A DNA stretch of 64,000 nt, from positions 56,096 to 120,095 of the forward strand of contig DXIQ01000010.1 in NCBI GenBank assembly GCA_019112785.1, given 5' to 3'. This document shows, in pieces, positions 1-64,000 of the stretch. The notes beneath the pieces were generated by a model, which was given only the letters and a program-made list of their open reading frames with translations, was not told where the DNA came from and did no database searches. This stretch comes from Candidatus Blautia stercorigallinarum (GTDB lineage: Bacteria; Bacillota; Clostridia; Lachnospirales; Lachnospiraceae). How positions within the stretch are numbered: position 1 is the first letter of the stretch; each line of letters starts with the position of its first letter. Made by a program: the position numbers and the translations under genes.

Positions 1-1284
1 AAGGATTCCGAAGATACCCGTAACACCTGTTCCTTTGGCGCCCAGATGTACGATAGATGCATAAAGAGCGCCGCATCCGCCGCCGATACATCCGGCGATA
101 AAAGGTTTAAAGAACCGCAGGTTTACACCGAAGATCGCCGGTTCTGTAATACCCATAAAAGCACTTAAAGAAGAAGGAAGCGCCAGGGATTTTACTTTTT
201 TGTCTTTAGATTTAAGAGCTACTGCCAGAGCTGCAGCACCCTGAGCGATATTGGCCGCACTTGCCAGCGGCAGCCAGTAGGTAACGCCGTACTGGGCGAT
301 CTGTCCGATATCAATAGCCGTATACATCTGATGGATTCCGGTTACTACTGTAGGGGCGTACAAGGCTCCCATAACAAGACTTCCAAGGCCAAATGGCAGT
401 GTGAGCATCCACTGGATGGCATTTAAAATAGCATTTTCCGCCCATACAAAGATCGGACCGATGATCGCAAGAGTAAGATATCCGGTAACGAAAACGCTGA
501 CTAAAGGCGTTACGAAAAGATCCAGGACCTCCGGTACCACTTTGTGCAGCTTCTTTTCAATTACAGACAACAGCCATACTGCGATGACTACCGGGATCAC
601 ATGGCCCTGATATCCTACCATATCAATGTCATAGAGGCCGAAGAACACAGACTGGGTCTGGAGAACGCCGTCTGTAGCCACGGTATAGGCATTCTGGAGA
701 GAAGGATTGATCATAATCATACCGATAACCGCTCCCAGATAGGGGTTGGCTCCAAAGGCCTTAGCCGCGGAGAAAGCGATGAGGATCTGCAGGAAGGTAT
801 AAGCTGTATTGCTGAACAGACTGGCAAATACATAAATAGAACTGCTGGTATCCATGTTGATAAAACCGTTGTTGATCATAAAATCCAGAGAATTCATGAT
901 CCCCATCAGGAAACCGCTGGCAACGATAGCCGGTATGATGGGTACGAAAATATCTCCCAAAAGTTTAATGGCTCTCATAAACACATTCTGTTGTTTGGCA
1001 GCGGCTGCCTTGGCCTCTGCTTTCGTACTGGCGGTAATGCCTGCAATGGCAATAAACTGATCAAATACTTTATTGACAGTTCCTGTTCCCAGAATGATCT
1101 GAAGCTGTCCGGAAGCTTCAAAAACTCCTTTTACTCCCTCGATATTTTCCAGAGCTCCCTTATCTGCCTTATTGTTATCGGCAATAACCAGACGGAGCCT
1201 TGTCGCACAGTGGGCGGCTGATACAATATTTTTGCTTCCGCCTACTTTTTCCAGAATTTCCTTTGCGGTCTTTCCGTAGTCCAT
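1..1284 (-). CDS. PTS transporter EIIBC (sucrose/beta-glucoside type), C-terminus outside the window
   Basis: Minus-strand translation from ATG at 1284: MDYGKTAKEILEKVGGSKNIVSAAHCATRLRLVI... (EIIB Cys motif) followed by an EIIC membrane domain; open at the window edge. Confidence 0.85.
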   Translation of the reverse strand, partial: MDYGKTAKEILEKVGGSKNIVSAAHCATRLRLVIADNNKADKGALENIEGVKGVFEASGQLQIILGTGTVNKVFDQFIAIAGITASTKAEAKAAAAKQQNVFMRAIKLLGDIFVPIIPAIVASGFLMGIMNSLDFMINNGFINMDTSSSIYVFASLFSNTAYTFLQILIAFSAAKAFGANPYLGAVIGMIMINPSLQNAYTVATDGVLQTQSVFFGLYDIDMVGYQGHVIPVVIAVWLLSVIEKKLHKVVPEVLDLFVTPLVSVFVTGYLTLAIIGPIFVWAENAILNAIQWMLTLPFGLGSLVMGALYAPTVVTGIHQMYTAIDIGQIAQYGVTYWLPLASAANIAQGAAALAVALKSKDKKVKSLALPSSLSAFMGITEPAIFGVNLRFFKPFIAGCIGGGCGALYASIVHLGAKGTGVTGIFGIL

Positions 1285-1328
1285 GATGACTCTCCTTTCT
1301 CTTTTTCTCTTTTCTTTTCATAATAATA

Positions 1329-1342
1329 TGTAATCGATTTCA
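1329..1342. promoter_or_regulatory. LacI-family operator candidate TGTAATCGATTTCA
   Basis: Near-perfect palindrome with central CG just upstream of the PTS gene and next to a LacI-family gene. Confidence 0.55.
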
Positions 1343-1364
1343 TATCTTTATGTAAATAATACGT

Positions 1365-1396
1365 AAAAAAATGCCATTTGTAAAGATGGCATTTTT
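1365..1396 (-). terminator. Rho-independent terminator of the LacI-family gene
   Basis: aaaaaaatgccatttgtaaagatggcattttt hairpin with T-run. Confidence 0.7.
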
Positions 1397-1511
1397 ACTG
1401 ATATTCGTTATCCATTTTTGTATAAAACGCATATGGTCCTGGCTTTTTCACCCACCGAAAAAGTCTCCCTTTCCGTCCCAAGTTCTCCCTTCATTATGAT
1501 ATCGTTATCAC

Positions 1512-2552
1512 TTATTCCTGTTCATCCACGATCTGAAATCCCAGTTTCATCTCCATAGGGATCTTCTCCCCCCGCTCGATCACGTCCAAAAGAAGCTCTG
1601 CTCCCCTTATCCCGCTGGTCTTATAGCCGAAATGCACGGTAGGGATACCCCCGGTAACCGCTTTTAAAAACTGATTATCTCCAAATCCGGTAACTTTGAT
1701 ACTGCTGCCCTTTAAAGCATATTCCATCCTTGTGCCGGAATCCTGGATTTCCCGGGGGATTTTTTTTCTGCTGCAGGCAAGGATGGCTTCTATAGCTCCT
1801 GCGGCGATGGTATCTGTGGCACAGGACAAAACAGCAATATCCTTCTTTTTCTCCAGAAGATCCAGCGCAGCTTCATATCCGGATTCCATAGTAAACTGGG
1901 ATTTTCTTACATATTCTTCTTCCAGTTCTGCGCCCTGGCTTTTCAGCCCTGCCCGGAATCCTTCTTCCCTGGCAGTACCTACAGCCTTATCCTCCCGGGT
2001 AACCCCGATATAAGCGATCCTGCCCTTATCTTTTGCCGCTGCCGCCGCAACCTTTCCCATGGCCTTTCCCGCGCCATAGTCGTCATGATAGATGCAGTTG
2101 GCATACCTTGTATACTGTCCCACAACAACTACCGGAACTTTGGATTCTTTCAGAAATTTTTTATGTTCCCCTGTGATCATCGTTGCGATCAGCACGATCC
2201 CGTCCACAGGATAATTTTCAAACAGTTTCAGGTAAGTGATCTCTTTTTCCGGCTGATTATCTGTACTGGCAAGGAGCATCTGATAGCCTCTCCGGGACAG
2301 GACCTGCTCGATCCCTGCCGTTACACGGCTGATAGATTCTGAATTGATCTTAGGCACCACCACGCCTACCAGACAGGCCCGCTTGGTCCGCAGGATCCTG
2401 GCCTGGGCCGAAGGCTGGTAGCCCGTTTCCTCGATCACCTTTTTGATCTGTTCTTTTTTTTCTTCACTGACATAACCGCCGTTGAGATATCTGGATACAG
2501 CCGCGCTGGATACCCCGGCCAGCTGAGCGATCTCTTTTATTGTCATTCCCAT
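1512..2552 (-). CDS. LacI-family transcriptional regulator (ScrR/SacR-like)
   Basis: N-terminal HTH MTIKEIAQLAGVSSAAVSRYLNG and periplasmic-binding-like effector domain; adjacent PTS. Confidence 0.9.
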   Translation of the reverse strand: MGMTIKEIAQLAGVSSAAVSRYLNGGYVSEEKKEQIKKVIEETGYQPSAQARILRTKRACLVGVVVPKINSESISRVTAGIEQVLSRRGYQMLLASTDNQPEKEITYLKLFENYPVDGIVLIATMITGEHKKFLKESKVPVVVVGQYTRYANCIYHDDYGAGKAMGKVAAAAAKDKGRIAYIGVTREDKAVGTAREEGFRAGLKSQGAELEEEYVRKSQFTMESGYEAALDLLEKKKDIAVLSCATDTIAAGAIEAILACSRKKIPREIQDSGTRMEYALKGSSIKVTGFGDNQFLKAVTGGIPTVHFGYKTSGIRGAELLLDVIERGEKIPMEMKLGFQIVDEQE

Positions 2553-3100
2553 TCCTCCTCCAATATTGCCATAAGGATATCGTCTCCGTATTTATCCCCG
2601 TCTTTTACAGCATCCCGAAGAACCCCCTCTCTCCGGAATCCGGCCTTCTCATAAGCCCTTATGGCCCTTGGGTTAAAAGAAAAAACATCCAGTTCCACCC
2701 GGTGGAGCTTCAATTCCCGGAAAGCAAAGTCCAGAGTGCTTTTAATGGCCCAGGATCCGATCCCTCTTCCGCAATCCTGTGGATGAAAAACAGCAATCCG
2801 AAAATTGGCTTTTCTCAGTTCCCGGTCGATTTCATTCAACACGCTTTCCCCAATGATCTTCCCCTGAGGAGAGAAGATCAAAAAGTCGTACCGGTCTTTG
2901 TCATCAATACACTTTTTCAGAAATCCTACCACTTCATCATGGGTAAAATCCGTCCTGCTGCCTGTCAATCTGGCAGTTTCCGGATCGAATGGTTGAAAAT
3001 TATTTTCATAATACTCCTCTGCGTCTTCCTTTCTTGCCAAACGCAGGATATAACCGTCTTTCTCATAAACCTGATTCATATATTGCTGCCGCCTTTTCAA
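2543..3100 (-). CDS. GNAT family N-acetyltransferase (RimJ/RimL-like)
   Basis: GRGIGSWAIKSTLDFAF...RVELDVFSFNPRAIRAYEKAGFRREG motif. Confidence 0.85.
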   Translation of the reverse strand: MKRRQQYMNQVYEKDGYILRLARKEDAEEYYENNFQPFDPETARLTGSRTDFTHDEVVGFLKKCIDDKDRYDFLIFSPQGKIIGESVLNEIDRELRKANFRIAVFHPQDCGRGIGSWAIKSTLDFAFRELKLHRVELDVFSFNPRAIRAYEKAGFRREGVLRDAVKDGDKYGDDILMAILEEEWE

Positions 3101-3102
3101 AT

Positions 3103-3678
3103 TTATTCTATCTGTCCTGCAAGTCCTTTTCCGGCCCCCTGATCCGGATGATCTGAAATGCTGTACTCATACAGCTTAAAATCCGCCCAGCCTGTATCCT
3201 CATAAAAAATATTCAAGGAACCTGCATATTGAAATCCTACTTTCTGATATAGCTTCTCTGCCGACAGGTTCCCCTCCAGAACATCCAGACGGATAGCCTT
3301 CATACCTCTGTCTGCTGCCATCTTTACTGCCTCTTCTATCATCCTTTTTCCCAGTCCCCGGCCGGAAAATCTGGGATGGACGCCAAAAGTATGCACTGCC
3401 AGGACCTGATCAGGCTCGGCCTTCGTCGGCCAGGAAATTTCCTGATACCGCTCATTACAGGTTCGGTTTAAGATCATGCATGATGCAGTCTTTCCCTCTT
3501 CTTCTCCTATATACAGCTCTCCTTTTTCAAGGGCTTCCCTGAGCATTTCCATAGTAGGATAGATGTCCTTTTTCCACCCTGGCTTATATTCCGCCTCCTG
3601 CATTTCCTCAATAAGAGAATCGTAAAAGTCTTTAACTTTTCCCAGTTCATCTATGTTTCCGATCCTTATACAAAACAT
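3103..3678 (-). CDS. GNAT family N-acetyltransferase
   Basis: HPRFSGRGLGKRMIEEAVKMA...LDVLEGNLSAEKLYQKVGF. Confidence 0.85.
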   Translation of the reverse strand: MFCIRIGNIDELGKVKDFYDSLIEEMQEAEYKPGWKKDIYPTMEMLREALEKGELYIGEEEGKTASCMILNRTCNERYQEISWPTKAEPDQVLAVHTFGVHPRFSGRGLGKRMIEEAVKMAADRGMKAIRLDVLEGNLSAEKLYQKVGFQYAGSLNIFYEDTGWADFKLYEYSISDHPDQGAGKGLAGQIE

Positions 3679-3726
3679 TGTCTTTCTCCTTATAATTCTT
3701 CTGATCCAATATCCTATTCCCCGCTA

Positions 3727-4362
3727 TCAGATCTCCTGTTTCCGGATCTCCTCCTCCAGCCGGGACAGTACATGGCTCATCATAAAAAAGATGGTCTCGT
3801 AATGGACATAATCCAGGATATTTTCGTCCCACATAAACTTCAGCATTGCCGGGAATTCTTCATCCGAATACCAGAACTGGAAGACTGCGGGCAGGAAAGG
3901 AAAAATCTCCAGCCGATAGCTTACATCTCCTGCCTGCTCCGGGATCCCTCCCAGTTTTTCACAGGCTTTTGCCAGTTCCCTGGTCTTTCCGTCAAAAAGT
4001 CCTGTATATTTCTGAAAGATATTGCCCACAGTCCCGGAAGAAAATACCGTTCCTTTCAGGCTGTTCAGGCTGACAAATCTTCCGGAAAGATGGCAGTCCG
4101 GTTTGGAATCGCAGAGCACATCATAGATAGACATAGCTTCATTATAATCCGTCTTTCCCCAGTCTTTTCTCTCCGGTTCCTGGACCTGGATTTCCCCGGT
4201 TTGCCGATTTATCCGGTAAAGGCTGCTTACAAAAGTAACATAAATATAATTTTCATCACAGGGAAGCTGAAATTTCTCCGTCATCTGTTCCTGGTTGTAT
4301 TGAAGAAATCTCTCAGCCATCTGTCCCTGCATGATCTGATAGTTGGATTTTTGCATTTCCAT
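3727..4362 (-). CDS. DUF3786-like protein
   Basis: C-terminal pattern FPFLPAVFQFWYSDEEFPAMLKFMWDENILDYVHYETIFF resembles DUF3786; family call from memory. Confidence 0.55.
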   Translation of the reverse strand: MEMQKSNYQIMQGQMAERFLQYNQEQMTEKFQLPCDENYIYVTFVSSLYRINRQTGEIQVQEPERKDWGKTDYNEAMSIYDVLCDSKPDCHLSGRFVSLNSLKGTVFSSGTVGNIFQKYTGLFDGKTRELAKACEKLGGIPEQAGDVSYRLEIFPFLPAVFQFWYSDEEFPAMLKFMWDENILDYVHYETIFFMMSHVLSRLEEEIRKQEI

Positions 4363-4366
4363 CTTC

Positions 4367-4873
4367 TCACTCCTCTACACACTTTCCGTAAATACAGAGA
4401 TCATAGATCTTGCCGCCTTTGGTAACTGCCTTTTTCATAACGCCTTCCAGGACAAATCCATTCTTTTCCAGCACCTTTCTGGAAGGAGTATTGGGCTCAT
4501 AGACCAGTCCGGTGATACGGATAAGATCCAGCTCTTTATAGGCCAGAGGGCAGATCTTTCTTACCGCTTCCGTCATGATCCCCTGGGAATAGTATTCTTC
4601 TTTCAGCATATAGCCGATCTCTCCGTCCCTTCTGTAAACATCTGCCTTTTTCTCCACAGAAATATTTCCAACGATCTTTCCATCTGCCAGGATTGCCCGG
4701 AAAATGCCCTCCTTTCCCTCCTGTTTTTCCGCCATGCCGATCCACCACTGGGCATTATCCTCTGTATAAGGATAGGGCAGACGGTCAGAAAGGAACCGCC
4801 GGTCTGCATTATGGCATAACTGAGCCAGATCTTTTTTATCTTCCAAAGTCCATGGTTTTAATTCTATTTTCAT
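4367..4873 (-). CDS. GNAT family N-acetyltransferase (start MKIELKPW preferred)
   Basis: YMLKEEYYSQGIMTEAVRKI...NTPSRKVLEKNGFVLEG. Confidence 0.8.
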   Translation of the reverse strand: MKIELKPWTLEDKKDLAQLCHNADRRFLSDRLPYPYTEDNAQWWIGMAEKQEGKEGIFRAILADGKIVGNISVEKKADVYRRDGEIGYMLKEEYYSQGIMTEAVRKICPLAYKELDLIRITGLVYEPNTPSRKVLEKNGFVLEGVMKKAVTKGGKIYDLCIYGKCVEE

Positions 4874-4904
4874 AGGTGATCTTCTCCTTTTTCTCTTGCT
4901 TTTT

Positions 4905-5507
4905 TCATTTATTTCCGCTTTTTTCTGTCTCGTAAATATGTTTTCCAAACTCATAGGCCTGCTGCAGATGATCCGTCTTCTCTATCTGGGGCCTGCCGTT
5001 GGTATCCCCGCATCCGCCTGCCAGAAGCATGCCCCTGTCATGAAATCCAATGTAATTTACAACTGCAAACTGGTAATAGGAAACCGCCTGCTCAAAAGTC
5101 CAGAAAAAGTTATCTGCAGAAGTCATCAGCAGCGCGCTGTCCTTTACCGGATAATTTTCATATCTTCCAAAAGGCGGATCAGGATCCTCCCTGGCAATAC
5201 AGTAAAACCGCTCAATAAAAGCCTTTAGGCGTGAAGAAATGGTCCAGAAATATAGCGGTGAGGCAAATACCACCAGATCTGCCTCCAGGATCTTAGGCGC
5301 TATCTCGTTAAATCCGTCTTTCTGGATACAAGGTTTCCCATAGCGGCAGGCATTGCAGCCCAGGCAGCCCTTTACCTCTGTTTTCATAAGGGATACCAGT
5401 TCGGTCTCATGTCCTGCTTCCCTGGCTCCTTCCATAAAAGCCTGGACCAGCCGGGCAGTATTTCCTTTCGGACGCCCGCCTCCAAGTACCACTAATATTT
5501 TTTTCAC
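4905..5507 (-). CDS. Flavodoxin/NADPH-dependent FMN reductase family protein
   Basis: KKILVVLGGGRPKGNTARLVQAFMEGA...GCNACRYGKPCIQKD...FASPLYFWTISSRLKAFIERFY; GTG start at 5507 preceded by GGAGG. Confidence 0.8.
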   Translation of the reverse strand: MKKILVVLGGGRPKGNTARLVQAFMEGAREAGHETELVSLMKTEVKGCLGCNACRYGKPCIQKDGFNEIAPKILEADLVVFASPLYFWTISSRLKAFIERFYCIAREDPDPPFGRYENYPVKDSALLMTSADNFFWTFEQAVSYYQFAVVNYIGFHDRGMLLAGGCGDTNGRPQIEKTDHLQQAYEFGKHIYETEKSGNK

Positions 5508-5663
5508 AGCTTGTCCTCCTTCCCTTAAGATCTTCTGTGCCAGATATTTAGTTTCCATTTTATCACAGAGAGATCCCCGCAACAACCGGAGATTAAACAT
5601 AGATTTTTTACCTCCGGGGTGCTATAATCATTTCGACTTTATAAACAACAGGAGATAATTTCT

Positions 5664-6587
5664 ATGATTTCTATATTGCTGGCCAGACAGCTGGCCGTAC
5701 TGTTCCTGATCATGGGCTGCGGATTCCTTCTGGTAAAACTTCATCTTGTAAGATCCGAAGAAAGCAGGACTCTGTCTGTGATCACCCTGTATCTCATCAT
5801 GCCCTGTGTGATCATAAACGCTTTCCAGATTGATTATTCCAGAGAGATCCGGGACGGTTTCCTGCTGGCTCTTCTGGCAGCGGTCCTTATCCATGTGATC
5901 TTGTTTCTCCTTTGCCGGATCCTTGGGAAGTTCCTGAAGTTCAGCTCTGTGGAAAAGGCTTCCCTGATCTACTCAAATGCAGGAAATCTGATCATTCCTC
6001 TGGTAACTGCTGTTCTGGGAGAAGAATGGGTGATCTATGCCAGCGCATTTCTCTGTGTTCAGACTATTGTTCTCTGGACCCACGGCCAGTCTCTCATGAA
6101 AGAAAGCAGAGGGATAAACTGGAAGAAGATCCTCTCCAATATTAATCTGATCGCCATTGCTGTGGGGATCCTGCTGTTTTTTACCCAGCTTCCTCTGCCT
6201 TCTGTACTGACGGATACCATTGACACCTTGTCCTCCACCATCGGGCCGGTAAGCATGCTGGTCCTGGGAATGCTCCTGGCAGAAGTCCATTGGAAAAAGG
6301 TTTTCACAGGAAAGCGGATCTATCTGATCGTTCTTCTGAAAATGGTAGTATTTCCCGGAGCGGTACTGGTGTTTCTCCGCTTTCTCGGCCACACAGTTCC
6401 CATGGCCCATGCACAGACCATCCTGCTCATCAGCCTTCTGGCAGTGATCACACCCTCGGCGACCACTATCACCCAGATGGCCCAGCTCTACGACAATCAT
6501 GCTCCATATGCCAGCGCCATTAATGTGCTGACCACCCTGGTCTGTATCCTGACCATGCCTCTGATGGTGGCCTTATATACTCTGTGA
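5664..6587 (+). CDS. AEC (auxin efflux carrier) family transporter
   Basis: Hydrophobic multi-TM protein with AEC-like sequence. Confidence 0.8.
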   Translation: MISILLARQLAVLFLIMGCGFLLVKLHLVRSEESRTLSVITLYLIMPCVIINAFQIDYSREIRDGFLLALLAAVLIHVILFLLCRILGKFLKFSSVEKASLIYSNAGNLIIPLVTAVLGEEWVIYASAFLCVQTIVLWTHGQSLMKESRGINWKKILSNINLIAIAVGILLFFTQLPLPSVLTDTIDTLSSTIGPVSMLVLGMLLAEVHWKKVFTGKRIYLIVLLKMVVFPGAVLVFLRFLGHTVPMAHAQTILLISLLAVITPSATTITQMAQLYDNHAPYASAINVLTTLVCILTMPLMVALYTL

Positions 6588-6654
6588 TTTGTAATCCTTA
6601 CTAAATCACACACCCTGCAACAGATCTAGATATACATCGCTCAGTTCTGTTCAC

Positions 6655-6700
6655 AAAAGGGGACTGCCTGGATACCACGATCCGGGATCAGTCCCCTTTT
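6655..6700. terminator. Bidirectional terminator between convergent genes
   Basis: AAAAGGGGACTG...CAGTCCCCTTTT stem-loop. Confidence 0.85.
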
Positions 6701-6717
6701 ATTCATAGCTTTAAATG

Positions 6718-9700
6718 CTATCTCTTTTTACTTCTCTTTTTCTTCATTATCACGGCTATTACAACTCCGGAAAAGGTCAGTATGCAGATAAGTTCACCAA
6801 TAGGCGCTTCATCTCCTGTTTTTACGGAAGCGGTGCCGAAGGTTTTTGCTGTCTCCTGCTCTTTTTCAGGACTGCCCGGAGTTTCTTTTTTCTCTGTTTT
6901 TGGTTCCTCAGGGACTTTGATCTTTACTGTCTGATTTTCGTCCTCCAGGTCTGTATGGGAAGCCACCTCAATTTCCTGTACATAGAGGCGTTCAAAGACA
7001 ACGATCTCCTTTCCGGCTGCTATGGAAGCATCAAAAGTAAATTCCAGTTCTTCCCTTCCGGAAGATTTTTCCGGTATAAAAGTTTTCTCTGCGGTGATCT
7101 GCTTTTCATTGATCAGCAGCGGCTCTCCGGTACTCTTATCCATGAGCATGCCTTTCAGAGTATATCTCTGGCCCGGGATCAGACCTTCATAAGTAACAGT
7201 ATCCAGGATCGTTGTATCGGCTTTAGCCCGGGCTTCCTGAGTTTCTGATTCCTTATCCCTGGCCTGGGTCTGGATCTTATGCTCCGGATATTTTACAGTC
7301 TGGCCTTTGTCATTCAGATCCCGGTGGGCATTTACCTCTTTATCTTTTACAAACAGACTTTCAAAAACCACAATTTCCGAATTTTTCAAAACTGTACTGT
7401 CAAAGAAAAATTCCAGGACCACAGTTCCATCTGCTGTTTCCGGGATAAAAGTCTTTTCTGCTGTAATCTCCTTTTTGTTGATCAAAAGCGGCGTTCCGGT
7501 AGATTTATTCATCAGAATTCCTTTCAAGGTATATTCCTGGCCCGGGATCAGATTCTGATAAGCCACTGTATCTGCGATTACAGACTGTTCCTTCCGGATT
7601 CCCTCCTGAAGACCTGTATTTTTGTCTTTCGCCTGAGTGCCCAGGTCCGAATAATGGACGCTCTGGCCTTCATCCTGGATATCTCCATGAGAGCCGACTT
7701 CTACACCGTTATACAGGAGGTCCTCAAAGACTACTGCCGTCTGTCCGGCAAGCAGGGTTGAATCCAGTTCGTAGACCAGCTCTACGCTGCCTTCTTCATT
7801 CTCTGGAGTAAAGGTTTTCTCTGCAGTTATATCCTTACCCTCACTATTTTTCACCGGTTCACCAGTCTCTTTATTCATGAGAGTGCCTTTTATAGTGTAC
7901 TCTTTTCCCGGGAGCAGCCCTTTGTAGCTCACCACATCGATTACCGTTGCTTTCTCACTGACAGTTCCAACATGTTTTCCGGTAACGCCGTCGGAAGCAT
8001 TGGTACGGAGCCAGGGGAAGGTCACCGTCTGTCCCTCGTCATTGATATCTTTATGCTCCCCGATCAGTTTATCGCTGGTATAAAGCTCTTCATAGACAAC
8101 TACCTGCTTTCCTGCCAGGGCTGAAGCATCAAAGGTATACTCCAGGTCAACAGATCCATCTGCCATCTTGGGAGTAAACTCTTTCTCCGCAGTTACTTTC
8201 TTTTCGTCGATCAGCAGCTCTTTTCCCGTGGCCTTATCCATTAATACGCCTTTCAGTGTGTATTTCCGGCCTGGGATCAGATTTTTGTAAGATACGGTAT
8301 CCAAGATCTTTACCTTGCCTGCATTGGCGATATGATCCTTGGTGCTGCTGCCTTTAGCTGTGGTTCCCATAGCCGGGAAGTGGATACTCTGATCTTCGTC
8401 TTCAATGTCCGTATGGCTTCCAACTTCTTTATCCTTGTAGTACACATGCTCAAAGGCTACTACCGTCCTGCCGGCCAGAGCCCTTCCGTCAAAGGTAAAG
8501 GTAAGCTCCACAGAACCTTCTGCTTTTTCTGCAGTCAAGGTCTTCTCTGCAATTACCGTCTTTCCATCTGCCTGCAATTCCTTACCGGTAGACTTATCCA
8601 TCAGGGTTCCCTTTACCGTGTATTCCTTACCCGGGATCAGTCCCTTATAGGTAACAGTATCTACAATGGTCACTTTCTCATCCGGGTTACTGCTATGGTT
8701 TCCTGTTTCCTTGTCCAGGGCTGTAGTGCCGATCCTGGGGATATAGATGGTCTGCCCTTCATCTGTGATGTCTTTATGCTCTGCAACGCTGGCTTCTGTC
8801 TGGAACAGCTCCTCAAATACCACCAGAGTATGGCCTGCCAGGGAAGAAGCGTCAAATGCAAAAGTCACATCTGCCGTTCCGGAGGCTTCTTCTGGTTTAA
8901 AGGTCGCCTCAGCCGTTACTTCCTGTCCCCCGACTTTTACAGACTCCCCGGTTTCTTTATCCATCAGGATACCTTTCAGAATGTACTCTGTCCCAGGAGT
9001 CAGGTTCCTGTAGGAAACCGTGTCTACTAAGGTGATCTTATCGGCTTTTCCGAACTTTGTCCCGGATACGGCTTCTTTTGCTGTGGTGCCGATCCCCGGA
9101 AAGTAAATCGTCTGGGCCTGGTCATTGATGTCTGTATGTACGGCATACACGGTATCGTTTCGTTCCAGGCTTTCAAAGACTACCAGGGTCTTTCCGGCCA
9201 GATTGCTGCCGTCAAAGGCAAAGGTCACGTTTACAGTGCCATCTGAGGTTTCCGGCTTAAAGCTGGTTTCTGCAGTGATCTCTTTGCCTTTTGCATCTTT
9301 TACAGGCTCCCCGGTTTCTTTATCCATCAGGGTTCCCATCAGTTTATATTTCTTACCTGGCTGAAGATTGCTGTAAGAGACTGTGTCTACCAGCGTGATC
9401 TCCCGATCCGCCTTCGATACATTCGTGTTTGTCTCCTGATCCATGGCCTTTGTCCCGATTTCCGGGAAATGAATGGTCTGTTCTTCGTCTGTAATGTCCG
9501 TATGTTCTGCGATCAGATTTTCCTTCTGATAAAGTTCCTCAAACACAACAATGTCCGCCCCGGCCAGTTTTGTGCTATCAAAAGTAAACGTCATCTCAGC
9601 AGTTCCTTTTACTTTCTTTGCAGTAAAAGTTTTTTCCGCAGTGACTGGATTTTCCTCACCATCTGTCACCGGTTCTCCGGTTGCCTTGTTCATGAGGATT

Positions 9701-12700
9701 CCCTTTAAGGTATATTCCTCTCCCTTGTTCAGGTTGGTATATTCAACCGTGTCGGTAATCGTTGTATTCTCCCCGGCTGCTGCATAATGATCTTCAGTGT
9801 CACTGTCTATGGCAGTCGTTGCGATCTCTGCCAGGTCGCTGTCATCTGTCAGAGTACCTAAAGGAATGGTATAGTTATCTCTGTATACAGTAATCTCAAT
9901 GGAAAGCAGCTTGTATCCTTCGTTTGCTTCACATCTCTGCTCTTCGATCCGGTATGTGTCATAGGGCAGCGCCCCTTTCTCATCATTGACCGGCACTTCT
10001 TTTTCCGTGGTTCCGGAGAACCATACTCCGTCTTCCGAAGTCTCTCCCCGGTTAGTGTTCTGACTGTGCAGATTCCATGCAGAAGAAGTGTCCACCTGAC
10101 CGTTTCTGTCAGATACTACAATATGGGATTCTCCCGTAGTTTTGCTGGTAATCTTAAAGGGCACATTTTCCAGCCGCTCCAGGGTGCTGTCTGCTACTTT
10201 CACAAAGTTCAGATCTCCACGTTTTACCTGGTTTTTAATAGCTCCCTCATTGTTATCCAGGGATACGATTTTTCCATCCTCCCGGATCTGGAAGTTCCTG
10301 GCTTGGGCTCCATCCGGCAGATAGCCGTCCGGTTCCTGCACTTCCGCGACTTCATAGGTGCCATATGGCAGCCAGTCTTTTTCAGAGGTCCACAGACCGT
10401 CTTCCCCTGTCTCTACCGTTGCGATCACCTCTCCAGGCTGATACAACTGGCCGTCCACCAGAACTGCCTTTGCAGAACAGTTGGTAACCGTGAATTTTGC
10501 TCCGTCTAAAGCTGCGCCGCCTTGTGTCTTGCGCTCATTGGTTTCCAGACTCCACTTTGCAATGGTTACTCCCCCGCGGATCACTTCATTCTTGACAGCT
10601 GTATCAGAAGTGTTCATCTGGACGATCTTCCCGTCTTCCCGGATCTCAAAGTTCCGGGTGATGGTTCCGCCGGATGTATAGCCGGTTGGAGGAAGGGTTT
10701 CTTTTAGCTGATAGTCTCCATATGGAAGGAAATCTGCAGATGTGCCGGCCTTTCCATCTTTATCTGTGGTGAGGGTGGCAACCGCTTCGTCTTTTTTATA
10801 TTCCTTCTCCCCTACAAGGACGGTATATGGATTATTGGAAATGATCTGGATCCGGGTCCCTTCCAGGCCGGCGTCGCCCTGAGATACACGCTGCTCCAGT
10901 TCGCTGTCCCATTTTTCCACGGCTACACCCCCGCGGATCACTTCATTCTTGACAGCTGTGTCAGAAGTATTCATCCGGACGATCTTCCCGTCCTCCCGTA
11001 TCTCAAAGTTCCGGGTGATAGTTCCGCCGGATGTATAGCCGGTTGGAGGAACCGTCTCTTTCAGCTGATAATTTCCGTATGGCAGGAGATCCGCCACTGT
11101 GCTGGCTTTTCCGTCCTTATCTGTTGTCAGGGTAATGATAACTTCGCCCTGCTTATATTCTTTGTCATCTACAAGGACTGCATTGGTGTTCTGGGAGATG
11201 ATCTGGATCTTTGTTCCTTCCAGGGCTGCTGTGCCCTGGGGTTCTCTCTTATCCTTCTCGCTGTCCCATTTTTCTACAGCTACGCCTCCGCGGATCACTT
11301 CATTCTTAATAGCCGTACCTGTGGTATTCATCCGGATGATCTTCCCATCCTCCCGTATCTGGAAATTCCGGGTAATGGTTCCCCCAGATGTATAGCCGAC
11401 AGGGGGAATGCTTTCCTTTAACTGATAATCTCCATATGGCAGAAGATCCGCTGATGTACTGGCCTTCCCCTCTTTATCTGTAGTAAGAGTTGCGACCACT
11501 TCGCCTTTTTTATATTCCTTCTCCCCTACAAGGACAGTCTGCTCGTTCCGGGAAATAATCTGGATCTTGGCTCCCTCCAGGGTTGCTTCGCCCTGAGCCG
11601 CTCTCTTATTCAGCTCACTGTCCCACTTTTCTACAGCTACGCCTCCGCGGATCACTTCATTCTTGATGACAGTATCTGAAGTATTCATCTGGATAATTTT
11701 CCTATTTTCCCGGATCTCAAAGTTACGGGTGATTATTCCTGCGGAGGTATATCCCCCAGGCTGTTTCACTTCTTTAAGCTGATAACTTCCGTATGGAAGG
11801 AAATCTGCGGATGTGCCGGCCTTTCCTTCCTTATCTGTTGTAAGGGTAGTGATAACTTCCCCTTTCTTATAAACTTTTCCATCTGCCAGGATTTCCTGAT
11901 CGTTCTGGGAGATGATCTGGATCTGTGTGCCTTCCAGAGTTGCTGTGCCCTGAGCGTTTTTCTTATCCAGCTCACTGTCCCATTTTTCTACGGTCACTCC
12001 GCCACGGATGATGTCTTCCTTACTGCTCACAGATTTATAAAACACCTCTGCAGAAGCATCCTCTGCAGTCAGTTCCACGGTGTAGGTCTGTGGATCTACC
12101 TGGTATCCTGGAGAGGCTGTCTTCTCTTTTACTGTATAAGTGCCAAGGGGCAGACGTTCACTTTCCCCTTTACCGGCATTATCTGTGGTCATAGTGCTTA
12201 CTACTTCATTACTGCTGTTTCGGATTTCATATACAGCTCCGGCAAGGCTTGCCTGCCCTTGAGCTGTATTTCTTTCTGAATCAGACTTCTGCAGCCGGAT
12301 AATACCCTTCTGTGATGTTTCCGGTACTGTCGGCTGATCATAAGTAGCAACCGTTTCTGCTGTTCCATCAGAAGTGATCTGGCGGATAAATATTTCCTGG
12401 TTCAGCAAGAATCCTGCAGGTGCTTTGGTTTCCTGGATCGTTACGGTCCCCAGAGGTAAAGCCGGATTGCCATTGGTCATATAATAAAGATCATCGCCGG
12501 AAATTTTTGCCTTTTCATCAAAGGGAAGATCCCCCTTTTCATTGGTCTTCATGATCCAGGTCCGCTCCGGATCTATTCCCTGTAAAGCCGGGTCCGTGTC
12601 ATAAATTCCTTTGTAATACTTGACAGTAAATTCCGCATTTGCCAGGGAAGCACTGGCCTGAGTCTTATTCTTATCCGCCTCAACCTTTCTAAGCAAAACT

Positions 12701-15366
12701 GCAACCGGGTTACTTTGTGGGGTATCCTGGCAGCTGTAAGCAACCGTCTGGCCACCTGTAACAGTGACTGTGCCTGTTGCCGTATCCAGGGCATATCCGG
12801 CAGGGGCTTTCAGTTCCCGGATATCATAATTTCCTGCCGGTATATCCTCTACTTTTCCATAGCCATTTACGTCCGTCACTAATGTCGCCACCTGTTCTTC
12901 AGTACCTTGCTTATACACACCGTACTCTGCGCCTGCCAGACTGTAAGCGCTGTTGCCACCTGTCATTTCCGGTTTTGCGGAGGACTTTGTAATGCTTATT
13001 CCGCCTTTTGCTTCAGCAGTATCCGTTTTCACCACAGTAATAGCCATACAGGTGGTTTTCGGAAGTATATTGGAGATCATGTTGCCTGGCGCATAACTGT
13101 CTGGAATACCATGGTCCGTACTATGCCAGAAACCATTAATATCACCATTATCTTTATGGAACCATCCCGGCGATGCATTATATGGATCAGAATTATCAAA
13201 CGCAGAGCCGATATAGATTCCCACATGATGATAGTTGGAAATACCGTAACTCAGACCATTATTCATATTTCCGGCGGCGGCGTCCCACATCCAGATAATA
13301 TCCCCGGGCTCGATCCAATCATCCTCATACAAAATCGTATTGATGATAGCAGTGGTATCAGATCCCGTGTAGGTACGGTACCTGATATTATTATTTCTGA
13401 TAAAGGACACCCATCCGCTGAGAGCTGGGATTTCTGTCCCGCCTGCTTTCGTCAGGGCATGCCATACGAAACCGGTACAGTTCATGCCTGCCTGTCCCTC
13501 TGTGTCGCCTGCGCCATAGGCGCCCTGGCAGTCGCCGTTGGGATTACGGTAATCTGCAGACATTCCCGAATTTTCGATCCAGCCCGGGTTATAGGGCGTA
13601 CTCAGATAGTAATCCGTTGACACATGGCCGCCAAGCCAATTCATGATAGACTCACGGTTTACCCCGGCGACATCTGCCAAAGAATTAGAGCCATATTCAC
13701 TAACCGTTGTATCTCCGGCCGCCACAGTAAAGGTATCCTCCGGCAGGTCTTCTTTTAATTGTTCTGCCGTGTATGTTTTTACCAAATTCGGCTCAACTGT
13801 GGGGATCAATCCGGCTTCATACATCGCTGCTTCTTCTGCAGAAACCCCAACATACTCCTGCCCGTCTTCAGCCGGTTCTTCAGTTACAGGCTCACTGGTA
13901 TAATCTGCTGCAAATACAAGCCCCTGATTCAGGATATCTTTAACAGCTTCTAAACCATTTGCAGAAACAAAACCGGTAAACAAAGCCGCGGCTTCTGATG
14001 TAGAATCTGCAACAACATTATAATCAACAGTTTCTCCGAAATTAGACATATCCAGACGGGTGCCATCTTCTTTCGCCGCGCCTATAATATATGCCTCATC
14101 TACGGAACCGGGCATATAACCCGCCGCATCTGCGCTATCATTGCCTGCAGCCCCGACAACAAGAATACCTGCTGCTGCCGCTTTCTGAATTTCCTGTTTC
14201 AGTACAGAGGTAGCTAATGTTGCTTTTGCATATACCGAAAGATTGATAATATCCACTTTCTGCTTAATGGCATATTCCATCCCGGCGACCAGGGACGAAA
14301 TCGTACCGATTCCTTTATCATCCATTGCACGAATGGAAAGAATCTTACCCTCTGCATCCTGGCTGATAATCGCCTCCAGCATATCGTTCCCATGCCCGTT
14401 TCCTTCCAGCTTGTCATCAATAACAGATACGCGTGCCATTACATGCTCACCCTCAGATACTCCCGTATCGATCAATGCGATCATGCCATGTGCATCCAGT
14501 ACTTCATCAGATGTCTCTACATCATTTAGTACTTCGATAGGATTCATTTCAGAATCCATAGAAATACTGGCAATATCCTTCGGGCCATTATCTTCCGAAG
14601 CAGTTTCAACAACTGCATCCGGCTCTACTGCAGTCATCTTGTCCTTATAATACGCATAAGCGTTCACTGTCTGCTGTATAGACGAAAACTGGAGCAGGTA
14701 TACATTCTCATACCGCCCGATAATGTCGCTGTCGTCAACAATGACAGATGCATCATCTGCCAGTACGACCAGACGCATTGAGGCAAAATCAGATGCATTC
14801 AGATCAGCTATATCCGGTACAGCTGTTACATCCTCCGGTTCCTCTGTTAAGGTTTTCTCCGGATCTTCCGCCGGAGTTTCTTCGGGAATTTCCTGTACTT
14901 CAAGGTCTCCTGACTCTTCTGGGGATATCTCAGAAAACCCAATCTCTATACTGCTTATTTCATCCACATTGATCCGGGCTGTATAGTGCCCATTTTCTAA
15001 TGCCGGAGTAAGGATCTCCTCTTTGACTTCACCTGTGTCCGTCATGGTCTTATAGAAAGCTGCCTGGTATCCGTATTCCGGTATTGCCGTAATCTCAAAG
15101 AAACTTCCTGCAGGGCAGTCTAAAGAAAGAGGTTCCTCTGGCGCTGCTTTGCTGATATTTCCCTCCTCGTCTCTTACTTCTATGCTTCCTTTACCTTCTG
15201 TAACTGACACATTAAACCCTTTTGTTTCTTCTGTTTTCTGCTCCCCGGAAATTTCCATGACCTTCGCTGATTCCTCTGCGGCAAAAACCGGGACAGGTTG
15301 GAGAAAAGAAGAAAAACTCAAGACTGCCGCTAATACATATGCCACTGTTCTTTTAAACCTTTTCAT
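6718..15366 (-). CDS. Giant sortase-anchored surface protein: signal peptide, I9-like propeptide, S8-like domain, NlpC/P60-like domain, SpaA/Cna_B repeats, VaFE repeats, KTGD sorting signal
   Basis: 2882-aa ORF. IDTGV/GNGHGND/STSEAAA (S8-like); MNCTGFVWHAL...GDIIWMW...HHVGIYIG...FWHS (NlpC/P60-like); GGVAVEKWDSE repeats; YTLKGILMDKATGE...VVFEELY repeats; C-term SVKTGDEAPIG + TM + KKKRSKKR. Confidence 0.9.
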   Translation of the reverse strand: MKRFKRTVAYVLAAVLSFSSFLQPVPVFAAEESAKVMEISGEQKTEETKGFNVSVTEGKGSIEVRDEEGNISKAAPEEPLSLDCPAGSFFEITAIPEYGYQAAFYKTMTDTGEVKEEILTPALENGHYTARINVDEISSIEIGFSEISPEESGDLEVQEIPEETPAEDPEKTLTEEPEDVTAVPDIADLNASDFASMRLVVLADDASVIVDDSDIIGRYENVYLLQFSSIQQTVNAYAYYKDKMTAVEPDAVVETASEDNGPKDIASISMDSEMNPIEVLNDVETSDEVLDAHGMIALIDTGVSEGEHVMARVSVIDDKLEGNGHGNDMLEAIISQDAEGKILSIRAMDDKGIGTISSLVAGMEYAIKQKVDIINLSVYAKATLATSVLKQEIQKAAAAGILVVGAAGNDSADAAGYMPGSVDEAYIIGAAKEDGTRLDMSNFGETVDYNVVADSTSEAAALFTGFVSANGLEAVKDILNQGLVFAADYTSEPVTEEPAEDGQEYVGVSAEEAAMYEAGLIPTVEPNLVKTYTAEQLKEDLPEDTFTVAAGDTTVSEYGSNSLADVAGVNRESIMNWLGGHVSTDYYLSTPYNPGWIENSGMSADYRNPNGDCQGAYGAGDTEGQAGMNCTGFVWHALTKAGGTEIPALSGWVSFIRNNNIRYRTYTGSDTTAIINTILYEDDWIEPGDIIWMWDAAAGNMNNGLSYGISNYHHVGIYIGSAFDNSDPYNASPGWFHKDNGDINGFWHSTDHGIPDSYAPGNMISNILPKTTCMAITVVKTDTAEAKGGISITKSSAKPEMTGGNSAYSLAGAEYGVYKQGTEEQVATLVTDVNGYGKVEDIPAGNYDIRELKAPAGYALDTATGTVTVTGGQTVAYSCQDTPQSNPVAVLLRKVEADKNKTQASASLANAEFTVKYYKGIYDTDPALQGIDPERTWIMKTNEKGDLPFDEKAKISGDDLYYMTNGNPALPLGTVTIQETKAPAGFLLNQEIFIRQITSDGTAETVATYDQPTVPETSQKGIIRLQKSDSERNTAQGQASLAGAVYEIRNSSNEVVSTMTTDNAGKGESERLPLGTYTVKEKTASPGYQVDPQTYTVELTAEDASAEVFYKSVSSKEDIIRGGVTVEKWDSELDKKNAQGTATLEGTQIQIISQNDQEILADGKVYKKGEVITTLTTDKEGKAGTSADFLPYGSYQLKEVKQPGGYTSAGIITRNFEIRENRKIIQMNTSDTVIKNEVIRGGVAVEKWDSELNKRAAQGEATLEGAKIQIISRNEQTVLVGEKEYKKGEVVATLTTDKEGKASTSADLLPYGDYQLKESIPPVGYTSGGTITRNFQIREDGKIIRMNTTGTAIKNEVIRGGVAVEKWDSEKDKREPQGTAALEGTKIQIISQNTNAVLVDDKEYKQGEVIITLTTDKDGKASTVADLLPYGNYQLKETVPPTGYTSGGTITRNFEIREDGKIVRMNTSDTAVKNEVIRGGVAVEKWDSELEQRVSQGDAGLEGTRIQIISNNPYTVLVGEKEYKKDEAVATLTTDKDGKAGTSADFLPYGDYQLKETLPPTGYTSGGTITRNFEIREDGKIVQMNTSDTAVKNEVIRGGVTIAKWSLETNERKTQGGAALDGAKFTVTNCSAKAVLVDGQLYQPGEVIATVETGEDGLWTSEKDWLPYGTYEVAEVQEPDGYLPDGAQARNFQIREDGKIVSLDNNEGAIKNQVKRGDLNFVKVADSTLERLENVPFKITSKTTGESHIVVSDRNGQVDTSSAWNLHSQNTNRGETSEDGVWFSGTTEKEVPVNDEKGALPYDTYRIEEQRCEANEGYKLLSIEITVYRDNYTIPLGTLTDDSDLAEIATTAIDSDTEDHYAAAGENTTITDTVEYTNLNKGEEYTLKGILMNKATGEPVTDGEENPVTAEKTFTAKKVKGTAEMTFTFDSTKLAGADIVVFEELYQKENLIAEHTDITDEEQTIHFPEIGTKAMDQETNTNVSKADREITLVDTVSYSNLQPGKKYKLMGTLMDKETGEPVKDAKGKEITAETSFKPETSDGTVNVTFAFDGSNLAGKTLVVFESLERNDTVYAVHTDINDQAQTIYFPGIGTTAKEAVSGTKFGKADKITLVDTVSYRNLTPGTEYILKGILMDKETGESVKVGGQEVTAEATFKPEEASGTADVTFAFDASSLAGHTLVVFEELFQTEASVAEHKDITDEGQTIYIPRIGTTALDKETGNHSSNPDEKVTIVDTVTYKGLIPGKEYTVKGTLMDKSTGKELQADGKTVIAEKTLTAEKAEGSVELTFTFDGRALAGRTVVAFEHVYYKDKEVGSHTDIEDEDQSIHFPAMGTTAKGSSTKDHIANAGKVKILDTVSYKNLIPGRKYTLKGVLMDKATGKELLIDEKKVTAEKEFTPKMADGSVDLEYTFDASALAGKQVVVYEELYTSDKLIGEHKDINDEGQTVTFPWLRTNASDGVTGKHVGTVSEKATVIDVVSYKGLLPGKEYTIKGTLMNKETGEPVKNSEGKDITAEKTFTPENEEGSVELVYELDSTLLAGQTAVVFEDLLYNGVEVGSHGDIQDEGQSVHYSDLGTQAKDKNTGLQEGIRKEQSVIADTVAYQNLIPGQEYTLKGILMNKSTGTPLLINKKEITAEKTFIPETADGTVVLEFFFDSTVLKNSEIVVFESLFVKDKEVNAHRDLNDKGQTVKYPEHKIQTQARDKESETQEARAKADTTILDTVTYEGLIPGQRYTLKGMLMDKSTGEPLLINEKQITAEKTFIPEKSSGREELEFTFDASIAAGKEIVVFERLYVQEIEVASHTDLEDENQTVKIKVPEEPKTEKKETPGSPEKEQETAKTFGTASVKTGDEAPIGELICILTFSGVVIAVIMKKKRSKKR
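6920..9832 (-). repeat. Eight tandem VaFE-type surface repeats (~345-360 bp each)
   Basis: Recurring I(A/G)TxAxD...TDTVxYxNLxPGxxYTLKGxLMDKxTGE...xVVFExLyxxxxxxxxHxDixDxxQT. Confidence 0.85.
10220..12010 (-). repeat. Five tandem ~119-aa SpaA/Cna_B-type repeats (~357 bp each)
   Basis: Recurring RGGV(A/T)VEKWDSE...AxLEGxxIQIIS...TLTTDKxGKAxTxADxLPYGxYQLKE...GYTSGGTITRNFxIREDGKI. Confidence 0.9.
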
Positions 15367-16268
15367 ATCTGGCCTCCTTTCTTATTTTCCTGTTTTCAGG
15401 TACAAAAAGGGCACTCTACAGAGCTCCTGTGGTTTTATTTTCCCTTCCCGGGATCATCTGCTCAATGGAACCGCCTCCTTTCCCACAGAAAACAAACCCC
15501 TTTAAAAATCCATAAATGATAGATACATGCCCCAGGCAGTACGCTCCTGAAACTTTGTACTATAGCAAAATCCCCGTAAATAGATTTGCAATTTTAAATA
15601 AATGTTATTTGGAATATATGACGCGAACGCATCAAAAGAAATAAGCCGACAGGCCGCAAGAAATATCATATAATGATCCGGATCCATAAATTCTAAACCT
15701 TTATGAGCTTGCTCATAAACAGGTGAAAAGCCCTGGGATCCGCTCAATATGCACATAAAAGCAGGCTATATATTCTGCCATCAGATATTTATCTGCAAAT
15801 GGGATTTCTTAAAGATTTAAATTCTGAAATACATAAAAGTCAAAGACCCTCGCAGCAGTCGTCAAATGGACATGCCAGCATGTCCGCTTGGCTCGTTGCT
15901 CGTGGGAATAAAACATATGCTGTAGAGAAATGTAAAGAATCTACTGTCCTTACAAATGAGATCTGTTTTCATCAGGATTTCTTTTCTTGTTAGTATATAC
16001 CGGATTTCCAAAAGTATCAACCGGAAATGCCGGATTTTTCTTAAAAATTTTGCGACAGATTTTGACAGCCTCTGTCCTGCTCCTGGTTAAAGTAGACGAC
16101 CATTTTTATAGTTGATACCACCGGGACGGGTAGCCTACGCCTACCTTCCGGCTGTCTATAATCAAGGATCTAGAAGTTGTCAAATGGTAAAAGCCACCCA
16201 ATCCTGTCAACACTGCAGCAATACAACTCAAAATAGAAAAAAGCCTGTAAATACAGACTTTTAAGAGT

Positions 16269-16341
16269 GGAAGCAACGGGGCTCGAACCCGTGGCCTCTC
16301 GCGTGTGAGGCGAACGCTCATCCCAGCTGAGCTATGCTTCC
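16269..16341 (-). tRNA. tRNA-Val (anticodon CAC)
   Basis: Cloverleaf read on minus strand: GGAAGCA..GCTC..GAGC..CGC-CTCACAC-GCG..ACGGGTTCGAGCCCCGT..TGCTTCC. Confidence 0.93.
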
Positions 16342-16391
16342 GAAATCTGAATTTATTATACTCCTAAAAAACATAAAATGCAAGGGCGGTA

Positions 16392-16628
16392 TTACCCGCC
16401 CTCTGAACCTCCTGCCTCGGGGATGCCTGCAACAGAAGTCAGTAAACTGATCACACCGGCCATCACGGAAGCAGACACAACATATTTCCAGTCCACCTGC
16501 CCCAGGGCCGCCGCCGTTCCGATCCCGGCAATAGCCGCCTGAGCCACGGTTTTCACTGCTCTTATACCAGCTGCTTTCAGCCATTTCCGGCTGTCCACAG
16601 ATACTTTAAACACACAATTCTTGAACAA
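16392..16628 (-). CDS. r1t/phiLC3-type phage holin (orphan)
   Basis: RKWLKAAGIRAVKTVAQAAIAGIGTAAALGQVDWKYVVSASVMAGVISLLTSVAGIPE; TTG start with AAGAGG upstream. Confidence 0.75.
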   Translation of the reverse strand: MFKNCVFKVSVDSRKWLKAAGIRAVKTVAQAAIAGIGTAAALGQVDWKYVVSASVMAGVISLLTSVAGIPEAGGSEGG

Positions 16629-16714
16629 TGCTACGCCTCTTGTATTCTGTTTTGCTATAAGAATATGCGGACAGAAAAAAATTGCAACAGCTCTCAGCTT
16701 GCATAAACACCGGC

Positions 16715-16790
16715 TTTAAGCATAAAAATAACCGGAGAGAACTTCTCTCCGGCCGCTTGAAAGTAAGTGGAGCATACGGGACTTGAACCC
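16715..16790. repeat. Left att copy: direct repeat with 20579-20654, containing a tRNA-Ala 3' fragment
   Basis: 76 bp aligned with one mismatch (16742 c vs 20606 g), ending in ...gtggagcatacgggacttgaaccc. Confidence 0.9.
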
Positions 16791-17021
16791 TGGCAACGAC
16801 TTCTAAACCGCATAGAAAGGGGGCTTTGCACATCATCTAAGCAAGTGTAACCAAAAGTGTAACCACTGCATACAATATTTTTCCTTGTCCGCCCGATCAA
16901 TAACCAGCGTTCCGCAGGATACCCAGAGCGACGGTTCCTAACAGGGCGTTGGGTCGGCTGGGTAAGCGTCCGGCTTCACACTCTTTTTGTTTTGCGAAAA
17001 TAAAAAACATCTCAATATTTT

Positions 17022-17237
17022 TTATACTTTTAAGTATCGCTTATCCGTTCTTTCCAGCAGATAATCAACAGAAACATTAAAATAATCCGCTACTTTAATC
17101 AACATTTCTGTAGGTATATCCCTTTTTCCTGTTTCATAATGAGAAAGTGTCCGCTGACTTATATTTAATTTTTCTGCCAGTTCTTTTTGCGACATATCAG
17201 AATCCTCTCTTAGACCTCTTAGCCGTTCTAATTTCAA
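17022..17237 (-). CDS. XRE-family HTH transcriptional regulator
   Basis: MSQKELAEKLNISQRTLSHYETGKRDIPTEMLIKVADYFNVSVDYLL. Confidence 0.92.
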   Translation of the reverse strand: MKLERLRGLREDSDMSQKELAEKLNISQRTLSHYETGKRDIPTEMLIKVADYFNVSVDYLLERTDKRYLKV

Positions 17238-17271
17238 ATATAAATCACCCCTTTTACAGGGATTATATTAA

Positions 17272-17312
17272 AGAACAAAATGGGCTATTGATTTTTAGAA
17301 CAAAATGGGCTA
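17272..17312. promoter_or_regulatory. Twin 16-bp operator-like repeats (AGAACAAAATGGGCTA) around a promoter (TTGATT-17 bp-TAAAAT)
   Basis: Identical copies at 17272-17287 and 17297-17312; -35 at 17288-17293, -10 at 17311-17316. Confidence 0.75.
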
Positions 17313-17359
17313 AAATCACTAATATATGAAAATTTATACTTTTAGGAGGAAGAAAAAAG

Positions 17360-18430
17360 ATGAAACAAAAGATGATACTTGCACTGTTAGCGGCTATGAC
17401 CTTAACAGTTGGAAGTGTAGGAACTGTTTTTGCGGCTACGAATAATGGTGGTGCTGAAGTCCAGACATCAGATCCCGAACAGCATACTCATACATGGGGA
17501 GCCCCTGTATATGTAGTTGACCAGGAAGCCGTTTACGGACCGTCTGAGTGGGTTCCTACTAAGCCTGCCGAGTACGAGCAGATCAAGGTCGTAGACAAAG
17601 AAGCTTGGACCGAAGAGATTACAGCGACTCATACGGTATGCTTCACCTGCGGTTTAGATTTTGATGCAGCGGGTATGTCTAATGCAGACGTTCTTGCACA
17701 TGCTAAAAATCATGTTCTTAACGGAGAGTCTGGAGATTACGGCAGCAAGGAAGTAGTCGTTGACACCATCGACCACCCAGAAGAATACCATTACGAGAAC
17801 GGCGCACTGATCAGCCCAGAACAGGGCTACTGGACAGAAGCTCCTCTGATCACTCCGGAGCAGGGTCACTGGGAACATACTTGTGAGGGGTGTGGTGAGA
17901 TTCAGAACAGCGAAACAGGAGAAGTTATCAAACCAGGTACAGTCACTACACCTGAAAATCCTGGTGCAGAGAAGCCAGGTACAGAGACACCTGCAAACCC
18001 AGACACAAATACACCTACGAATCCAGATAAAGAAGATCCAGACACAGGGACACCTGTAAATCCGGGAACCGATACCGAAAACCCGTCAGGGGATAATACC
18101 CAGAATCCTACAGAGGATACGGAAAAGCCTGTTGTTGGAAATGAAGGCAGTCAGGATCAGACAGATCAGAATAAGACAGAGACTCCCCAGAACACAGCAG
18201 AAGAAACTACAGCTACAGAAAATAAAAATACAGATACCCAGGACACTGTAAAAGGTGAAAAGGTTACTCAAGTCAACACTCAGACAGAAACTACTGAAAG
18301 CAATGAAAGCAACGAAAAGAAATCTCCAAAAACAGGCGATCCGGCAAACTTCATTTATCTGGCTACACTGGCCGGAAGTGCTTTGACTGGCGGTACAGCC
18401 TTCGGGCTTAGAAAGAAATTACAAAAATAA
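17360..18430 (+). CDS. Sortase-anchored surface protein with CxxC/His motifs and a Pro/Thr/Asn-rich stalk
   Basis: Signal peptide; HTVCFTCGLDFDAAGMSNADVLAHAKNH, HTCEGCGE; repeats (NPDTNTPTNPD); C-term SPKTGDPANF + TM + RKKLQK; GGAGGAAG RBS. Confidence 0.9.
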   Translation: MKQKMILALLAAMTLTVGSVGTVFAATNNGGAEVQTSDPEQHTHTWGAPVYVVDQEAVYGPSEWVPTKPAEYEQIKVVDKEAWTEEITATHTVCFTCGLDFDAAGMSNADVLAHAKNHVLNGESGDYGSKEVVVDTIDHPEEYHYENGALISPEQGYWTEAPLITPEQGHWEHTCEGCGEIQNSETGEVIKPGTVTTPENPGAEKPGTETPANPDTNTPTNPDKEDPDTGTPVNPGTDTENPSGDNTQNPTEDTEKPVVGNEGSQDQTDQNKTETPQNTAEETTATENKNTDTQDTVKGEKVTQVNTQTETTESNESNEKKSPKTGDPANFIYLATLAGSALTGGTAFGLRKKLQK

Positions 18431-18593
18431 ATCTGATATATACGTAAGAGAGGTTCAGAGAAATCTGGATCTCTTTTTGTATGCACAAAAGTATTTTTCT
18501 TTTTATCTACTTCCATAAAATCTGGATTTTCTCCCGTCGGACAGGGCGTATGCCGCAAGGCAGAAGCCCGGACGGCGGTGAGAAATCCAGATT

Positions 18594-18620
18594 CTCTGGA
18601 GGTAAGTATTACCTCCAGAG
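18594..18620. other. Perfect hairpin, 12-bp stem, 3-nt loop
   Basis: CTCTGGAGGTAA GTA TTACCTCCAGAG. Confidence 0.9.
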
Positions 18621-18734
18621 AACAAGCATTCAAAATCTATTGTATTTACTGGCTTTCCGGCTGTGCGTACTTTTGCACAAATCGAACACAAAACATCAAA
18701 GAACCAAATCGCAAATCAGAAGTATAACGATAAT

Positions 18735-18854
18735 TTTAGAAACAGGAAAAACAGATTTATATCTATAAAACGCAAGAATAGAAATACAAAACCTACATTT
18801 AGATCTGAAAAATTTAGATTTAGATCTACAAAAAAGAAATTTAGATCTGAAAAC
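18735..18854. repeat. Iteron-like array, 21-bp period (consensus about TTTAGATCTACAAAA)
   Basis: Motif starts at 18735, 18756, 18777, 18798, 18819, 18840; the last three contain TTTAGATCT exactly, the first three are degenerate. Confidence 0.75.
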
Positions 18855-19201
18855 ACTGCTCATACATTAAAACCAATCAAAAATCTTTAAAAACACTATG
18901 TAAACTTAGAAACCCATCTTCCGTTTCTTAAAAAACATCTAGTACCTCCGAAAGGAGGAAGTGATCCTGTTAAGTGCTACAGCTTTTCCCGATTCAATCT
19001 TTACAGCGCATAGATAAAATGTCGAAATGAAAAGTCGGTTATTTCCGTTATTTTTCTGCCGTAATTTTATTTGTCACTCGATTTATCCTGCATTTTTAGC
19101 GGAAAATCACTAAAAAGTATATCCCGGAGAAAAAAGTCTGAAATTTCAGATACTCAAGATCCGACTTTTTAAGGCGGCAGTACGGCAGGATCACACACTA
19201 C

Positions 19202-20479
19202 ATGAACAAGAGTCTTTTATCTTTGACAAACAAAAGTGCAGAAGAACTGTTGTCGTTTCTTACTGAAAATGATATCATTGACCTGGATGATGTGCAAAAT
19301 CAGATGACAAAAAAGTTTAAGGAGACGATACTCAAATATCATAACCACAAAATCTGGAAAGGTACAGATAACCGTTATCGTACTCATGTCAATGACAGCA
19401 CAAAGAAATCAGGACGGAGGTTGATAGTCAAAACAAAGGAGGAAGATCTTCTATCCTATCTTGCAGAATTTTATGGACTGAAAGATACTAATGAAAGTGA
19501 TAGCAGATCAGTTCCCACATTAGAAAAAATATATCCTCAGTGGCTGGAATACAAAAGGTTGCATACTACTGCGGAAACTTATATTCTGCGGATTGATTGT
19601 GACTGGAAAAAGTATTATGCTCAAACAGAAATCGTAAAGAAGCCATTGACTTCTCTGAATAAGTTGAAATTGGACGAGTGGGCTCACAAACTGATCAAAG
19701 ACCACAGCATGACCAAAACTCAATATTACAATGTTACTGTTATTATGCGTCAGACCTTACAATATGCCGTTGATATGGGAATTTTGAAAGAAAATCCATT
19801 TTCCGCTGTTCATATAGACGGAAAGAGAATGTTCAGAAAAGTCAAGAAAAAAGCTGATGATACACAGGTTTTCCTCAGCAATGAAATTCCTGCTATACAG
19901 AGGCTGGCCTGGAACGACTTTTTAAGCAATGATAAATTATTACATCGCCTTGCTCCGCTGGCAATCCTGTTCCAGTTTCAGACAGGTGTGCGGATCGGTG
20001 AATTATGTGCCTGTTGTGATGAAGATGTTGAAAGTGAAAATTATATTCATATACAGCGAATGTATCGCTATGGGGCCCGTAAGCCGGAGATAGTAGAACA
20101 CACGAAAACCTCTTATGGTGACCGTAAAATTTTTTTAACAGATCTGGCAAAAAAATACATACAGATAGCGAAAGAGTATAAGGCAGAACATAAGATAAAC
20201 AGCAAGTATATTTTTTCTGTGAATGACCGCCCGCTTTCTAATTGGTCAGTAGCCGCCCTTTATAGAAAGTACTGCCAAGAAATCGGAATCATAAATAAGA
20301 CCTCACATAAAACACGTAAAACCTATATATCCGCTTTGATTGACGGGCAGGTGAATATCAATACTGTCCGTGAAATGGTGGGACATGCTGATGAGCGTAC
20401 TACTTTGGGAAATTATTGTTTTGACCGCAGTACAGAGAACGAAAAGTTAAAATTGATACAGAAAGCCTTGATATCCTGA
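19202..20479 (+). CDS. Tyrosine recombinase/integrase
   Basis: TGVRIGELCACCDED, SHKTRKTYISALI...VREMVGHADERTTLGNYCF (R..HxxR..H..Y pattern); adjacent to tRNA att site. Confidence 0.95.
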   Translation: MNKSLLSLTNKSAEELLSFLTENDIIDLDDVQNQMTKKFKETILKYHNHKIWKGTDNRYRTHVNDSTKKSGRRLIVKTKEEDLLSYLAEFYGLKDTNESDSRSVPTLEKIYPQWLEYKRLHTTAETYILRIDCDWKKYYAQTEIVKKPLTSLNKLKLDEWAHKLIKDHSMTKTQYYNVTVIMRQTLQYAVDMGILKENPFSAVHIDGKRMFRKVKKKADDTQVFLSNEIPAIQRLAWNDFLSNDKLLHRLAPLAILFQFQTGVRIGELCACCDEDVESENYIHIQRMYRYGARKPEIVEHTKTSYGDRKIFLTDLAKKYIQIAKEYKAEHKINSKYIFSVNDRPLSNWSVAALYRKYCQEIGIINKTSHKTRKTYISALIDGQVNINTVREMVGHADERTTLGNYCFDRSTENEKLKLIQKALIS

Positions 20480-20578
20480 AGTGTAACCAGACTGTAACCA
20501 GAAATAAAGCACATCTTATACACTTGCTTTTGCATAGAAAAAAATTGCCACAGCTCAAAACACCGGATAAACACCGGA

Positions 20579-20654
20579 TTTAAGCATAAAAATAACCGGA
20601 GAGAAGTTCTCTCCGGCCGCTTGAAAGTAAGTGGAGCATACGGGACTTGAACCC
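20579..20654. repeat. Right att copy within and beside tRNA-Ala
   Basis: Pairs with 16715-16790. Confidence 0.9.
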
Positions 20655-20704
20655 GTGACCTCCACACTGCCAGTGTGGCGCGCTCCCAACTGCGCTAATG
20701 CCCC
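20632..20704 (-). tRNA. tRNA-Ala (anticodon GGC), integration target
   Basis: GGGGCAT..GCGC..GCGC..CCACA-CTGGCAG-TGTGG..ACGGGTTCAAGTCCCGT..ATGCTCCA. Confidence 0.95.
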
Positions 20705-20891
20705 GTGCACTTTTTCTATTATAACACTTATTTTCATAAATGCAAGAAAAATTTCTTCAATTTCATATATTTATATCTTTTGCTTGTAAATCAAGGGATA
20801 TGTGCTCCCGTTCCAGGAGTTATCCTCCCAAAGTAAGGTCACATATCCCCTTTCATAAAGCGGTATGTACATTCCCATATGCTCTATAAAG

Positions 20892-21842
20892 CTATTCATC
20901 CCTTACCTGCACCAGATTTTTCAGACTCTCTCCTGCCAGATACCTGCGCAGGTTGCCTGCACAGATATCCACCACATTATCCAGAGTCACGGAAAGATGG
21001 TAGCCTCCTGAAACATGGGGTGTGAGAAATACCTGAGGCATATCCCACAGGGGGTGGTCCTTTGGCAAAGGCTCCGGGTCCGTTACATCCAGAGCAGCTC
21101 CTCCCAGTTTTCCCTCTTTTAGAGCCTGGTACAAATCTTCTGTGGAAACTGTATCTCCTCTTCCGCCATTTAAGAAAAGACTTCCCGGCTTCATCTGATC
21201 AAAAAATTCTTTTCCGAAAAAGCCCTTATTCTCTTCTGAACTTGGGAGAAAAGAAACCACCGCATCTGCTTTTGGGAGAAGTCCTTTGGTATCCTCCTGG
21301 AGATGGAGCTCATCTACATATTCCGGGCAGGGACTGTAGGTCCTTTTGATGCCGATCACATAAGCGCCCAGGGCATGGGCCAGCCAGGCGAAATGCTTTC
21401 CGATATCTCCCAGTCCCAGGACTATGACTGTAGTGTCGCTGATGGAAGTAACCTGTCCCTCGTCCCCCCATTTGTGGGCTTTCTGGTCATCCCGGTAAAG
21501 GTGTAATTTTTTCTGCATCGCCAGAAGCATGGCAAACATATGCTCAGACACTGCCTGGCCATATGCGCCGCTGCAGGAAGTGAGAATCCGGTCTCCCATG
21601 ATCTCTTTCTTCGCATAGGCGTCGAATCCGGCGGAATTCAGCTGCAGCCACTCCAGTTTTTTTGCCTTTTTCACCATTTCCGGAGGAACATTTCCTAAAA
21701 TGATCTCCGCCTGGTCTACCTGTTCCTGAGTCACACTTTCAGGATCCGAAAAAATGAGCTTCTCATTCTGCGCAGCCTTTTCCAGTAATTCCTGATGCTT
21801 CCCATTTACAGGGATCACCGTCAGTATGGTCTTTTTCTGCAT
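20892..21842 (-). CDS. D-isomer specific 2-hydroxyacid dehydrogenase
   Basis: VIVLGLGDIGKHFAWLAHALGAYVIG...LFLNGGRGDTV...ALDVTDPEPLPKDHPLW. Confidence 0.9.
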   Translation of the reverse strand: MQKKTILTVIPVNGKHQELLEKAAQNEKLIFSDPESVTQEQVDQAEIILGNVPPEMVKKAKKLEWLQLNSAGFDAYAKKEIMGDRILTSCSGAYGQAVSEHMFAMLLAMQKKLHLYRDDQKAHKWGDEGQVTSISDTTVIVLGLGDIGKHFAWLAHALGAYVIGIKRTYSPCPEYVDELHLQEDTKGLLPKADAVVSFLPSSEENKGFFGKEFFDQMKPGSLFLNGGRGDTVSTEDLYQALKEGKLGGAALDVTDPEPLPKDHPLWDMPQVFLTPHVSGGYHLSVTLDNVVDICAGNLRRYLAGESLKNLVQVRDE

Positions 21843-21882
21843 AGACTCTCACCTTCTTTCTCTTAAAATATCTGTACATTCT

Positions 21883-22476
21883 TCAAATCTTTTCTGTCAG
21901 AAGATGGATCTTATTCCGTATCCTCTGAAGAGCGTTATCAATGGATTTGGGAGATTTTTCCATCTGCTTGGCGATCTGATGGTAATCCAGTCCCTCCAGA
22001 TAAAGCTCCAGGACCTGATTCTCAAAGGGGCTGAGTTTTTTTCTGATCTTTTCCAGCATAAGATCCGCATTTTCTCTGTCAATAATGATCTCTTCCGGAT
22101 TCTGCTGCTTGGTATCCTCTGTGTCCTTTAAAGGACTGTTTTCCTCGCTTAAGGAAATATAGGAATTTAAAGGCCTGTGCTTCTGTCTGCCTGATATTTC
22201 TATTGCCTTGTAGATCTGTCTCTCCACACACAGATTTGCAAATGTAGCAAAAGAAGCATTTTTATCCGGGCGGTAATCCCGCACTGCCCGGAAAAGTCCG
22301 ATCATCCCCTCCTGGATCAGATCTTCCTGTTCTCCTCCGATAAGGAACATAGCGTGAGCTTTCTTCCGGACCATACCTTTATACTTGTCAATGAGAAACT
22401 CTTCCAGTTTCTTTTCTCCCTTCTGAGCCCGAAGGATCAGCTCTTCATCAGAAATCCCTTCATACTCTTTCATCAT
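21883..22476 (-). CDS. sigH: RNA polymerase sporulation sigma factor SigH
   Basis: DLIQEGMIGLFRAVRDYRPDKNASFATFANLCVERQIYKAIE; sits by rlmB/mrnC/cysS. Confidence 0.88.
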   Translation of the reverse strand: MMKEYEGISDEELILRAQKGEKKLEEFLIDKYKGMVRKKAHAMFLIGGEQEDLIQEGMIGLFRAVRDYRPDKNASFATFANLCVERQIYKAIEISGRQKHRPLNSYISLSEENSPLKDTEDTKQQNPEEIIIDRENADLMLEKIRKKLSPFENQVLELYLEGLDYHQIAKQMEKSPKSIDNALQRIRNKIHLLTEKI

Positions 22477-22495
22477 ATCTGAAACCTGTATTACT

Positions 22496-23245
22496 TTACT
22501 TACTTAATCTCTGTCTTACGATCTCATAGGCCAGCACTCCCGCAGCTACAGAAGCGTTTAAAGAGTCAATATCTCCCTTCATGGGAATCGATGCAACGAA
22601 ATCGCATGTTTCTTTTACCAGCTTGGACACGCCCTGTCCCTCATTGCCGATGACCAGTCCTATAGGACCTTTCAGATCCAGATCATACATCTGGGTGCCT
22701 CCCATATCCGCGCAGACAAACCAGATCCCTTCTTTTTTCAGACTTTCAATAGTCCTGGCAATATTGGTCACTTTTGCCACAGGCGTATAGTTTAAAGCTC
22801 CTGCAGAGGTCCTGGCTACCACGGCAGTAAGTCCTGCCGCCCGGTTCTTTGGAATGATCACCCCGTGAGCCCCTGCCAGATTGGCAGTACGGATAATAGC
22901 TCCCAGATTATGGGGATCTTCAATATTATCCAGTATAAAAAGGAAGGGCGGCTCCCCTTTTTTTCTGGCAGCTTCCAGTATGTCTTCCACCTGGGCGTAG
23001 GCGTAAGCCGCTGTCTGGGCGATCACCCCCTGGTGCATTCCTGTCTGGGACATCTGATCTAAACGTTCTTTTTTCACAAATCTGACAATGGTATCCTGCT
23101 TTTTTGCCTCCCGGAGGATCGTCCGAACCGGACCGTCCTCACAGTGTTCCAGTACAAAAAGCTTGTCTACCGTTCTGCCGGAACGAAAAGCCTCCAGCAC
23201 TGCGTTTCGTCCCTCAATATTACTTTCCTGGTACCTGTTCTCCAT
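22496..23245 (-). CDS. rlmB: 23S rRNA (guanosine-2'-O-)-methyltransferase RlmB
   Basis: SpoU family: EGRNAVLEAF...LDNIEDPHNLGAIIRTANLAGAHGV...GNEGQGVS...SLNASVAAGVLAYE. Confidence 0.92.
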   Translation of the reverse strand: MENRYQESNIEGRNAVLEAFRSGRTVDKLFVLEHCEDGPVRTILREAKKQDTIVRFVKKERLDQMSQTGMHQGVIAQTAAYAYAQVEDILEAARKKGEPPFLFILDNIEDPHNLGAIIRTANLAGAHGVIIPKNRAAGLTAVVARTSAGALNYTPVAKVTNIARTIESLKKEGIWFVCADMGGTQMYDLDLKGPIGLVIGNEGQGVSKLVKETCDFVASIPMKGDIDSLNASVAAGVLAYEIVRQRLSK

Positions 23246-23669
23246 CTTCTTCTCCTTCCTGAAGTCCCAGCTTTACCAGCTCCAGTATCCGTTCCCACTG
23301 CTCTGTAAGATACAGATATCCCATAAGGGCCTCAAAGCCTGTAGCTCTGCGGTAGTCGGACATGGTCGCGTTTTTTGCCATGGTATAGGACTTGGCATTT
23401 CTCCCTCTCCGGAAGATTCCCATCTCTTCTTCTGTCAGACAGGGCTTCAGTTTTTCGATGATTTCTGACTGAGCAGAGGCCTTCACCAGACGGTTGGCTC
23501 TCTGGTTCAGTTTATTCACCTGGGTATTTCCTTTTTCCACTAAAAGGGTACGGATCACCAGCTCGTAAACTGCATCTCCGATATAAGCCAGGGTCAGAGG
23601 AGAATAAGTCCGGATATCCGGCTCCTCCAGCCCGAAAAGCTCTCTGAAATGTTCTAAGCTCTTTTCCAT
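23220..23669 (-). CDS. mrnC: Mini-ribonuclease 3
   Basis: [21 protein letters not shown]...[34 protein letters not shown]. Confidence 0.9.
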
Positions 23670-25060
23670 TGTACTCCTTCTCTCGTATCCTTCAGAATAA
23701 TCCCCATAGCCGCCAGCTGATCTCGGATCTCATCCGCACGTTTGAAGTTCTTCTCTTTTCTGGCTGCCTGACGCTCAGCGATGAGCTTTTCCACATCTTC
23801 GTCCAGCACTTCCTCCTCTTTATCCACCAGAAGTCCCAGAACATCACTTAATTTCACGATGGTGTCAAAGAGATACTGTACAAAAGCCTTGGTACTTTCT
23901 GCATTTCCATGGGTATTGGCAAATTTTACCAGTTCAAAGATGGCCGCAATAGCGTCTGCTGTATTAAAGTCATCTTCCATAGCCTCTTCGTATTTTTTCA
24001 CATACCCTTTTACTTCTTCCGCCAGCTTTGTCTCTTCTTCTGTCATGGTCTCCCCCTGGGCGGACCCGGCCAGACGTTTTAACTGGTCTACACAGGTAAC
24101 GATCCTGTCAAGGGCGTTTTTAGAAGATTCCATCAGTTCTGCGCTGAAGTTCAGCGGACTTCTGTAATGAGCGTTCAGCATAAAGAACCGGAGGACCTGG
24201 AGATCGTACTTCTCTCCGATCTCCCGGACAGTAAAGAAGTTTCCAAGAGATTTGGACATCTTCCGGTTGTCAATATTCAGGAAGGCATTGTGCATCCAGT
24301 ATCTGGCAAATGTTTTTCCATTGCAGCACTCGGACTGGGCGATCTCGTTTTCATGATGGGGGAAGATCAGATCTTCTCCACCTGCATGGATATCAATCTC
24401 TTCTCCCAGATATTTTTTGGACATTACAGAGCACTCAATATGCCAGCCGGGACGTCCCTCTCCCCAGGGAGATACCCAGTAAGGTTCCCCTTCCTTTTTA
24501 GGTTTCCATAAAACAAAGTCTAAGGGATCTTCCTTCTGGTCTTCTCCGGAAACCTGGAGAGAGCGGAATCCGGACTGAAGGTCTTCCAGGTTCTTATGGG
24601 AAAGCTTTCCGTATTCTTTAAAGTTCTTTACCCGGAAATATACGGTGCCGTTGACCTCATAGGCAAATCCTTTATCGATAAGCGTCTGGATCATCTCGAT
24701 CATACCGTCGATCTCCTGAGTTGCCAGAGGATGGGTGGTAGCCGGCTTTACGTTCATGTCTGCCATATCTTTTTTACACTCTTTGATATAGCGGGTGGAA
24801 ATTTCTTCGGCGCTGACGCCTTCTTCAATAGCTTTCGCAATGATCTTGTCGTCTACATCTGTAAAGTTCGATACATAGTTGACTTCATAGCCTTTATATT
24901 CCATATATCTGCGCACAGTATCAAAAACGATCATAGGTCTGGCATTCCCGATATGGATAAAATTATAGACCGTAGGCCCGCATACATACATTTTCACCTT
25001 TCCCTCTTCCAGAGGAATGAATTCTTCCTTTCTCTTTGTCAGGGTGTTGTAGATCTTCAT
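23654..25060 (-). CDS. cysS: Cysteine--tRNA ligase
   Basis: [14 protein letters not shown]...[24 protein letters not shown]...[14 protein letters not shown]. Confidence 0.97.
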
Positions 25061-25809
25061 GAATTTTCTCCTTTTCTCCTTGCATTTTCCAATTCTAATC
25101 TGTGCTCCTCCTCGGCCTTTTCTCTGGCCCTGCGGCACATTTCTTCTTTTTCTCTCATATCCTGGAGCTCATAGTTCATTTTCTGGAGTTCTGAACGGAG
25201 CTTTTCATTTTCCCTCTGCAGGACATGGATATCGTCCAGTGTAGGATCCGGCAGATGCACCTGATCCATATCTACTCTGGGCACTTTCTTGTTTTCTCTT
25301 CTTACTACTCTTCCGGGAACCCCTACTACTGTGCAGTTGGGCGGTACTTCCTCCAGCACTACGCTGCCTGCGCCGATCTTGGAATTCTCTCCGATGGTAA
25401 AAGATCCCAGGATCTTCGCTCCGGCGCTGACCATTACATTGTCCTTCAGGGTAGGATGGCGTTTTCCTGTTTCTTTTCCTGTTCCTCCCAGGGTCACTCC
25501 CTGGTAAAGAGTTACATTATCGCCAATGATAGTTGTCTCTCCTATGATCACTCCAGCCCCATGATCGATAAACAGCCCTTTACCTATTTTTGCCCCGGGA
25601 TGGATTTCAATACCTGTTTTTCTGGCCGCTCTCTGAGAAATCCATCTGGCCAGGAAATAATGGCCTTTTTCATACAGCTTATGAGCCCTCCTGTATTGGA
25701 TCATTACCCGAAAACTTGGATACAGCAGCACCTCAAGAGGAGATTTTATAGCAGGGTCCCTTTCCTGTATCACCTGAAATTCTTCTTTTATATGTCCGAT
25801 AAAGCCCAT
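25057..25809 (-). CDS. cysE: Serine O-acetyltransferase
   Basis: Hexapeptide repeats: [56 protein letters not shown]. Confidence 0.95.
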
Positions 25810-25825
25810 TTGTTCACCTCAATCC

Positions 25826-26092
25826 TAAAAAAAGAAAGTCCCTATATCCCAAGGGACATAGAGACGAATATTTCCGCGGTTCCACTCTATTTGAAGATAA
25901 AAATCTTCCGCTTATTACCCCGTAACGCTGGTCTGCGTGCCCGGCTGTATTTCTGAAGAAACAGTCACCGGACCGGCTCCCGAATGCACTTTCCCGGATT
26001 TCTTCATAAAAGGGCTTTCAGCCGGCGGCCCCTTCTCTCTGGATAAATCTTATCCGGTACTCTTTTCGTTCTCTGCCTTTTCATATCTTCTA
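25826..26092 (-). promoter_or_regulatory. T-box leader (probably Cys-specific) upstream of cysE-cysS
   Basis: Minus strand AGAGTGGAACCGCGG T-box; terminator GTCCCTTGGGATATAGGGACTTTC+T-run; candidate specifier TGC in GAAAGTGCATTCGG. Confidence 0.88.
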
Positions 26093-26094
26093 TT

Positions 26095-26123
26095 AGTTTA
26101 TTCATAAATCCCTGGTTTGTCAA
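26095..26123 (-). promoter_or_regulatory. SigA-type promoter for the T-box transcript
   Basis: TTGACA (26118-26123), 17 bp, TAAACT (26095-26100). Confidence 0.7.
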
Positions 26124-26204
26124 TAGGAAAACCGCTGGTAACATGTCCCGGACCGGGCATTTTATCCTATAGAACAGTCCGAATAACTTTTTATAGGATA
26201 AAAA

Positions 26205-26250
26205 AGGAGAGAGTCCTGACCTTTTACGGAAAAGACTCTCTCTTCTCTAT
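26205..26250 (-). terminator. Terminator of gdhA
   Basis: GAGAGAGTC...GACTCTCTC followed by CTTTTTT on minus strand. Confidence 0.75.
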
Positions 26251-26278
26251 ATCCTGAATGCGGAGGATATTTGCAATA

Positions 26279-27631
<1,353 letters not shown>

Positions 27632-27894
27632 TCACATTTTTTACTCTGTGTTGTATTATAAAGCCTTTATAGACAATTTGCAAGTTTATTTTTTCATTCC
27701 TGCATATTTTTTAATCATATCTGTTATTCCAGATTATTATATTGTTTTTTTGAATCCTTTTTATTTTTTTGTTTCATTTCCTTTATCTTTGTAAATCAGA
27801 GCTGTCAAAAAGCGTTCTGCACTGCTTTTCTTATGCTTTTTCTTGTATCTCCCAAGCCCAGCCGCTATAATATTTCTGAAAGAGGTAAAGTATC

Positions 27895-28515
27895 ATGATC
27901 GTTTATGAAGATTATCATTTTGGAGACCCCCAGGAAATCTCTCTATACCATATCCGGGAATTCAGCCATTTTGCCCATCTTCACAGAAGCTATGAACTTC
28001 TCCGGCTGAAGAGCGGAAAACTCATGGCAACAGTAGACGGAAGAGATTTTCTTATGAAGCCGGGAGACCTTATTCTCATCCTGCCCTATGAGATCCATTC
28101 TTATACAAATCTGGAGGAAGCTGAATGTCAGGTAAATGTGTTTTCTCCCGACTATATTGAAGAATTTCATAAGATGACAGCCAAAAAGGCCCTGGACTGT
28201 CCGGTCTTCCATCTGGAAGACCAGGTCTTCTCTCACATGGAAAAGCACCTGTTTATAGACAGTTCAAAGCCTTTATACTGTAAATCCTGTTTATATTATA
28301 TTGCCGCCCGGCTCCTGGATGAGTCAGGACTTTCGCCAAGAAAGACGCCTGCCTCAGATCTGCTCCATCAGATCCTGATCTATGTCCAGGAACATTATCT
28401 GGATCAGTCTTCCTGTTCTCCGGCTGCCTGCTGCCTGCAGCAGCCCTGGCAGGAAGGCGTGCTCCTGTCATCTCCCATCAGATCCTGGACACTGGTAAGA
28501 GCGCATATTGCATGA
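27895..28515 (+). pseudogene. Truncated AraC-family regulator (cupin domain kept, HTH lost)
   Basis: N-terminal AraC-type cupin domain; sequence breaks at [14 protein letters not shown] where the HTH should begin and runs into the 3' end of ispF. Confidence 0.7.
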
Positions 28516-28961
28516 GCAGAGATTCCCTCCATACTGCCGGTAAATCCCAGCCCCTCCTCTGTAGTGGCCTTAATATTCACCTGGTTTTCCTCCAGATGAA
28601 GAGCCCGGGCTACATTTTTGATCATAGCGTCTATATAAGGGAGCAGCTTCGGCTTCTGGGCAATGATGGTTGCGTCAATGTTATTGATCACGTACATATT
28701 TTCTTCCAGAAGTTTTCCCACATGCTGAAGAAGAAGGATACTGGAGATTCCTTTATACTTTGGATCTGTATCCGGAAAATGTCTTCCGATATCCCGAAGA
28801 GCCGCCGCTCCTAAAAGAGCATCCATAATAGCGTGGACCACCACATCCGCATCTGAATGTCCTAAAAGTCCCTTATCCCAGGGGATATTTACTCCCCCAA
28901 GGATAAGGTCTCTTCCCTCTGTCAGCTTATGAACATCATATCCCATTCCTACTCTTATCAT
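28404..28961 (-). CDS. ispF: 2-C-methyl-D-erythritol 2,4-cyclodiphosphate synthase, atypical C-terminal extension
   Basis: [53 protein letters not shown]. Confidence 0.95.
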
Positions 28962-29062
28962 AATCTGTCTCCTATTCTGCAATTCCTGCTTTTTATCTCT
29001 TAATGTGTACATCTTTCATTTTATCTGATACCACCGCTGCTGCAGAAATATATACTATCTGC

Positions 29063-29842
29063 TTATCCCAGGGCCACATCCAGGATCATCATCAGAACAA
29101 ATCCTGCGGCAAATCCGATCGTTCCGATATTGCTGTGTTCCCCTTCGCTGGTTTCCGGGATCAGCTCTTCCACCACTACATAAATCATAGCCCCCGCAGC
29201 GAAAGCCAGGAGATAAGGAAGAAGAGGCTCGATAAAACTGAATAAAACTATGGTAAGCACAGCTCCCAATGGCTCTACAGCCCCGGAAAGAGTCCCGTAA
29301 AGAAAGGCCCTTCCTTTTCCAACTCTCTGCTCACTTTTCAGAGGCAGCGAAATAATGGCACCTTCTGGAAAATTCTGTATGGCTATCCCAACTGACAAAG
29401 CCATAGCCCCCGCCAGAGTGATCTGGGCGCTGTCTGCCATCATTCCCGCAAATACCACGCCTACCGCCATTCCCTCGGGAAAATTATGGAGCGTCACTGC
29501 CAGCACCAGCATAGTGGTCTTTTTCAGGTTGCTCTTTCGTCCTTCCGGTTTCGTCTCACCCAGATGTAAATGGGGCACCAGACGGTCCATAGCCAGAAGA
29601 AAAAAAATCCCCAAAAGAAAACCTGCTGCCGCCGGAACGAAAGCAAATTTTCCCATAGAGTCTGACATATCCATAGCCGGGATCAGCAGGGACCACACAG
29701 AAGCCGCCACCATTACCCCGGAAGCAAATCCCAGAAGACCTTTCTGGACAAGAGGCTTCAGTTCATTCTTCATAAAGAACACACTGGCAGAGCCCAGGCA
29801 GGTCCCAAGGAAAGGAATCATAATTCCGATAAAAAGTTCCAT
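29063..29842 (-). CDS. ZIP family metal transporter
   Basis: Multi-TM; VTLHNFPEGMAVGVVFAG...GIAIQNFPEGAIISLPL. Confidence 0.9.
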   Translation of the reverse strand: MELFIGIMIPFLGTCLGSASVFFMKNELKPLVQKGLLGFASGVMVAASVWSLLIPAMDMSDSMGKFAFVPAAAGFLLGIFFLLAMDRLVPHLHLGETKPEGRKSNLKKTTMLVLAVTLHNFPEGMAVGVVFAGMMADSAQITLAGAMALSVGIAIQNFPEGAIISLPLKSEQRVGKGRAFLYGTLSGAVEPLGAVLTIVLFSFIEPLLPYLLAFAAGAMIYVVVEELIPETSEGEHSNIGTIGFAAGFVLMMILDVALG

Positions 29843-30019
29843 GTTCGTCTCCTTTATTAAGTTTTCTGTTTCGTTGTTTTACATCATGATATCATACTCC
29901 GGAATAAAACGCATGAACTTTTTTGCTTTATGATTAGGATATGCAGATTTATAGGATTTGACTCAAAAAGCTGCCCCGCAACTAAAAATTGGCCGGAGCA
30001 GCTCTTCAATCACTATTTT

Positions 30020-30364
30020 TCATTTATCTTTGTTTATCCAATCCCAGATTATGTACCGCCAATTCATTCTGTTCTGCAATATACGAAGGACTGTAACCGC
30101 AGACTTCTGTTCATCTATAGTATAAAATATCAGACAGCCACTTTGTGGTTTTAAATATATTTTATATCCTATATATTGAAAATCTGTAACCGCATAACCT
30201 GTTGGAAATGTATCTAATTGGCTTATGGCCGTTTTCATCTTCTGTGAGAAATCTTCCGCATACTGACGGTATTGAAAATGTTCCAGAATATAATTTTTCT
30301 TTTCTGCAACATCTCTTTTTGCGCTTACCGCAATTACCACTCGGTATTTCTTATTTCTCATCAA
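30020..30364 (-). CDS. ParE/RelE-superfamily toxin
   Basis: YRVVIAVSAKRDVAEKKNYILEHFQYRQYAEDFSQKMKTAISQLDTFPTGY...YKIYLKPQSGCLIFYTIDEQKSAVTVLRILQNRMNW. Confidence 0.85.
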   Translation of the reverse strand: MMRNKKYRVVIAVSAKRDVAEKKNYILEHFQYRQYAEDFSQKMKTAISQLDTFPTGYAVTDFQYIGYKIYLKPQSGCLIFYTIDEQKSAVTVLRILQNRMNWRYIIWDWINKDK

Positions 30365-30370
30365 TACTCC

Positions 30371-30529
30371 TTATAGAGCGTCAAGTTCTCTCCATACTTC
30401 TTCAATCGTCTGCACACGTCCAGTCTCCATATCTTCGATAGCTTCATCTAGTTTTGACCGCCAAAAATCCTTTTCTTTTTTCGGTGTATGTTTTTCTTCA
30501 TGGAGCCGTACTGATTTTTCCCATTTCAT
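30371..30529 (-). CDS. Cognate antitoxin (52 aa)
   Basis: Reconstructed from minus strand: MKWEKSVRLHEEKHTPKKEKDFWRSKLDEAIEDMETGRVQTIEEVWRELDAL, 6 bp upstream of toxin ATG. Confidence 0.8.
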   Translation of the reverse strand: MKWEKSVRLHEEKHTPKKEKDFWRSKLDEAIEDMETGRVQTIEEVWRELDAL

Positions 30530-30736
30530 AATGCATACCTCCCTTTTGCTGCCCTTCCTGTATCTTTATACTACCACTATCCGCCAAAAAGGGGCAAGTA
30601 CAAATTCCCGCTTCAAATTCCCCCCATTTTTGTATCATATGACAGAATCTCTGTCCCTCATGAAAAAACATTCCTCCCATGAAAGAAACGTGCTACAATT
30701 TCCTTATAAGAAAGAAATTATTCAGGAGGCGGGCTT

Positions 30737-31252
30737 ATGGTCAAAAAAGAATTTTATGAAAATCCCAGGATCCTCAGATACCCCAATACTGGTTTTCAGA
30801 AGGCTCTGAATCTTTTTTCTATTCTTGTACTGATCCTTTCCTTCCTCTATCCTTTACTGAAATGGAATCAGATTCCGGATACCATCATTACCCACTGGGG
30901 ATTCAGCGGTCAGCCGGACGGCTGGGGGCCAAAAGGCACGATCTGGATCATACCGGTAGTCAGTCTGGTCCTCTATCTGCCTCTGACCATAATGGAAAGA
31001 TTTCCCTCTATCTGGAACGTGCCTGTCAGAACTACTCATAAAAATCAAAAGTGGGTCTATCAAAACATAAAAACCATGCTGATCCTTATGAAATTTCTCA
31101 TGACAGCAGAATTTGCCGTCATTACATACCACAGTGTTCAGGAAAAAAATCTGAGCACTCTGCATACAGTCCTGTTTCTGGTCTTCCTTTTCGGTTCCAT
31201 GATCTTTTTCATTATAAGAAGCATCCGGAAGCCACCGGAAAACTACCGCTAA
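30737..31252 (+). CDS. DUF1648 domain-containing membrane protein
   Basis: LYPLLKWNQIPDTIITHWGFSGQPDGWGPK plus TM segments. Confidence 0.8.
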   Translation: MVKKEFYENPRILRYPNTGFQKALNLFSILVLILSFLYPLLKWNQIPDTIITHWGFSGQPDGWGPKGTIWIIPVVSLVLYLPLTIMERFPSIWNVPVRTTHKNQKWVYQNIKTMLILMKFLMTAEFAVITYHSVQEKNLSTLHTVLFLVFLFGSMIFFIIRSIRKPPENYR

Positions 31253-31293
31253 GAAACAGTCCCCTAAGAAGCCCGCCTGCTCTTTTCAACATA

Positions 31294-31430
31294 AGTACGG
31301 TTAAAAATTGAAATTTAGGTATTTTTGACCGTACTTTGTTCTCTAGCTATGCGGCAAAATCCGACTTTTTGGTTTTTTGACCGTACTTTGCCCAGCTGTA
31401 CGGGCGAAATCGGTTCTCTATCTTTTCCAA
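31294..31430. repeat. Intergenic repeat cluster (ttttgaccgtactttg x2, one inverted copy)
   Basis: gaccgtactttg at 31327 and 31379 (52 bp apart); inverted aagtacggttaaaa at 31293. Confidence 0.75.
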
Positions 31431-31459
31431 CAGGACCTGATATCTCCCTCCGCATAAAA

Positions 31460-31516
31460 AAACACCTGGAAAATATCCGGCCTGCCAGGAGCCCCAGACA
31501 CTTTCCAGGTGTGCAT
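31460..31516 (-). terminator. Terminator of araD
   Basis: Minus ACACCTGGAAA...TTTCCAGGTGTTTTTTT. Confidence 0.8.
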
Positions 31517-31532
31517 TCTATTCTTTTATCTC

Positions 31533-32222
31533 TTATTTCTGTCCGTAATAAGCATTGGCTCCATGTTTTCTGTAATAATGTTTATCCTGGAGTTCCTGTG
31601 GCGCCGGCTGTACTCTGGGATTGATCATCTCGCATCTTGCTGCCATCTTCGCTACTTCTTCCAGCACTACTGCATTGTGGACTGCCTCATGGCCGTCTTT
31701 TCCCCAGGTAAAGGGACCATGGTTTTTACACAGGACTGCAGGAACTGCCTCATAGTCCTTATCTTTAAAATAGTCTGCGATAAGGACTCCTGTATTCTTC
31801 TCATAAGCAGTATCGATCTCTTCTTTTGTGAGACATCTTACACAGGGGATCTCTCCGTACATATAATCTGCATGGGTGGTCCCGTAGCAGGGGATTCCTC
31901 TTCCTGCCTGAGCCCAGCTGGTAGCCCATGGAGAATGAGTGTGTACAACGCCGCCGATCTTTGGGAAAGCCTTGTACAGCTCAATATGTGTAGGCGTGTC
32001 AGAAGACGGATTATATCTGCCCTCGATCTTGTTTCCTTCCAGATCCATGATCACCATATCTTCGGGAGTCAGCTTGTCATAATCCACTCCGCTGGGTTTA
32101 ATGGCGAAATAGCCTGTTTCTCTGTCGATCTGGCTTACATTGCCCCAGGTAAAGGTTACCAGACCATACTTAGGCAAAAGCATATTTGCCTCATAGACTG
32201 CTTTTTTTAACTCTTCTAACAT
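31533..32222 (-). CDS. araD: L-ribulose-5-phosphate 4-epimerase
   Basis: [40 protein letters not shown]...[34 protein letters not shown]. Confidence 0.95.
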
Positions 32223-32223
32223 T

Positions 32224-33333
32224 TTAATTTTCCTCCTTTTTCCTTCTGTCTTTTACCGAATTTCTTACGATCAGCTCCGGCTGGATCAGCCTGGGGATCT
32301 GGCTTTTCTCTTCCGGAACCTCCCGAATTTTTTCCAGCAGCAGCTCCGCCGCCATCTCTCCCAGTTTTTCCTGAGGGTGTACGATAGTGGTAAGGGAAAC
32401 GTCCCCTCCGGCCATCACAGAATTATCATAGCCTGTGATAGAAATATCCTCCGGCACATTTTTCCCCATTTCCCGCAGAACATGCACTACGCTTACCGCG
32501 ATCTGGTCATTGTAGCACACGATCCCGTCCACAGGAAGGCCCTGGTCCAGAAGCAGTCTGGTCATCAGACCCGGCTTAGTCTTTCGGTCCTCTGTATGGA
32601 ACCAGATCACCCGGTCCGGATCATAATTATATCCTGCCTCCTGAAGGGCTTTTACATAGCCTTTATGCCGCTCCTGCCCCTGAAAATCATCTGCCTTAAA
32701 GATCCCCAGAAGATTCTCATGGCCCCTATCCAGAAGATATTTCGTCACCAGATAGCCGCCCTGGCAGTCGTCCATAAGGATATGGGGCTTGTCCTTCATC
32801 TGGGAATAAACCCCCTGGATGAAAACATAGGGGATCTGGTACTTGTCCAGCAGCCCATACAAGTTCATATGTCTGCAAAGGATCTGGCTTTTAGCCGGCT
32901 CGATGATCAGTCCGTCAATGTCCTTGGTCAGGATATCTTCCAGCACTTTCGCCTCTTTCGTCCTGCTGTTCGCCGTATTCTTTAAGATAATGCTGTAGCC
33001 GTTTTCTGTGAGCACCCGGTCCATCCCCTGGATCAGCCTGGGAAAAATATAGTCTGAAATATAGGTGGTGATCACCGCGATATTCTTAGACTGTTTCAGA
33101 TGTCCCATCCGCTGGGAACAGAAGGTCCCTCTTCCGTGCTCTGCCACAATATATCCTTCCTGGCTCAGGATAGAAAGGGCCTTTCTCACCGTGTGTCTGC
33201 TGATATGATACTTCTCAGATAACTGGTTTTCTGAAGGCAGCTTCTCGCCGGCTTTGATCTTTCCGCTGAGGATAGCCTCTTTCAGTTCTTCCATCAGCAC
33301 ATAGTACTTTGTTTTTCCGCTTTCCTGTGTCAT
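32224..33333 (-). CDS. araR: GntR/LacI-type arabinose repressor
   Basis: N-terminal GntR HTH ([31 protein letters not shown]) plus LacI-type effector domain; adjacent araD. Confidence 0.85.
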
Positions 33334-33390
33334 AACCTGCTCCTTTGGTAATCATTCTACAACTTGTACGGTCCTCTTAACAAGTTGTTC

Positions 33391-33645
33391 TTATTCCTTT
33401 TTCAGGAACTTTTCTTCCTTGATCTCCACCAGGATAATATCCTCTCCGATCTGACGGATACAGGAATAAGGGATCACATATTCACTGGTGGGACCGAAAA
33501 ATCCGCACATTTTTCCCGGGAGAGGTACGATCAGCGCCTGTATGCAGCCGGTCTTACAGTCAAATTCCACGTCCAGCGGACAGCCCAGGGTCCTGCAGGA
33601 ACAGATATTGATCACTTCTTTTTGCCTAAGTTCACAGACACGCAT
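33391..33645 (-). CDS. YlmC/YmxH family sporulation protein (PRC-barrel-like)
   Basis: MRVCELRQKEVINICSCRTLGCPLDVEFDCKTGCIQALIVPLPGK. Confidence 0.85.
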   Translation of the reverse strand: MRVCELRQKEVINICSCRTLGCPLDVEFDCKTGCIQALIVPLPGKMCGFFGPTSEYVIPYSCIRQIGEDIILVEIKEEKFLKKE

Positions 33646-33709
33646 AAAAATCCCCTGTGCCATAACCTGTTAATATAGATTATGTACACAGGGGCTGTGT
33701 TGTTACCTG

Positions 33710-34732
33710 TTATCTGTCCATTTCCAGCTGAATACCGGTATTTTTATGATTTTTTATGATCCTGTCGATCTCTTCCAGTCCGCAGGAGGGCAGATCTCCC
33801 GGGATCGTATTCTTCACAGAACTGGTGGCATTTCCATATTCCAGCGCCTTCTGACAGTCAAAATCATGGGCCAGCAATCCATATAGAGCTCCGGAAATAT
33901 AAGCGTCCCCGCTTCCGATCCGGTCTACCACTTCAATATTCCGGTAAGGCTCCTCCTGATAGAACTTATCCTCTTTCGCATTATAGATCACAGATCCGAA
34001 TGTATGTACCTTTGGGCTGTGGACGATCCTCTGGGTGGAAGCCACGATAGACAGAGGATATTCCTTTGCGAAGCTCCGCATGATCTGGTATACATCTCCT
34101 TCTTTTAAGAAGGTCAGCTTTGCAGTCTCCTCAGAGCAGAAGAAAATATCCACATAGGGAAGTATTCTTTCAATACACTCTTTTGCTTCAGGTCCGGTCC
34201 AGAGATTCCCCCGGAAGTTTACATCAAAAGAGATCAATGTGCCATTTTCCTTAAAACGCTTCATCATCTCAATGGCTACTTCCCTGGTGTTTTCAGAAAG
34301 CGCCAGGGTAATGCCGCTGGTATGGAAGCATCTTGTGGAAGAAAACATAGATTCCGGCAGTTCATCCAGAGAAATCTTACAGAAAGAAGCATGCCTCCTG
34401 TCGTATACTACACTTGGTTTTCTCGGATAAGCCCCATCTTCATAATAATAAATTCCAAGACGGGCATCCTGGTCATGGTCATAAACCAGGTAGTCATCGC
34501 TGACCCCGCAGAAGCGGACACGGTTTTTCGCATAGGTTCCCAGCGGATTTGCCGGAAGCTTGGAAATGATCCCGGTACGCAGTCCCAGAAGAGAAACTCC
34601 GGATACTACGTTAAGTTCCGCTCCTCCTACCTGCTTCTGAAAAGTCTCACCCCTTACGATCCGTTCATTGTTCGGCGGTGAAAGCCTCAGCAGTATTTCC
34701 CCCAGTGACAACAGATCAAAATCTTTTTTCAT
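33710..34732 (-). CDS. PfkB-family sugar kinase (2-keto-3-deoxygluconate kinase-like)
   Basis: GEILLRLSPP...GGAELNVVSGVSLLG...DRIGSGDAYISGALYGLL. Confidence 0.85.
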   Translation of the reverse strand: MKKDFDLLSLGEILLRLSPPNNERIVRGETFQKQVGGAELNVVSGVSLLGLRTGIISKLPANPLGTYAKNRVRFCGVSDDYLVYDHDQDARLGIYYYEDGAYPRKPSVVYDRRHASFCKISLDELPESMFSSTRCFHTSGITLALSENTREVAIEMMKRFKENGTLISFDVNFRGNLWTGPEAKECIERILPYVDIFFCSEETAKLTFLKEGDVYQIMRSFAKEYPLSIVASTQRIVHSPKVHTFGSVIYNAKEDKFYQEEPYRNIEVVDRIGSGDAYISGALYGLLAHDFDCQKALEYGNATSSVKNTIPGDLPSCGLEEIDRIIKNHKNTGIQLEMDR

Positions 34733-34837
34733 AATCCTGCACCTCCATTATTTTTCCTTACTCCGCGATCCGACAGACCGGAAGACAGCTGACAGTCTGT
34801 CTTCTTTGGCCGAGGATCTTAAGTGATAAAAAGCGCC

Positions 34838-34882
34838 CTGAGAAACCTGTCTAATAAATATATTTGTTTCTCAGGGCACCCC
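34838..34882 (-). terminator. Terminator after the kdgK operon
   Basis: Minus GCCCTGAGAAAC...GTTTCTCAGGGCGCTTTTT. Confidence 0.75.
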
Positions 34883-34936
34883 TTTCTATTTAAATGTTCC
34901 CCAATGGCATAAGGGTTTTCATTTAGCGATATTTAA

Positions 34937-35962
34937 TTATCTCTGTACACGGCCTGAACCGTCGCCGCCTGCCAGTTTCAGGACTTCGTCCATGGAAACC
35001 ATGTTGAAATCGCCTTCGATGGAATGTTTCAGGCAGGAAGCAGCTACTGCGAATTCAATAGTAGCCTGAGGATCGTATCCGTTTAAGCATGCGCAGATCA
35101 GTCCGCCGCCGAAGGAATCGCCGCCGCCTACACGGTCTACAATGTGCATTTTATATTTTTTGCTGAAGTAGTAGTCTTTTCCGTCATAAAGCATAGCAGA
35201 CCAGTTATTGTCGTTTGCAGACAGGGACTCTCTCAGTGTAATGGCAACTTTCTGGAATCCGAAACGGTCAGCCAGCTGTTTTGCCACATCTTTATAACCT
35301 TCACGGTTTACTTCACCCTGAGTTACATCTGTATCTGCGGCTTTAATGCCGAATACATCTGCTGCATCCTCTTCGTTAGCGATGCATACATCCACGTACT
35401 TGCACAGTTCGCCCATAACTTCTCCGGCTTTTTCCTTAGACCACAGTTTGTTTCTGTAGTTTAAGTCGCAGGAAATAGTAGCTCCTGCTTCTTTTGCAGC
35501 TTTGCAGGCTTCCAGACAGATCTTTGCTACTTCGTCGTTAAGGGCTGGAGTAATGCCTGTGAAATGGAACCATTCTACGCCTTCAAAAATCTTCTTCCAG
35601 TCAAAGTCAGATGAAGAAGCAGTTGCGATAGAAGAACCTGCGCGGTCGTAAATAACTTTGGAAGGTCTCTGGGAAGCGCCTTTTTCCAGGTAATAGATAC
35701 CTACTCTGTCTCCGCCTCTTACGATATCGGTTGTATCAACGCCGTATTTTCTCAGAGAATTTACAGCAGCCTGTCCGATCTCATGTTTTGGAAGCTTGGT
35801 AACAAACTTCGCATCAAAACCATAGTTTGCCAGAGATACTGCAACATTTGCTTCTCCGCCGCCGTAGGTTGCTCCAAAGGTATCTGCCTGAACAAAACGG
35901 TAATATCCTTCCGGGGCCAGTCTTAACATAATTTCACCAAAAGTAACAACTTTCTTTGCCAT
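34937..35962 (-). CDS. kdgK: 2-keto-3-deoxygluconate kinase (PfkB family)
   Basis: VVTFGEIMLRLAPEGYYRFVQADTFGATYGGGEANVAVSLANYG; paired with eda. Confidence 0.88.
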   Translation of the reverse strand: MAKKVVTFGEIMLRLAPEGYYRFVQADTFGATYGGGEANVAVSLANYGFDAKFVTKLPKHEIGQAAVNSLRKYGVDTTDIVRGGDRVGIYYLEKGASQRPSKVIYDRAGSSIATASSSDFDWKKIFEGVEWFHFTGITPALNDEVAKICLEACKAAKEAGATISCDLNYRNKLWSKEKAGEVMGELCKYVDVCIANEEDAADVFGIKAADTDVTQGEVNREGYKDVAKQLADRFGFQKVAITLRESLSANDNNWSAMLYDGKDYYFSKKYKMHIVDRVGGGDSFGGGLICACLNGYDPQATIEFAVAASCLKHSIEGDFNMVSMDEVLKLAGGDGSGRVQR

Positions 35963-35992
35963 GATCGTTTCTCCTCTATTTCTGTATGTTTC

Positions 35993-36634
35993 TTATTTAT
36001 TTCTAATCTGAGCTGCCAGTTTTACAGCTTCTTCTGTCAGTGCTTTGATCTCGTCAAATTTTCCTGCTTTTACCAGATCGCCTTTTACCATCCAGCTTCC
36101 GCCGCAGGCTACGATCTTGTCACAGCTTAAGTAGCTCTCCAGATTCTTTGCGTTTACACCGCCGGTAGGCATGAATTTCAGGCCTACATAAGGAGCTGCC
36201 ATAGCTTTGATGGTAGCTACGCCGCCGAACTGTTCAGCAGGGAAGAATTTTACGACCTTTAATCCTCTCTTAACAGCCTGCGCTACTTCAGAAGGTGTGA
36301 TACAGCCTGGGAATACAGGAATATCTTTGCTCAGGCAGTAATCTACGATCTCCGGATCGAATCCCGGGCTTACGATGAATTTTGCTCCTGCTGCTACGGC
36401 TCTGTCTACCTGATCGATGGTAAGAACAGTACCTGCTCCTACGAACATGTCCGGATACTCAGAAGCCATGATCTTAATAGATTCCTCTGCTGCATCTGTA
36501 CGGAAAGTTACCTCTGCACAGGGAAGTCCTCCCTCTACTAAAGCTTTTGCCAGAGGAGCCGCATCTTTTGCGTCCTCCAGGACCACTACGGGCACTACAC
36601 CTAACTGGGCAAATTTTTCTGCTGCTGTGTTCAT
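35993..36634 (-). CDS. eda: Bifunctional KDPG/KHG aldolase
   Basis: GLPCAEVTFRTDAAEESI...VGAGTVLTIDQVDRAVAAGAKFIVSPGFD...KFFPAEQFGG. Confidence 0.93.
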   Translation of the reverse strand: MNTAAEKFAQLGVVPVVVLEDAKDAAPLAKALVEGGLPCAEVTFRTDAAEESIKIMASEYPDMFVGAGTVLTIDQVDRAVAAGAKFIVSPGFDPEIVDYCLSKDIPVFPGCITPSEVAQAVKRGLKVVKFFPAEQFGGVATIKAMAAPYVGLKFMPTGGVNAKNLESYLSCDKIVACGGSWMVKGDLVKAGKFDEIKALTEEAVKLAAQIRNK

Positions 36635-36658
36635 AATACTTCCTCCTTATACATTTCG

Positions 36659-36683
36659 TTTCATATTATGAAATTTTGTTTCG
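36659..36683. promoter_or_regulatory. KdgR/IclR-type operator candidate(s)
   Basis: Perfect palindrome TTTCATATTATGAAA (36659-36673) overlapping TGAAATTTTGTTTCG (36669-36683) between divergent eda and iclR genes. Confidence 0.6.
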
Positions 36684-36823
36684 TCATGTGGTATATCTTT
36701 ACCTGCATTATACTACCCCGTCATAAAAAGTCAAGGCTTTTTTTCCAGTTGCCACATTTCCCGGAAAGTGATACAATATCGCCGGAATCATTCTTAACTA
36801 TTCACAAACAGGAGTGTTTGATC

Positions 36824-37582
36824 ATGGAAGATAAAAATCCTATCCAGGTAGCTGACCGGCTGTTTCTGGTTCTGGAAACCCTGGCCGACACAGGTTCTGT
36901 CACTCTGGCTGAACTCTGCCGCCAGTTAGGTCTGAATAAAAGCACCCTTCACCGCCTGCTCAGCTCCCTGATCTATATGGGCTACGTCAAACAGGACAGT
37001 GAGACCGGAAAGTACAGTCTGACCTTAAAGCTCCTTGGCCTCTCCAACAAACTGCTTGGCCATATGGACATCCTGGACGCCGTCCGCCCCAGTCTGAAAT
37101 ACCTTGCTGAAGAAACAGGCGAGACTGTTCATTTTGTCCAGCTGGAAGGCACGGATGCTGTATACATCTACAAAGAGGAATCTACCCAGAATTCAGTCCG
37201 CATGGTATCCAAAGTGGGAAGCCGGATCCCTCTTTACTGTTCCGGCGTTGGAAAAGCAATGGCAGCGGATATGGAAGAGCCGCAGATACAGGCAATCTGG
37301 GACAACAGCACAATCCGAAAACTGACACCTCATACTATTATTGATTATAACCAATTCCTGGAGAAAATTAAAGAGGTTAGGGAAAAAGGTTATGCCCTGG
37401 ATGATGAGGAAAATGAGCTGGGTGTCCGGTGTATTGCCGTAAGTATCCCCGACTATCTTGGTCATCCCAAATATGCTTTTTCCATCTCCGCCCCCGTGGC
37501 CCGTATGAGTGATGAACGGATCCTTCAGCTGTCAGCTATTGTACTGAAAACAAAAAAAGAAATGCTGTCGGCCATGAGCTGA
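36824..37582 (+). CDS. IclR-family regulator (KdgR-like)
   Basis: HTH LFLVLETLADTGSVTLAELCRQLGLNKSTLHRLLSSLIYMGYV. Confidence 0.9.
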   Translation: MEDKNPIQVADRLFLVLETLADTGSVTLAELCRQLGLNKSTLHRLLSSLIYMGYVKQDSETGKYSLTLKLLGLSNKLLGHMDILDAVRPSLKYLAEETGETVHFVQLEGTDAVYIYKEESTQNSVRMVSKVGSRIPLYCSGVGKAMAADMEEPQIQAIWDNSTIRKLTPHTIIDYNQFLEKIKEVREKGYALDDEENELGVRCIAVSIPDYLGHPKYAFSISAPVARMSDERILQLSAIVLKTKKEMLSAMS

Positions 37583-37597
37583 CAGCATTTCTTTTTG
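37561..37597 (+). terminator. Terminator of iclR gene
   Basis: aatgctgtc...gacagcatttctttttgttt. Confidence 0.75.
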
Positions 37598-37620
37598 TTT
37601 ATTCTTTTTATTCTTTCTAT

Positions 37621-37806
37621 TTACTCTTCTTTTTTCCTGTGCTTCTTTCTATATTTTACACATTCTGTCAGCAGATACTCGATCTGTCCGTTCATGGATC
37701 GGAAATCATCTTCTGCCCATTGGGCGATCTCGTTCCACAGAGATACAGACAGCCGCAGAGGCACCTGCTTTTTTGCTTTATCTTTTCCCTTTTTTTCCTG
37801 TTCCAG
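37621..37806 (-). CDS. Arc-like ribbon-helix-helix protein (non-canonical start)
   Basis: Minus frame (L/M)EQEKKGKDKAKKQVPLRLSVSLWNEIAQWAEDDFRSMNGQIEYLLTECVKYRKKHRKKEE*; AGAAGGTGG upstream, only CTG or ATT available as start. Confidence 0.75.
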   Translation of the reverse strand: MEQEKKGKDKAKKQVPLRLSVSLWNEIAQWAEDDFRSMNGQIEYLLTECVKYRKKHRKKEE

Positions 37807-37882
37807 AATGTGTCACCACCTTCTTATGATTTTACGTAAACACCCTTTCCCCTTAGTACGGCTTTTTCATCCTTCTTTTACA

Positions 37883-38836
37883 TTAATACAGACTTCCGCT
37901 GTTTACAATAGGCTGTGCGTCTTTATTTCCGCAGAGTACTACCAGAAGATTGCTGACCATGGCGGCTTTTCTCTCCTCGTCCAGCTCCACGATATTATTT
38001 TCATTCAGTTTGTCGAGAGCCATTTCTACCATACCCACAGCACCTTCCACGATCTTCTGACGGGCGTCTATGATGGCTGCCGCCTGCTGGCGCTGGAGCA
38101 TAGCCGATGCGATCTCCGGCGCATAGGCCAGATGGGTGATCCGGACATCCAGGATCTCAATTCCCGCATTTTCTACTTTTTCCTGGAGTTCTGCCTGCAT
38201 GATATCTGCGATTTCCTGGCTGCTTCCCCGGAGAGACTTTTCGTCGCCCCCTTCCACAGCGTCATAAGGATAGACCCTTGTAGTGTTCCGAATGATAGAA
38301 TCACACTGGATAGACAGATAATCATTAAAGTTCTCTACATTCAGCACGGCTTTTGTAGGATCTACCACCTGCCAGATCACCACTGCGCCGATCTCCACAG
38401 GATTTCCCATGGCATCGTTTACTTTCTGTTTTTCATTGTTCAGGGTCCTGGTCTTAAGAGATACTTTTTTCGCCCTTCCCGGAGTGGCCGGTATATCTTT
38501 GACCGTGGGATTAATAGGCGATACAAAAGGATTTACCCAATAGAATCCGTCTTTTTTCAGCGTTCCATAATAATGTCCGAACAGTGCCAGTACAAGGGCT
38601 TCATTAGGATTGATCACTTTCAGTCCGCACAACAGGATAAAAAAGATCAGCAGCAGCACCAGTCCTGCCAGGATCAGCCAGCCTCCGGCGCCGCCTCCTG
38701 TAGCGGAAAGTGTCTTAATGCCGTAAAACAGCAGGACCCCTCCCAGGATCACCCCCAGGAGTCCCACAAACAGCATCAGGTATCCGGACATTGCCTTTAA
38801 TTCTTCCTCTTCCTGAAATTTACCTTGATTTCCCAT
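37883..38836 (-). CDS. SPFH/Band-7 domain membrane protein
   Basis: NPNEALVLALFGHYYGTLKKDGFYWVNPF...AEIASAMLQRQQAAAIIDARQKIVEGAV-like SPFH core. Confidence 0.9.
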   Translation of the reverse strand: MGNQGKFQEEEELKAMSGYLMLFVGLLGVILGGVLLFYGIKTLSATGGGAGGWLILAGLVLLLIFFILLCGLKVINPNEALVLALFGHYYGTLKKDGFYWVNPFVSPINPTVKDIPATPGRAKKVSLKTRTLNNEKQKVNDAMGNPVEIGAVVIWQVVDPTKAVLNVENFNDYLSIQCDSIIRNTTRVYPYDAVEGGDEKSLRGSSQEIADIMQAELQEKVENAGIEILDVRITHLAYAPEIASAMLQRQQAAAIIDARQKIVEGAVGMVEMALDKLNENNIVELDEERKAAMVSNLLVVLCGNKDAQPIVNSGSLY

Positions 38837-38969
38837 ACAATACCCTCCTTTTTCTGTGAGTCCCCATCCTGAGCCTCATCTGATAAAGCAGATTAATTTG
38901 ATATCATTTTGATATCATTATAATACATCTGATCCTTGCTTTTGTCAAGTGCCGGGACAGATCTGCCGA

Positions 38970-39015
38970 AAAAACCCGCCAGGACTGTATTTTCATACAT
39001 TTCCTGACGGGCCTT
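38970..39015 (-). terminator. Terminator of sigE
   Basis: Minus CCCGTCAGGA...TCCTGGCGGGTTTTTT. Confidence 0.8.
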
Positions 39016-39033
39016 ATATTTTATATACTGTTT

Positions 39034-39765
39034 TTACTCATACCTTACGATCTCTTTTTTCAGTCTTTTCATGATCCTTTTTTCCAGCCGGGAGATATAG
39101 GACTGGGAGATCCCCAGCAGATCTGCCACCTCTTTCTGCGTCTTCTCCCTGCCGTCGGGCATATTGATCCCGAACCTCAGCCGTACAATGGTCTGTTCTC
39201 TTTTTGTCAGCTTTCCAATGGCCTTTCCCAGAAGATTTCTCTCCACCTCATTTTCGATATCCTTGTAGATCACATCCTCGTCTGTTCCCAGGATATCCGA
39301 AAGAAGCAGTTCATTCCCGTCCCAGTCCACGTTCAGAGGTTCGTCAATAGAGACCTCCAGCTTGGTCTTGCTGTTTCGCCGCAGATACATGAGAATTTCA
39401 TTTTCTATACACCGGGAAGCATAGGTGGCCAGCTTGATCTTTTTCACCGGATTAAAGGTATTGATCGCTTTTATCAGTCCGATGGTCCCGATAGAGATCA
39501 GATCCTCCACCCCCACTCCTGTATTATCAAATTTTTTGGCAATATAGACCACCAGACGAAGGTTATGCTCGATCAGGGTGGACCTGGCTTCCTGATCCTC
39601 CTGGTTCTGGAGCCTCTCGATCTGAGCGCTTTCCTCCTCCGGGGACAAAGGCGCCGGCAGGACCTCCGCTCCTCCGATATAATGGAGCTCATTCCCTGCT
39701 GGCAGCAAAAATCCTGTAAATCTCGAGAACTGAAATCCTTTTTTCATACAAACATCCATATTCAC
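39034..39765 (-). CDS. sigE: RNA polymerase sporulation sigma factor SigE
   Basis: [66 protein letters not shown]. Confidence 0.95.
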
Positions 39766-39780
39766 AAAACTCCTCCTTAA

Positions 39781-40632
39781 CTAACTGTCCAGAATCTTGG
39801 GACTGATGATCATCTCGAATTTTCTGTAAGGAGACAGGGGAGCAGCCGAAAGTCCTATGGCAGCCTGGGGGATACTTATTTTTCTTTCCTCCCAGAAGAT
39901 CACCAGCCGGTCTGCAGTTACCACAGGAAGAAGTCCTTTTTCACAGCCCAGAGCTGTGTAAAAGACAAATCTGGGATTCAGACCTCCCAGCTCCTCTCCC
40001 CCGGTACTGTTCAAACCGCAGAAACTTTCCAGCGCAGCCCGCTGTTTTTTCTCCAGCATACTGGAAAATCTGTCCATTTCCATAACACACACCGGTTTCC
40101 CGGTATTATTGTCAGTCAGGCAGTTTCCTGTATCCAGCAGTCCTTCTAATTCCATTTTCTGTCCTCCCAGTTCCAGGATCACCCGGCACCGGGAAACAGC
40201 TTTTCCTTTTAAGTATTTAAAGAGTCTTATGCCTGTGTCTAAAATCAAATAAGCGGTAAATGTGATCGTAAAAAAAATCAGGATTCCTTTTCCTGCCTGG
40301 AGAGGCAGCGCATTTAACAGTCCTCCAAGCAAAAAAGAGATGCCCCAGCAGGTCAAAAAGCCGGTAAGCAGTTCTTTTCCCTTTCTCAGGCCGCAGCCCA
40401 GCCGTACCATCACCAGGGTGGTCCCAAGGGAAAAAATCAACATGTTTATTGTATTGATCTCTTTTGCAGTCCAGAAAAACAGGGAGATCAAAGCGGCTCC
40501 CGCCAAAGCTCCCCATAAAGCTCTCCAGGGTCTGGCAGTCCCCCGAAGGATCCGGTTTGTCAGGCAGAGAACCAGGAAATCCATAAAAAGATTTACTACG
40601 AAAAACACATCTATGTAAAATTCGTAGTACAC
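39781..40632 (-). CDS. spoIIGA: Sigma-E processing peptidase SpoIIGA
   Basis: Multi-TM N-terminus; aspartyl-protease-like GLLDTGNCLTDNNTGKPV; adjacent sigE. Confidence 0.93.
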   Translation of the reverse strand: MYYEFYIDVFFVVNLFMDFLVLCLTNRILRGTARPWRALWGALAGAALISLFFWTAKEINTINMLIFSLGTTLVMVRLGCGLRKGKELLTGFLTCWGISFLLGGLLNALPLQAGKGILIFFTITFTAYLILDTGIRLFKYLKGKAVSRCRVILELGGQKMELEGLLDTGNCLTDNNTGKPVCVMEMDRFSSMLEKKQRAALESFCGLNSTGGEELGGLNPRFVFYTALGCEKGLLPVVTADRLVIFWEERKISIPQAAIGLSAAPLSPYRKFEMIISPKILDS

Positions 40633-40690
40633 AAAACACCCCCCTAAACCTCTACATGACTCTCTTACTTATCTGGAATAAGCAATGTCC

Positions 40691-40756
40691 ATTATAGAGG
40701 TCAGGGGGTGCTGATTTTGTCAAAACCGCTTGGATAGATCCAAAATCTTTTCGACA
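40691..40756 (-). promoter_or_regulatory. spoIIG-like promoter with 0A boxes
   Basis: Minus strand: TGTCGAA (40750-40756), TTGACA (40718-40723), 21-bp spacer, TATAAT (40691-40696). Confidence 0.65.
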
Positions 40757-40797
40757 GCCTGGTCCTTCTTTTTTCGTCTTATGTCACCTGTTTTATG

Positions 40798-41559
40798 TTA
40801 AGATAAGATCTCGTGAATATTTTCCAGTATGTTCCGTATATTACCCGCTGCCGCCTGTCCCGGCGCGGAAGCATTTCTTCCTGCAGCAAAGGTCAGGGCT
40901 GAGCCTGTAAACTCTCCGCAGATCCTGCTTAAAAAGCCGGTTTCTCCCATAGACATGGTGATCAGGGGCCGGTCGTATTTTCCGGAGGCTTCTTTCGTGG
41001 TATCCAGCAGCACCAGAAGATCCGCAAAGGACTTTGGCATCACTGCGATCTTCAGGATATCGCTATTGCTGTTATACATCACTTCTAAAATCTCCAGCAT
41101 CTCTTTTTTGGAGGGCGTCCCCTCAAAATGGTGATTGGAAGCCACCACCCTGACTCCCTTTTCCTGAAGCTGTCCCACCAGCTGTTGGGAAGCTTCCTGT
41201 CCAAAAAAGATCTCCACATCTGCCAGATCGATCCGCCCTGTATCTGCCGCCTTGTAGAGGAGCTTTACATAACTTTCAAAAGAAATTTCTTTGCTGCCCC
41301 CTTCCCTGGCTGTGCGGAAGGTGAAAAGAAGAGGAATCTGTCCCAGCCTGTCGGTTATTGTCTCCAACATTTCCAGAACTTTTTCTTCCTTCTCTCCCTC
41401 TTCATAACAATCTACCCTCCATTCTGCCAGGTCCGGCTTCTGTCTCAGGATCTCTTCTATATCCAGAAGGATCTCCTCCCGGTTTTTTCCGGTAATGGGA
41501 ATACAGATCTTGGGCATTCCCTTTCCGATTTCTATATCCTTGATCTTCACTGTTTTCAT
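40798..41559 (-). CDS. aroD: Type I 3-dehydroquinate dehydratase
   Basis: KICIPITGKNREEILLDIEEI...EWRVDCYEEG...PLLFTFRTAREGG...VRVVASNHHFEGTP. Confidence 0.93.
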   Translation of the reverse strand: MKTVKIKDIEIGKGMPKICIPITGKNREEILLDIEEILRQKPDLAEWRVDCYEEGEKEEKVLEMLETITDRLGQIPLLFTFRTAREGGSKEISFESYVKLLYKAADTGRIDLADVEIFFGQEASQQLVGQLQEKGVRVVASNHHFEGTPSKKEMLEILEVMYNSNSDILKIAVMPKSFADLLVLLDTTKEASGKYDRPLITMSMGETGFLSRICGEFTGSALTFAAGRNASAPGQAAAGNIRNILENIHEILS

Positions 41560-41678
41560 ATGCCCTTTCCTTTCTTCCCGGCTGCTCTTTCTTGACAGCA
41601 GGGAAATAACAATTTAAACTATTAAACAAGTTCACAAAAACGGAACTTTGAACACTATTTTATCAGGAGGTATTTCCT

Positions 41679-42560
41679 ATGTCCGAAATTACAGGCACCA
41701 CAAAACTGGCCTGTCTTCTTGGCAGTCCGGTCTCCCATAGCATCTCTCCTCTGATACATAATTTCAGTTTCCAGTATCTGGGGATTGACTGCACCTATCT
41801 TGCTTTTGATATAAATGAACAGACTTTAAAAGAGGCAGTGGAAGGTCTGAAGGCCCTGCATGTCCTGGGCTTTAACCTTACTATGCCCAACAAAAACAAA
41901 ATACTGGAATATCTGGACGGTCTTTCTGATGCCGCCCGGCTTATCGGCGCCGTCAATACCGTAGAAAACCGGGATGGCCGGCTTATCGGCCACAACACCG
42001 ATGGTCTGGGATTTATGCACTCTGTAAGAGAACAGGGTATCCAGATGGAGGGCCAGACCATGACCCTTATGGGGATCGGCGGAGCAGCCACTGCCATCTG
42101 CGCTCAGGCAGCTCTGGACGGCGTAAAGAATATCCATATTTTCGCCAGGAGCACAAGCTCCCATCTTCCCCGGATCCGGAAACTGGCCGCTGATCTGGAA
42201 AAAGAAACTTCCTGCGCCATTTTTCTCCACGATATCCGGGACGTGAATACGCTGAAATCTGCCATGAAGGAAAGCCGGCTGTTCGTCAACGCCACCTCTG
42301 TGGGAATGGCCCCTGACACTCAGGGCTGTATCCTTCCGGATACCTCTTTCCTCTTCCCGGAACTGGCTGTGGCAGATATTATTTATTCCCCCTGGGAAAC
42401 CAGGCTGCTGGCTATGGCAAAAGAGACCGGCTGCACTGCCTTTAACGGTTTCTCCATGCTCCTGTGGCAGGGAGCCGGGGCATTTCAGATCTGGACCGGC
42501 CGGGAAATGCCTATGGAGCCTTTAAGAAACTACCTCCGTCAGAAAAAAATCTATTCCTGA
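41679..42560 (+). CDS. aroE: Shikimate dehydrogenase
   Basis: KLACLLGSPVSHSISPLIHNFSFQYLGID...GFNLTMPNKNKI. Confidence 0.93.
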   Translation: MSEITGTTKLACLLGSPVSHSISPLIHNFSFQYLGIDCTYLAFDINEQTLKEAVEGLKALHVLGFNLTMPNKNKILEYLDGLSDAARLIGAVNTVENRDGRLIGHNTDGLGFMHSVREQGIQMEGQTMTLMGIGGAATAICAQAALDGVKNIHIFARSTSSHLPRIRKLAADLEKETSCAIFLHDIRDVNTLKSAMKESRLFVNATSVGMAPDTQGCILPDTSFLFPELAVADIIYSPWETRLLAMAKETGCTAFNGFSMLLWQGAGAFQIWTGREMPMEPLRNYLRQKKIYS

Positions 42561-43055
42561 TCAATGGGAGCTGCCACAGTTTCCTGCATCGCCGCGGAGG
42601 ATATCGATCCCGTGTCCCAGTGCTCCGATCACGTACTCCAGGCACTCCCGCACTGCCTTGGGACTGCCTGGAAGGTTTACGATCAGGGTTCTGTTCCGGA
42701 TACCCGCGGCCTGACGGCTTAACATTCCCCGCTTCGTCACCTGCATACTGCAGGCCCTCATAGCCTCCGGGATTCCCGGCACCATGCGCTGGCAGACATC
42801 CTGGGTGGCTTCCGGAGTAAAATCTCTTGGTGAAAAACCGGTTCCTCCTGTAGTCAGGATCAGATCCGCCATGTCCTCATCAGCGATCCTGGCCATCTCC
42901 GCTGCCAGAAGCTCTCTTTCATCCGGAAGCAGGTTCCGGTATACTACCTGGTATCCTTCCCTTTCCAAGATCTCGCAGATCACCTGGCCGCTGATATCCT
43001 CTCTTTCGCCTCTGGATCCGCTGTCACTGGAAGTGATCACTGCTGCTCTTCTCAT
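42561..43055 (-). CDS. Molybdenum cofactor biosynthesis protein MogA/MoaB
   Basis: VITSSDSGSRGEREDISGQVI...DLILTTGGTGFSPRDFTPEA. Confidence 0.9.
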   Translation of the reverse strand: MRRAAVITSSDSGSRGEREDISGQVICEILEREGYQVVYRNLLPDERELLAAEMARIADEDMADLILTTGGTGFSPRDFTPEATQDVCQRMVPGIPEAMRACSMQVTKRGMLSRQAAGIRNRTLIVNLPGSPKAVRECLEYVIGALGHGIDILRGDAGNCGSSH

Positions 43056-43112
43056 ATATTTTTTCTCCTTTCTTTTCAGGCAAAGCTTTCATGCCTGTGA
43101 CTCCTGTATCTT

Positions 43113-43589
43113 CTAAAATTTAAAATATCCACTTTTTCCTCCCATCTTTTCTACTAAGTGGATATCTGTGATCTCCATTCTCTTGTCTATGGCCTTACAC
43201 ATATCGTAAATGGTCAGAAGAGCCGTGGTAACTCCCGTAAGGGCTTCCATCTCCACCCCGGTCTTTCCCTGACACTGGACAGTACAGTATGCTGTGATCC
43301 TGTTTTCTTCCGGGAGAAGCTTAAAATCCACAGAACATTTATCCAGAAGGAGAGTATGGCACAAGGGGATCAGATGAGGGGTCTGCTTTACTCCCATGAT
43401 CCCGGCAGTCCTGGCAATCCCCAGTACATCTCCTTTTGGCACCTGTTTCTGGCTTACAGCCTCCATGATCTTGCGGCTTACCAGAATGCTTCCTTTTGCA
43501 ATGGCCGTCCTGCTGGTAACTTCTTTTCCGGAAACATCTACCATTCTGGCGTTTCCCTGTTCGTCGAAATGGGTAAATTTCTGTTCCAT
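43113..43589 (-). CDS. moaC: Cyclic pyranopterin monophosphate synthase
   Basis: FTHFDEQGNARMVDVSGKEVTSRTAIAKG...LIPLCHTLLLDKCSVDF...GVEMEALTGVTTALLTIYDMCKAIDK. Confidence 0.95.
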   Translation of the reverse strand: MEQKFTHFDEQGNARMVDVSGKEVTSRTAIAKGSILVSRKIMEAVSQKQVPKGDVLGIARTAGIMGVKQTPHLIPLCHTLLLDKCSVDFKLLPEENRITAYCTVQCQGKTGVEMEALTGVTTALLTIYDMCKAIDKRMEITDIHLVEKMGGKSGYFKF

Positions 43590-43663
43590 AAAAGACTCCT
43601 TTCTTTCTATAAAGACGCAAAGGGCTGCCGCATAAACTGCGGCAGCCCTGATCTTTTACAACC

Positions 43664-44836
43664 TTATCTTCTGTTTTTCAGGAAATCCGGAATCTGAATG
43701 TCCTTCTGCTGCACCGTGCTCTTAAACTGTGGCTGCTGGAAGGCCGGCTGATGGAAAGTCGGTATCTGATAAGACTGCTGAGGCTGCTCCTGCTGGGGCT
43801 GTGCCTGTCTTGGCGCCTGAGCCTTAGCTCCTCTTTCCGTTTTTCCGGATTTTTTATCTCTGGATACACTGGCTTTTCTGGCGGTCTCATCATCCAGACC
43901 TGTAGCAATAACTGTGATACGTACATAGTCTGCTTCTTTATCATCATAGAGAGCACCAAAGATAATATTTGTATCCTCTCCGGTAAGATTCTGCACATAG
44001 CTTGCTGCGTCGTTGGCATCCATAAGAGAAATATCTCCGGATACATTGACGATCACATGGGAAGCACCCTCGATAGTTGTCTCCAGCAGCGGACTGGATA
44101 CAGCCTGCTGAACAGCTTCCATAGCCTTGTCGTCGCCTTTTCCTTCACCGATACCGATATGTGCGATACCTTTGTCGATCATAACAGTCTGTACATCGGC
44201 AAAGTCCAGATTGATCAGTGCCGGCAGGTTGATCAGGTCTGTAATACCCTGAACTGCCTGCTGCAGGACTTCGTCAGCTTTCTTCAGTGCCTCCGGCATA
44301 GAAGTCCGGCGGTCTACGATTTCCAGCAGACGGTCATTTGGGATAATGATCAGTGTATCTACATTTTCTTTTAATTTTTCGATTCCTGCAAGAGCATTGC
44401 TCATACGGGTCTTAGCCTCAAAACGGAAAGGCTTGGTCACAACGCCTACGGTCAGGATTCCCATTTCCTTGGCAACTCCTGCAACTACAGGCGCAGCTCC
44501 GGTACCTGTACCGCCGCCCATACCACAGGTAACAAATACCATATCAGCTCCCTGGATGGCCTGTTTGATCTCCTCGATGCTTTCCTCGGCAGCTTTCTCA
44601 CCGATCTCAGGCTTAGCGCCTGCTCCCAGTCCTTTGGTCAGCTTCTCGCCGATCTGGATGATCGTAGGTGCCTTGCACAGGGTGAGCGCCTGCTTATCTG
44701 TATTAACTCCTATAAACTCAACGCCGCCGATGGCTTCCTCCACCATCCTGTTTACTGCGTTATTGCCTGCTCCGCCTACGCCGATAACAATAATCTTTGC
44801 AGATGATTCAGCTTCGTTTGTCATAATCTCTAACAC
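43664..44836 (-). CDS. ftsZ: Cell division protein FtsZ
   Basis: [17 protein letters not shown]...[15 protein letters not shown] tubulin signature. Confidence 0.98.
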
Positions 44837-45079
44837 GGTATTTCCTCCTTTAGCTCCCTTGTATGGTCTGGATAATCTTCAGCTTTTTACTGAATGGTTA
44901 CCATATTTTTCTTCTAATTCTATGTTTTCTATGTTCCGGCAAAGCCGGTATGTATCAGTCTATTCTTTTTAGCTGGTCATTACATATAGATATATAATAT
45001 CTTTTTTTCTAAAATTAATCAACTGCAAATTTCACTTTTTATAAAAAAATTATATCCATTTAACCTGCTCATTTCAAAG

Positions 45080-45112
45080 CTGTTCCGGGGTGCGGCCCGG
45101 GACAGCTCCGGT
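45080..45112 (-). terminator. Terminator of the dcw operon after ftsQ
   Basis: AGCTGTtCCGGGG...CCCGGGACAGCT hairpin. Confidence 0.55.
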
Positions 45113-45126
45113 ATTTTGTCTATTCT

Positions 45127-45990
45127 CTACTGTTCCTCCATGCTTCTGGTATCTGCAGAATCCGAACCGTCGCTGTAGTCCAGCTGATCTTTGTCTGTAT
45201 CTTTCTGTCCGGTATCTTCCTGGATAGTCTGTGAACTTCCGCTTTCCTGAGTATCCTCCTGATCTTCCTCCTGGGTGGCGTCGTCAAATACCACAGATTC
45301 TGAATCCTCTGTGGTGTTCTCCAGATGGAGGATTCCTGACATGCCTTCCAGCTCCGGCAGGATCCCTACCAGACGGTTGATCTTCTCATCCATATTCTCA
45401 TCATCTCCCAGGCGCACTTCAATGGTCCCATAATAGAGCACCAGCTGGTTCAGGTCGTTAAAAACCAGTCTGTCCGGCTTTTCTTCCATCTTCTCCAGCA
45501 TTTTTCCCACACTGAGGATCGTATTGAGCTTGGTGGTGTTGATCCCGGAAAGCCTCTCCCCCTGAACAGCTTCTTTGACGTCGATTCCTTCGATCTTAGG
45601 TACATTCTCCAGAGGTTCTTCTGTAATGATCTGCACGATACCCTGACGGTCGAAATTCACACACTGTCCCTGAAATTCAATATATCCGATCATCTGCTTT
45701 TCCTTCACCTGAAGGAGCAGCGTATTCCGGTTGACTCTGGAGACAGTGATACTGTCGATCATGGCTTCATCTTTTGTACTTTTTTCCGTATCGATAAAAC
45801 CGGCCAGAATAGAATTCTTGGCCATGGGCACATCCAGGATCATATTTTTTATCTGATCGTCTGTGTAAAAACTGTTTCCCTCTACCTGTACGCCGGTAAC
45901 CCGGAATCCCAGGAAAAACACCAGGACAAAGATCAAAAGGATCCCTGCCGCGGCTTCTATGATGATCCTGTACAGTTTTCTTCTGCTCAT
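45127..45990 (-). CDS. ftsQ: FtsQ/DivIB-type cell division protein
   Basis: Single TM then POTRA-like domain VTGVQVEGNSFYTDDQIKNMI. Confidence 0.85.
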   Translation of the reverse strand: MSRRKLYRIIIEAAAGILLIFVLVFFLGFRVTGVQVEGNSFYTDDQIKNMILDVPMAKNSILAGFIDTEKSTKDEAMIDSITVSRVNRNTLLLQVKEKQMIGYIEFQGQCVNFDRQGIVQIITEEPLENVPKIEGIDVKEAVQGERLSGINTTKLNTILSVGKMLEKMEEKPDRLVFNDLNQLVLYYGTIEVRLGDDENMDEKINRLVGILPELEGMSGILHLENTTEDSESVVFDDATQEEDQEDTQESGSSQTIQEDTGQKDTDKDQLDYSDGSDSADTRSMEEQ

Positions 45991-46002
45991 TAAGCATCTC
46001 CC

Positions 46003-47259
46003 CTAATCTTTCTGCGTTTTTGCCCCGAGACAATTTAAATCTCTGGAGATATCCTCGTATCCTCTCTCTATAAATTCCCGGTTTTCCACACAGGTCTCTC
46101 CCTCTGCACCCAGTCCGGCCACCACTAAGGCAGCTCCTCCCCGAAGCTCCTCAGCCTTTACCAAAGCTCCCAAAAGCCTGCCTCCCTGTATCCTGGCTAT
46201 CCGTCCGTCCAGGGTGATCTGCGCCCCCATCTTCTGAAGCTGAGGCACTACTTTAAACCGGTCTTCAAAGATATTTTCTCTTATCAGGCTTTCTCCCCGG
46301 GCGCATGCCAGCACTGCCAAAAATATGGACTGAAGATCTGTGGGGAAGCCGGGATAGATCCCGGTTTCCAGCCTGCAAAGAGAGCCGGAAGCCCTCTGGC
46401 TGCATAGAAACAGTTTACCACTCTTATACGCATATTGTCCACCTATTTTCTCATAGGCTTTAAGAAGGGAGCCCATTTCACCAACCGGCGGATCCAGCAA
46501 GATTCCTTTTCCTCTTGTAATAGCACTGGCACATACATAAGTTCCTGCGGCGATCCTGTCTGAAGGGATCTGAAAGACTGTATCATGAAGACCGGATACC
46601 CCTTGGATCACCAGACATGAGGTGCCGGTTCCCCGGATCTTTCCGCCGGCCTGGTTCAGGAAACGGCACAGCCAGCTTACCTCCGGTTCTATGGAACAGC
46701 CCCGGATCACAGTGGTTCCTTTAGCGCATACTGCTCCCAGCACGGCATTCTGGGTAGCTCCCACGCTGGATCTGGGAAAAAAGATCTCGCCGCCATGCAG
46801 CCCCCTGGTCCGTCCCCAGAGACATCCTTTTTCCTCTTTAAATTCCGCGCCTAATCTTCCAAGGGCGTCCAGGTGAAGGTCTATGGGCCTGGCACCTATG
46901 ACACAGCCTCCCGGAAAAGGCAGTATTCCTTCTCCATATCTTCCCAGAAGGCTTCCCATAAGCACAATTGAGGAGCGCATCTTCTCCCCCAGTTCTCTGT
47001 CCGCCGTACAGCTGTGAAGCTCCCTGGCACAGATTTCCAGAGTATCTTCCTGCCAGCTGGTCTTTGCCCCCAGACCCTTTAACATTCTCTCCATCAGAAA
47101 GACATCCGCGATCCTGGGACAGCCTTTCAGCACAGTAGTTCCTCTATTTAAAAGAGCGGCCGCCATGATTGGCAATGCCGCATTTTTTGATCCCTGTATC
47201 CTCACTTCTCCATCTAATGGAATTCCCCCCTCGATCCTGATCCTGCCCAAGCCATCCAC
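46003..47259 (-). CDS. murA: UDP-N-acetylglucosamine 1-carboxyvinyltransferase
   Basis: GGIPLDGEVRIQGSKNAALPIMAAALL; RGGAALVVAGLGAEG. Confidence 0.93.
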   Translation of the reverse strand: MDGLGRIRIEGGIPLDGEVRIQGSKNAALPIMAAALLNRGTTVLKGCPRIADVFLMERMLKGLGAKTSWQEDTLEICARELHSCTADRELGEKMRSSIVLMGSLLGRYGEGILPFPGGCVIGARPIDLHLDALGRLGAEFKEEKGCLWGRTRGLHGGEIFFPRSSVGATQNAVLGAVCAKGTTVIRGCSIEPEVSWLCRFLNQAGGKIRGTGTSCLVIQGVSGLHDTVFQIPSDRIAAGTYVCASAITRGKGILLDPPVGEMGSLLKAYEKIGGQYAYKSGKLFLCSQRASGSLCRLETGIYPGFPTDLQSIFLAVLACARGESLIRENIFEDRFKVVPQLQKMGAQITLDGRIARIQGGRLLGALVKAEELRGGAALVVAGLGAEGETCVENREFIERGYEDISRDLNCLGAKTQKD

Positions 47260-47328
47260 TCCCGCATCATTTTCCGAAATACTATCTGAGATTATACTAT
47301 GCAGCCGTACTCCCTCTGGTGAATGATA

Positions 47329-48420
47329 CTAGGTTTTTATCTGCCGGCTTACAGACAGAGCGATGCCCATCTCTCCCAAAAGAAACAGTACCGATGTGCC
47401 TCCATAGCTGATAAAGGGCAGAGTGATCCCTGTATTTGGGATCGTATTGGTCACAACCGCAATATTCAGGATCACCTGGATGGCCATATGGGCCATGATC
47501 CCCGCTGCAATAAGACTTCCGCAAAGATCCGGGGCATGGGTAGCCGTAACCATCAGTCTCCAGATCAGAAGTCCGAATAACAGGATCACCAGACAGGCCC
47601 CGGTAAGTCCTGTTTCCTCACAGATAATAGAAAAGATCATATCATTCTGGGCTTCCGGCACAAACCCCAGCTTCTGAAGACTGCTTCCCAGTCCTTTTCC
47701 GAAAATCCCGCCGCTTCCGATGGCATACAGGCCCTGGATCGTCTGAAACCCCTTCTCATACGCTTCCGGATTTCTCCAGATAGCCAGCCGTTCCAGACGA
47801 TAACTGGCCATTCCCAGGAATACGGCGATAAACAGGATCCCCACAGCACCGATCCCTACAAAAGGCAGATATCTGGGATTGGATACAAAGATCAGGATGA
47901 CTCCGATCCCCAGGATGATCACAGCCGTGCTGAGATTGTTGGTCCCTACCAGCCCCACTACAGGAAGGAGGATCACCATCCGCCCTGCCATATAGAGGAT
48001 CCCCCGGTTTTCTTCTTTTCCCCGGATGATCACCCAGGCAAGAAGAAGGATCACCGCCACCTTGGAAAATTCCGAAGGCTGAAAAGATAACGGCCCCAGA
48101 GACAGCCATCTCTTAGAGCCGTTATATTCCTCTCCGAAAAGCAGTACTGCCAAAGACAGCACCAGAGAAACCCCATAGAAAAAAGGTGCCATTTTTACCA
48201 GAAAATGATAATCCATAAAAGAAACCAGATACATTCCCATAAGCCCCAGGGAAGTGGCAAATAATTGTTTTTTGAAATAATAGGCAGGATCGTGAAACTT
48301 CACCCTGCCGTTATAGGCGCTGGTGCTGTAGAGAAAGATCAATCCCCAGACCACCAGAAGCAGTACAAGGAATATGAGAAAGCCGTCTGCCCCTCTCTCC
48401 TTTTTCTTCCTGCTTTCCAA
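47329..48420 (-). CDS. ftsW: FtsW/RodA/SpoVE family glycosyltransferase
   Basis: Polytopic SEDS protein; LGLMGMYLVSFMDYHF...LPFISYGGTSVLFLLGEMGIALSVSRQ. Confidence 0.9.
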   Translation of the reverse strand: MESRKKKERGADGFLIFLVLLLVVWGLIFLYSTSAYNGRVKFHDPAYYFKKQLFATSLGLMGMYLVSFMDYHFLVKMAPFFYGVSLVLSLAVLLFGEEYNGSKRWLSLGPLSFQPSEFSKVAVILLLAWVIIRGKEENRGILYMAGRMVILLPVVGLVGTNNLSTAVIILGIGVILIFVSNPRYLPFVGIGAVGILFIAVFLGMASYRLERLAIWRNPEAYEKGFQTIQGLYAIGSGGIFGKGLGSSLQKLGFVPEAQNDMIFSIICEETGLTGACLVILLFGLLIWRLMVTATHAPDLCGSLIAAGIMAHMAIQVILNIAVVTNTIPNTGITLPFISYGGTSVLFLLGEMGIALSVSRQIKT

Positions 48421-48480
48421 ATATATCCCGCCTTTTGTATCTGTTTCCTCTAATTATATGGCTTTCCTTTTTCTCTTATG

Positions 48481-49866
48481 TCAGTTTTCTCCTTTCTTCA
48501 TATTTCGGACGTATTCTTTAAATTTATCCCCCCGCTGCTCATAGTTTTCAAACTGACCCCAGCTTGCACAGGCAGGGGACAGAAGGACTGCGTCGCCTTT
48601 CTCGGCTTTTTCGGCGCAGATTTTTACTGCCTCTTCCAGATTCTCTGCCAGGATCGTGTTATAGAATCCGCACTCATGGGCAGCCTTTTCAATCTTTTCT
48701 CTGGTCTGGCCGATCAGGACAAGATATTTCACTTTTCCGTCAAAGGACCGGATCCACTCTTCATAGGAAGACTCTTTGTCATAGCCCCCTCCGATGAGCA
48801 GAGTAGGACGTTCCATAGCCTGTATTCCCTTGATAGCCGCGTCCGGATTGGTTCCCTTTGAATCATTATAATAGGCCACTCCATTGATCTCTTCCACAAA
48901 TTCGATCCTGTGGGGCACAGCCCGGAATTCCATAGCCGTCTTGCGGATGATCTCTACAGGCACGCCGGCGCACCAAGCCATAGCGGCGGCGGCCATGACA
49001 TTTTCATAATTGTGTCTGCCCAGAAGATACAGCTCTCCGGTCTTTACGATCTCTGTCTCCTGCCCGTCCTGTCTGAGAAGGATCCTGTCCCCATCCAGGA
49101 AGATTCCCTGGGAAAGTCTTCTCTCGCTGGAGAAGAATACTACAGCAGCAGGACATTTCTCTGCAAAGTCTCGAAGGACCGGATCCTCGTAATTCAGGAT
49201 ACAGAAATCTTCCTTTGTCTGATTTGCAGTGATCAGTTCCTTCACCCGGATATATTCTTCCATGGTATGATGCCGGTTCAGATGATCTTCCGTAATATTC
49301 AAAATAGCCGATACCTCAGGTGCGAAAGTTTCGATAGTCTCTAACTGGAAACTGCTGATCTCCGCCACCACATAGCTGTCCTCTTTTGTATCCAGGGCTG
49401 CGGCTGTATAAGCATTGCCGATATTCCCTACCACAAAGACGGAATCACTGTATGCCTTCATGATCTCTCCCAGAAGAGCCGTAGTGGTTGTCTTGCCATT
49501 GGTCCCTGTAACTGCCAGGACCTTTCCTTTTCCCATCTGATAAGCCAGCTCTACTTCTCCCCAGATCCTTACGCCCTTCTTTTTCAGACGTTCAACAGGG
49601 GGGATATCCTGAGGAACTCCCGGGCTCATAACAGCCAGATCCAGACTCTCTATCACTTCGTCAGGAAGTTCTCCCAAAAGGATCTCGCAGGAACAGCCTT
49701 CCGGCAGTTTCTTCCGGATATCCTCTTCTTTTAAATTTTCATTTCCATCATATAAAATGATCTGTGCTCCTACCCGTGCCAGGAGCTTTACTGCTCCTGT
49801 ACCGCTGATCCCGGAGCCGAAGACCAGAACTTTTTTCCCTTTTAAATCTTTTCTCTGCAAATTCAT
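48481..49866 (-). CDS. murD: UDP-N-acetylmuramoyl-L-alanine--D-glutamate ligase
   Basis: VLAVTGTNGKTTTTALLGEI...NITEDHLNRH...DSKGTNPDAAIKGIQ. Confidence 0.95.
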   Translation of the reverse strand: MNLQRKDLKGKKVLVFGSGISGTGAVKLLARVGAQIILYDGNENLKEEDIRKKLPEGCSCEILLGELPDEVIESLDLAVMSPGVPQDIPPVERLKKKGVRIWGEVELAYQMGKGKVLAVTGTNGKTTTTALLGEIMKAYSDSVFVVGNIGNAYTAAALDTKEDSYVVAEISSFQLETIETFAPEVSAILNITEDHLNRHHTMEEYIRVKELITANQTKEDFCILNYEDPVLRDFAEKCPAAVVFFSSERRLSQGIFLDGDRILLRQDGQETEIVKTGELYLLGRHNYENVMAAAAMAWCAGVPVEIIRKTAMEFRAVPHRIEFVEEINGVAYYNDSKGTNPDAAIKGIQAMERPTLLIGGGYDKESSYEEWIRSFDGKVKYLVLIGQTREKIEKAAHECGFYNTILAENLEEAVKICAEKAEKGDAVLLSPACASWGQFENYEQRGDKFKEYVRNMKKGEN

Positions 49867-49886
49867 GATACTTTCTCCTTATCTGC

Positions 49887-50858
49887 CTATACTCCCATAA
49901 GAGCGATCAGACATAAAATAGCGGTGATCACAGAAAAAACAGCCACTACTCTTGTCTCGGACCAGCCGCACAATTCAAAATGATGATGGATAGGTGCCAT
50001 CTTAAAAAATCTCTTTCCGTGGGTAGCCTTAAAATAGGTCACCTGGATCATAACGGACAGGACCTCCACTACATAGACCAGTCCCACGATCAGTATGAAC
50101 AGGGGCATCTGGAGCATATAAGCAGTACCTGCCACAAATCCGCCAAGAGCCAGGGATCCTGTATCTCCCATGAAGATCTTTGCCGGATATACATTAAACA
50201 GAAGAAATCCCATAAGAGCTCCCACTACCGCGCAGGTAATAGGTTCGATCCCGCTGTTTGTCCCAATAGCCACCACAGAAAAGAATGTAGCCACCATAAT
50301 GGTCACAGAGGAGGCAAGCCCATCCAGTCCATCGGTAAAGTTTACTCCGTTGACCGTACCGATCACTGCGATAAACAGCACAGGTATGGCCAGGATCCCC
50401 AGATTCAGCTCATATCCCGGCATAAAGGGGATCTTCATAGCCAGGGATACATCGGTGAAATTCACCAGATAGAAAGCAAATACTGCTGTCACTACGATCT
50501 GACAGGCCATCTTCTGCCCCGGCATCAGACCGTCGGAACGTTTCAGGACTACCTTCAGATAATCATCCAGAAAACCGATGACTCCAAATCCCAGAGTCAG
50601 GAAAAGCACGGGAATGATCTTTGGATAGTCCTTTACAAAAAAGATGGACGTGATCACAGTAGAAAGCAGGAAGATGATCCCTCCCATAGTAGGCGTTCCT
50701 GCTTTCTTCAGGTGAGACTGGACTCCCTCCGTCCGCTCTGTCTGTCCCATCTTCAGTTTTCTCAGATAAGGGATGATGATAGGACCTAAGATCACGCTGA
50801 TCACAAATGCCAGCAGTACCGGTAAAACCATTTTAAAATCTGCCATAGTACACCTCAT
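49887..50858 (-). CDS. mraY: Phospho-N-acetylmuramoyl-pentapeptide-transferase
   Basis: KKAGTPTMGGIIFLLS...NFTDGLDGLASSVT...MGDTGSLALGG...PIHHHFELCGWSE. Confidence 0.97.
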   Translation of the reverse strand: MRCTMADFKMVLPVLLAFVISVILGPIIIPYLRKLKMGQTERTEGVQSHLKKAGTPTMGGIIFLLSTVITSIFFVKDYPKIIPVLFLTLGFGVIGFLDDYLKVVLKRSDGLMPGQKMACQIVVTAVFAFYLVNFTDVSLAMKIPFMPGYELNLGILAIPVLFIAVIGTVNGVNFTDGLDGLASSVTIMVATFFSVVAIGTNSGIEPITCAVVGALMGFLLFNVYPAKIFMGDTGSLALGGFVAGTAYMLQMPLFILIVGLVYVVEVLSVMIQVTYFKATHGKRFFKMAPIHHHFELCGWSETRVVAVFSVITAILCLIALMGV

Positions 50859-50923
50859 TTATATGTATTTTTTGCTCTTCCCAGTATAATGCTTTTTCTC
50901 CTGATTTTCAAGACTGGCTTCCC

Positions 50924-52648
50924 TCAGCCTTCAATTCCCATATAGGGCAGGATGTTTTCGTAGATATCCTTCAGCACCGGCGCGGCTATAGTTCCTCCGT
51001 AATACACGCCCTGAGGATCATAGATCACCACGGTCCCAAGGATCTCGGGATCTTCTGCCGGGGTAAATCCCAGGAAAGAAGAAATATACCGGTTTTCACT
51101 TCTGGGCAGAGTCTGGGAAGTGGCAGTCTTTCCGCCTATGGTCCTGCCCTCTATGGCCGCGTTTTTCCCCGAGCCTTCTGACACTACCTTTTCCAGGATA
51201 TAACGTACCTCCTCTGATACCTGAGAAGAAACGATTCCTTCCCGGGTTTTATATTCCAGTTCTTCAACAAGGTTTCCCTGGGAGTCTGTGACCCGCACTC
51301 CAAAATGGGGCGTCACCCTTTTCCCGCCATTTACAATAGAGCTGACGGTAGTGGCAAGCTGTATAGGCGTGATCTGGAAGGACTGGCCAAAAGAAATGGT
51401 AGCCAGTTCCACCTGACCGATATCTTCTTTTTTGTGCATAATGGTCCCTGCTTCTCCCGGAAGATCGATCCCCGTCTTTTCCATAAGGCCGAACTTCTGG
51501 AAATAATCATAATAGGTCCCGGCTCCCAGCCGCAGTCCCACCTCGATAAACACCGGGTTGCAGGAATTCATAGCTCCCTGTACAAATGTTTCTGCTCCAT
51601 GCCCCGTCCTTTTATGACAGTGGATCCTTCTGTCTTCCACGATCTTATATCCGGGACAATTAAACTGGTCATCCAGATCTACCACTCCCTGGGACAGCCC
51701 TGCAGCCATGGTGATGATCTTAAAAGTAGAACCCGGTTCATAGGTATCGTTAATGGTAGGATTCCGCCACATCTGATTACAGGCATCCTGAAATTCTTCG
51801 TCTGTCATCTGGGAAGTGTCTATATCTGTATTTAAAGTAAAGGGATCGTTCAGATCATACTCCGGTACGTTTACATTCGCATAGATTTCCCCATTCTGGG
51901 GATTCATAAGGAGAATAGAAACTCCCTGGGCTTCTTTTTCCTCCATGACCTTTAAGGCCGCCTGCTGGGCGTACATCTGGATATTTTTATCCAGGCTGAT
52001 ATGAAGATCATAGCCTTCCACCGGTTCTACCCGGCTTTCTCCCAGCTCTGACAGCTCTACGCCCCGCGCATCCGTAGTCGTCAGGATCTTCCCGTTGATT
52101 CCCTTTAAGACCTCCTCATACATCACTTCCAGCCCTACGATCCCCTGATTGTCTCCACCGGTAAATCCCAGGACTTTGGAAGCCAGTTCATTATAGGGAT
52201 AACTCCTTTTATAATCCTCATCTACCTTCACTCCGTCCAGCCCGTAGCTGCGGATCCTGTCTCCCACTTCTTTTTCCACATTGGTCTCTACCCTTTCAAT
52301 AGAGGAGACTGTCTCCACCCGTTTTCTGGCAGTCTCTTCCGAGATTCCCAGTTCCTTCACCAGCATGGCGATCACTTTTTCCGGCTCTGTGATCTGGCTG
52401 TGGATCACAGAAACAGTACAGACCGCTTTATTATCTGCCAGAACCTCTCCGTTGCAGTCCAGGATCCTGCCTCTGGCGGCTTTAATGTCTCTTTCCCTCT
52501 CATGGAGTTCCTGGGCTTTCCTGGAATAGTAATCTGACCGGATCACCATAAGATAAAACATCCTTCCCATAAGCCCCAGAAGCATCAGCGCAAACACTGC
52601 AAAAACAATGACGGTTTTCTTTTTGTGATAGGTCCTGTTTTTTTTCAT
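50924..52648 (-). CDS. Class B penicillin-binding protein (FtsI/SpoVD-like)
   Basis: RGRILDCNGEVLADNK; YEPGSTFKIITMAAGL; SCN motif; GKTATSQ. Confidence 0.93.
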   Translation of the reverse strand: MKKNRTYHKKKTVIVFAVFALMLLGLMGRMFYLMVIRSDYYSRKAQELHERERDIKAARGRILDCNGEVLADNKAVCTVSVIHSQITEPEKVIAMLVKELGISEETARKRVETVSSIERVETNVEKEVGDRIRSYGLDGVKVDEDYKRSYPYNELASKVLGFTGGDNQGIVGLEVMYEEVLKGINGKILTTTDARGVELSELGESRVEPVEGYDLHISLDKNIQMYAQQAALKVMEEKEAQGVSILLMNPQNGEIYANVNVPEYDLNDPFTLNTDIDTSQMTDEEFQDACNQMWRNPTINDTYEPGSTFKIITMAAGLSQGVVDLDDQFNCPGYKIVEDRRIHCHKRTGHGAETFVQGAMNSCNPVFIEVGLRLGAGTYYDYFQKFGLMEKTGIDLPGEAGTIMHKKEDIGQVELATISFGQSFQITPIQLATTVSSIVNGGKRVTPHFGVRVTDSQGNLVEELEYKTREGIVSSQVSEEVRYILEKVVSEGSGKNAAIEGRTIGGKTATSQTLPRSENRYISSFLGFTPAEDPEILGTVVIYDPQGVYYGGTIAAPVLKDIYENILPYMGIEG

Positions 52649-52774
52649 AGATACAGCTCCGCTCCCCGCCGTCTGTCCCTGCTATTATATGCAGTTTTCC
52701 GGAAAAAATATGAAAGGCCGGCAGATCTGCTTTATTTCCTGTTGCAGACCTGTCAGCCTCTTGCTTATCTTTCT

Positions 52775-54970
52775 TTATCCGTCGGCGGTGCCTCCGCTAT
52801 CTGTATCCTCTGTATCACTTTCATTTCCGAAGTTTTCCAGCTCATCTGTATCATAAGTATCTTCCTGGTAGGAAGGATCATCTTCATCGATCCCGGCCTC
52901 TTCATTTGTGATACCGTCTGAATACTCATCATTTAATTCCGTTTCCTGAGGATCTCCATCTCCATAACCCTGATCCAGGACGGTTCCGTAAGGATTGGAA
53001 ACTCCATCCTCGATAATGTCTGTAAGCTTTGGTACACCGTAAAAGCCCTGCCACAAAACCGTCTCCTGGGTGGTTTCCTCATCCTGAGGAATGTTCATGT
53101 AAGGCAGCACCTCAGACATAATAGCCTGGGCCAGATACAGGGCATAACTGCTGGAAGCCTGGCTTTCTACATTCGGCGTATCCACTACCACGTAGATCAG
53201 CATCTGCGGATCATCCAGCGGAGCAAATCCGATAAAAGATACCAGATAATTTTTCTCCGGCAGTTCATTCAGTTTCTCTGCAGTTCCCGTCTTTCCTCCC
53301 ATGGAATAGCCCTGGACTTTGACAGAACGGCTGGTACCGCTTTTTACACTCATTCCCATATATTCCCGGATATCTGCGGAAACATCTTCGGATATAGGCT
53401 CTTTCATAACCGTAGGTGTAATATTCTGCAGTACTTTCCCGTCCTGATCCGTGATCTCTTTTACCAGATGAGGCTGGTAATAGGTGCCTCCGTTAATAGC
53501 CGCCGACATGGCCGCGATCTCCTGGATCATCGTACAGGTAAAGCCCTGGCCGAAAGCAGAAGTAGCCAATTCCATCTCATACATATCTTCCTCATTGAAA
53601 AGCATTCCTGTTCCTTCTCCTGGAAGATCGATACCGGTTCTGGTACCAAAGTTAAACTTACTCTGATACTTCAGGAATTCCGCTGCGCCCATTTTCCTTC
53701 CGATGGCCATCATACCATCATTACAGGAATTCTGGATAACCTCACCCAGAGTCTCTATCCCATGTGCATTTGGATAAACCGCGCATCTTACATAATCCTC
53801 TCCGATCTGCTGGCCGCCGTCACAGTAAAAGGTATCATTTTCTGTGACCGCTCCGGACTCCAGGGCGCTGGCTACAACAATAGGCTTTACAACAGATCCC
53901 GGCTCGTAATCATCACTGATACAGAAGTTCCTCCACATATCGAAAAGGGCGTCTCTTGTCTCTTCGTCGTTCATTTCCTCTATTTTTTCTTCTGTATAGA
54001 TTCCTGACAGATCACGGGGATCATTAAGATCATAGCTTCCGGAACTTCCCATAGCCAGGATCTCGCCGGTATTGGGATCCTCGATGATCACACCGATATT
54101 GTCCGCACCTTTTTTCTGTTCTCCCGCTACATTATTGGGACCTGCGGAAAGGGCTGTATTAAAAGCTTCTATATACTTTTCCACGATCCCCTGGATGGTG
54201 GCGTCCAGAGTAGTGGTAAGATTTTTTCCGTCTACTGCCTCCACAATGGTCTGGGCCTGGTCTGTATCATTGCTTAAGTATCCAAACTTCCTGCCGTTAG
54301 TACCGTTGAGAGTATTGTTGTAATATCCTTCCAGTCCCCAGTCCGCGGTGTTTCCGGCATCGGTAAAGCCGATCACATCACAGGCCAGGCTATTAAGAGG
54401 ATAAACTCTCTTATAGTCATCTTCAAAATAAATACCCTGGACATTGCTTCTCCGCTTTCTTTCATCCTCGGACAAAGCTTTCAGTTCCTCTTCATCTTCC
54501 GGCAGTTCATTGGCATCCTGAAAAGCATTCTTGTCATCCATGGAAACTTCTTTCTCCAGGATCTGATACTGGCTGGAACTGGTCTCTTCATTATCCAGCA
54601 GTCCTTCTATAGTATCCCTGTCAATATTAAAATACTCTTCCAGGGCCTCAATGGTAGGTTCCCGGTAATCATCATTATAATTTACCGCCTGGCAGTCCAG
54701 GATCAGATTGTATACCTTTACACTGTTGGCCAGCACGGTCCCGTTCCGGTCTGTGATGGTTCCTCTCCTGAAAGGGACGGTAGTGTTGGTATACTGCTGC
54801 TGGGACTGGGAAAGGACCTGCTGGGCATAGCGGTTTCCTTCTCTGGCGTTTATTACTGTGATCCCTGTCAGTAAACCGGCGAAAGCCAGCAGAGTTACTG
54901 CAAATACCCCCGCCAGCTTTCGTTTCATTTTCTTTGTTAATTTTCTTTTCTTTGATTCCTTTTTATCCAA
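52775..54970 (-). CDS. Class B penicillin-binding protein with acidic C-terminal tail
   Basis: FRRGTITDRNGTVLANS; DYEPGSVVKPIVVASAL; QNSCNDG; GKTGTAEK. Confidence 0.93.
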   Translation of the reverse strand: MDKKESKKRKLTKKMKRKLAGVFAVTLLAFAGLLTGITVINAREGNRYAQQVLSQSQQQYTNTTVPFRRGTITDRNGTVLANSVKVYNLILDCQAVNYNDDYREPTIEALEEYFNIDRDTIEGLLDNEETSSSQYQILEKEVSMDDKNAFQDANELPEDEEELKALSEDERKRRSNVQGIYFEDDYKRVYPLNSLACDVIGFTDAGNTADWGLEGYYNNTLNGTNGRKFGYLSNDTDQAQTIVEAVDGKNLTTTLDATIQGIVEKYIEAFNTALSAGPNNVAGEQKKGADNIGVIIEDPNTGEILAMGSSGSYDLNDPRDLSGIYTEEKIEEMNDEETRDALFDMWRNFCISDDYEPGSVVKPIVVASALESGAVTENDTFYCDGGQQIGEDYVRCAVYPNAHGIETLGEVIQNSCNDGMMAIGRKMGAAEFLKYQSKFNFGTRTGIDLPGEGTGMLFNEEDMYEMELATSAFGQGFTCTMIQEIAAMSAAINGGTYYQPHLVKEITDQDGKVLQNITPTVMKEPISEDVSADIREYMGMSVKSGTSRSVKVQGYSMGGKTGTAEKLNELPEKNYLVSFIGFAPLDDPQMLIYVVVDTPNVESQASSSYALYLAQAIMSEVLPYMNIPQDEETTQETVLWQGFYGVPKLTDIIEDGVSNPYGTVLDQGYGDGDPQETELNDEYSDGITNEEAGIDEDDPSYQEDTYDTDELENFGNESDTEDTDSGGTADG

Positions 54971-54982
54971 TCTTTCACCTGC

Positions 54983-55465
54983 TTAATTTTCCGGTACATC
55001 CTGGTACTGTCTTACGTAGCTGTTATTTCCCGGTGTATAATACCGGATCTGATCCTCGGTTGCGTACTGCATTCCCAGCTCGTTGATAGCCTTGTCCCTG
55101 ATCTCATCCAGATCCACGCTTGTCAGCACCTCGCTGTAATAAGCATCATTATCTTCTTTCAGCTGATTTAACTTCAGTTCCCTGGCAGCCACTACACTTC
55201 TCTGGGCAGTTACCTGGGCAGTCAGTTTAATATAATGTACACAGGCTGCAGTGGCAAGGGCACATACCAGACTTAGAAAAACAATATAGCCTCTGCTTAT
55301 ACTGGTACTTTTTGCCCGATTTCGTTTTGCCCGTCTGCTCAGTTCCTTTTTTGGCTGTTCAGGTACCTCTTCCAAACGCCGTACCGCGCTGCCTTCTTCA
55401 TAGTAACCGGTATAGCTCTGCTTTCTTCTGTTGTTGTATTTGTTTCGGTTCCTTGTACTTGCCAT
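54983..55465 (-). CDS. FtsL-like cell division protein
   Basis: Short protein, single TM then coiled coil, between rsmH and PBP gene. Confidence 0.75.
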   Translation of the reverse strand: MASTRNRNKYNNRRKQSYTGYYEEGSAVRRLEEVPEQPKKELSRRAKRNRAKSTSISRGYIVFLSLVCALATAACVHYIKLTAQVTAQRSVVAARELKLNQLKEDNDAYYSEVLTSVDLDEIRDKAINELGMQYATEDQIRYYTPGNNSYVRQYQDVPEN

Positions 55466-55493
55466 GAAACTCTCCCTTTCGGGCCTTCTGCCC

Positions 55494-56435
55494 TTACTCT
55501 ATCACCCGCTCAAATACCCTCAGCTTCGCGCTTTTAGACCGGCTGTTATTTTCCAGCTCTTCTTCACTTGGAAGGATAGGCTTTCTGGTGATCACTTTTC
55601 CCTTAGATTTTTTCCCGCACACACATACAGGAAAATCCGGCGGGCAGGTACATGGATTTTCATTTCTCCGGAAAATGGTCTTTACGATCCTGTCCTCCAG
55701 AGAATGGAACGTAATGATGCAGATCCTTCCCCCGTCACTTAGCAGGTCGATCATATCATCAAGACTGTCCCTTAAAACATCCAGTTCCTGGTTCAGCTCG
55801 ATCCGGATCGCCTGGAAGGTCCGCTTTGCCGGATGTCCTCCCACAGCTCTCATTTTCATGGGAATCGCATGTTTAATGATCTCCGCCAGCTCCCCGGTAG
55901 TCTCTATAGCTTTTTCCTGTCTTGACAGACAGATATGCTTGGCGATATTTTTTGCGAATTTATCTTCCCCGTAGTCCCGGATAATACGGTACAGCTCTCT
56001 TTCACTGTAGCCGTTTACAATATCCCGGGCCGTCCGGGGATTTCTCTGGTCCATACGCATGTCAAGAGGGACATCTTCCCTGTACGTAAAGCCTCTTTCC
56101 TTGTTGTCCAGCTGGTAGGAAGATACCCCCAAATCTAAAATGATCCCATCTACTGATGTGATCCCTATCTTTTGTAATTCTTTTTTCATGTTGCAATAGT
56201 TGCTGCGGATGATCGTCACATTCTCCCCGAATTCCTTTAAACGCTCACCCGCAGCCTTTATCGCAGCTTCATCCTGGTCTATACCTATCAAGCTCCCCTT
56301 GGCAGATAACTGCTGACATACCGCGTAGGAATGTCCGCCGCCTCCCAGTGTTCCATCTACATAAATCCCATCCGGTTTTACCCTTAAATTCCGGATAGTC
56401 TCCTCCAGTAATACAGATTGGTGTTTAAATTCCAT
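55494..56435 (-). CDS. rsmH: 16S rRNA (cytosine(1402)-N(4))-methyltransferase
   Basis: [15 protein letters not shown]...[12 protein letters not shown]...[11 protein letters not shown]. Confidence 0.97.
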
Positions 56436-56453
56436 TTTTCTCTCCTGGCTTTG

Positions 56454-56885
56454 TCAGATCACAATGCCCATATCCTGCATACCCTGTGCAATGGCATCCA
56501 TATCTTCATAATTGCTGTTCTCCAGCCATTTTTCCTTACTCCAGACTTCAATCCTTGTAAGATTGCCAGTCAGCACCACATCTTTACTTAAACCGGCAAA
56601 TTCCCGCAGCGTCTGTGGTACGAGAACTCTCCCCTGCCTGTCTAATTCACACATTGTTGCACTGGCTACAAAGAAACGTAAGAAGGCTCTTGCATTTTTA
56701 TCATTAAGTGGTAAAGCTTTCAGCTTTTCTTCAAAGTTTTTCCATTCATCTTTGGGATAGATCGACAGACATCCGTCTAAGCCTTTGGTGAGTACGAACT
56801 CTTCTCCCAGTTCCTCCCGGAACTTTGAAGGAATGATCATTCTCCCCTTTGCGTCAATCGTATGACTGTACTCTCCCATGAACAT
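56454..56885 (-). CDS. mraZ: Transcriptional regulator MraZ
   Basis: MFMGEYSHTIDAKGRMIIPSKFREELG. Confidence 0.97.
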   Translation of the reverse strand: MFMGEYSHTIDAKGRMIIPSKFREELGEEFVLTKGLDGCLSIYPKDEWKNFEEKLKALPLNDKNARAFLRFFVASATMCELDRQGRVLVPQTLREFAGLSKDVVLTGNLTRIEVWSKEKWLENSNYEDMDAIAQGMQDMGIVI

Positions 56886-57122
56886 ATGAATGTCACCTTC
56901 TTTCGTGAGGATACGATTCTCCCCTTCGTGCCCTCCATGGTATCTGTGGGCCGCTTCTGCCATCAGCCACCCATTCGTTACCACTTTTCACCACTTTCTA
57001 CCACTTATATGCCCATTCTATACTAATAAAGGGGAAAACGCAAGAGGAACATATGTTTTTTCCGCAATACAAAAGAGACCGCCGCGTAAAACGCAACAGT
57101 CTCTTTTTCCTGAAAATTCCTT

Positions 57123-57335
57123 TCAGCAGCCCTTTGTCCGGCTGCCTCCCAGGCAGGAAACCGGGTCGTCTCCGGCCCCTTTCAGACTTCTGTCTGTTTC
57201 CAGATATTCTTCGATCAGTCCGTCCAGAAGCTGACTGATATCCAGTATCCGGCTCCTGGTCATATTCCCTGCTATAGCAGCATTCAGATCTTCTCTGGTA
57301 TTTTCGATTTTTATTTTCAGTTCTATCTGTGTCAT
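57123..57335 (-). CDS. Spo0E-like aspartyl-phosphate phosphatase family protein
   Basis: LKIKIENTREDLNAAIAG...ILDISQLLDGLIEEYLE (SxxLDxLIxxY signature). Confidence 0.75.
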   Translation of the reverse strand: MTQIELKIKIENTREDLNAAIAGNMTRSRILDISQLLDGLIEEYLETDRSLKGAGDDPVSCLGGSRTKGC

Positions 57336-57486
57336 TTATTAACTCCTGCAGTTCTTTCTTTCCACATTAATCTTTTGGTAACCAATCCTGCGCACATACA
57401 GGCCGCAGATAAAACTAACAACTTTTCTCTTCGTATATAAAAGATGTCTGTACAGATGAAAATAGGATTTCTGATTTTACCGGATT

Positions 57487-58584
57487 TTATACGTTAAACC
57501 GGAAGAGGATCACATCTCCATCCTGTACCACGTAATCCTTGCCTTCCATACGGACCAGACCTTTTTCCCTGGCTCCGGCATAAGAACCGCTTTCCAGCAG
57601 ATCCCGGTAATTGACCACTTCAGCCTTGATAAAGCCGCGTTCAAAATCTGAATGGATCTTTCCTGCTGCCTGAGGTGCTTTCGTACCCACCTTGATAGTC
57701 CAGGCTCTTGTCTCGTCCTCTCCGGCAGTAAGGAAACTTAAAAGTCCCAGCAGACGGTAGCTGGCTACGATCAGTTTTTCCAGGCCGGACTGTTTGATCC
57801 CCAGATCTTCCAGGAATTCTTTCTTCTCATCATCTTCCAGCTCTGAAATTTCCTGTTCGATCTCCGCACACAGGGCAAACACTTCGCTGCCTGTCTCTTT
57901 GGCGTACTCTCTCACCTTCTGTACATGGGGATTGGACTGGGCGTCATCAGCCAGATCATCCTCCGATACATTAGCCGCATAGATCACCGGCTTATAAGTA
58001 AGAAGATTATATTCTTTCATATAGCCTTCCTGGTCCTCGTCCTCCAGCTCAATAGTGGAAGCCGGCTTTCCATCCTCCAGATGAGCTTTTATCTTCTTTA
58101 AAAACTCCAGCTCCTTGGCTGCGTCTTTATCCATTCTGGCCGTCTTGGTGGTCTTTGCGATCCTTCTCTCCAGGATCTCCAGATCTGAGAAGATCAGCTC
58201 CAGATTAATAGTCTCAATATCCCTCATAGGATCGATGGAACCGTCTACATGGACCACATTCTCATCCTCAAAGCAGCGCACCACATGAACAATGGCGTCT
58301 ACTTCCCGGATGTTTGCCAGAAACTGGTTTCCCAGACCTTCTCCCTTGGAAGCTCCTTTTACCAGACCTGCAATATCCACAAACTCGATCACTGCGGGAG
58401 TTACTTTCTTAGAATGATAAAAATCTCCCAGCAGCTTCAGTCTCTCATCCGGCACTGCCACGATCCCCACATTGGGATCAATGGTACAGAAGGGATAATT
58501 GGCCGATTCTGCCCCTGCTTTTGTAAGTGAATTAAACAATGTGCTTTTTCCCACGTTGGGAAGTCCCACGATTCCTAATTTCAT
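57487..58584 (-). CDS. ychF: Redox-regulated ATPase YchF
   Basis: [49 protein letters not shown]. Confidence 0.97.
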
Positions 58585-58601
58585 AGTGAAAAATCCTCTC
58601 T

Positions 58602-59258
58602 TTACTGTATATTTCTGTCTTTCGACATGATCATCAAAACAACGCCGGACCGGAAAGTGATCTCGGCCTTTTCTTCCAGGATCTCATTGCTGACTCCGAT
58701 CTCGTCGGAATTTACCAGGGTATGATCCTTCAGAGGATATTTAAATCCCTTCAGGGTCACTCCCTCCACCTTATCTCCCATAGTGAAGAAAGAAACATAT
58801 TTTCCAAACTGATGGTCTTTTGGGATCTCTGTTCCCCGATCCAATAAGGTAATGGCATTCTGACTGTCCAGGATCCATGCCCGTACTCCCTGTTCCATAG
58901 GGAGAAACAGGGATTTCAGATTTGCCATATAATGATCCAGCCTTCCTCCTGTAGCCCCCAGAAGGATGATCTCTGTACAGCCAAGCTTCAGGGCCAGTTC
59001 CAGACCGATCCTGGTGTCCGTGGCATCCTTTTCCGGCCGGTACCGTTTCACCGGTATCTCCTGATTTTCATAATAAGACAGTATTTTCGGAGAAATGCTG
59101 TCGAAATCCCCCAGAATATAGTGGGGGACAATATTGTACTTATAACAGAATTCCAGTCCTCTGTCAATCCCGATAATACAATCCGGCCGGATTCTGTCAA
59201 AAACAGCCAGAGCAAAGCTGTCCTCTATCTCACCGCCGCAGACCAGTATTACCTTCAT
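58602..59258 (-). CDS. Thiamine diphosphokinase
   Basis: IIGIDRGLEFCYKYNIVPHYILGDFDSIS...DATDTRIGLELAL...GATGGRLDHYMANL. Confidence 0.9.
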   Translation of the reverse strand: MKVILVCGGEIEDSFALAVFDRIRPDCIIGIDRGLEFCYKYNIVPHYILGDFDSISPKILSYYENQEIPVKRYRPEKDATDTRIGLELALKLGCTEIILLGATGGRLDHYMANLKSLFLPMEQGVRAWILDSQNAITLLDRGTEIPKDHQFGKYVSFFTMGDKVEGVTLKGFKYPLKDHTLVNSDEIGVSNEILEEKAEITFRSGVVLMIMSKDRNIQ

Positions 59259-59913
59259 ATTCCTTGATAATTCCTTTCAAAGCTTTTGCGTTCTCTCTGG
59301 TGTCTCCTCCGAATACAGCCGAGCCGGCAACGATCACGTTGGCTCCCGCTTCCAGCACGGTATGGACGGTTTCCCGGTTGATCCCTCCATCCACTTCAAT
59401 ATCCAGCTTTTTCCCCATGCTTTGGGCCATCTTCCTTAACCGGCGGATCTTTTCTGTGCAGTAAGGAATATATTTCTGTCCCCCAAAGCCCGGGTTCACT
59501 GTCATCACCAGTACCATATCCGCCAGTTCCAGTACATCCTCCAGAAGGGACACAGGTGTTGCCGGATTAATAGCAATGCCCGCTTTGCAGCCTTTTTCAT
59601 GGATCAGTCTGAGGGTGCGGTCCAGATCCACACAGGCTTCTGCGTGAACGGTGATCATATCTGCCCCGGCCCTGGCAAATTCATCTACCAGATGAGCCGG
59701 CTCCTTAGCCATAATGTGTACGTCAAAGAAAAGCCTGGAAGCTTTTCTCAGGGAAGTAACAACAGGAACTCCCATAGAAATCGTAGGGACAAAATGTCCA
59801 TCCATAATGTCAATGTGAAGCCATTCCACTCCGGCTTCTTCCACCTGTCTGATCTCCTCGCCCAGATGCCAGAAATCTGCTGCCAGGATCGAAGGGCATA
59901 ATTGATATTCCAT
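59230..59913 (-). CDS. rpe: Ribulose-phosphate 3-epimerase
   Basis: LCPSILAADFWHLGEEI...LHIDIMDGHFVPTISMG...VNPGFGGQKYI. Confidence 0.96.
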   Translation of the reverse strand: MEYQLCPSILAADFWHLGEEIRQVEEAGVEWLHIDIMDGHFVPTISMGVPVVTSLRKASRLFFDVHIMAKEPAHLVDEFARAGADMITVHAEACVDLDRTLRLIHEKGCKAGIAINPATPVSLLEDVLELADMVLVMTVNPGFGGQKYIPYCTEKIRRLRKMAQSMGKKLDIEVDGGINRETVHTVLEAGANVIVAGSAVFGGDTRENAKALKGIIKEYEGNTGLRR

Positions 59914-59917
59914 GAAC

Positions 59918-60796
59918 TCAGTATCTCCTTTTCTCTTCTAATTCTTTATAAATCTCCAGATAATTTTCATACCTTCTGGAATTGATCTTTCCCTCCTGGA
60001 GGGCTTCCTTCACCTTACATCCCGGCTCATGGGTATGAGTACATCCCTGAAAACGGCAGGTGCCTTCATAAGGTGTAAATTCCGGAAAATAATAGCGCAG
60101 TTCTTCTTTTTCCATATCTTCCACATAAAAAGAAGTAAAGCCCGGAGTGTCCATAAGATAAGTATCTCCATCGATGGGTATCAGCTGAGAATGCCGGGTG
60201 GTATGTCTTCCTCTTCCCAGTTTCCTGCTGATCTCCCCTGTTTCCATCTGCACATGAGGGGCCAGCAGATTTGTGAGGGAAGACTTTCCGGCTCCCGAGG
60301 GACCGGCCACAGTAGTTGTCTTACCCTTCAGGATCTGCTCCAGTTCCCGGATCCCCTGTCTTTTCTCTGCGCTTGTGACAAGGACCTGATAGCCGCAGGC
60401 AGAATAGATTTCTACAATCTCCTGTATTTCTTCCTCCTGTCCCAGATCTTCCTTATTCAGGCAGATCACCACCGGCACATCCTGCCGTTCCATGGTAATG
60501 AGAAACCTGTCCAGAAGCATAAAATTAGGATTCGGTTCTTTTACCGCGAAAATAACCAGAGCCTGGTCGATATTGGCTACCGCAGGGCGGATCAGCTGGT
60601 TTTTCCTGGGCAGGATCCTGACCACATTTCCGGTTTTTTCTTTTTCATCGATCACTTCGATCTGGGCATAATCTCCTACCAGGGGTTTCAGTTTTTCTTT
60701 CCGGAAGATTCCCTTTGCCCGACACTCATAGACTGCTCCATTTCCTGTGTCCACATAATAAAATCCCCCTACTCCTTTGATAATTCTTCCCTGCAT
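59918..60796 (-). CDS. rsgA: Ribosome small subunit-dependent GTPase A
   Basis: TTVAGPSGAGKSSLTNLL...RHTTRHSQLIPI...DTPGF; Cys/His zinc site. Confidence 0.96.
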   Translation of the reverse strand: MQGRIIKGVGGFYYVDTGNGAVYECRAKGIFRKEKLKPLVGDYAQIEVIDEKEKTGNVVRILPRKNQLIRPAVANIDQALVIFAVKEPNPNFMLLDRFLITMERQDVPVVICLNKEDLGQEEEIQEIVEIYSACGYQVLVTSAEKRQGIRELEQILKGKTTTVAGPSGAGKSSLTNLLAPHVQMETGEISRKLGRGRHTTRHSQLIPIDGDTYLMDTPGFTSFYVEDMEKEELRYYFPEFTPYEGTCRFQGCTHTHEPGCKVKEALQEGKINSRRYENYLEIYKELEEKRRY

Positions 60797-60927
60797 CTTA
60801 CCTCCCTGTTCTGTATTCTCTGCTGCCAGAACTGAAAACTTTCAACTCTGGTGTCATTATATACTTTTTTGTCTGGAAAGGCAACCAGACGATAAAAGGA
60901 TTCCTCCCACTCTTTTCTGTCATAAAC

Positions 60928-60990
60928 AAAAAACTGCCCCGGCAGATATTTCCGGTGGCTTCCGGCCTTTTCTGCCCGAGCAGTTCATTC
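60928..60990 (-). terminator. Terminator of prkC
   Basis: Minus AACTGCTCGGGCAG...CTGCCGGGGCAGTTTTTTG. Confidence 0.7.
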
Positions 60991-61023
60991 TTCATATTAA
61001 TTTTTAATTCCGGTACCTGCAGA

Positions 61024-63195
61024 TCACTGCTGGCTGAATTCCAGAGGATAGCTCCATATAGTGGTGTAATTTCCGCTGTCATCCTGCACGTCAAAGTAGA
61101 GGGTTCCTGTAGACTCCCCGCTCTGCCCTGTGATCTGTCCTACCGCATACTCGCCGTTTTCATCAAAGGTCAGGGGCTGATCCTGAAGGATCGTGGTGCC
61201 GCCCTGGGCGTCATCAGAACCCTGTACCAGTCTCAGTCTTACCGGCTGTCCTTCATAGTTATCCGGCTCGCCGATCTTCAGATTTGCATTTGTTGCCCAT
61301 GTGCCGGAAGATGCAGAGGTTTCAGTGCTTGTATCTGTAGTCTCTGTATTGGTGTCCTCTGACTGAGTATCTGTCTGGGTTTCCTCAGTAAGGACTTTCA
61401 GGGTAATAATACTTCCCTGCTGAACACTCTGTCCTGCCTGCGGACTGATCTCAAAGACTTCTCCGATTCCTACCCTTGCGTCTGCACTGTAATCATACTG
61501 TACGCTTGGGATCAGATTCACAGCTTTCACTGCAGATACAGCTGTTTCTTCTGACATCCCGATTACATTCGGCACGTCTGCGTAAGCTGTTCCCTCGCCG
61601 ATGCTGACCGCAACTGTCACATCAGACCCTTCTTCTACAACAGATCCTTCCTCAGGATTCAAAGAAATGACATTTCCCACATCTATATCAGCGCTCTCCT
61701 GTTTCTCTACTACCGGATTTAATCCCAGCTCCTGAAGCTGTGACTGCACATAACTTAAAGACTGTCCCACCAGGCCGGTAGGAATGGTTACCGTCTGTGT
61801 TTCCTCCTGAGCAGGCCCTGTGCTCACATAATAAGTAATCTGAGTGTTGGGATCCACTTCTGTATCCGCCACAGGATCCTGACGGCAGATTTTTCCTTCC
61901 TCTACTGTGTCAGAAGCTTCTTCCCCGCCTTTGGCAAGACCCAGGCTCAGGCTATTTACAGTTGACTGAGCTTCGTCCGGAGTCATGTTTGTCAGATCCG
62001 GAACTGCTACTTTTTCCTCTTCAGCTGTAGTTTCCTGCTGGGTTTTGGTATCCTGTCCGCTGTTGTCGGAGCCTCCTACGATCCCTGCTGCGGAAGCTAC
62101 AAAATATATCAGTATACAGACGATCACCGCGCCGATGATCAGGCCGCCGATTGTCATTGCCTTTTCCAGCTTGGTATTAATGCCGCCTCTTTCATCATCA
62201 TCGTCGTCGTCATCCTCATCATCGTCATCATATTCTTCTTCCTCGTCCTCATCCTCGTCGTCATAGTCTGAGTTCCTGGAATATCCGCTGTTCTGGATCT
62301 CCTTCATCTCTTCAGGAGTGATCATGATCGTCTGGGCGTGATTGCTCAGAGGGGAAAGATTTACAAAATTCCCGTCAGGATCAATGAGGGAATGTTTCAG
62401 ATCATTGATCAGCTCCGCCAGTGTACTATATCTCCTGTCAGGGCTCTTCTGAGTACATTTCAGGATAATATCCTCCAGGCTGTGAGGCAGATCCGGCACA
62501 TAATGAGAAGGCGGGACCATCTCGTCCTGAAGATGTTTAATGGCGATGGCAACTGTGGTATCGCCGTCAAACGGTACCCTTCCGGTGACCATCTCATACA
62601 TGGTGATACCCAGAGAATAGATATCGCTCTTAAAGTCGCTGTATCCTCCTCTTACCTGCTCCGGAGAACTGTAGTGTACAGAACCCATGGCATTGGTACT
62701 GATAGTATTGGAAGAAGCCACCCTGGCGATCCCGAAATCTGTCACCTTTACCTTTCCGTCTGTAGAAATGATAATATTCTGGGGTTTGATATCCCGGTGC
62801 ACGATATTCCGGTTATGAGCCGCCTCCAGACCCATGGAAACCTGAATGGCAATACTGGTAGCTTCCTTTACAGTCAGCCTTCCCTTTTTGGAAATGTATT
62901 CCTTCAGGGTAATGCCTTCTACCAGCTCCATGACAATGTAGTTAACTCCCTGATCCTCCCCTACGTCAAAGACATTTACCACATTGGGATGGGCAAGCCC
63001 TGCAGCCGCCTGGGCTTCTCTCTGAAATTTACGGATAAAATTCGTATCTGCGCTGAACTCCGGCTTTAAGACCTTCATGGCCACAAACCTGTTCAGCTTA
63101 TGATCTTTTGCTTTATATACATCGGCCATGCCTCCGGATCCGATCCGGCTCACAACCTCATAACGCTCTCCTATGATTACTCCCACATTTAACAT
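61024..63195 (-). CDS. prkC: PASTA-domain Ser/Thr protein kinase (PrkC/StkP family)
   Basis: GSGGMADVYKAKDHKLNRFVAMKVLK...HRDIKPQNIIIS kinase motifs, TM, three PASTA repeats. Confidence 0.95.
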   Translation of the reverse strand: MLNVGVIIGERYEVVSRIGSGGMADVYKAKDHKLNRFVAMKVLKPEFSADTNFIRKFQREAQAAAGLAHPNVVNVFDVGEDQGVNYIVMELVEGITLKEYISKKGRLTVKEATSIAIQVSMGLEAAHNRNIVHRDIKPQNIIISTDGKVKVTDFGIARVASSNTISTNAMGSVHYSSPEQVRGGYSDFKSDIYSLGITMYEMVTGRVPFDGDTTVAIAIKHLQDEMVPPSHYVPDLPHSLEDIILKCTQKSPDRRYSTLAELINDLKHSLIDPDGNFVNLSPLSNHAQTIMITPEEMKEIQNSGYSRNSDYDDEDEDEEEEYDDDDEDDDDDDDERGGINTKLEKAMTIGGLIIGAVIVCILIYFVASAAGIVGGSDNSGQDTKTQQETTAEEEKVAVPDLTNMTPDEAQSTVNSLSLGLAKGGEEASDTVEEGKICRQDPVADTEVDPNTQITYYVSTGPAQEETQTVTIPTGLVGQSLSYVQSQLQELGLNPVVEKQESADIDVGNVISLNPEEGSVVEEGSDVTVAVSIGEGTAYADVPNVIGMSEETAVSAVKAVNLIPSVQYDYSADARVGIGEVFEISPQAGQSVQQGSIITLKVLTEETQTDTQSEDTNTETTDTSTETSASSGTWATNANLKIGEPDNYEGQPVRLRLVQGSDDAQGGTTILQDQPLTFDENGEYAVGQITGQSGESTGTLYFDVQDDSGNYTTIWSYPLEFSQQ

Positions 63196-63932
63196 ACTTC
63201 CACCTCTTTTGTGTCTGGCTGTACCAGTACCACTGCTATATTATCTTTTCCGCCATTTTCATTGGCCAGAGAAACAAGCCTCATGCCCATTTCTTTCAAA
63301 TCACTGCTGGTCTCGGCGATCTTCCAGATTTCTTCATCTGAAACCATGTTGGACAGACCGTCCGAGCAAAGGAGAAGTCTGCTGTTCCCCTTCAGATGGA
63401 TATCAAAGAAGTCCACCTCAACTTCCGGTCCGATGCCGATGACTCTGGTAATAATATTTTTATCCGGATGGTGTTTCGCATCCTCTCTTGTGATCAATCC
63501 CCTGCGGACCATCTCTTCTACCAGGGAATGGTCCTTTGTGATCTGGACGATCCTGTCCTCGATCAGATATAGTCTGCTGTCTCCCACATTTGCTACATAG
63601 GCATAATCATCAACGATTGTAACAAGAACCATTGTGGTCCCCATACCGGACATTTCCTCATGGAGATTTGCCTCTTCCAGAACTTTCCGGTTGGCCTCTT
63701 CAATGGCATGCCGGATAATAATAATGGGATTTTGATTTTCATCTTCCAGAATTGAATGAAGCAGGATCTGAACTGCATAACTGGACGCGAAATCTCCTGC
63801 CTTATGACCGCCCATACCGTCTGCAACCACAAAAAGATTCGGAAGATTTCCCACCGGCTCCTCAGAGGCAAATATGTAGTCCTGATTCACCTGGCGCTTC
63901 TGTCCCACATCTGTTACAGAATATGATTTCAT
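63189..63932 (-). CDS. PP2C-type Ser/Thr phosphatase (Stp/PrpC)
   Basis: TDVGQKRQVNQDYIF...VVADGMGGHKAGDFAS...GDSRLYLI. Confidence 0.95.
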   Translation of the reverse strand: MKSYSVTDVGQKRQVNQDYIFASEEPVGNLPNLFVVADGMGGHKAGDFASSYAVQILLHSILEDENQNPIIIIRHAIEEANRKVLEEANLHEEMSGMGTTMVLVTIVDDYAYVANVGDSRLYLIEDRIVQITKDHSLVEEMVRRGLITREDAKHHPDKNIITRVIGIGPEVEVDFFDIHLKGNSRLLLCSDGLSNMVSDEEIWKIAETSSDLKEMGMRLVSLANENGGKDNIAVVLVQPDTKEVEVC

Positions 63933-63933
63933 C

Positions 63934-64000
63934 CTACGAGTCCTCTTTCTTATCAATGTAACTTTTTCTTAATTGTCCACAGGCCCCGTCTATATCGCGG
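63934..64000 (-). CDS. rlmN: RlmN C-terminus (partial at window edge)
   Basis: Minus strand ...RDIDGACGQLRKSYIDKKEDS*; upstream of the PP2C gene. Confidence 0.75.
   Translation of the reverse strand, partial: RDIDGACGQLRKSYIDKKEDS

Follow-up and report, generated by a model that had tools for sequence, protein, structure and literature searches.

A stalked surface protein of Candidatus Blautia stercorigallinarum combines a subtilase and an NlpC/P60 domain in a predicted fibrillar enzyme

A gene of Candidatus Blautia stercorigallinarum raises the question of what two hydrolase-like domains might do together ahead of a long, repetitive surface stalk. The gene was analyzed within a 64,000-nucleotide stretch of DNA, referred to here as the window (positions 56096-120095 of contig 39 in a draft assembly of 3.33 Mb and 111 contigs). 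It is one unbroken open reading frame of 2882 codons that starts with ATG and lies on the minus strand, a detail that the original prediction did not give. From the N to the C terminus, the protein comprises a signal peptide (reading MKRFKRTVAYVLAAVLSFSSFLQPVPVFA, followed by AEE), a variable domain with an acidic linker, an I9 propeptide, an S8 domain, a linker, an NlpC/P60 domain, SpaA domains, TQ domains, and an SVKTG tail (Table 1). The original prediction of a single reading frame with a signal peptide, I9, S8, and NlpC/P60 modules, SpaA/Cna_B repeats, eight VaFE repeats, and a sorting-type tail was confirmed by Pfam, profiles, structural modeling, and the sequence itself.

Table 1. Parts of the window gene and its protein, with positions in the window.
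Feature	Position	Strand	Basis or remark
Whole gene, 2882 aa	6718..15366	(-)	ATG at 15366, stop at 6718
Ribosome-binding site AAAGGAGG	15373-15380		A few bases 5' of the ATG
Signal peptide, residues 1-30	15277..15366	(-)	Inspection of sequence
Small N-terminal domain, residues ~48-150	14917..15225	(-)	Bacterial-repeat-like by eye; acidic linker after it
I9-like propeptide, residues ~195-256	14599..14784	(-)	Alignment to pro-subtilisin E 3WHI, model, Foldseek
Propeptide end, V253-E-T-A256 then S257			Predicted autoprocessing site, between A256 and S257
Compact S8 subtilase domain, residues ~270-490	13897..14559	(-)	Pfam, profiles, AlphaFold, Foldseek
S8 D300	14467-14469	(-)	
S8 H325	14392-14394	(-)	
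S8 N409	14140-14142	(-)	
S8 S457	13996-13998	(-)	
NlpC/P60 domain, 4EYZ subfamily, residues ~560-785	13012..13689	(-)	Family profile
NlpC/P60 C630	13477-13479	(-)	
NlpC/P60 H714	13225-13227	(-)	
NlpC/P60 H748	13123-13125	(-)	
About nine SpaA/Cna_B-type domains (prealbumin-like, isopeptide-type)	9829..12984	(-)	Pfam
Eight TQ/VaFE ester-bond domains	6922..9828	(-)	Pfam, NCBIfam
Sorting-type signal SVKTGDEAP, hydrophobic stretch, KKKRSKKR	6721..6828	(-)	Sequence

The Pfam Peptidase_S8 model matches residues 337-454 (E=7e-12; 45.6 bits against a cut-off of 21.8), and a profile built from 22 S8 sequences finds subtilisin BPN' at E=1e-40, with an alignment that extends through the propeptide of pro-subtilisin E (3WHI). 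D300, H325, the oxyanion asparagine N409, and S457 are present in canonical order and invariant in all 22 relatives. An AlphaFold model of the I9 and S8 region, computed from 13 aligned sequences (pLDDT 86.5, pTM 0.89), recovered the subtilisin fold, and a Foldseek search with this model returned, at E values of 1e-12 to 1e-15, the leader protease CylA, PCSK9, which cleaves itself, and unautoprocessed pro-subtilisins, with the propeptide included in the match. The window domain shares its fold, D-H-S order, oxyanion asparagine, and propeptide with the I9 subtilases (subtilisin BPN'/E, PCSK9, CylA). It differs from them in its compactness, in the replacement of Gly127, in its position N-terminal to an adhesin-type stalk, and in its Ser motif, which reads [ST]-T-S-E-A-[AS]-A rather than G-T-S-M-A-x-P and, across the family, is mostly [ST]TS[E/Q/K/V/I]A[AS]A.

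Two of these differences bear on the predicted specificity. The domain is compact in that N409 and S457 lie 48 residues apart, compared to 66 in subtilisin, and its C terminus is shorter as well. At the position of subtilisin Gly127, which belongs to the S1 pocket, all 15 core members have Y, S, A, or C. In nearly all of the 15, the last strand of the propeptide ends with V/I/F-x-x followed by A, or in a few cases by S or C, one row of this comparison being apparently misaligned by one residue. The replaced glycine and the small residue at the end of the propeptide point to a narrowed S1 pocket and to self-processing after a small P1 residue, which suggests that the core S8 family is an autoprocessing protease specific for such residues (A256 in the window protein). 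This conserved P1 is evidence of one likely self-cleavage and not of a lasting action in cis by the mature protease. As a remark only, the family carries at subtilisin position 225 an alanine in place of the usual proline of the Ser motif, the P225A change of subtiligase; because 46 of the 107 S8 domains that were collected have alanine there, no claim of a natural ligase is made.

The second hydrolase-like domain is matched weakly by Pfam NLPC_P60 (E=0.17, below the cut-off). A profile of ten family sequences matches PDB 4EYZ at E=9.5e-21, with further NlpC/P60 enzymes, among them 7cfl (1e-5), ranking below it, while members of the family match Pfam NLPC_P60 at up to 1.4e-8. C630, H714, and H748, which correspond in the profile alignment to Cys109, His215, and Gln230 of 4EYZ, are invariant in all ten relatives; by sequence, the domain proposed at this position is real and complete in its catalytic residues. 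Its papain-like fold is predicted from the profile match to solved NlpC/P60 structures; the single-sequence AlphaFold model (pLDDT 30) was not used. The closest relative of known structure, Ruminococcus flavefaciens RflaF_05439 NlpC/P60_2 (4EYZ), resembles the window domain in subfamily, in a Cys-His pair with a polar third residue, and in surface display, but it is a tandem NlpC/P60 protein on an X-dockerin, has Gln230 rather than histidine as its third residue, and lacks both an S8 domain and a crosslinked stalk. Its authors reported no detectable protease activity and a modified cysteine (PMC3573020). Elsewhere, the subfamily is combined with choline-binding repeats (L041), ChW repeats (L055, L147), or a YkuD L,D-transpeptidase domain (L056), companions that indicate a cell-wall context, and NlpC/P60 heads also occur on SpaA/TQ stalks without S8 (L146, L149). 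Of 391 genomes sampled across the class, the NlpC profile matched the source genome alone, and no relatives were found in viral contigs.

The remainder of the protein is a stalk of isopeptide and ester domains of the TIE kind. Pfam recognizes nine SpaA stretches (E=5e-88) and eight TQ (VaFE) stretches (E=5e-247), the latter also found by NCBIfam VaFE_rpt (eight stretches, 1076 bits). The ester-forming threonine of D-T-V-x-Y is kept in seven of the eight TQ domains and the glutamine motif in all eight. The sixth TQ domain (region of residue 2473, window ~7930-7950) has DVV instead of DTV, as does the matching repeat of the orthologue. Pfam yields no match to a thioester domain (TED) in the protein. 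In the tail, the place of LPXTG is taken by the variant SVKTG, followed by a hydrophobic stretch and a basic end, and this type of tail is conserved in the orthologue and in a paralogue on a mobile element. The protein is probably attached to the wall by a sortase; Pfam finds no anchor domain in it, and no sortase gene lies near the window gene, two being located elsewhere in the source genome.

The head of the protein was found in one of the 19 other genomes of the genus (G405), at 87% identity and in the same chromosomal neighborhood. By eye, this orthologue has five TQ domains compared to eight in the window protein, and it lacks the small N-terminal domain. Between the two genes, dN/dS is 0.18 for S8, 0.14 for NlpC/P60, 0.15 for the first SpaA region, and 0.59 for the N-terminal linker. 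The low values of the two catalytic domains indicate that both enzymes are maintained by purifying selection, and a pseudoprotease was rejected on the basis of the invariant triad and the S8 value. The architecture is not a chance pattern, given the syntenic orthologue and a distant protein of matching order, L037 (4626-12707 +; 2694 aa), which comes from another genus of Lachnospiraceae and likewise runs S8-NlpC-SpaA-TQ.

The distribution of the S8 domain places this pairing in a wider family. When the core S8 profile was run on 397 sampled genomes of Lachnospiraceae, six scored above 290 bits, followed by a sharp gap to 169, and in a scan of public genomes more members turned up in Lachnospiraceae and in two Coriobacteriia (Coriobacteriaceae and Eggerthellaceae). 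Nearly all core relatives are large proteins with SpaA/Cna_B domains, often with TQ stalks; S8 is, by sequence comparison, a recurrent N-terminal module of TIE-type surface proteins in Lachnospiraceae and Coriobacteriia. The domain that follows it varies. It is TED_2 in L066 (39.6 bits, above the cut-off) and, with a score just below the cut-off, in L040, and S8 is also combined with a TED in members from Coriobacteriia (L067, L068). In the latter, the placement is odd, with S8 N-terminal and the TED ~1600-1700 residues downstream toward the C terminus. NlpC/P60 follows S8 in the window protein and in L037, whose NlpC domains are only ~26% identical, and still other regions follow it in further members. 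In the S8 tree, the window protein is sister to the thioester protein L066 with support of 100/100, whereas L037 falls elsewhere and is never joined to the window protein. Taken together with the differing heads, this tree indicates that heads were swapped beneath a protease cap that was itself conserved, and inheritance of S8 and NlpC as a dedicated unit was rejected, as the two NlpC-headed proteins never join.

These comparisons also refine what had been proposed for the protein. The combination of S8 and NlpC/P60 on a crosslink-type stalk, which the original prediction called unusual, is rare, with two independent lineages found. The notion of a two-hydrolase tip stands insofar as both domains are catalytically complete by sequence, but S8 is not specific to this protein and recurs on TIE-type proteins with other heads. 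Because S8 recurs with a variable neighbor, a general cap or maturation protease is more plausible than one half of a two-enzyme tip. The alternative notion of a self-processing adhesin is compatible with the findings.

The stalk type, TIE proteins, fibrillar enzymes, subtilases, and NlpC/P60 enzymes are all known. TIE proteins (BaTIE, TIE-pLS20) share with the window protein a Sec signal, an N-terminal head, a stalk of isopeptide and ester domains, and C-terminal anchoring, and some are borne by conjugative elements (PMC6194298, PMC8092201). The window protein differs from them in having NlpC/P60 in the place of the thioester domain and an I9-S8 protease ahead of it; the structural paper on TIE proteins makes no mention of peptidase heads. 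Fibrillar enzymes (PMC9210967) are similar in their repeat stalk and in an N-terminal region that is enzymatic rather than purely adhesive, but the text names neither a subtilase nor NlpC, and the head of the window protein unites catalytic domains from two different clans. Relative to the literature searched, the coverage of which was incomplete, the capping of TIE-type proteins by a subtilase appears to be new, as does the combination of this cap with NlpC/P60: no subtilase or NlpC head on a TIE or VaFE protein was found there, which is absence of evidence only.

Based on these data, a simple model would describe the window protein as a wall-anchored fibrillar enzyme, in which the head of a TIE-like fibre, cleaving peptidoglycan or peptides, sits under a protease cap that matures itself, and we assign this reading a probability of about 0.5. 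The protein would be exported by the Sec pathway and then probably attached to the wall, where its SpaA and TQ domains would lock through internal bonds into a long self-crosslinked stalk that holds the N-terminal head outward, away from the cell. After export, S8 would fold on its own I9 propeptide and cut itself after a small residue (predicted between A256 and S257). Its later action would chiefly be in cis or directed at other surface chains close by, and as a maturation cap it would trim or expose the head. NlpC/P60, occupying the place of the thioester adhesion domain in close relatives, would be the effector, cutting gamma-glutamyl or stem-peptide bonds of peptidoglycan in neighboring or recipient walls or, alternatively, binding covalently through C630. 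By its predicted domains, the protein would join adhesin-type fibres to peptidoglycan-acting enzymes.

A more specific version is doubtful. It holds that the compact small-P1 subtilase of TIE-type fibres cuts itself and maybe the head junction, unmasking interchangeable reactive heads after export, with the NlpC/P60 version directed at neighboring or recipient walls; this would be a class of surface-fibre maturation not recognized before. The cut at the head junction would possibly fall at a motif in the S8 tail (V/I-F/Y-x-A/T), ahead of an acidic linker; the same tail motif (V/I-F/Y-x-A/T/R) could also simply form the final strand of the domain, as in other cases. In thioester adhesins as in wall hydrolases, reactive groups must be kept from acting prematurely, and if the version is true, a protease cap over interchangeable heads would be a general way for gut bacteria to control such groups.

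A serious rival to the maturation cap, possible although on the unlikely side, is a tip protease that acts in trans, in which S8, in the manner of cell-envelope proteinases, breaks down proteins of the host, the diet, or competitors away from the cell, with NlpC/P60 alongside. S8 enzymes anchored to the wall are common on Gram-positive surfaces, and among the surface S8 proteins of Lachnospiraceae several of the more distantly related ones resemble ordinary large proteases. The complete triad and its purifying selection would suit such a role too. However, the compact domain with Gly127 replaced in all 15 core members predicts a narrow specificity, and the coupling of S8 to unrelated head types argues for a shared role in maturation.

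A mating-pair device, derived from or working with conjugative elements, in which the head grips or locally opens the recipient wall in the manner of TIE-pLS20, is improbable. It was brought into view by a second stalk gene in the source genome (contig 111; L161, L170), a connection to conjugation that the original prediction did not contain. This gene encodes nine TQ domains up to the contig edge, and its stalk is 85% identical in nucleotides to that of the window gene over 3.2 kb. It adjoins VirB6-like, PrgI-like, TraG P-loop (VirB4-type) ATPase, T4SS coupling protein, and relaxase-like genes, and the T4SS and relaxase-like genes identify its surroundings as an integrative and conjugative element (ICE), which ties the window protein to gene transfer in gut Lachnospiraceae. 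Efficient conjugation of pLS20 in liquid depends on the adhesin TIE-pLS20, whose thioester cysteine is required for conjugation (PMC8092201), and conjugative transposons (CTns) of Clostridioides difficile carry Cna_B LPXTG proteins (PMC3158075). One of these (CD0386; PMC3158075) resembles the ICE paralogue in that an LPXTG protein of the stalk type is carried by a conjugative transposon, but it has no identifiable head. I9-S8 stalk proteins of ~3000 aa that belong to this S8 family are encoded on two IMG/VR contigs of 394 and 290 kb (L209, 7185-16871; L210, 7392-16370), with ParA-like, tail-lysozyme-like, and borderline TraG-like matches among the neighbors; instead of phages, these contigs may represent large conjugative elements. 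In contrast, the window gene occupies a syntenic chromosomal site in two species, its vicinity being free of transfer genes, and the ICE paralogue covers the stalk only, its head lying beyond the contig end. The head was not found on plasmids, and phages yielded only distant S8 matches.

An assembly fusion or a gene that has lost its function, conceivable in a 111-contig draft with a second highly similar stalk gene, is largely refuted and very improbable, since this head and stalk recur, with fewer TQ domains, at the corresponding locus of an independent species, dN/dS lies well below 1, and the active-site residues are invariant.

Finally, the window contains a 3.86-kb integrative element (16703-20654) at tRNA-Ala(GGC) (20631-20704 -), which is absent from the syntenic site in G405. 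Its edges form an 88-bp direct repeat that is 98% identical, and it encodes a tyrosine-type integrase-like protein (19202-20479 +), an HTH regulator (17022-17237 -), and a small surface protein of the SPKTGD type (17360-18430 +).
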